20,598 nucleotides of DNA from a virus. The stretch covers positions 1-20,598 of IMG/VR virus record IMGVR_UViG_3300042467_000797; one strand, 5' to 3'. The notes under the pieces are model-generated. The model saw only the letters and a list, made by a program, of their open reading frames with translations, was not told where the DNA came from and did no database searches. The position numbers were made by a program, and so were the translations under genes. Below, piece by piece: positions 1 to 20,598 of the stretch. The number at the start of each line of letters is the position of its first letter. The first letter of the stretch is position 1.

Positions 1-1204
1 CGATGGTGCCGAAATATGCAATCGGCGAATCAAGCGTAACCGTAGCCGACGTATTCAGCCCCGTGTTCTCGACGACAGCCGTGTCTTGAGCAAGCGGGAA
101 GTTGTCGGTTGATGCTGCACCACCAGATGATGCTGCCCAGTTGTTAGCAGACCAGTTACCGCCCGCAGCAGTGACCCAATAAACAGATTTAGGCGTAGAC
201 GCAGTAATTCCTCTGATACCCCTAAGATCCCCGATCCTAGTGCCGCTAATCGGTGCAGCAGTGCCGATAACGTAGATGTCTCGAAAATCTGCGTCTGTCA
301 GACTCGGAGTAGCGTTGACGGTGAGAGTTTGAGCGATGCCCGGATTGACACCACGGAACCAGACACGGCGGTTGCCTGCGGTGCCGGTTGTGGAAAGGGT
401 GCCGTTGATGGTTTGGCGGGCTTGAAACGTAACTTGACGAATACCAGCAGTGTTTGGAGCGGTAATGCTTAAATTATTAAATGTATTAATTGCTTCAAAC
501 GAATGAGTCCCAACAGGTGTTGCTGTAAAAGAAACATTATAAAATGTCACGCCTTGTGAAGTTGCGGGACCGCCTGTAAATGTTGCGCCAGTCGATGAAC
601 ATACTATTGTAGATGTTCCAGCATTAAAAGTTAAGTTTGTATTTGTTGCAAAATTAATTGGCGAGGCACCACTCAACGTCACCGTAGACGATCCAAGATT
701 TATCGTGCGGGTGTTGCTGTTGCTGGAGGATAGTTGAGTTGCAGTGACGTTGAAGTTGTTGGTGGTGAAGGTTCCTTGGGTAAGGGTAAGCGCAGTTGTA
801 ACTGTTAGCGCATCGCTCAAAGACAATGTTGTGCCTAAAGTTGTAATTTGAACAAGTGATGAAAGAGTTTTTCCGTTGCTGGTTAAAGTCTGCGTTACGC
901 CGCCTGTAAACTGAAGCGTTCCGGTATGCGTCCATGTCATTCCGGTTGCAACAACAACATTACCAAAAGTGTTTACCGGAGAAGTTCCTGCAAATGTTCC
1001 AGTAAAACCTGTGAATGTAAGGTTCTTGCAATTTGCCGCCGCTGAAACAGTACAAGTTACCGCACCAGAAGCGCCATCAAAGAACACATCATCCGCACTA
1101 GTAGGCACAGCCGCGCCACCAGCACCGCCAGACGTAGTTGCCCACTTGGTACCGGCAGTACCATCCCAGTTGGCAGTTCCACCGACCCAAAAACGATCTG
1201 CGAT
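1..1204 (-). CDS. Large beta-rich tail fibre / tail structural protein, 3' end beyond the window
   Basis: The minus strand is open from the HNH stop to the left edge, giving 401 residues in this window. Residues 4-43 (RFWVGGTANWD, then a Ser/Gly-rich stretch ending in PTSADDVFFD) match a module I recognise at the N-terminus of phage fibre proteins. Residues 342-381 (VYWV, GGNWSANNW, DTAVVEN) look like a second, diverged copy. Between them lie Thr/Ser/Asn-rich alternating strands that suggest a beta-helix or stacked beta sandwich. No ATG, GTG or TTG lies between the upstream in-frame stop and the conserved module. I place the start at an ATC (1202-1204), 7 bases after an AAGGAG, because it would yield the typical M-ADRFWVGG start. 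Bases 481-660 are AT-rich (66 G/C of 180). Role in host recognition is inferred from the family and position. Confidence 0.8.
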   Translation of the reverse strand, partial: MADRFWVGGTANWDGTAGTKWATTSGGAGGAAVPTSADDVFFDGASGAVTCTVSAAANCKNLTFTGFTGTFAGTSPVNTFGNVVVATGMTWTHTGTLQFTGGVTQTLTSNGKTLSSLVQITTLGTTLSLSDALTVTTALTLTQGTFTTNNFNVTATQLSSSNSNTRTINLGSSTVTLSGASPINFATNTNLTFNAGTSTIVCSSTGATFTGGPATSQGVTFYNVSFTATPVGTHSFEAINTFNNLSITAPNTAGIRQVTFQARQTINGTLSTTGTAGNRRVWFRGVNPGIAQTLTVNATPSLTDADFRDIYVIGTAAPISGTRIGDLRGIRGITASTPKSVYWVTAAGGNWSANNWAASSGGAASTDNFPLAQDTAVVENTGLNTSATVTLDSPIAYFGTI

Positions 1205-1205
1205 T

Positions 1206-1733
1206 TTAGCTCTCCTTAAATCTCAGTGCCTTGGGGCCATGTGTATCTAACTTTACATGGCAAGGCCGACAAACAGTTCTTCCATTATCTACGTCATACC
1301 GTAGATCAGGAAACGCGCACCACGGTTTAATATGATCTGCTTCTAAATAGCCACCTTGGATGCTACAAAGCTGACAGGTCCAATTATCTCTTGCAAATAC
1401 AGCGTTTCGCCAGTCTCTATACGGGTACTGCGCCATCGCTGTTTTACGCTCTGATCTTAAACCACCGCGCCAATTTGGATGCTCTGGGCCATAACGATAG
1501 TTTTGTCTTTGAAATTCTGAGAGCTTTTTACGGGTCTCGTCTGAATGCCTCCGCTTTTCCGGCGGCACTAGGTCAGGATGTCCTGTCGTAAATAAACCTT
1601 TCAGCTCTCTCCCGGCAAAGAAACACGCCTTGCTGCAAAACTTTTTGCGTCCTTTAGCAGCCCACGGTTGCACATCAAACACCTTAGCGCAATGTTTGCA
1701 GGTTAAGGGCACCCAAGGCTTTGCAGCAGGCAT
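1206..1733 (-). CDS. HNH homing endonuclease with NUMOD3-like segments
   Basis: A 175-residue freestanding homing endonuclease, a selfish nuclease that cuts unoccupied alleles of its insertion site. An N-terminal zinc-finger-like region has Cys12, Cys15, Cys33 and Cys37. Residues 51-75 (GHPDLVPPEK, HSDETRKKLSE) and 82-91 (GPEHPNWRGG) resemble NUMOD3 DNA-binding segments. The HNH core has Cys120/Cys123, His134 in EADHIKP, Asn150 in DVDNGRTVC, and Cys155/Cys158/His159. All key positions appear intact. The ATG at 1733 follows the previous stop by three bases with a weak AAGG site, and the stop is one base from the fibre gene start. No intron is evident, since the flanking genes look separate. 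Confidence 0.9.
   Translation of the reverse strand: MPAAKPWVPLTCKHCAKVFDVQPWAAKGRKKFCSKACFFAGRELKGLFTTGHPDLVPPEKRRHSDETRKKLSEFQRQNYRYGPEHPNWRGGLRSERKTAMAQYPYRDWRNAVFARDNWTCQLCSIQGGYLEADHIKPWCAFPDLRYDVDNGRTVCRPCHVKLDTHGPKALRFKES
1212..1217 (-). promoter_or_regulatory. Ribosome binding site of the fibre gene, inside the HNH gene's last codons
   Basis: AAGGAG on the minus strand lies 7 bases before the ATC codon at 1202-1204. It is formed by the Lys and Glu codons near the end of the HNH gene, whose TAA stop at 1206-1208 falls between this site and the ATC. This fits translational coupling (stop, one base, start) and supports ATC as the intended start position. Confidence 0.6.
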
Positions 1734-1736
1734 TTC

Positions 1737-2006
1737 TTACACCTTGTAGTACCAGATGCCTTCAACTTCTACGAGCTTCGCCCCGGCAGGGGGTACACCC
1801 TCTAGCTTCTGGTACACCTCTCCGGCAATCTCTTTGGTGGTATCCGGCTGCTCAACCGGAGGCGCAGTCACAACAGCAATCCAGTTGTCCCGGCGCTGTT
1901 CCTTCATGGCCTGGATCTCTGCTTCCGTGAACGTGTGATCGTCCGGGAGGTGCAGAGCGTCAGCGAATTTGCCGTGGGGGGTGTCGAATTGAAAGTCGAT
2001 CTTCAT
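1737..2006 (-). CDS. Small conserved phage protein, 89 residues, unknown function
   Basis: The protein starts MKIDFQFDTPHGKFADALHLPDDH, with the conserved-looking segment TFTEAEIQAMKEQRRDNWIAVV. The C-terminal part (residues 60-89) has a short Pro/Gly-containing motif and ends GIWYYKV. I recognise this type of small acidic protein as common beside tail-fibre genes in environmental phages, but no function is established to my knowledge. An AAGGTC lies 7 bases before the ATG. It is flanked on both sides by homing-endonuclease-like genes of different families, so the ancestral order was probably this gene directly before the fibre gene. A fibre chaperone or assembly factor is conceivable from position only. 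Confidence 0.8.
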   Translation of the reverse strand: MKIDFQFDTPHGKFADALHLPDDHTFTEAEIQAMKEQRRDNWIAVVTAPPVEQPDTTKEIAGEVYQKLEGVPPAGAKLVEVEGIWYYKV

Positions 2007-2018
2007 GGTTTTTGACCT

Positions 2019-2636
2019 TTACACGGCAACTTTTGTTGCCAAAAACCTTCGAGCCTTGGGACGAACAATAGCAGAGACAATATCCTCGCCATTGGACATC
2101 CGTTGATGCACCGCAGCTAATGTGATGCCGTAGTGATCGCACCAATCAGACAGGCATTTTGTTTTGCCATTGATTGAAAGAAGGATCGTGTTTCGCTTGT
2201 TTCTCGATTGAATCGCCCTCGAAGTCCAGCGAACATTGCCAGGCTCGTAGTTGCCATCGTTGTTGATTCGATCAAGCGTGTCTTTTGGGCTAGGCGGCTC
2301 TCCGACATCCTGGGCAAAGTTTTCAAACACTAGCCAATGTGGGGCAACAACAATTCCACGACCCCCATAGTTTGGATAGGCCGGATTGTTTGGGTTGCTG
2401 CATCGAGCTTTCATGTTGCACCAAATGTTGTACACCCGACTGTGACGCTTACCGTGGCGACGATTCGAGAATCCAGAACGCGCCAAACAACCACATGATC
2501 TCGTTCTGCCGATCCTGACCGCGCTTGCGAGCTTCACACACTCCTTGCCGCAGTCACACACCAGTCGCCACAACTTCTGACCGTGCTTGTTCGGACCCGC
2601 CTCGTCGATGAACTGCAATTGACCGTAGCGTTGCAT
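2019..2636 (-). CDS. Zinc-ribbon / HNH-like homing endonuclease with C-terminal HTH
   Basis: A 205-residue protein in three parts. A zinc ribbon at residues 22-51 has Cys27, Cys29, Cys48 and Cys50 (LVCDCG and SCGCL). A central nuclease-like domain runs from HSRVYNIWCNMKARC through NYGGRGIVV to LDRINNDGNYEPGNVRW (121-137), a signature common in phage HNH/AP2-type endonucleases. Residues 162-186 (LSDWCDHYGITLAAVHQRM) look like a helix-turn-helix of the intron-encoded nuclease repeat type. A near-consensus AGGAGGT sits 4 bases before the ATG. The 57 bases upstream contain TTGCAT and TAGCAT hexamers about 18 bases apart, a weak promoter candidate. It probably moves by homing; cleavage activity is inferred from the motifs. 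Confidence 0.87.
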   Translation of the reverse strand: MQRYGQLQFIDEAGPNKHGQKLWRLVCDCGKECVKLASAVRIGRTRSCGCLARSGFSNRRHGKRHSRVYNIWCNMKARCSNPNNPAYPNYGGRGIVVAPHWLVFENFAQDVGEPPSPKDTLDRINNDGNYEPGNVRWTSRAIQSRNKRNTILLSINGKTKCLSDWCDHYGITLAAVHQRMSNGEDIVSAIVRPKARRFLATKVAV

Positions 2637-2693
2637 AGTGACCTCCTGTTGAAAGCCACCATGCTATCAGAATCTATGCTACTAATGCAATGC

Positions 2694-3131
2694 TTATGCA
2701 ATCCGGATTATCGCGTTGCTGGCATCGGCAGTCGGGAAGATGATAGTGAACGTCCCGGCCGTCGAAGTCTTCGACCCGCCAAAGTCCAAAATACAGACCG
2801 AAGGGTCGCCCGCTGCTGAGTCGTTGTAGATCATCGCGCCAAAGGCCGTGATCGTCGCACTGGTGAACGACAAGTCCGCAAAGTCCGTGAACGCAGTCGT
2901 ACTAGAGCTCGTCGGCGTCACATTGGTCAGCGCTCCGCCGCCCGCAGAGTACGTTCCAGACGCCCCCACCTCGTTGGTCACCGTGTAGGCCGTAGTCGCC
3001 GCCGTAAACGAAGCGCTGTTGTCGTAGAGCGCCAGCTTGAACGTGTTGCCCGTGCTGGCCGTGAAGTTGTGCACTGCCCTCATCAGCTCAACCTTGAAGC
3101 TGGTGCACATAAAATTGCCGGTGAATGCCAT
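2694..3131 (-). CDS. Beta-rich small structural protein, 145 residues
   Basis: I chose the ATG at 3131 because GGAGG lies 6 bases upstream; it follows the previous stop by one base. The protein begins MAFTGNFMCTSFKVELM and is rich in Thr, Ser, Ala and Gly with alternating hydrophobic strands, for example FKLALYDNSASF and TAYTVTNEVG, ending FGGSKTSTAGTFTIIFP. It has no TM segment and almost no coiled-coil potential. Related-looking proteins occur in tail-connector regions of environmental phages and are taken as virion components. Whether it is a decoration, nozzle or fibre-base protein cannot be told from sequence. Confidence 0.82.
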   Translation of the reverse strand: MAFTGNFMCTSFKVELMRAVHNFTASTGNTFKLALYDNSASFTAATTAYTVTNEVGASGTYSAGGGALTNVTPTSSSTTAFTDFADLSFTSATITAFGAMIYNDSAAGDPSVCILDFGGSKTSTAGTFTIIFPTADASNAIIRIA

Positions 3132-3132
3132 G

Positions 3133-3420
3133 TTAGTCCTCCAAAATTGAGCGCAAATCCGCATGTCCGGCTTGGACCAGCCTATTTGCAATGGTTGCAC
3201 GGTCCTGCTGGACCGTTTCCTTCAGATAGAACAGGACAACCTGCTTGACCTGCTCCTTGAATGCACGCGCCTGCGCCTGCACCGCCGGATGCGACTGGTC
3301 TCCGACAAACACGATCTTGTCAGCGGCCCGCTGCGCGAGCTCCTCAGGCGTCCAGCCTCGCTCGGCAGTGGTGGCGACCTGTACACCACCCACCAAAATA
3401 GGGGATTGAACAGAAATCAT
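3133..3420 (-). CDS. Small conserved phage protein, 95 residues, connector region
   Basis: The N-terminus is a short strand segment (MISVQSPILVGG). A mostly helical remainder contains WTPEELAQRAADKIVFVGD, HPAVQAQARAFKEQVKQVV and a C-terminal RATIANRLVQAGHADLRSIL. I recognise this helical pattern from small proteins next to adaptor genes in marine and freshwater phages. Its role is unknown; a virion-associated helical protein is likely. Its ATG overlaps the upstream adaptor stop as ATGA, implying coupled translation. Confidence 0.82.
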   Translation of the reverse strand: MISVQSPILVGGVQVATTAERGWTPEELAQRAADKIVFVGDQSHPAVQAQARAFKEQVKQVVLFYLKETVQQDRATIANRLVQAGHADLRSILED

Positions 3421-4073
3421 GGTCCGGGTGACTCCGATTTGACAGGGATACGAATCATGCCGTCGCGATACTCATCACGACGACGACGGCCTTGCTGCTC
3501 AATGCCCAGCCCTTGGAGCGCCTCTTTGTAGGCACCCTTGAAGTAGTTCAACATATCCCCCGGGCCCTTCGTGTAACTGTACGCCTGAACCAAGCACGCA
3601 TACAACAGCGCCTCCGGCGCATTCAGGCTGATCCATGTCGTCGGATTCGCGGAGGACAACTGCACCGGGCGATAGATGTACCCCAGCTCGACGACGTATC
3701 CGGAGTTCGGAGTCGGAGCCACGTAAAACGTGTCCTGATCCCAGACCGAATAGTACTTTGGAACGCCTGTAGCAGATCCGTCCGGCCAGAACTCCTTCAT
3801 GAAAGAGGTGTCCCGGAAGTCCAAGAAAATTTGATCCCCCGAAACCGTGATCATCATGTACCGATGCGTCAGGATGCCCGACGGCGCGGCCAAGAACTTA
3901 TTCCCGGAGGTCAGATTGCCCGCAACCTCAACCTTGAAAACATCCAGATCGATCTCGCGAAGGATCTGATTCTCCGCCATCGTGATGAACGTGTTGATCA
4001 CCGATGCAGTGAAGACGTTGCTCCCCACCTCGGTGTAGTTGCGAATGTTCGTGACGAGCTCGTCGTAGGTCAT
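3417..4073 (-). CDS. Head-tail adaptor protein, SU10-adaptor-like
   Basis: A 218-residue protein matching the adaptor family described in phages such as SU10, which sits below the portal and joins head to tail. The N-terminal helical part has MTYDELVTNIRNYTEV, then FITMAENQILREIDL. The middle has KFLAAPSGIL, then GVPKYYSVWDQDTFYVAPTP and VVELGYIYRP. A helical tail includes WISLNAPEALLYACLVQAY and YFKGAYKEALQGL. The C-terminus is strongly basic (GRRRRDEYRDG). Start and upstream stop overlap as ATGA, so it is coupled to the zinc-ribbon gene. The family assignment rests on motif recognition. Confidence 0.85.
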   Translation of the reverse strand: MTYDELVTNIRNYTEVGSNVFTASVINTFITMAENQILREIDLDVFKVEVAGNLTSGNKFLAAPSGILTHRYMMITVSGDQIFLDFRDTSFMKEFWPDGSATGVPKYYSVWDQDTFYVAPTPNSGYVVELGYIYRPVQLSSANPTTWISLNAPEALLYACLVQAYSYTKGPGDMLNYFKGAYKEALQGLGIEQQGRRRRDEYRDGMIRIPVKSESPGP

Positions 4074-4420
4074 GATGTGCTCACTGTGACAGATCCAACG
4101 ACGCCCTGAGCAATCAAGGCTTGTCCCTCGACATAGGGCCGCATGTCATTCGTCCCGCGCGCGCTGCCAAAACTCTGGAAGGCGGTAAAGCCGGGCGCTC
4201 CAACAAACACCGACACAGGCTCAATGCGATCGGGCCGAGGATCACGCAGCGCGATCGCGTCCCCGCGATATCTTAGCGGCTCAAGCTGCGGTTCCTTGGG
4301 CTCGTAATCATCCGGGCAGACCATGTAGCCCTGCCAGTTCTTGCGCAGGGTGTTGTACGGATACCGCTGCCCACAGTAATCACAAAGGGCTAGTGAGTAC
4401 TTTCCGGTCGCGTATGCCAC
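4070..4420 (-). CDS. Zinc-ribbon-like phage protein, 116 residues
   Basis: Residues 13-16 form CDYC and residue 35 begins CPDDYEPKEPQ. This resembles a zinc ribbon in which the fourth ligand position holds Asp38 rather than Cys. The following stretch (ALRDPRPDR) is typical of small phage proteins found between adaptor genes. The C-terminal half (residues 70-116) is beta-like and Gly/Val-rich. The start is a GTG with AGGGA 6 bases upstream; no in-frame ATG is nearby. It lies between two adaptor-like genes, so a structural role at the portal-tail junction is plausible but unproven. Confidence 0.82.
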   Translation of the reverse strand: MAYATGKYSLALCDYCGQRYPYNTLRKNWQGYMVCPDDYEPKEPQLEPLRYRGDAIALRDPRPDRIEPVSVFVGAPGFTAFQSFGSARGTNDMRPYVEGQALIAQGVVGSVTVSTS

Positions 4421-4421
4421 G

Positions 4422-5087
4422 TCATATCCCTAGATCCGGAACAAACTGCACACTGGCAGTGTCACGATCCTCAAGGGCAGCTCGCTGGAAGTCCTCATCG
4501 TAGATGGCCTTCAAGGCCTGCGTCCGCTCAGGCGCAAACTTCAGAGACAGGTAGTAGGCCAGCCCGGACGCCAGACACGGCAGGAAACGGAAGTTGATAT
4601 CCGTCGTGTTGGTGTAGTCCCCCGCATCCTGAATGCGCCGGATCCGGTAGTACACGAACGTGTACGTCTGATCCGCTGCCGGATAGAAAAACACCTTCGG
4701 CGTGTTAGCGCGCTGCACATAGAACTGTGCAGGACGGGCCTGCGAGGTCTTGTCCGGGACGTTCAACCAGTCTTCCCGACTGATCCGCTCGATGTAGACG
4801 TCCGTATTGATGCCTTGGCTGTTCTGACGGATGATGGCTTCGAGCACGTTGACCGTATCCGAGGCCAATGTGATCTCATTGTTCCCCTGAGTCAGCGTAT
4901 AGGTCGCTTGCTCAATCGTCCAAAGGTTCAACCCGCGATTGGCCCAGTCCAAGAAAAGCAAGTTGAGCGAGCGGCGCGCCGTGTTGAGCTGATAGCCGCT
5001 CTGCGGGCGCATCCCGCAACGCTCAAATGCCTCTTCAACAAGGTCATCAATCGAGAGGTCAAACGTGGTGGTGCCGGAAGTAGTCAT
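4422..5087 (-). CDS. Head-tail connector / adaptor, P22 gp4-like fold suspected
   Basis: A 221-residue protein. The helical N-terminus has DLSIDDLVEEAFERCGM and NTARRSLNLLFLDWANRGLNLW, followed by beta segments (ATYTLTQGNNEITLASD). The tail of the protein has RISREDWLNVPDK, PAQFYVQRANTPKVFFYPA, VYYRIRRIQDAGDY and a terminal helical region LPCLASGLAYYLSLKFAPER. This order is typical of tail accessory factors that bind the portal ring in podoviruses such as P22. The ATG overlaps the upstream stop as ATGA. It is a second adaptor-like protein beside the SU10-like one. Confidence 0.83.
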   Translation of the reverse strand: MTTSGTTTFDLSIDDLVEEAFERCGMRPQSGYQLNTARRSLNLLFLDWANRGLNLWTIEQATYTLTQGNNEITLASDTVNVLEAIIRQNSQGINTDVYIERISREDWLNVPDKTSQARPAQFYVQRANTPKVFFYPAADQTYTFVYYRIRRIQDAGDYTNTTDINFRFLPCLASGLAYYLSLKFAPERTQALKAIYDEDFQRAALEDRDTASVQFVPDLGI

Positions 5088-5752
5088 TTGCTGTACAGGT
5101 TATTAAATGTTGCTTGCGCATCCATGTACGAGTCGTCCTGCTCCGCACAATGTGTCCACTGACTCGGCCTGAAGTCGGGGGCCCCTTCTCCTGTCTGCCA
5201 AAACGCAGGGCTTGTGACCCGAACGCGATTGTTTGGCAGCGCCACAATATTCCCTGTCCACTTGCCCGCATCGGTCAAGATTAGTACATGACTTTGCTTG
5301 TGCTGTGCAGGGCAATCAGCTACCTCGCTCTCCGAGTAGTCCACAGTAAACAGATACCTGCCAGTGTGAAACTCGCCGTCAATCTTGCACAGCCATGGAC
5401 TGGGGCTGGTTCTCGCAAACTTCACCACAGTGTGGTGGTGTGAAGGACAGTCCCAAGGCTGTGCCAAGTGCGTAGGCATACGCTCTGGCCACTCCTCCAA
5501 TGGTATGTCCCCCACCAGCGCTGTGATAGGCATACGCGCCCACATTGCTCCCCCATGCACGTTTTCGGAGTCATCTACCAAGCTTTCACACCCGGTAAAT
5601 ACGATCTGAAAACTCAAGCAACGATCCGGCATGGCATTTACCGCAATGACATTTGCGTGCAAATACTCGCCATGGTACTTCTGGTGCATGTGGGTAAACT
5701 CGCGTCTAACCCAGCACTTGAAGTACGGAATGTTGCTGATGAGGTAAGCCAT
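5084..5752 (-). CDS. Conserved phage protein, 222 residues, unknown function
   Basis: The protein starts MAYLISNIPYFKCWVRREF and continues GHGEYLHANVIAVNAMPDR. I recognise this opening from proteins in pelagiphage-like and cyanophage-like podoviruses. It is rich in His, Cys and Trp (for example WDCPSHHHTVVKFAR, QWTHCAEQDD), with no clear zinc motif, TM segment or catalytic signature. A middle part has GKWTGNIVALPNNRVRV. It starts at an ATG overlapping the previous stop by one base (TAATG) with no strong Shine-Dalgarno, so translation probably depends on coupling. Function unknown; position suggests a connector or tail role. Confidence 0.83.
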   Translation of the reverse strand: MAYLISNIPYFKCWVRREFTHMHQKYHGEYLHANVIAVNAMPDRCLSFQIVFTGCESLVDDSENVHGGAMWARMPITALVGDIPLEEWPERMPTHLAQPWDCPSHHHTVVKFARTSPSPWLCKIDGEFHTGRYLFTVDYSESEVADCPAQHKQSHVLILTDAGKWTGNIVALPNNRVRVTSPAFWQTGEGAPDFRPSQWTHCAEQDDSYMDAQATFNNLYSK

Positions 5753-6057
5753 TATTTTGCGCGCTTACCTCCCGCCATCATGCCTTTGGACATTTTCTTG
5801 ACAGCGCCGCCCGCCATCATGCCTTTGGACATTTTCTTGACAGCGCCGCCCGCAGCGTAGCCTTTGGACATCATGCCGCCGCCCATCATGCCAATGGGCT
5901 TGCCCATGGCCATGCGCTTGTGCTGATTGACCGCACCACCCGCCGCCATCATGACCGGGCCGGTCTTCTGGCTGGTCTCAGACACCACCTTGTTTTTCGG
6001 ACCACTGCCCACGGCCCCACCGCCACGCGTCGCGCAGCCCATTCCACGTCCAGCCAT
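5752..6057 (-). CDS. Small Gly/Met/Lys-rich repeat protein, 101 residues
   Basis: The N-terminus MAGRGMGCATRGGGAVGSG is a common start for tiny phage proteins near lysis and connector genes. The C-terminus holds two exact 13-residue repeats (AVKKMSKGMMAGG, residues 72-97), preceded by a degenerate copy (MMSKGYAAGG). The composition is basic and low in complexity, with no fold I can name. AAGGGG lies 8 bases before the ATG. Such proteins may bind DNA or be processed in the virion, but that is speculation. Confidence 0.75.
   Translation of the reverse strand: MAGRGMGCATRGGGAVGSGPKNKVVSETSQKTGPVMMAAGGAVNQHKRMAMGKPIGMMGGGMMSKGYAAGGAVKKMSKGMMAGGAVKKMSKGMMAGGKRAK
5771..5848 (-). repeat. Two tandem 39-bp direct repeats inside the 101-residue gene
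   Basis: Units at 5771-5809 and 5810-5848 look identical by eye, each encoding 13 residues (AVKKMSKGMMAGG). A partial, diverged third copy follows from 5849. The in-frame unit length means copy-number changes would keep the reading frame. Confidence 0.9.
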
Positions 6058-6059
6058 GA

Positions 6060-6296
6060 TTATTTCCCCTTCTTCATAACGGAACCACCCTTCTTCATGC
6101 CGTGCGAGGCCCCGGGCATCATGCTGCCGTCAGGCATCTTGTGCATGGCACGACCCTTCGCATCGGCCGTCTTGGTCTTCATGGCACGACCCATTTTGTC
6201 GGCCATGCCGCCCTTCTTCATCTTGCCCACACCATCGGCGGCAAAAGACGGCACCATCTTACCGCCTTTCTTCACCATTTTCATCTGCGCTTTCAT
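6060..6296 (-). CDS. Small Lys/Met/Gly-rich protein, 78 residues
   Basis: A low-complexity basic protein: MKAQMKMVKKGGKMVPSF, then KMKKGGMADKMGRAMK, and a C-terminus ending GMKKGGSVMKKGK. Repeated KKGG and GRAM segments resemble those of the next gene, which suggests a family of related tiny proteins. AGGG lies 7 bases before the ATG. No domain is recognisable. High Lys and Met with few acidic residues fits a nucleic-acid-binding or virion-internal peptide, but this is inference only. Confidence 0.72.
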   Translation of the reverse strand: MKAQMKMVKKGGKMVPSFAADGVGKMKKGGMADKMGRAMKTKTADAKGRAMHKMPDGSMMPGASHGMKKGGSVMKKGK

Positions 6297-6300
6297 CTCG

Positions 6301-6546
6301 TTACCCTGCCTTTCGCATTTCGTCCAGTTTGGCTTCCAGACGGTTAAACCGCTGGTCTACGTGGTTGACGATCCTGTCAAAGCGGTCGTCAACCTCTTTC
6401 CGAGTGACATGCTCACGGGCCATCTCTTCGCGAGTCTTGTTCAAGAGGGTCCCAAAACGGCCGAGCTCGTCAAATTTGCCTTTCAAGAAGACTCCCATCA
6501 CCCCGACTAGGGCTGTGAGGATGATGTTCCAGATCATCATTTCCAT
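6301..6546 (-). CDS. Single-TM protein with coiled coil, possible spanin- or holin-like
   Basis: Residues 2-20 form one hydrophobic segment (MMIWNIILTALVGVMGVFL). A charged helical region follows (KFDELGRFGTLL, EEMAREHVTRKEVDDRF) with a C-terminal coiled-coil-like stretch (VNHVDQRFNRLEAKLDEM). This N-terminal anchor plus periplasmic coiled coil matches an inner-membrane spanin by topology. GAGG lies 7 bases before the ATG. No matching outer-membrane lipoprotein (lipobox gene) was seen nearby, so spanin is only a candidate; a small membrane accessory of the lysis block is the safer statement. Confidence 0.78.
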   Translation of the reverse strand: MEMMIWNIILTALVGVMGVFLKGKFDELGRFGTLLNKTREEMAREHVTRKEVDDRFDRIVNHVDQRFNRLEAKLDEMRKAG

Positions 6547-6555
6547 TTAAGTGCC

Positions 6556-6816
6556 TCAACAGTTCCACGCCTTGAGCGACAGCGCCTTGCGGGTCGGTCG
6601 TCCCTTCGCATCTTTCATCGGACCGGACATCCCCGACATTCTGGCGCAAAACGACTTCCGGCGCTTGGAATCCTTCTCAGTCTTGGGGTTCGGAGCAGGA
6701 GGCTTTAGCCCCGGCTTGCCCGGATTGGCAGCGTTGTAGCTGGCGCGGCCTTTGGCGTTCAACCCACCCTTCGGGTTCTTCCCTTCCTTGCGAGTCCACG
6801 CAGGCGTCTTAGCCAT
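6556..6816 (-). CDS. DUF6321-like small basic phage protein, 86 residues
   Basis: The N-terminus MAKTPAWTRKEGKNPKGGLN is followed by GRASYNAANPGKPGLKPP, KSFCARMSGMSGPM and a C-terminal KALSLKAWNC. I recognise this ordered set of motifs as the family labelled DUF6321, found in many marine and freshwater phages, with no known function. It is strongly basic and has two cysteines (in SFCARM and at the extreme C-terminus). The start is the ATG at 6816, close behind the holin-like gene's stop. Confidence 0.85.
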   Translation of the reverse strand: MAKTPAWTRKEGKNPKGGLNAKGRASYNAANPGKPGLKPPAPNPKTEKDSKRRKSFCARMSGMSGPMKDAKGRPTRKALSLKAWNC

Positions 6817-6818
6817 GA

Positions 6819-7319
6819 TTACCTCTTCTGCTCTTTAAGTTCTGCCGCAAGGGTTTCGGTTTTCTCTTTGCTGCCTGCACTCGATCCAAGGAAAAAGTTG
6901 ATGATGGTCGCTACCACTGTACCCAACAGGAAGCCAAGAATAGTGTCGGCGAACCGCACATTGCTCTCTTGAATGGTTCCAAAGGTGATGAAGAAGATGT
7001 AGGTCACCGCAGTAATCGACCAAAAGGTCGCCAGATACATCACAAACCGCTTGGCAAACTTGTCGTCCTGACCCAGCGCAGCAACCTGCATTGCCCGAGC
7101 GTCAGCCGTGTTCTTGTTGGCTTGCTCGATCTTGAACTCTTCGTGCTTCTGAGCCGCTTCGCGCAGAGCTTTGACTTCCTCTGCGTTCATGTCAGGCTTG
7201 AGCTCCAGCCCGGTCTTCTCCTGCACGTAGTCCAGACCCTTGTCCACCACCGCTTGCGCGACCTTTGGCAGGTTGTTCTGGATCAGGGAAGAAACGATTC
7301 CCGCGATTAGAGGTGCCAT
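6819..7319 (-). CDS. Holin-like membrane protein with two TM segments
   Basis: An amphipathic N-terminus (MAPLIAGIVSSLIQNNLPKV) and a charged helical region (EEVKALREAAQKHEEFKIEQ) precede two hydrophobic helices, about residues 92-113 (FVMYLATFWSITAVTYIFF) and 124-145 (ADTILGFLLGTVVATIINFF). A basic tail follows. This layout resembles phage and gene-transfer-agent holin-type proteins that let the endolysin reach the cell wall. The start overlaps the upstream stop by one base (TGATG). Placement two genes after the endolysin supports a lysis role, but holin activity is inferred. Confidence 0.78.
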   Translation of the reverse strand: MAPLIAGIVSSLIQNNLPKVAQAVVDKGLDYVQEKTGLELKPDMNAEEVKALREAAQKHEEFKIEQANKNTADARAMQVAALGQDDKFAKRFVMYLATFWSITAVTYIFFITFGTIQESNVRFADTILGFLLGTVVATIINFFLGSSAGSKEKTETLAAELKEQKR

Positions 7320-7771
7320 CAGTTGCTCACTAGGTCAAAGTTAAGGTTCTTGTGCCGTGGATAGGTGACCGTTCTATCCCCCTCTGGACACTTGTACTTG
7401 ATGGTTGCCAACAGTGTACCTTTACCCGGAGCCATTTCAGACTTAACTGAAAGCGTGTACGTAAACGTATCAACCTCCGGACCAGCGGGACCAGAGAACT
7501 TCGGGTTTGACGATGTAGCTTCATGCACCACACCCTTCCCATCCCTGATCGCTGGCACAAATGACTCAACCGAACAGTCATCCCGTTTCTTGATCCGGGC
7601 AACAGTCACAACAACCGGCTCACCAATCTTGGTGGGCTTAACTTCAAAGTGCTCTGGCACCCACTGAATGATTGCGTTGTCAATCAACCCAAACTTATCA
7701 AATAGCGTGTATCCACCACCAAGGGCAGCAATACTTGCTGCTACAGCGCCTATGGCTTTGTGGAAGTCCAC
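7319..7771 (-). CDS. Anchored or secreted beta-domain protein of the lysis block
   Basis: A 150-residue protein with a moderately hydrophobic N-terminus (KAIGAVAASIAALGGGYTLF) that could be a signal anchor. The rest looks like a beta sandwich: PVVVTVARIKKRDDCSVESF, VDTFTYTLSVKSEM and LLATIKYKCPEGDRTVTYP. Cys residues occur in DDCS and KCPE and could form a disulphide if exported. The start is a GTG, 3 bases beyond the endolysin stop, with GGAAG about 8 bases upstream. I do not recognise the family. Sitting between endolysin and holin-like genes, it may modulate lysis. Confidence 0.75.
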   Translation of the reverse strand: MDFHKAIGAVAASIAALGGGYTLFDKFGLIDNAIIQWVPEHFEVKPTKIGEPVVVTVARIKKRDDCSVESFVPAIRDGKGVVHEATSSNPKFSGPAGPEVDTFTYTLSVKSEMAPGKGTLLATIKYKCPEGDRTVTYPRHKNLNFDLVSN

Positions 7772-7774
7772 AAT

Positions 7775-8287
7775 TTACGCTTCCAGCAGCGTCGCCACTC
7801 GACGCGCCCAGCCCCGAGAAAATGACGGCCAGCCAGACATCGAGGTCATTGCCGTCAGGCGTTTTGCAAGCATCCTGCGGAGCGTTGCATCATGGTTTAA
7901 CTCGTGGATCGCTGCAAGGGTCTTAGGACCAAGTACCCCGTCGGGTGTTGCACCCACCGCTTGTTGCAGCCAACGGATCGCGGTCGCCGGACCGCTGTTT
8001 ACACCAGCATCAAAGACGGCATAACGAATGAGGGCAGGCAGCTCGTCGGCACGGACCGAGTCCCAGTACAAGGCTCGGTAAAACGGATCGACATCCGTGC
8101 GGGTCAGAGCCCGCATCTCATCGTGCGTCACTTTCCGACCGATATACTCTTCCCAAGCCCTTTGCGTGACCCCAAGGTTGGTGCATCCGGGACGCCCGTC
8201 AGGAAGCTGGTTTCCCGGGTCAGCCGGATCATTCGTGAACCCTCCCTCCAGTTCAAGGAGGTGGGTAAGGACCGTATTCCATTCCAC
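7775..8287 (-). CDS. Endolysin, GH108 muramidase with PG-binding domain
   Basis: A 170-residue peptidoglycan hydrolase expected to cleave the glycan backbone and release progeny. The N-terminus has LLELEGGFTNDPADPGN, with the conserved catalytic Glu14 of the ExGG motif of glycoside hydrolase family 108, then TNLGVTQRAWEEYIG and FYRALYWDSVRADELP. The later part (AVFDAGVNSG, IRWLQQAVGATPDGVLGPKT) matches the associated C-terminal PG-binding domain. No signal peptide or SAR anchor is visible, so it probably needs the holin. The start is GTG with GGGAG 6 bases upstream; a nearby ATG is out of frame. Confidence 0.93.
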   Translation of the reverse strand: MEWNTVLTHLLELEGGFTNDPADPGNQLPDGRPGCTNLGVTQRAWEEYIGRKVTHDEMRALTRTDVDPFYRALYWDSVRADELPALIRYAVFDAGVNSGPATAIRWLQQAVGATPDGVLGPKTLAAIHELNHDATLRRMLAKRLTAMTSMSGWPSFSRGWARRVATLLEA

Positions 8288-8323
8288 ACCGTTCTCCCAT
8301 GCCTCGGTAAAACTCGTACTGAC

Positions 8324-8353
8324 GCGTATGGCCAGAAGAAACTGGCCATACGC
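8324..8353 (-). other. Perfect 12-bp stem, 6-base loop hairpin before the endolysin
   Basis: Bases 8324-8335 (GCGTATGGCCAG) are exactly complementary to 8342-8353, with a purine loop AAGAAA on the plus strand. It lies in the 78-base gap between the 100-residue gene and the endolysin. No U-run follows on the minus strand, so it is not a standard terminator. RNA stability, processing or partial attenuation are possible roles. Confidence 0.85.
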
Positions 8354-8365
8354 CTTGGACGACTT

Positions 8366-8668
8366 TTACGCGGGCGCTCCGCCCTCAAACAAAAGCGTCA
8401 CACTGGTGATCTCAGCCGAGCTCAGATCAATGTAAATGCCACTCTCGAAGAGGATGCCCATGTCAGGGATGATCAGGTCCTGAGACCCAATCGCGGCTGG
8501 GGACGACAACGTCAACTTGGCCGTTCCACCACTCGTACTCCCATCCTTGAGAGTGATCGTGGCAGACGTGGCCGTGTGCGTGAAGTACACCCCCAGCAAA
8601 CGCGTGCGGCCGGAGACCGCTGCCGCAGCAGCAGTTTTCCGTACCGACTGGATGTTGCTGAAGCTCAT
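8366..8668 (-). CDS. Small beta-rich structural protein, 100 residues
   Basis: The protein begins MSFSNIQSVRKTAAAAAVSG and continues TRLLGVYFTHTATSATITLK, GTAKLTLSSPAA, then DLIIPDMGILFESGIYIDLS and VTLLFEG. Alternating strands and small residues fit a compact beta sandwich. Similar small proteins are widespread in phage head and tail-decoration regions. GGAGG lies 5 bases before the ATG, which follows the previous stop by 12 bases. It has no TM segment or enzymatic motif. A virion surface or fibre-associated role is inferred. Confidence 0.82.
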   Translation of the reverse strand: MSFSNIQSVRKTAAAAAVSGRTRLLGVYFTHTATSATITLKDGSTSGGTAKLTLSSPAAIGSQDLIIPDMGILFESGIYIDLSSAEITSVTLLFEGGAPA

Positions 8669-8680
8669 GACGGCCTCCTA

Positions 8681-9394
8681 TTAACGGGTGGCCGCTGCGA
8701 ACAGGTAGTCAATACGAGTGCGGCGCGTACCCGTCGCGCTGCCAGACAACGACATGGCCCCAACCGTCAGCTCGGTCGCCGGGATGTTGGTCGTGTGGGT
8801 TGCTACCAGCCTGTGCTCGATATAAAACTCCACAGCCCCAGTGCCAATCACCCGGATGGCCAAGGTCACGTACGTGTCGTCCACCAAGTCCACACCCGAA
8901 TCCGTTGAGGTCTCAGTGCCACCGGCCTCGGTCTTGCACAGGATCGACGCATTACCGTCGTCCACCTCGAAGCAAATCCGGTCAGCAGCCGTCAACATGG
9001 CCTCGGGGTTGGTGGCAAAATTAACCGTGAACCCAGCACAGATGTCCGTCTGGTCCGCGTCATTGCATTGCAGCCGCGTCTCAAACCAAATCGACTTGTC
9101 CGCCGCCGGCAGGAAAATCTCATTGCCTTGCACCGACGCACCGTCATCATCCGTTGTCGCAGTCGAAGTCAGATCCAGCACTCCACCAACTACGTCCGCA
9201 CCAATTCCGGCAGAGGCTCCGGAATCTTTGACCACGGTCCACGCGTTCGTGGAGTCCAACGCCACGTTCGTGAAGTCGTCAAAGAGCTCAAAGACGTCTA
9301 GGTTAACCGCAATGGGCAGGTCCTCGCCCCAAGCACCGGTGATCTGGCCCTTGCCCGAGTACAGTACCGGGCCGGAGAAATGCGTATTCGCCAT
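8681..9394 (-). CDS. Beta-sandwich phage structural protein, 237 residues
   Basis: The start MANTHFSGPVLYSGKGQITG is typical of phage capsid-associated surface proteins. The body contains VFELFDDFTN, AWTVVKDSGASAG, VGGVLDLTSTATTDDDGA, SIWFETRLQCNDADQTD and EFYIEHRLVATHTT. This alternation of strands and turns is reminiscent of LamG/concanavalin-like jelly rolls, which often bind glycans. AGAGGT is near the ATG at 9394. It is the first gene after the capsid terminator. A decoration or adsorption role is inferred from fold-like features only. Confidence 0.83.
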   Translation of the reverse strand: MANTHFSGPVLYSGKGQITGAWGEDLPIAVNLDVFELFDDFTNVALDSTNAWTVVKDSGASAGIGADVVGGVLDLTSTATTDDDGASVQGNEIFLPAADKSIWFETRLQCNDADQTDICAGFTVNFATNPEAMLTAADRICFEVDDGNASILCKTEAGGTETSTDSGVDLVDDTYVTLAIRVIGTGAVEFYIEHRLVATHTTNIPATELTVGAMSLSGSATGTRRTRIDYLFAAATR

Positions 9395-9460
9395 TTGAAA
9401 CCTCTCATGCGAGTAATGGTGCGCCTGTCTGCATGACGTCAGCCGGGTCTGTCAGACGCA

Positions 9461-9478
9461 CCGGGATGTTCCCGGGAT
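9461..9478. repeat. Two CCGGGAT direct repeats 11 bp apart
   Basis: CCGGGAT occurs at 9461-9467 and 9472-9478, about one helical turn apart, in the 146-base gap between the capsid gene and the next gene, just past the terminator. The spacing could place two protein contacts on one DNA face. I found no convincing -35/-10 pair in this gap. Confidence 0.5.
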
Positions 9479-9494
9479 GAAAGGGTTTTAGCAT

Positions 9495-9524
9495 AAAAAA
9501 AAGAGGGGCACAAGGCCCCTCTTT
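9495..9524 (-). terminator. Rho-independent terminator after the major capsid gene
   Basis: On the minus strand, AAGAGGGGC pairs with GCCCCTCTT (plus-strand arms 9501-9509 and 9515-9523), with a 5-base loop. The stem is followed by eight T residues. It begins 17 bases after the capsid stop. It is oriented for minus-strand transcription; the plus side has only three T. It probably sets a high level of head transcripts relative to downstream genes. Confidence 0.92.
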
Positions 9525-9540
9525 GACCAACCTGTCGAGA

Positions 9541-10449
9541 TTACGCAGCGCCCGGCGAACCGAAGATGCCACGCGGATCGCTGAAGCCGAAACTGTAGCG
9601 TTCGCGAGCCTTGTAGCGGACGTTGCCGGTATCGAAGTCGCCCTCGAAACCCGTCTTGATCGCTACGCGGGAGAACATCTTCATGCCGTTGGGCGCGTCG
9701 GTCTTGAGGAACCAAGCGTCCGGGTCGGTCAGGAAGTGGTTGACGGTGTAGCCTTGCGGCACCATGCCCATGTTCCGGATCGCGTTGATGTCGTTGTCCG
9801 CCGTCCCAACACGAAGCGTGGACTTCATGATGCGGTCAGCAGTAAACATCAGCTCTTTCGGAATGATGAGCTTCAGGCCTTGGACAGCGATCTTCAGGCC
9901 GCGCTCGTCCGTGAACGCCGCGATGTCGATCAAAGCCTGCTCAAGCGAGGTCTCAGACAGGTCCGCAGCAACGGTCAGCTCGTTCTTCAGATCAGGACCG
10001 CCCAGCGTCGGGTGATCCAGAGCGCAAAGAGGCTTGCCGTCACCGCCGATCGAGGTGTCAAACGCGCCATTCAGCACGGAAGCCGCCTTGATCTGCTTGG
10101 TCTGCGCCATCGAACGGGCCAGCGCCTTGGTGTAACGCGCCGATAGACGGTCGTAGAGGTTGTCCTCCACGGCTTCTTCGGTCAGCGAAAACGCCAGAGC
10201 GATGGTTTCGTGCGTGTAGCGAGCCGTGTAGACCTCTTGCGCCTGATCGTATGCAACGCCAGCGCCTTCAGTCTTTACCGGGGCCTCACCAAAGCCCGAT
10301 TCCATGACCTCTTCCTCGAACGCACGGTCAGAGGTTTCGATCGAATAGATCTCGGTGTGTTCCTGCTCGTAGTTTTTGTACTCCAAGCCGAACAGAGCAT
10401 TGAGACCGGGCTCAAGCTCTTTCACCAGTTGTGCACGTGAAATTGCCAT
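9541..10449 (-). CDS. Major capsid protein
   Basis: A 302-residue protein expected to form the icosahedral shell, probably HK97-fold. The N-terminal helix (MAISRAQLVKELEPGLNALF) is followed by the E-loop-like region EIYSIETSDRAFEEEVMESG and VYTARYTHETIALAFSLTEE. Later segments are LSARYTKALARSMAQTKQIK, ALDHPTLGG, KLIIPKELMFTADRI and WFLKTDAPNGMKMFSR, ending YSFGFSDPRGIFG. These match capsid proteins I recognise from uncultured phages. GGAG sits 7 bases before the ATG. The terminator directly behind supports a highly expressed gene. The neighbours are typical head genes. Confidence 0.9.
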   Translation of the reverse strand: MAISRAQLVKELEPGLNALFGLEYKNYEQEHTEIYSIETSDRAFEEEVMESGFGEAPVKTEGAGVAYDQAQEVYTARYTHETIALAFSLTEEAVEDNLYDRLSARYTKALARSMAQTKQIKAASVLNGAFDTSIGGDGKPLCALDHPTLGGPDLKNELTVAADLSETSLEQALIDIAAFTDERGLKIAVQGLKLIIPKELMFTADRIMKSTLRVGTADNDINAIRNMGMVPQGYTVNHFLTDPDAWFLKTDAPNGMKMFSRVAIKTGFEGDFDTGNVRYKARERYSFGFSDPRGIFGSPGAA

Positions 10450-10451
10450 GA

Positions 10452-11033
10452 TTAAGCTCCTTGACCGGCAACACCAGCACTACCGTACAGGTGCTCGTTG
10501 ATCTTGACAACAACAACCGCATTGGTGCCGAAGGTGTTGCCGGGCACGTCCCACAGGCCAACGATCTTCAGGTTCAATGCAGCCGTTTTTGCAATGGTGG
10601 ACGAGTCCAGTTCCATCGTCGAAACGCCCGTGGTGGTGCTTCCGCCGGTGCCCACAACATCGGCGTTAAAGCCGACTTGAGTCTGCGCAACCGACTCATC
10701 CACCTGAATGATAAAGAGCTGGTTGGGATCATCGATCACGTCGGCATAAATCTTGCCCTGCGTGATGTTTACCGAACCGGGATAGAAGTTCTTCCAAGTC
10801 GGCTTGCCGGTGGTCGGGTCGATGTAGTTGCAACCATTGAACACACCTATCGCAGCGGTGTGGGTCGCAGGCGCAAACTTGACGAGGTAACCGTCAAAAA
10901 CGGTGACCAAGTCGCCTTGGTAAATCGCCCCGGACTGGTTGTCGGCAATCTCGTATCCGTACTGCTTTTGACCGCCAGTGGCGGACAGATTGCCGAGGGC
11001 ACGCAGACCAAAGGGCTTGTCAACATTAGCCAT
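10452..11033 (-). CDS. Head-associated structural protein upstream of the capsid gene
   Basis: A 193-residue protein beginning MANVDKPFGLRALGNLSATG, a start common to phage decoration or capsid-accessory proteins. It contains YQGDLVTVFDGYLVKFAPAT, AAIGVFNGCNYIDPTTGKP and FIIQVDESVAQTQVGFNADV, and ends WDVPGNTFGTNAVVVVKINEHL. It is Gly/Thr/Val-rich and beta-like, with no TM segment. A GAAGGA lies about 8 bases before the ATG. Lying two bases before the capsid gene, it is likely a co-expressed head decoration protein, though a second capsid-like role cannot be excluded. Confidence 0.85.
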   Translation of the reverse strand: MANVDKPFGLRALGNLSATGGQKQYGYEIADNQSGAIYQGDLVTVFDGYLVKFAPATHTAAIGVFNGCNYIDPTTGKPTWKNFYPGSVNITQGKIYADVIDDPNQLFIIQVDESVAQTQVGFNADVVGTGGSTTTGVSTMELDSSTIAKTAALNLKIVGLWDVPGNTFGTNAVVVVKINEHLYGSAGVAGQGA

Positions 11034-11054
11034 TTGATGGTTCCTTCAAAAGGG

Positions 11055-11549
11055 TTACTGGTCTTTCGACCCGCCAAATGATACGCGAGACCTGCGGGTC
11101 GGGCGTTCGATGACCATGCTTGAGTGCGCATTGGCCTTCAACAGCTCGTTGTCCGCAGCTTGAAGCTGATCTCCCGCTCGTTGTCGGTAATGCGCATTTC
11201 GCTCTTCGACCGTCTCTTCCGGGATACGTGCAAGAAGTAGCGAACCCACGCTGATCACGCCAGCATGTTTGCCATCTTCTGGACTGGATGAGTGGTAGTC
11301 GGGGTATTCATCGGCACGCACAAGCTCGTAGCCTTCACGAAGACGACCAGCGATGTTTGTACGGTCTTGAACTCCACCGGCTTCTGCTCGAATCCAGCGA
11401 TGTTTGTATCCAGGGGGCGCTTCGGGAGCATCAAGTCGCGAAGGTGCCTGCCATGGACGACGCCGCGTAATCTTCGCACGCAATTCAGCATCGCGCGAAG
11501 TACGATTCAAAGCCGGACCGGCTCCGATAGTGGGTTTAGCATCACTCAT
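11055..11549 (-). CDS. Conserved head-region protein, 164 residues, unknown function
   Basis: I chose the ATG at 11549 (AAGGAG, 5 bases spacing) over a GTG two codons upstream that overlaps the previous stop. Basic N-terminus (SRDAELRAKITRRRPWQ), then PPGYKHRWIRAEAGG, REGYELVRADEYPDYH, GVISVGSLLLARIPEETVEERN and a C-terminal RRSRVSFGG. I recognise this set from uncultured freshwater and marine phages, always near scaffold and capsid genes. The function is not known to me. A capsid-associated or assembly role is plausible. Confidence 0.83.
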   Translation of the reverse strand: MSDAKPTIGAGPALNRTSRDAELRAKITRRRPWQAPSRLDAPEAPPGYKHRWIRAEAGGVQDRTNIAGRLREGYELVRADEYPDYHSSSPEDGKHAGVISVGSLLLARIPEETVEERNAHYRQRAGDQLQAADNELLKANAHSSMVIERPTRRSRVSFGGSKDQ

Positions 11550-11551
11550 GA

Positions 11552-12487
11552 TCACTCCTTCACGTACTTGGCATATTCCTCAAGCGGAACACCCAGTTTT
11601 TTGGCAATGGCCACCTGACTCGGAGTCAGTCGGACCGTGCGGCGTGCAGCTTGGTTAACACCAGATGATCTGGAAGCGGGTGCGACCGGCTGCACGTTAC
11701 GCGTCGACCCGTTTTGCGTATTAGAGAACTTTCGTGGAAAGGCGTCTCGAATACGTTTGTCCAACTCATGATAATACTCGTCTGAGCTGGCGTCAAACCC
11801 CTCCGCTTCAATCAGTTGACGATGTATGCCCCACGCAGCATGCGTCATGGCCGTGTCTCGACCATACCAAGTGTTGCGCTCGGCCCACTCCTCTACCTTT
11901 GGATCAACCTGCCGCTGTTGAACGGGCTGCTGGGGCTGCTGAGGCTGTTGCTGCTGTTGCTGCTGTTGCTGCTGGGCCGCGAAACTTTCCGCGTAAGCCT
12001 GACGCTGCGCGTCTTGCGACCGAACATGCGCCTGCTCCAAAGCCAGTGACGTCAACCGCTGCTGTGCCTCGGTCTCAGTATCGATGTCGCCTTCTTCACG
12101 CGCTTTTTTGATGATCTGCTTCAGCGCCATCAACTGCGTCTCAATACGGCCCGTCGCCTCGGCCACACGCGCCTGATCCGTGCTCAGATACTGCTGTTCG
12201 ATCTGCTGCGAGCGCGCCTGAACGCTTCGTGCATACTCCAGAGCAGCCTGTTCACGACGCTGCGTCTCCCGCAGCCGCGCGGTCAGCTTGTCGATCCGCT
12301 TTTTAACATTTTCGCTGTATTGATCCAGCTCGCCTCGGTCTGCCGAATCACCTTGATCGCTGCCGGTGGCAACAACCTCCGGCGGCTGAGGCTTTCCCAA
12401 AAGCTCGGACTTGCCGTCCTCGCTGAGTTGAACCGTTGCCGGCTCTTCATCTTCTCCAATCTTGAACTCCAACTGCTCCGTATTCAT
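11552..12487 (-). CDS. Scaffolding-like protein with polyglutamine tract
   Basis: A 311-residue acidic, mostly helical protein, a typical profile for an internal scaffold that guides capsid assembly. The N-terminus is acidic (KIGEDEEPATVQLSEDGKSE). A long coiled coil follows (KKRIDKLTARLRETQRREQA, residues 62-150). Residues 172-181 are ten glutamines, then PQQPQQPVQQRQ. The C-terminal part has WYGRDTAMTHAAWGIHRQL, EYYHELDKRIRDAFPRKF and a basic tail TVRLTPSQVAIAKKLGVP, which could contact capsid protein. AAGGAG lies 6 bases before the ATG. It directly precedes the head genes, as scaffolds do. Confidence 0.85.
   Translation of the reverse strand: MNTEQLEFKIGEDEEPATVQLSEDGKSELLGKPQPPEVVATGSDQGDSADRGELDQYSENVKKRIDKLTARLRETQRREQAALEYARSVQARSQQIEQQYLSTDQARVAEATGRIETQLMALKQIIKKAREEGDIDTETEAQQRLTSLALEQAHVRSQDAQRQAYAESFAAQQQQQQQQQQPQQPQQPVQQRQVDPKVEEWAERNTWYGRDTAMTHAAWGIHRQLIEAEGFDASSDEYYHELDKRIRDAFPRKFSNTQNGSTRNVQPVAPASRSSGVNQAARRTVRLTPSQVAIAKKLGVPLEEYAKYVKE
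11945..11974 (-). repeat. CAG/CAA microsatellite coding for ten glutamines
   Basis: A run of glutamine codons in the scaffold gene, visible on the plus strand as CTG and TTG triplets, is continued by Pro-Gln units to about 11909. Slippage at such a tract would change the linker length in multiples of one residue. Confidence 0.9.
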
Positions 12488-12498
12488 ACCGCTCTCCT

Positions 12499-12975
12499 TT
12501 ACATGTGCAAAACGTCTTCAGGATCACTGACCACGCCCAGAACCTCGTCGTCATTGATGAGCCGGATCTCACCGCCGTCGATGGGGATGCGCGCCCCGGC
12601 GTAGCGACCAAAAATGATCCAATCCCCTTCCTTGCACCACGCGCCAGTTGGGAATTTAGACTCATCAGCGTATGCCAAACTCCCTACCTTCAATACGTAG
12701 CCACAAACCGTCGCAAGATTGGATTTGCGCTGAGTCTCCTCAGCCAAAACAATCCCGCCCTTGGTTTTTTCGGCCCCGCGATAGGGAAGAATGGCAATCC
12801 GCCAGCCCGTAGGCGTTGGGACACGATCCAGAACGGCTTCATGAAGCTTGTCAGGGTCAAAACCCGACTCGGTATACGAGTCTTCAAGCCTAGGCCCCGT
12901 GCTTTCAGCTTCGTCGCGCCACTTGCGCTCTAATGCCGTCAGGTTGTCACTTTCTACAGTCTCGGTCGCGCTCAT
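12499..12975 (-). CDS. Phage-encoded GroES-like co-chaperonin with N-terminal extension
   Basis: Residues 53-158 resemble co-chaperonin 10: PTGWRIAILPYRGAEKTKGG, then IVLAEE. The mobile loop keeps its GGIVL hydrophobic motif (residues 73-77) that contacts GroEL. WCKEGDWIIFGRYAG and EIRLINDDEVLGVVSD follow, matching the GroES barrel. The protein is 158 residues against about 97 for GroES; about 50 extra acidic residues precede the domain. I chose the ATG at 12975 (AGGGG, 5 bases away) over an upstream GTG. It may adapt host GroEL for folding the capsid protein, as T4 gp31 does; this is inference. Confidence 0.88.
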   Translation of the reverse strand: MSATETVESDNLTALERKWRDEAESTGPRLEDSYTESGFDPDKLHEAVLDRVPTPTGWRIAILPYRGAEKTKGGIVLAEETQRKSNLATVCGYVLKVGSLAYADESKFPTGAWCKEGDWIIFGRYAGARIPIDGGEIRLINDDEVLGVVSDPEDVLHM

Positions 12976-12984
12976 TGTCACCCC

Positions 12985-13182
12985 TTAGTCAAGTAAATCG
13001 TCGTCCGTGTGCTTCTTCAAGAGCGCTTTCACGGAATCTTCGACCATTTTCAAGCCTTCAAGGCGGCCCATCATGAAGCGATAACGCTCCATGTCAGTAA
13101 TCGTGCCGTTCAACACGATCTGCTCTGACTGATGCTGTAGCTTTCTGACTTCCTTGAGAATTGCTTCTGCAAACTCGAGCAT
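12985..13182 (-). CDS. Small helical phage protein, 65 residues
   Basis: The protein reads as two amphipathic helices: MLEFAEAILKEVRKLQHQSE and RYRFMMGRLEGLKMVEDSVK, with an acidic C-terminal tail (HTDDDLLD). Similar short proteins lie near portal and scaffold genes in T7-like and environmental podoviruses. The ribosome site is weak (GGAA, 5 bases before the ATG). No function is known to me; a helical bundle or adaptor role is possible. Confidence 0.78.
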   Translation of the reverse strand: MLEFAEAILKEVRKLQHQSEQIVLNGTITDMERYRFMMGRLEGLKMVEDSVKALLKKHTDDDLLD

Positions 13183-13198
13183 GGTGATTCCATGAAAG

Positions 13199-13221
13199 CA
13201 GCCGGTTTACCGCACCGGCTG
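13199..13221 (-). other. 8-bp GC-rich stem-loop between two small genes
   Basis: CAGCCGGT (13199-13206) is complementary to ACCGGCTG (13214-13221), with a 7-base loop. It lies in the 59-base gap between the DUF6496-like gene and the 65-residue gene. Only a short CTTTC follows on the minus strand, so it is at best a weak terminator; it may act as an attenuator or RNA stabiliser. Confidence 0.6.
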
Positions 13222-13241
13222 ATAGCGGTACTACAAGTCGC

Positions 13242-13514
13242 TCAGTATATGCGAACTGGGCGATTGCCATCCTTCTTTTTCACAATCTGCACAGCCTTTT
13301 GGACCCCTTTGGGCGTCGACACCATCGTGCCGCCCTTAGCCATCTTCTTTGCCTTGCCCGCTTTCTCGTAGGCGATCGCCGCAGCCTGCTTAGTTGCAGC
13401 GCTCACGCTCTTGGGCTTACTCGTTCCGATCTTGCCCGACTCTTTGTACGAACGAACCATCTCGCCGATGTTGGAGCTGATGGTCTTTTGACTCGACCCA
13501 CGTTTAAGCGGCAT
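13242..13514 (-). CDS. DUF6496-like small basic phage protein, 90 residues
   Basis: I start it at the ATG at 13514, which overlaps the portal gene's 3' end by 11 bases. An earlier in-frame start would add residues that do not fit the family. MPLKRGSSQKTISSNIGEMV, SYKESGKIGTSKPKS, then AATKQAAAIAYEKAGKAKK matches a family labelled DUF6496 in many phages. The C-terminal part is Lys/Gly/Val-rich (MAKGGTMVSTPKGVQKAV) and ends RPVRIY. It is strongly basic. No function is known; DNA contact or a packaging role is possible but unsupported. Confidence 0.86.
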   Translation of the reverse strand: MPLKRGSSQKTISSNIGEMVRSYKESGKIGTSKPKSVSAATKQAAAIAYEKAGKAKKMAKGGTMVSTPKGVQKAVQIVKKKDGNRPVRIY

Positions 13515-15831
13515 TTGGAACCCCTTTAGGCTGCATCGTCTTGATTTCCTGCAAACGCAGGCGCTGTTGGTTGAGCTGATTGTTCTGCTGAAGCTTCTGT
13601 TGGTCAAGACCAAGCTTTTGCTGATCGATTTGAATGCGCTGTTGATCAGCTTGAGCGCGTTGTTGGATCTCCAGCCGCTTCAATTCGACCAGCGGATCCT
13701 CTCCGCCCTCGCCTGAAAGCTTTCCTTGCAAGTCCTTCATCTCCTGCATGTAGGTTGCAACCTTAATCGCCACCATGCCTTCCTTCTGGATTGCAGAAAC
13801 AATCCTATCCGGGTCCGTCCCGTACATCTTGAATAGATCCGCTTCAACATCCTCTTCCGCTTTGAGCCGAATGTGATCCAGCACGTGCTTTTGCAGCTCA
13901 ATTGCAGCCATCGGATTGGCCTGAAGCATCGGTGACATGCCCATCATCAGATGCGCTGCGATGTGCGCGTCATGTTGCTGTCCAGCAAAGGCTTTCAACT
14001 TCATCCCATTCAACACATCACTGTTCTCGGATGCCGGATCGCGGGGCATGTTCGTGTTTTGCGGCAACAAAATGCCGTCAATGTCACGAATGTTGAGCGC
14101 CGCATACATCCGATAGTACGCCTCGTACATGTTGTGCATGTTCGGGGCGCTCTGGGCAAGCTGAAGCTGCATTTGCGCGAGCTGAATGCGCTGTGCAGTG
14201 CTAAAAATGTTGGGGTCAGCGACCGGAAGCACCGACACCATGTTGCTGAAGTCCGCCTTTTTGATCCGGCGGCTTGCTCCAGGCACGTCATACGGGTACT
14301 CGTCGGGCAAATAATGCGCAAAGCCCTCAAAAAGCAGCTTGAACTCGAGCGTTTGCGCGTAATGCAGGCGCTTGTGGATGCTCGACATCACCATCGAGCC
14401 CCGTTCCAAGAGCGCCAGCGTCGTTCCGACCTGCGCATACTGGTTTCCGTCGCCTACTTGCATGTCGGCCGTGCTCGACAACCGCTTTCCAGCGTCCACC
14501 AAGAAGCCCAACAGCGCAAAAAGAACCTGACTAGGCTCTTTGTACGGCAACGGCATGAGCGAAGCCGTCAATTCAGCCCCGCCCGCATCAATATCGCGCC
14601 ACTCTCCAGGCTGAATCGGGTCAGAATCGTCCGCGATCCGTGCACCTTTTGCCTTAAATCCTGCCGGAAGGTTCGCCAACGTGCCCGCATCGATCAACTG
14701 ACGCATCGCACTGGTCGCCGCCTTTGACAAACCACCGATCAAGTGCACAAAACCAAGGCCATAGGCCCCCGGCCCCTCGACCAAGACGTAGTGTACGAAG
14801 TAGTTCCGACGGTTTTTCTGCTCATCCTCCTCCCGCCAGTTCCTACGGATGCCCACAACCTGATTCGTGTCCTCGGCCAACGTCACCACATAGGGCAACT
14901 TCACCCCCGTCGGGCTGCCCTCCTCGTCCCTGTCCTCAAATCCGGGGATGTCCAAGTCCACCAACTGCTCAAGCAGGAACACCTCCCCAATATCATCCGT
15001 CGGCTGAATCCCCACCACCTTGTCGGTGGCCGCCTGAATGGGGCTCGGATCCGCCGGCGTCGCCGACGTGTCGATCGGAATGTCCAAATACTCGCCCGCA
15101 AGCACCCGTTTCTTGAACTCGTTTGAGTCCATCGCGATGCGATGCGTCAGTCGCGGGCACTGGGACACGACACTTGAGCCGTTGTACGGGATGTAGACGT
15201 CATCGGCCAAGCACAGCTTGGACACCATGCGCTTCAATTGATGGTCGTAGTAGACCTTCTTGAACGTCGAGCCGCCGTAGCCCGTGTAAAACAAGAGCTG
15301 GTCGAACTCCGGCGTGTACTCTTCCATCACGGTTGTGATCTGGTAGTTCATGAAGTCCTGCACGCGACCCGCCTGCTGGTACTTCTCTACCGTCTCTTTG
15401 CCCATGATTTGCGTGCGCACGGGGCCGCCGGCCGGCATCAGCTCTTTGAGCGCTTGCGCCTGGAACTGGATGATCGACTCCATCAGCATGGGGTGCGCCA
15501 CGCCCGCCGCGCCACGGAAAGGCTTGGTGCGCTCTTCCATCCTCAAGCCAAGAAGATCAAGGCCCTTGGCGAACATGTTCTCCCAGTCTGACCGCGAACC
15601 CTTGTCCGCCTCGAACATCGCCGACACGTCAATCGAAACCTTGGCCAAGACCTCCGGCTCAATCACACCCGCGAGGTTGGCATAGAAGTCCACCTCTTCG
15701 GCTTCGTCACTGCCGATTGCAACCGTGGCACCGCCGTCTTCGTCGATCTCGATTTCAATCTCAACCGGCGCATCGTTCAGCGCAATGATGCCCATGGACG
15801 GGGCAGGATTTACAGCTTTGTCAATCGGCAT
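13504..15831 (-). CDS. Portal protein
   Basis: A 775-residue protein, matching portal proteins of uncultured podovirus-like phages; the portal forms the dodecameric DNA gate at one capsid vertex. The N-terminus is acidic (EIEIEIDEDGGATV). Recognisable core segments are GLRMEERTKPFRGAAGVAHP, IIQFQAQALKELMPAGGPVR, YTGYGGSTFKKVYYDHQLK, VYIPYNGSSVVSQCPRLTHR, then GLGFVHLIGGLSKAATSAMR. The C-terminus (residues 718-775) is a Gln-rich coiled coil (QADQQRIQIDQQKLGLDQQK), consistent with a long portal barrel. GAGGAA lies 5 bases before the ATG. Confidence 0.92.
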   Translation of the reverse strand: MPIDKAVNPAPSMGIIALNDAPVEIEIEIDEDGGATVAIGSDEAEEVDFYANLAGVIEPEVLAKVSIDVSAMFEADKGSRSDWENMFAKGLDLLGLRMEERTKPFRGAAGVAHPMLMESIIQFQAQALKELMPAGGPVRTQIMGKETVEKYQQAGRVQDFMNYQITTVMEEYTPEFDQLLFYTGYGGSTFKKVYYDHQLKRMVSKLCLADDVYIPYNGSSVVSQCPRLTHRIAMDSNEFKKRVLAGEYLDIPIDTSATPADPSPIQAATDKVVGIQPTDDIGEVFLLEQLVDLDIPGFEDRDEEGSPTGVKLPYVVTLAEDTNQVVGIRRNWREEDEQKNRRNYFVHYVLVEGPGAYGLGFVHLIGGLSKAATSAMRQLIDAGTLANLPAGFKAKGARIADDSDPIQPGEWRDIDAGGAELTASLMPLPYKEPSQVLFALLGFLVDAGKRLSSTADMQVGDGNQYAQVGTTLALLERGSMVMSSIHKRLHYAQTLEFKLLFEGFAHYLPDEYPYDVPGASRRIKKADFSNMVSVLPVADPNIFSTAQRIQLAQMQLQLAQSAPNMHNMYEAYYRMYAALNIRDIDGILLPQNTNMPRDPASENSDVLNGMKLKAFAGQQHDAHIAAHLMMGMSPMLQANPMAAIELQKHVLDHIRLKAEEDVEADLFKMYGTDPDRIVSAIQKEGMVAIKVATYMQEMKDLQGKLSGEGGEDPLVELKRLEIQQRAQADQQRIQIDQQKLGLDQQKLQQNNQLNQQRLRLQEIKTMQPKGVPNAA

Positions 15832-15846
15832 GATGGTTCCTCGGCG

Positions 15847-16080
15847 TTACCTAAAACGCGCAGTTTTCTTGGCAATGGTCTTGGGCTGCTTGACGAACTG
15901 CTTGCCCGCAGCCTTGCCAGCCCGCTTGGCCCGCGTCGTGGCCGCATACTCCTGCGGAGACAGAGACTGAATGGCAGCCTCCGGCAGATAACGCTCACCC
16001 GTCTTGCTCGACGGCTTCCCGGACTTGGTCCGCCACTTCTGACTCGTCCAGTCCTTCAACGACTGCTGCGGCGCTTTCAA
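15847..16080 (-). CDS. DUF5872-like C-terminal module, 77 residues
   Basis: The protein is SLKDWTSQKWRTKSGKPS, then KTGERYLPEAAIQSLSPQEY, TTRAKRAGKAAGKQF and VKQPKTIAKKTARF. This motif series matches what I recall as the second half of DUF5872 proteins of bacteria, phages and giant viruses. The only plausible start is a TTG at 16078-16080 that overlaps the upstream TGA (TTGA), with a GGGGG about 9 bases before. A second TTG lies seven codons in. The arrangement implies coupled translation with the preceding gene. It is strongly basic; a nucleic-acid-binding role is inferred. Confidence 0.83.
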   Translation of the reverse strand: MKAPQQSLKDWTSQKWRTKSGKPSSKTGERYLPEAAIQSLSPQEYAATTRAKRAGKAAGKQFVKQPKTIAKKTARFR

Positions 16081-16277
16081 TCTTTATACCCCCCGCCCTT
16101 GGCCTTGTACTGCTTCGCCAAAAGCTGCGCTTTCCTCGCGGACCACTGGCCTGCGGCCGTGCCCTGCGTTGCCGAGGCTTTGATCCTGCTGAACAACGCC
16201 TTCCGCATGCCGGGCTTCGTGTAGTTGCCTGCCTGGTTCACGCGGCTCTTACCTGCTTTGGTGCTCTTGGTTGCCAT
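16077..16277 (-). CDS. DUF5872-like N-terminal module, 66 residues
   Basis: The protein begins MATKSTKAGKSRVNQAGNYT, then KPGMRKALFSRIKA, GTAAGQWSARKAQLLAKQY and GGGYKD. The GQWSARKAQLLA and GGGYK segments match what I recall as the first half of DUF5872 proteins. I use the ATG at 16277, with GAGGG 7 bases before. A GTG at 16293-16295 would give six more residues and a GTGA overlap with the previous gene; it is a weaker option. The stop overlaps the next gene's TTG. The protein is very basic and small, likely DNA- or RNA-associated, but no activity is established. Confidence 0.83.
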   Translation of the reverse strand: MATKSTKAGKSRVNQAGNYTKPGMRKALFSRIKASATQGTAAGQWSARKAQLLAKQYKAKGGGYKD

Positions 16278-16291
16278 GGCTGTGCCCTCGC

Positions 16292-18511
16292 TCACGCGGC
16301 CTTCAGTTTAGCAAGCTGGCCCTTGGCAGTCGAGGTGTTTACGGGGCCGCCTTCTGCATACCCGCCCGGCTTCAGATGGTCCGCAATAAACCCGCCACTG
16401 GACTTGGACAACGGCTCACCGCCCTCTTCGGCAATCCCACGCAAGTACTGCCCCAACTGCTGCCGCTGCTGACCAATCTCCCCCTTCGTCGAACGCACCA
16501 CCACGTTCTCCGGCAACCGGCCCTGCGCCTTCAACTCCTCCACCGCCGCATTCATGACCTTCTGGTAATGCTTCCCGCCAACCAACATCACCTCCTCAAT
16601 CCCCTCCGGCCACTGCACCGACCCCATCGACTGCTTCACCGTCTTCACCAAATCCTCCGCCTGCTTCGGCGTCATCTTCTGGTTGTACGGCTCCAACATC
16701 TGCTTCGGCGTCACAAAACCATGTTTGGCCGACAAGATCATCATCTGCGGCTCATGCCCCGGCCGAACCTGATTCCGATACGTCTGATAAAAAACACCCT
16801 TGTACAAATCCTTCGCCTCAGCCGGCGTCGCACACTTCATGTCACTGCACGGCATCAACAACAACCGCTTCGCAGCAGGAATGGCCCGTGAGCCAAGGCC
16901 CACGGCCCCAGCGACAGCGCCCACGGCCGGCATGTTCGCCATGGCCTGACCCGTCCGATACGCCTCCGTCGGATTCAACACGTCCGCAGGCTCGGCCCCA
17001 AAATAGCCCTTCGCCCCCTCCCGAACCGGCTCCATGAGCTGCTTCAACATCCTTGAAGCACTCGACTCCTCCGTCACCGGCTGCTCCTCCGGCGAGGACA
17101 AAACTTCACCACCCTCGGCGCGCTTGATGATCAACTCTTCCAAGGGAATAATCTCCCGGCCCCCATCCCTTTTGTAGCTTTGAGACGGCAGCACAAGCCT
17201 CCGCTCTTCCGGCGTCAAAAACTGCCGCGCCTCAACCGCCCGGGATTCGGCCTCCCCCAGCAATCGCTCGTAATAAAGACGTGCAGCCGTCTTCTGCGCC
17301 TCAATGTCAAGATTTTTGGCGTTCGTTTTCCTAAAGCCCAAATAGTCCTGATAACTCTGCTTGACCTCGGGCGTGATCTTGTCCGTCTTCCACGCGTCTC
17401 TTGCAAACTCCTGCAACGAAGCAGGCTGCGCCATCTTGGCTCGCAACTCCTTCAAGATCTCGTGCGCACGAGGATCCGTAAACGCCGTCAGCTCAGAACC
17501 CCCCAAGCCAAACCCCTCCCGAAACTGGATGTCATGCTGCAACTCATGGAGCATGCCCCGGGCATTTTCTGTCCTGCCACCCGCCGTACCCAACTCAATA
17601 ACCGCTCCGGGCTGTCCGCCAGCGGTCAAAGCACTCTTGGTCTCATACGGATTCGTGCGAACCAAAATATCCCTCAGCTCCGGGTAGTTCTCATAAAGCT
17701 CCGGATGCTTAAAAACCATACCAGCAGGGCCCCTTGACACCTGACCCCGGTGCTGCGCCGCTTGGTCCGAGATCTCCTGCCGCCACTTCCCGTCCGGTGC
17801 CTTAAAGTTCCCCGTCTGCTGCCAGATCTCATCCGGCGTCGCACCCTGCTTCTCCATCTTCTTGGCCACCGCATTCGCCGCCTTGTTCCAGCCCCGCGCG
17901 CCACGGCCAATAAAAATCCCCAAAGCCGCCGGAGCACCCACCCCCGGCATGTTCGCCATGGCCTGACCCGTCTGATACGCCTCCGTCGGATTCAAAGGCT
18001 CAGTCGGCTCAAACCCAAAATACCCCTTCGCCCCCTCACGAACCGGCTCAACCAACCTCTTCAACATCTTGGACGCGCTCGACTCCTCCGTCACCGGCTG
18101 CTCCTCAGGCGAAGACAAAACCTCCCCGCCCTTCTGAAACCGCCTCCTGACCAACGGCCCACGCAGCAACGTCGGCTGCTCCAAAGTCGGCTTACCAAAC
18201 GTCGCCCTCATCAACCCACGCGCCGCATCCTCCGCCCTCTTGGCCTTCAACTTGTACTGACGCGCCAACTCCAACATGTCCGACCCCACACCCGCCTTCG
18301 GACCCTCAACCTTGCCCCCGGACAACGAACCCAACTCCATCCCCATGTCCTTGCCAAAACCCTTACTGGTCTTGGCCTCCGGACCACGGCCCGCGACCCG
18401 CTTTGCAGAAATCCGCTGCAACGAACCCCCACCCTCCGACTCCAAGGACGGCACCGCCAACAACTCATCCAACAAGCCCTTCGACTCACTGTCGTACTCT
18501 GGACCAAGCAT
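16292..18511 (-). CDS. Polyvalent protein: LPD23-like metallopeptidase domain plus DUF6884-like domain
   Basis: A 739-residue protein. Residues 1-127 are unassigned. Residues 128-192 and 467-531 are near-identical linkers (offset 339 residues; 56 of 65 identical by hand). After the first comes a domain with TGNFKAPDGKWRQEISDQ, MVFKHPELYENYPELRDI and MLHELQHDIQFREGF, which matches the large polyvalent-protein-associated domain LPD23 and contains an HExxH motif (His322, Glu323, His326). After the second comes a domain with MPCSDMKCATPAEAKDLYKG, ILSAKHGFVTPKQMLEPYN and VMLVGGKHYQKVM, resembling DUF6884. It ends KPGGYAEGGPV. Polyvalent proteins are often delivered with DNA; here that is inference. 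GGGGG lies 8 bases before the ATG. Confidence 0.85.
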   Translation of the reverse strand: MLGPEYDSESKGLLDELLAVPSLESEGGGSLQRISAKRVAGRGPEAKTSKGFGKDMGMELGSLSGGKVEGPKAGVGSDMLELARQYKLKAKRAEDAARGLMRATFGKPTLEQPTLLRGPLVRRRFQKGGEVLSSPEEQPVTEESSASKMLKRLVEPVREGAKGYFGFEPTEPLNPTEAYQTGQAMANMPGVGAPAALGIFIGRGARGWNKAANAVAKKMEKQGATPDEIWQQTGNFKAPDGKWRQEISDQAAQHRGQVSRGPAGMVFKHPELYENYPELRDILVRTNPYETKSALTAGGQPGAVIELGTAGGRTENARGMLHELQHDIQFREGFGLGGSELTAFTDPRAHEILKELRAKMAQPASLQEFARDAWKTDKITPEVKQSYQDYLGFRKTNAKNLDIEAQKTAARLYYERLLGEAESRAVEARQFLTPEERRLVLPSQSYKRDGGREIIPLEELIIKRAEGGEVLSSPEEQPVTEESSASRMLKQLMEPVREGAKGYFGAEPADVLNPTEAYRTGQAMANMPAVGAVAGAVGLGSRAIPAAKRLLLMPCSDMKCATPAEAKDLYKGVFYQTYRNQVRPGHEPQMMILSAKHGFVTPKQMLEPYNQKMTPKQAEDLVKTVKQSMGSVQWPEGIEEVMLVGGKHYQKVMNAAVEELKAQGRLPENVVVRSTKGEIGQQRQQLGQYLRGIAEEGGEPLSKSSGGFIADHLKPGGYAEGGPVNTSTAKGQLAKLKAA
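16919..17113 (-). repeat. Linker repeat copy 2 within the polyvalent gene
   Basis: Encodes residues 467-531, matching copy 1 at 17936-18130. By hand alignment about 85% of bases agree. It precedes the DUF6884-like domain. The copies are direct, 1017 bases apart and in frame. Confidence 0.92.
17936..18130 (-). repeat. Linker repeat copy 1 within the polyvalent gene
   Basis: Encodes residues 128-192, beginning GGEVLSSPEEQPVTEESSAS, with the conserved LNPTEAY and GQAMANMP segments. It precedes the LPD23-like domain. Recombination with copy 2 would remove that domain while keeping the frame. Confidence 0.92.
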
Positions 18512-18552
18512 GGCCGATGCCCCCTGTCAAGACCTGAACGCCATTCTATCCC

Positions 18553-20019
18553 TCAGTAGTACTCCGGAACAAGCTCCCGGGCAGAGGACTCAGGCACATC
18601 GTCCGTCTGCAAACTAATAAAATTCCCCTGCCGAAACCGCATCATCGCCATCGTCGTCGAATCCACCATATCATCGTTATCCCCGTTCGGGAACGCCGCA
18701 CATTCTTCGACCAACTCCTCCGCCCAATCACGGTCCGGGGCCCACACCATCCCCGCCTCAAACATCGGCGCAATCGAGTTCGCCCGACTGATCTTGTCCG
18801 TCCCCGTCCTTCTCCCACCCGGGCTATACAAAGTCACCGGAATACTCATCCGCCGCAACTCCTGCTGCAACGTGATCCCCGTCGCCTTCGCCTCAATCAA
18901 AACATTGTCCGGCTGCCAATGCTCGTACTGCTCTTTCGCGACCCGCTTCAACTCAGGAAAGTCCCACCGCCCACGCTTCACGTCCAACAAAATAATGTGC
19001 GCCCCCTCATCCTCCCCAGGATAAAACACCCCCCACGTCGTGATCACACTGTAGTCAGCCGTCTCCTTCTTCGAGTACGCCGTGTCCATCGACTGAATAA
19101 TGTAATTCACCAGCGGCGGATCCTCATGCGGCCACACCCTCCACCACTCCCGCTTCAGAATCGCACCCTCATCATTGGTCGGCTGCTGCTGATACATCGC
19201 ATTCCACTTCTGCACCGACAACGACGCCTTGACAGCATTCAACTCCTCTAACTTCCAAAACCCAGGCCACAACGGCCGACCACTCGGCAATATCGCCGGA
19301 AACTCAATCACCTCCCACTTATCCGCGTTGTGACTCGACTGCGCCTTCAATAACCGCGCCGTCAAATCCTTCGTCCCCCAACGCGTCATCACAATCACAA
19401 TCGCCCCACCCGGCTGCAACCGGGTGCGGGGGCCAGAGCTATACCACTCCCACGCATTCTCCAAAGCAAGATCACTCATCGCATCCTGCTCCGAATGCGG
19501 ATCGTCAATAATCAAAACGTCCGCACCCCGCCCCGTCATCGCACCCCCCACACCCACCGCAAAATACTCCCCTCCCCTGTTCGTATCCCACCTCCCAGCC
19601 GCCTTGCTGTCCGCCTTCAAAGTCACATCCGGAAACAACTCCTTATACGACTCCGAATCCATCAAGTCCCGCACCTTCCGACCAAAACGAACCGCCAACT
19701 CGCTGTTGTGCGTCGCTTCAATGGCCTTGGTTCGCGGCTCACGGCCCATGAGAAACGCAGGCAAAAGGTAGGACGCGAACTCACTCTTCGTGTGCCTCGG
19801 AGGCATGTTGATGATCAACCGCTTCAACGTGCCATCAGCAATCCTGTCGAAAGCTGACGCCATCTTCTCGTGATGCGGACCGAGGATCGCGGCCGGCCAG
19901 ACGTACTTGACGAAGTCCAAGAAATTCGCACGGGCACGGTCTTGCGCTTCAAGCTGCGAGAGCCGCAGCTCCAAACGAAGACGCTCCGCTTCTAACTCTT
20001 CAGGGATCAGATTTGACAT
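18553..20019 (-). CDS. terL: Terminase large subunit
   Basis: A 488-residue packaging motor ATPase and nuclease. I use the ATG at 20019, with AGAGAG 7 bases upstream; a TTG 17 codons earlier has no such support. The ATPase part has a Walker A-like MPPRHTKS (72-79), Walker B VLIIDDPH (168-175) and a coupling motif MTRWG near 211-215. The nuclease domain has acidic residues in SMDTAYS (Asp312), VLIEAKATG (Glu376) and NGDNDDMVD (Asp449/450/453). Length and motif order are full-size for the family. No small terminase gene is visible in the window; it would be expected upstream, beyond the gene-free segment. Confidence 0.95.
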   Translation of the reverse strand: MSNLIPEELEAERLRLELRLSQLEAQDRARANFLDFVKYVWPAAILGPHHEKMASAFDRIADGTLKRLIINMPPRHTKSEFASYLLPAFLMGREPRTKAIEATHNSELAVRFGRKVRDLMDSESYKELFPDVTLKADSKAAGRWDTNRGGEYFAVGVGGAMTGRGADVLIIDDPHSEQDAMSDLALENAWEWYSSGPRTRLQPGGAIVIVMTRWGTKDLTARLLKAQSSHNADKWEVIEFPAILPSGRPLWPGFWKLEELNAVKASLSVQKWNAMYQQQPTNDEGAILKREWWRVWPHEDPPLVNYIIQSMDTAYSKKETADYSVITTWGVFYPGEDEGAHIILLDVKRGRWDFPELKRVAKEQYEHWQPDNVLIEAKATGITLQQELRRMSIPVTLYSPGGRRTGTDKISRANSIAPMFEAGMVWAPDRDWAEELVEECAAFPNGDNDDMVDSTTMAMMRFRQGNFISLQTDDVPESSARELVPEYY

Positions 20020-20361
20020 AACGTGGCTCTCTTCAGACTTTACTTTAAGTTTGGATCCACGTGGAACCAAAATTTATGGCGGGGTGCAGCAATCATAAAA
20101 CAAGGGGGTGGGTTTTTGGAACAGAGCAAAGAAGGCCAAAGCTGGTCGGAAAAGGGGACCCAATTTTGTTTTGAGCAACATTTAGCGTGCGAAATCGGGC
20201 TAAAGCCTGCGCAGCTCGCGACGCGGCCTGTTTTTTGGACCCCGGTCCCCGGGCCTGGGCTCGCGGGCCGTGCGCCTGGGGCCCCGAACCGCGCACCAGG
20301 GAGCGCGGCCAGGGAGCTCGAGCGATTAGGCCAGGAGCGCGGGCCGCGTACCAGGGAGCGC

Positions 20362-20429
20362 GGCGCGTGAGCTCCAGGCGCGTGAGCTCCAGGCGCGTGA
20401 GCTCCAGGCGCGTGAGCTCCAGGCGCGTG
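20362..20429. repeat. 15-bp tandem repeat, four copies plus a partial
   Basis: The unit GGCGCGTGAGCTCCA occurs four times exactly at 20362-20421, then GGCGCGTG at 20422-20429. Each unit contains the palindrome GAGCTC. The array runs into a 22-bp palindrome. Unit length is about 1.5 helical turns, so neighbouring copies face opposite sides of DNA. Confidence 0.95.
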
Positions 20430-20449
20430 TTTGCATGTACATGCAAACA
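20428..20449. repeat. Perfect 22-bp palindrome next to the tandem repeats
   Basis: Two 11-base half sites (TGTTTGCATGT and its complement) meet without a spacer. The site is AT-rich inside a GC-rich segment and starts at the last repeat's edge. A dimeric DNA-binding protein or a terminase/replication factor could recognise it; which one is unknown. Confidence 0.9.
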
Positions 20450-20598
20450 AGGGAGCGGTTACCGGGCCGCGATACACGCGCCACGGACCAGGGCCAAAGC
20501 GGGCCGGCCCGAGGGCCTGGAATAGCCCGCCAGGGCAAAAGGCGGCCGGCCTGGGGGAGCTCGGCCGCGTCGACCTTTTGCGATACCAGGGCGAAAAA

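Follow-up and report, generated by a model that had tools for sequence, protein, structure and literature searches.

A phage fibre-like gene probably started at AUC behind an HNH endonuclease gene

Introduction

AUC is in general a very weak start codon and, to our knowledge, hardly any natural AUC starts have been recorded, a protein almost never being started in this way. In the stretch of viral DNA analyzed here (20,598 nucleotides, hereafter the window), a fibre-like gene on the minus strand has ATC where its start codon should stand, preceded by a good Shine-Dalgarno sequence. The original prediction offered a rare AUC start, a start-loss mutation that lowers fibre expression, or an assembly error. 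The question is which of these accounts for the junction, and how the junction arose.

Results

The start junction of the fibre-like gene

Read on the minus strand, AAGGAG (1217..1212) is followed by the spacer AGCTAAA (1211..1205), ATC (1204..1202) and the codons GCA GAT CGT TTT TGG GTC GGT GGA, which encode ADRFWVGG (Table 1). The AAGGAG, seven bases and ATC-GCA-GAT-CGT described by the original prediction are therefore exact in the sequence, and the family normally begins ATG-GCN-GAY. The bases 5' of AAGGAG are GAGATTT, and the fibre frame 5' of the ATC reads TGA GAT TTA AGG AGA GCT AAA, with the stop seven codons upstream. As these seven in-frame codons run from the TGA without any ATG, GTG or TTG, no conventional start is available upstream, and the codon listing confirms the claim that none lies between the in-frame stop and the conserved module. 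AAGGAG overlaps the end of an HNH endonuclease gene (Lys-Glu-Ser-stop), the TAA of which is the TAA of the spacer. This placement inside the HNH end, together with the apparent insertion of the HNH gene at the start codon, is the main event that the original prediction overlooked.

Table 1. Features of the window and start junctions of related insertions
Feature	Position	Strand	Remarks
Fibre-like gene from ATC	2..1204	-	401 codons, open to the window edge, where it runs off
ATC, proposed fibre start codon	1202..1204	-	Unchanged in 7/7 haplotypes; ATG/TTG there in sister insertions
TAA, stop of the HNH gene	1206..1208	-	One base 5' of the ATC
AAGGAG, Shine-Dalgarno sequence for the fibre	1212..1217	-	Within the final codons of the HNH gene; invariant in 7/7 haplotypes; 7 nt 5' of the ATC
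Free-standing HNH endonuclease gene, 175 aa	1206..1733	-	Pfam HNH; apparently at the original start codon of the fibre
ATG, now the HNH start	1731..1733	-	Site of the fibre ATG in HNH-free relatives (L074, L017 versus L139)
89-aa gene directly upstream	1737..2006	-	Fibre directly next to it in HNH-free relatives
Second, different HNH-type endonuclease gene	2019..2636	-	PHROG 374 family, E 5.5e-62
39-bp tandem repeat, 2.6 copies	5771..5871		In a small ORF with Met/Gly/Lys-rich repeats (AGGAVKKMSKGMM)
15-bp tandem repeat, 4.5 perfect copies	20362..20429		Upstream of the terminase, near the end of the contig
Type A junction (window)			AAGGAG-AGCTAAA-ATC-GCA-GAT
Type B junction (L145, L146, L147, L150)			GGAG-like site followed by ATG-GAT, which overlaps the HNH stop
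Type C junction (L148, L149, L152)			AAGGAG-AATAACC-TTG-AGT-GAT, in base-for-base alignment with type A
Type D junction (L153, L154)			TAA-ATG-GAT
L169-L171 group			CAAA-ATG-GCT-GAC; HNH ends inside the first fibre codons

The fibre-like protein and the phages that carry it

An AlphaFold2 prediction from 35 aligned sequences yielded a confident all-beta model (pLDDT 92.8). The best viral structure matches were proteins of uncultured phages, one of them named 'Parallel beta-helix repeat', and the uncultured Caudovirales proteins A0A6J5T8W4 and A0A6J7X413 in BFVD are alike in fold, with identities of about 40-46% across the 401 residues of the model. Solved structures gave no confident match to the model, and 'fibre' is a fair working name for this predicted beta-rich protein. 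A comparison of terminases gives 79% identity with phage DSL-LC04 (from a Chinese lake), the nearest annotated relative, where lectin-like genes occupy the comparable region; the carriers are a freshwater-type phage family.

Recurrence of the ATC junction

Viral contigs were scanned with the pattern ATH-GCN-GAY-MGN-TWY-TGG-GTN-GGN-GG and ten contigs matched, nine with the identical junction AAGGAGAGCTAAA-ATC-GCA and the tenth, L005, in another context. A junction scan allowing ATN yielded two further contigs, both with ATC, and L144, detected in the HNH search, has AAGGAGAGTTAAA-ATC-GCA. The junction AAGGAGAGYTAAA-ATC-GCA is present in 12 other viral contigs, each under a metagenome identifier of its own, never with ATG, and among the sequences gathered every AAGGAGAGYTAAA-ATN junction beside this fibre or behind this HNH gene is ATC; the matches listed from a broad AARGARAGYTAAAATNGC scan were mostly due to chance. 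Family starts without the ATC junction were ATG in 115, GTG in 4 and TTG in 1 of the 120 matches listed.

Because many of these contigs are fragmentary and several nearly duplicate others, the effective number is seven distinct haplotypes, window included, rather than 13 contigs, and because the haplotypes share one ancestry the argument from conservation rests on one clade. An assembly error at the ATC is refuted by the recurrence of the junction in 12 other, independent contigs. The comparison with related genomes that the original prediction had called for thus came out on the side of a genuine ATC, as all relatives at the AAGGAGAGYTAAA junction keep it and none has ATG.

The divergent match in L005 (6548-6570, plus strand) belongs to a fibre relative without HNH and reads GGGAGG-TGGTT-ATT-ATC-GCT. 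The only in-frame starts nearby are a GTG three codons upstream that overlaps the Shine-Dalgarno sequence, ATT or ATC, and the nearest relatives start with ATG. This may be another AUH start that arose independently, observed a single time.

Selection on the reading frame from codon 2

Across the seven haplotypes, pN/pS over codons 2-38 was 0.147 in the ATC frame versus 2.13 in both other frames, and the variable sites in codons 2-34 were distributed 10/8/27 over codon positions 1/2/3. Of the four-fold sites, only one in fibre codons 2-34 (out of 18) and one in the HNH core (out of 26) were unchanged, whereas the Shine-Dalgarno sequence, the TAA-A and the ATC were all unchanged. The fibre reading frame is intact in L133, with a stop after 1,679 codons, and in G001 the open frame spans 1,987 codons. 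In the window, the first conventional in-frame codon 3' of the ATC is a GTG at codon 33 without a Shine-Dalgarno sequence; the first such codon is also 33 in L009, L010 and L144, 40 in L001 and L003, and 71 in L132. No conventional start is common to all seven haplotypes, and none of the first candidates is preceded by a Shine-Dalgarno sequence.

Sequence marks of an AUH start are found at this locus: no usable in-frame ATG, GTG or TTG, a Shine-Dalgarno sequence correctly spaced to the ATC, conservation of the codon, and protein-level selection after it in the relatives. A rare AUC start is the best supported of the options originally proposed, being common to the junction relatives and followed by purifying selection from codon 2, and it is also favored by the optimal Shine-Dalgarno spacing and by ATG or TTG in sister insertions. 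Start loss in the sense of a recent lesion fails because the ATC state is old and the reading frames are intact.

Two further candidates were tried and rejected. In the window and its close relatives, folding predicts a local hairpin in which the AUC is paired, so that initiation there would need the ribosome to melt it; the hairpin is not predicted in L132 or L144, and a conserved RNA structure at the start was dropped. For a phage-encoded altered initiator tRNA, the window contains no tRNA, and two large related records encode Arg, Thr and Leu tRNAs only.

An HNH gene at the former fibre start

The HNH catalytic domain was assigned through Pfam PF01844 (E 1.9e-7, above the curated cut-off), and the protein matches PHROG HNH endonuclease families. 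In the HNH-free L074, the 89-aa gene is followed by the fibre in the context GGTGTAAGAG-ATG-GCTGAC, and in the HNH-bearing L139 the same flank leads into the HNH gene as GGTGTAAGAG-ATG-CCTGCG. The corresponding flanks into HNH are GAAGGCGTAAGAG-ATG-GAG in L142, GTGTAACC-GTG-GCG in L145 and GAGGAGTAAAA-ATG-AGC in L148. As the 5' flank is shared with and without the HNH gene, the HNH start codon occupies the former fibre start, and occupied and empty fibre starts among related phages make up a presence/absence polymorphism at one site. All HNH relatives of at least 64% identity with their 3' end on the contig adjoin the fibre gene family; more distant HNH proteins lie beside other genes, except for L169-L171, which are next to a fibre. 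Judged from these sequences, the HNH gene, a putative homing endonuclease, appears to have inserted at the fibre start and taken the original ATG, its last codons giving the new Shine-Dalgarno sequence.

INPHARED yielded no cultured phage encoding a protein at least 60% identical to this HNH, and a search of genome contigs for a prophage or host link yielded two weak matches only (36-37% identity). The HNH core occurs with two N-terminal regions, a short one (MPAAKP, L134-L141) and a long zinc-finger-like one (MESVERLCPIC..., L142-L150), which suggests N-terminal exchange within the clade. As the second endonuclease gene of the window lies just upstream of the 89-aa gene, two endonuclease genes bracket the latter.

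Sister junctions and a deletion of the HNH core

At the place equivalent to the ATC, L145, L146 and L150 have ATG, and L148 and L152 have TTG; the TTG-type junctions have the identical AAGGAG to start spacing of 7 nt. Because the sister insertions start there, the ATC position is a start-codon position, and the single base change from ATG to ATC originally proposed fits these junctions. The ATC carriers are monophyletic in the HNH-core tree (support about 0.82-0.92), so that one change to ATC, kept afterwards, is the simplest reading. Within types A-D, no HNH-bearing relative keeps ATG-GCN-GAY at the fibre start, which is kept in L169-L171 with their divergent HNH.

In L010, the HNH core has been lost and a 25-codon in-frame frame (VASVEMPCHVKLDTHGPKALRFKES-stop) precedes the same Shine-Dalgarno sequence and ATC. 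The relic, at about 382-305 on the minus strand, reads VASVEM...KES, and its first residues, VASVE, are similar to the long HNH form found in L142. The ATC is thus kept without a nuclease, as are the UAA and a translated-type leader into the Shine-Dalgarno sequence, and the persistence of a leader running into this site fits termination-reinitiation.

Alternative explanations

It is unlikely that the fibre is not, or almost not, made, with the ATC as a lesion that the HNH gene left on entry and the fibre gene either decaying or superseded by a different receptor-binding protein. AUC is indeed a poor start codon and selfish elements can harm the gene into which they insert, but there is strong purifying selection 3' of the ATC, decay would bring stops and frameshifts into reading frames that are intact for 1,679 codons in one relative and open for 1,987 in another, and the ATC has been kept in seven haplotypes although nearly all synonymous sites have changed. 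A shorter fibre with a conventional start could draw on the GTG codons found at positions 33 and 40 in several haplotypes. As neither GTG is present in all haplotypes (codon 71 being the first conventional one in L132), no candidate follows a Shine-Dalgarno sequence, and protein-level selection acts on codons 2-32, which form the family's most conserved module, we consider such a start very improbable.

Production of the fibre as a C-terminal extension of HNH, through +1 frameshifting or stop readthrough, would agree with the position of the fibre in the +1 frame directly after the HNH end in types A, B and C, and with an AAGGAG before the stop that resembles the Shine-Dalgarno-like element of known +1 sites. 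This is hardly credible, however, given that AGC-UAA has no slippery codon, that the type D fibre lies in frame 0 behind a plain stop and then ATG, that ATG or TTG starts are present at sister junctions, and that HNH-free relatives make the fibre alone. Almost no weight can be given to the idea that the HNH element is an intron whose splicing restores ATG-GCA. The insertion is precisely between the ATG and the second codon, but no match to a group I or II core was obtained from Rfam at gathering score, the HNH reading frame fills the insert, the junction bases are unfit for group I (U before, G at the end) or for group II ends, and the boundaries differ in sister insertions.

Discussion

We consider it likely that the fibre-like gene is translated from AUC with a strong Shine-Dalgarno sequence, aided by ribosomes finishing the HNH frame. 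Initiation at the AUC is strongly supported by the comparative sequence evidence, and translational coupling of the fibre to the HNH frame is what we infer in addition. An HNH endonuclease gene would have entered at the original start codon of the fibre and come to use the former fibre ATG and its 5' flank, leaving the fibre behind the HNH 3' end with AAGGAG 7 nt before the AUC and the UAA one base before it. Ribosomes ending the HNH frame would then terminate on top of the new fibre start site, where post-termination or freshly Shine-Dalgarno-bound 30S subunits could initiate the fibre on the AUC with fMet. Within this HNH clade AUC would have arisen once, at the position of AUG or UUG in the sister clades, and been kept since.

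Known AUH starts provide a precedent for part of this arrangement. The E. coli genes infC and pcnB start with AUU (PMC9410913), and in S. aureus cvfC1 starts with AUU and infC, ccpN and citZ with AUA (PMC13009471). These genes likewise combine an AUH start, in several cases conserved among relatives, with a good Shine-Dalgarno sequence. They differ from the fibre in being cellular, mostly regulatory and started with AUU or AUA, whereas the fibre is a large phage structural-type gene with AUC that adjoins an upstream frame; initiation was measured in the S. aureus cases and is deduced for the fibre AUC. S. aureus reporters with AUU or AUA and a strong Shine-Dalgarno sequence reached about 10% of the output obtained with AUG, and up to 30% in one case (PMC13009471). 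A start-codon survey of 36 genome groups found that non-AUG starts go with stronger Shine-Dalgarno sequences, and among 61,358 ancestral AUG starts reported two switches to CUG, one to AUU and none to AUC (PMC5622118). Given the low output of AUU and AUA starts and the lack of a surveyed switch from AUG to AUC, it is plausible that AUC lowers the fibre yield, and such a weak start sits oddly with a structural-type protein. That AUC is an adaptation rather than tolerated damage, either by fixing fibre output, with the strong Shine-Dalgarno sequence and coupling to the HNH frame, as a fraction of HNH translation or by making the start immune to an HNH recognizing ATGGCNGAY, is a tentative idea that we would sooner doubt than accept. 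The lack of ATG-GCN-GAY at the fibre start in types A-D would agree with the site-protection version, and persistence of the ATC in L010 without the nuclease counts mildly against it.

Free-standing homing endonuclease genes are also known from T4-like phages, mobE in Aeh1 nrdA and mobA in T4 gene 60, and the UAAUGA overlap of nrdA and mobE has been read as translational coupling (PMC2988022). As there, a free-standing endonuclease gene lies in or at an important phage gene and the stop and start signals suggest coupling. Unlike mobE and mobA, the HNH gene appears to sit at the start codon itself and to have taken over the start of the gene, the displaced fibre being given a non-canonical one.

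Gene callers limited to ATG, GTG and TTG would cut about 32-70 residues from the most conserved module of the fibre. The natural series of ATG, GTG, TTG and ATC starts, with HNH, without HNH and with the 25-codon relic, offers a test of whether termination-reinitiation relaxes start-codon choice. In these phages, the junction indicates that a selfish endonuclease can seize the start of a phage gene that seems to be important.

What the first reader, a model, noticed from the sequence alone, without database searches (positions are those of the whole stretch)
16292..18511. Polyvalent protein built as linker-domain, linker-domain
A 65-residue linker is repeated (56 of 65 identical) and stands before each of two unrelated domains: an HExxH-bearing LPD23-like domain and a DUF6884-like domain. 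This looks like a cassette design in which domains are swapped between standard linkers. It lies between terminase and portal, where a virion cargo protein could be expressed late and packed with DNA. This is my best candidate for an undescribed system.
Basis: partly seen in the sequence, partly recalled or inferred. Interest (0 to 1): 0.78.

Follow-up and report, generated by a model that had tools for sequence, protein, structure and literature searches.

The report
Swappable-cassette phage cargo protein
An environmental phage carries, between its terminase and portal genes, a large 'polyvalent' protein made of units (tag, standard leader, effector domain), and nearly identical phages carry the same gene with one unit exchanged for a different one, so the gene looks like a quick-change rack for proteins that are probably injected into the host.

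Summary
ORF 16292-18511(-) (739 aa) carries a linker twice (56 of the first 65 residues identical; 200 nt, 85%), before an LPD23 + HExxH domain and before a DUF6884 domain. The linker alone finds about 45 other viral ORFs in IMG/VR, where it stands before LPD23-zincin, DUF6884, ART, PcfJ-like and several unnamed domains. It also stands at the N-terminus of stand-alone effector genes, so it is a leader rather than a spacer. A second, unrelated leader (B) precedes the same kinds of effector. In five sets of phages with 95-100% identical terminases the slot content differs. Against one relative, 2,965 nt match at 99.4%, then the leader + DUF6884 cassette (747 nt) is replaced in frame by a 1,185-nt leader-B + ART-like cassette, then identity resumes at 97%. 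Both seams fall on a recurring GGxV tag. The slot between terL and portal is conserved. The same zincin sits in a virion protein of Pseudomonas phage H66 (GenBank note: verified by mass spectrometry). Verdict: a modular, recombining variant of the known polyvalent proteins. Packaging, injection and a delivery role for the leader are inferred, not shown.

The parts
16292..18511 (-). Polyvalent cassette protein, 739 aa: header - tag - leader A - LPD23/zincin - tag - leader A - DUF6884 - tag
18131..18511 (-). N-terminal header, aa 1-127; kept in close relatives whatever the first cassette is
   Evidence: comparison of L003, L004, L006, L007, L012, L014-L016
17930..18130 (-). GGEV tag + leader A, copy 1 (aa 128-194)
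   Evidence: AlphaFold model: residues 1-18 disordered, then helices 20-40 and 52-62 at low to moderate confidence
17114..17917 (-). LPD23 + zincin-like metallopeptidase domain (aa 199-466)
   Evidence: Pfam LPD23 2.5e-12; mostly pLDDT above 90; best solved folds PprI Z 6.2 and 6mdx Z 4.9, both metalloproteases
17534..17548 (-). HELQH (aa 322-326); the third ligand is probably in the GEAE motif at aa 419-422
   Evidence: invariant H, E, H and GE.E in 55 sequences
16904..17113 (-). GGEV tag + leader A, copy 2 (aa 467-536)
16517..16861 (-). DUF6884 domain (aa 551-665) with CxxxK (CSDMK, aa 555) and LSAxxG (LSAKHG, aa 593)
   Evidence: Pfam 2.6e-16; best solved fold AF0587 (2q07) E 3.5e-4
16354..17100 (-). 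Interval exchanged for leader B + ART-like (L009/L004) or leader B + PcfJ (L008/L006) in relatives with 99.4% and 92% identical upstream DNA
   Evidence: Pfam of the inserts
16295..16351 (-). C-terminal GGPV tag and tail (aa 721-739), shared with L004 and L006 beyond the 3' seam
18553..20070 (-). Terminase large subunit, upstream border of the slot
   Evidence: PHROG 38, 5.7e-115
13504..15831 (-). Portal protein, downstream border of the slot
   Evidence: PHROG 1216, 1.2e-38
16077..16295 (-). Small ORF between the slot and portal; absent in L003 and L007
   Evidence: PHROG 17747, unknown function
15847..16080 (-). Small ORF between the slot and portal; absent in L003 and L007
   Evidence: PHROG 14910, unknown function

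Best explanation
The gene is a recombining cargo slot between terL and portal. It encodes a polyvalent protein built of units: GGxV tag, leader, effector. Shown by sequence: leaders are shared between unrelated effectors; whole leader+effector units and bare effectors are exchanged in frame between phages that are otherwise nearly identical; seams lie at the tag, at the end of the leader, or at the end of the gene. Likely mechanism of exchange (inferred): homologous or homology-assisted recombination using the conserved leader, tags and flanking terL/portal DNA as arms. Likely function (inferred): the protein is made late with the head genes, is packed in or near the head and enters the host with the DNA. 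There the zincin either processes the protein or attacks host proteins, and DUF6884, a domain related to DNA-lesion and DNA-modification proteins, acts on or protects DNA. The leader most probably serves delivery (head packaging or ejection), since it recurs in front of each effector and on stand-alone effector genes in the packaging region.
For: Linker-only searches; domains that follow. Exact swap: (99.4% over 2,965 nt, then 747 nt replaced by 1,185 nt, then 97.1%; the same 5' junction in a second contig from another sample). Further near-isogenic sets: (L022/L023 terL 100%, portal 100%, slot coverage 0.27; L027/L029/L039 terL 100%, portal 95-99%, slot coverage 0.29-0.35 for the L027 pairs; L016/L017; L025/L031). 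In most of these the leader is the main conserved island inside the slot. GGxV tag: 78 seen against 11 in shuffled sequence; upstream of 30 of 36 leaders against 13 by random placement, and near the C-terminus of 21 of 28 proteins against 5. Slot position; in a different phage group, leader-bearing solo effectors lie just upstream of terL-portal-scaffold-capsid. Virion link: the same HELQHAIQ..EGFA..GGS zincin lies in H66_0060, annotated 'verified by mass spectrometry'. Fold support. DUF6884 literature: PMC11701544.
Against: No virion or infected-cell proteomics exists for this phage or for any leader-bearing protein that I found. The H66 protein shares the zincin, not the leader or the tags. 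The leader has low model confidence and no known fold, so its role is open. 15 of 28 slot proteins have GG tags but no HExxH, so the tags are not simply sites for the cis zincin. The PDB matches are weak (Foldseek found none below 0.001 for the zincin model; VIA Z 6.2 at best). All leader-bearing contigs are metagenomic; repeated leaders could in principle mislead assembly.
Confidence: 0.55

Rival explanations
1. The leader is only a homology arm and flexible spacer: it is kept because recombination reuses it, and has no delivery function. The protein is still a polyvalent effector.
For: The leader is predicted partly disordered with two short helices. Leader islands stay alignable between swapped slots, as expected for a recombination platform. 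Two unrelated leader families do the same job.
Against: The leader core stays conserved at 30-45% identity in distant phages, with an invariant TGQA..N.P motif, more than a spacer or DNA homology arm needs. It sits at the N-terminus of stand-alone single-effector genes, where no spacer is needed.
Confidence: 0.25
2. The protein is not virion cargo but acts inside the cell that makes it, late in infection (counter-defence or host takeover), or helps head assembly.
For: No proteomics on this phage. DUF6884 and ART domains also occur outside virions. The position next to terL and portal would also suit an assembly factor.
Against: An assembly factor should be conserved, but the slot content changes almost wholly between phages with 100% identical terL and portal. 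A homologous zincin protein is annotated as detected in H66 virions. Phage polyvalent proteins as a class are argued to be packaged (PMC5512222).
Confidence: 0.15
3. The zincin is a cis protease that cuts at the GGxV tags and releases the effectors as separate proteins (self-processing polyprotein).
For: Iyer et al. propose autoprocessing by zincins in polyvalent proteins (PMC5512222). The tags lie exactly between units. Proteins with HExxH carry more tags (3.8 against 1.9 per protein; not corrected for length).
Against: 15 of 28 slot proteins carry tags without any HExxH, and so does the slot protein of DSL-LC04. Solo LPD23-zincin genes lack the tag at their ends.
Confidence: 0.2
4. The repeat is a plain tandem duplication inside one gene, and the different contigs are assembly artefacts.
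For: The two copies are 85% identical in DNA. The sequences are metagenomic and leaders are repeats.
Against: Copy 2 of the window groups with the copy in front of DUF6884 in L003 (support 97/98), not with copy 1 of its own gene. The same junction occurs in contigs of two different samples, stays in frame, and the seam lies where the new cassette shares no long repeat with the old one.
Confidence: 0.05

Closest known systems
Phage polyvalent proteins (Iyer et al. 2017, PMC5512222)
   Same: Unrelated domains in one polypeptide (LPD23, zincin-like HExxH; ART and PcfJ in relatives); late-gene neighbourhood; phages with a terminase/portal system.
   Different: A repeated leader in front of each effector, tags between units, a fixed terL-portal slot, and direct evidence of cassette exchange between near-identical phages. 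The words LPD23 and linker do not occur in the main text of that paper.
MuF polymorphic toxins of temperate phages (Jamet et al. 2017, PMC5576092)
   Same: Encoded in the packaging module; constant N-terminal part with variable effectors, including metallopeptidases and ARTs.
   Different: No MuF domain was found by Pfam here. Several leader-effector units per protein, and the leader is internal as well as N-terminal.
Phage T4 internal proteins and Alt with capsid-targeting sequences (own knowledge, not tested)
   Same: Works like: a short leader that sends unrelated injected proteins, one of them an ART, into the head.
   Different: No sequence comparison was made. T4 leaders are N-terminal and removed by the prohead protease; here the leader is repeated inside one protein.
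Hollowayvirus H66/F116-type giant virion proteins
   Same: Contain a homologous LPD23-zincin (27-37% identity).
   Different: 3,787-aa protein at the end of the structural region, without leader A or B at the thresholds used.
DSL-LC04 ('Dishuiviridae' proposed) and HTVC023P-type pelagiphages
   Same: Closest named phages by terminase (79% and 56-61%); DSL-LC04 has a PcfJ-like protein with GG tags in the same slot.
   Different: Neither leader A nor leader B was found in the phage collection; the HTVC027P slot holds other proteins and the HTVC023P slot one 201-aa hypothetical protein.

Membership tests
Polyvalent proteins | At least two unrelated domains typical of the class in one polypeptide | tested here: met
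   LPD23 + zincin-like region + DUF6884; DUF6884 also lies in giant multidomain proteins L082-L084
Polyvalent proteins | Encoded near late virion genes of a terminase/portal phage | tested here: met
Polyvalent proteins | Delivered into the host with the DNA | not testable with these tools
   Only indirect: homologous zincin annotated in the H66 virion
LPD23 (PF18838) | Match above the curated cut-off | tested here: met
   46.8 bits against a cut-off of 27
DUF6884 (PF21818) | Match above the cut-off plus CxxxK and LSAxxG motifs | tested here: met
   60.4 bits against 30; motifs at aa 555 and 593; motifs as given in PMC11701544
Zincin-like metallopeptidases | HExxH plus a downstream third ligand, conserved | tested here: met
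   Invariant in 55 sequences
Zincin-like metallopeptidases | Zincin fold | tested here: inconclusive
   Top VIA matches include the metalloproteases PprI Z 6.2, 6mdx Z 4.9 and MATCAP 4.1, but Z is under 8 and Foldseek alone gave nothing significant
MuF polymorphic toxins | MuF domain | tested here: not met
   No MuF match in Pfam at E 1 for the window protein
Already modelled leader domain | Leader A or B covered by a profile in Pfam, PHROGs, NCBIfam or PADLOC | tested here: not met
   No match over the leader regions
T4-type capsid-targeting sequence | Directs the protein into the prohead and is cleaved by the prohead protease | not testable with these tools
   Needs experiment

The most novel reading that the evidence does not exclude
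Leader A and leader B are two unrelated modular 'address' domains that route interchangeable effectors into phage heads or through the ejection path. Phages refresh their injected arsenal by swapping whole address-plus-effector cassettes, or the effector alone, at conserved seams, in a dedicated slot between terminase and portal.
Probability: 0.35. Interest if true: 0.82.

Novelty: new variant of a known kind. Interest (0 to 1): 0.66.

Why it matters
If right, the leader gives a handle for finding injected phage effectors by sequence alone, including domains with no name today; several already follow it. It also makes a standing question testable: what sends polyvalent proteins into the head. 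The natural swaps between near-identical phages are ready-made experiments on how phages change their first-strike proteins against host defences.

Tried and rejected
1) Leader in bacterial/archaeal genome contigs (two scans) and in named phages: none confirmed. 2) Leader A and leader B as distant homologues: no support (3% probability). 3) GGxV tags as the cleavage site of the cis zincin only: weakened, since 15 of 28 slot proteins lack HExxH yet carry tags. 4) GG tag DNA as an internal ribosome site: looked at the DNA around the tags; no in-frame ATG follows closely, so dropped. 5) Sequence search of solved structures for the zincin and DUF6884 profiles: nothing convincing. 6) Foldseek alone on the zincin model against PDB: no match below 0.001. 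7) Leader tree by effector against genome: the window's two copies separate, but one clean group per effector was not recovered (L007 copies mix), so I claim co-travel only for the window/L003 pair. 8) Published timing of the HTVC027P slot genes: the paper text does not name them.

Full report
What is there. The window is a complete IMG/VR record of 20,598 bases, from an uncultured tailed phage. The ORF at 16292-18511 on the minus strand is 739 aa long. It lies between the large terminase (18553-20070) and the portal gene (13504-15831), with two small ORFs before portal. The repeat is real: residues 128 and 467 start two copies of GGEVLSSPEEQPVTEESSAS..., 56 of the first 65 residues identical, 200 nt at 85%. 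Pfam finds LPD23 and DUF6884. HELQH lies after the LPD23 model, in a region that 55 aligned sequences share, with invariant H, E, H and a later GE.E motif. An AlphaFold model of this unit is confident (mostly above 90) for the LPD23-peptidase part and weak for the leader, which shows a disordered start and two helices. The best solved-structure matches include metalloproteases (PprI Z 6.2, 6mdx Z 4.9, MATCAP 4.1), modest but coherent.

A search with the linker alone gave 40 loci in IMG/VR, and a broader linker profile 37, many the same contigs. A profile search of all ORFs in those loci found about 50 ORFs with the leader. What follows it falls into about ten clusters: LPD23-zincin, a PcfJ-like group, ADP-ribosyltransferases (ART-PolyVal), DUF6884, a JAB-like domain recognised by eye, and several unnamed domains. 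The linker therefore does not belong to one gene with two fixed domains. In some phages the same sequence is the N-terminus of a stand-alone effector gene (L037, L044, L047, L072, L075), and L071 has two neighbouring genes, one LPD23 and one ART, each with its own copy. I therefore call it leader A. A second leader, B, with no detectable relation to A, precedes PcfJ-like, LPD23-zincin and ART-like effectors too; 174 stretches in IMG/VR encode it.

Cassette exchange. Compared with contig 3300045999_008919 (L004/L009), the window is 99.4% identical over 2,965 nt from the terminase through the LPD23-zincin unit. Then 747 nt with leader A and DUF6884 are replaced by 1,185 nt with leader B and an ART-like domain, and identity resumes at 97.1%. 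A contig from a second sample (L005/L010) has the same 5' junction. L006/L008 carries leader B and PcfJ at the same place, with 92% and 88% flanks. Both seams lie on a GGxV tag (RAEGG|E/DV and A.GG|PV). In L003 the leader A + DUF6884 unit is 86.6% identical to the window while the LPD23 unit is 68%, so units move separately. In L007 the order is DUF6884, PcfJ, LPD23. Other sets repeat the pattern: L022/L023 with 100% identical terminase and portal proteins share 27% of the slot; L027/L029/L039 share 29-35% in the L027 pairs at 100% terminase identity. In most of these the main island left inside the slot is the leader (240-430 nt; 94.6% identical in L027/L039). The reading frame stays open in all.

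Tags. GGxV occurs 78 times in 28 slot proteins against 11 in shuffles. It stands within 130 residues upstream of 30 of 36 leaders (13 expected) and near the C-terminus of 21 of 28 proteins (5 expected). It is not tied to the zincin, since 15 of the 28 proteins have no HExxH. Similar GG motifs also occur in small basic ORFs of the window.

Place. The slot between terL and portal holds such a protein in about 27 contigs related to the window (terL 62-99%), and LPD23 or leader proteins lie there also in contigs with only 31-35% terL/portal identity. In a different terminase group (L047, L071) leader-bearing solo genes lie just before terL, portal, scaffold and capsid genes. EBPR podovirus 3 has a solo LPD23 gene beside its terminase. 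The closest named phages by terminase are DSL-LC04 (79%) and pelagiphages HTVC027P and HTVC023P. DSL-LC04 has a PcfJ-like protein with GG tags in the slot.

Function. Phage polyvalent proteins are argued to enter the cell with the DNA (PMC5512222). The most direct support here is phage H66: its 3,787-aa protein H66_0060, annotated as verified by mass spectrometry in the virion, contains the same zincin (HELQHAIQIREGFAMGGS...RLAGEVEAR). That rests on the GenBank note; I did not find the paper. DUF6884 is reported as related to YaaA and to a DNA-lesion-binding protein (PMC11701544). Here it also matches the PADLOC models PDC-M57A and DpdC, and its low-confidence model matches AF0587 best (E 3.5e-4), with SMUG1 glycosylases weakly behind. 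So a DNA- or base-directed activity is likely, but none is shown.

What is shown and what is not. Shown by sequence: the repeat, the sharing of leaders between unrelated effectors, in-frame exchange with seams at tags and leader ends, and the conserved slot. Inferred: recombination through leader, tags and flanks; packaging and injection; a delivery role for the leader; what each effector does.

Novelty. The protein belongs to a known kind. I found no description of the repeated leader, the second leader, the tags or the swapping in the papers I could search, and no profile for the leaders in four libraries. Iyer et al. do mention, for a kinase locus, nearby ORFs that might recombine into a main polyvalent gene, so the idea of cassette variation in this class is not new; the direct evidence here is. 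The library holds open-licence papers only, so this is not proof of novelty.

Noticed in passing
window 5752-6057 and 6060-6296 (-), also 13242-13613 (-): Small Lys/Met/Gly-rich ORFs with repeated GG motifs (AAGGAVKKMSKGMMAGG...) that resemble the slot tags; a 39-nt tandem repeat lies at 5771-5871.
   Followed up: no
window 12499-12981 (-): ORF that looks GroES-like by eye; annotated GroES genes lie in the matching place in DSL-LC04 and HTVC023P.
   Followed up: no
window 20362-20429: Perfect 15-nt tandem repeat, 4.5 copies, upstream of the terminase gene; this stretch aligns poorly or with gaps in otherwise 99% identical relatives.
   Followed up: no
window 1206-1733 and 2019-2636 (-): Two ORFs that look by eye like HNH-type homing endonucleases between structural genes.
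   Followed up: no
L071:690-1877 and L071:1873-3003: Two adjacent effector genes (LPD23 and ART), each with its own leader A, just upstream of an endonuclease V-like gene and terminase.
   Followed up: partly
L093, L125, L151 (N-terminal regions of LPD23 ORFs): Regions before LPD23 in other phages (FVPGIGQAMALRD..., PVVGDAVGL...RTPANYALTAVGMLPFVP) resemble by eye the hydrophobic pre-toxin segments of polymorphic toxins.
   Followed up: no
L021 and L024: A third possible leader (APVDLA.TAVRGTIG...GPAYGLYKG...GTPEGV) precedes further effector domains.
   Followed up: no
L241 (HTVC027P gp41, gp42): Slot proteins of cultured pelagiphages carry GGR(I/V)GY motifs, perhaps the marine form of the GG tag.
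   Followed up: no
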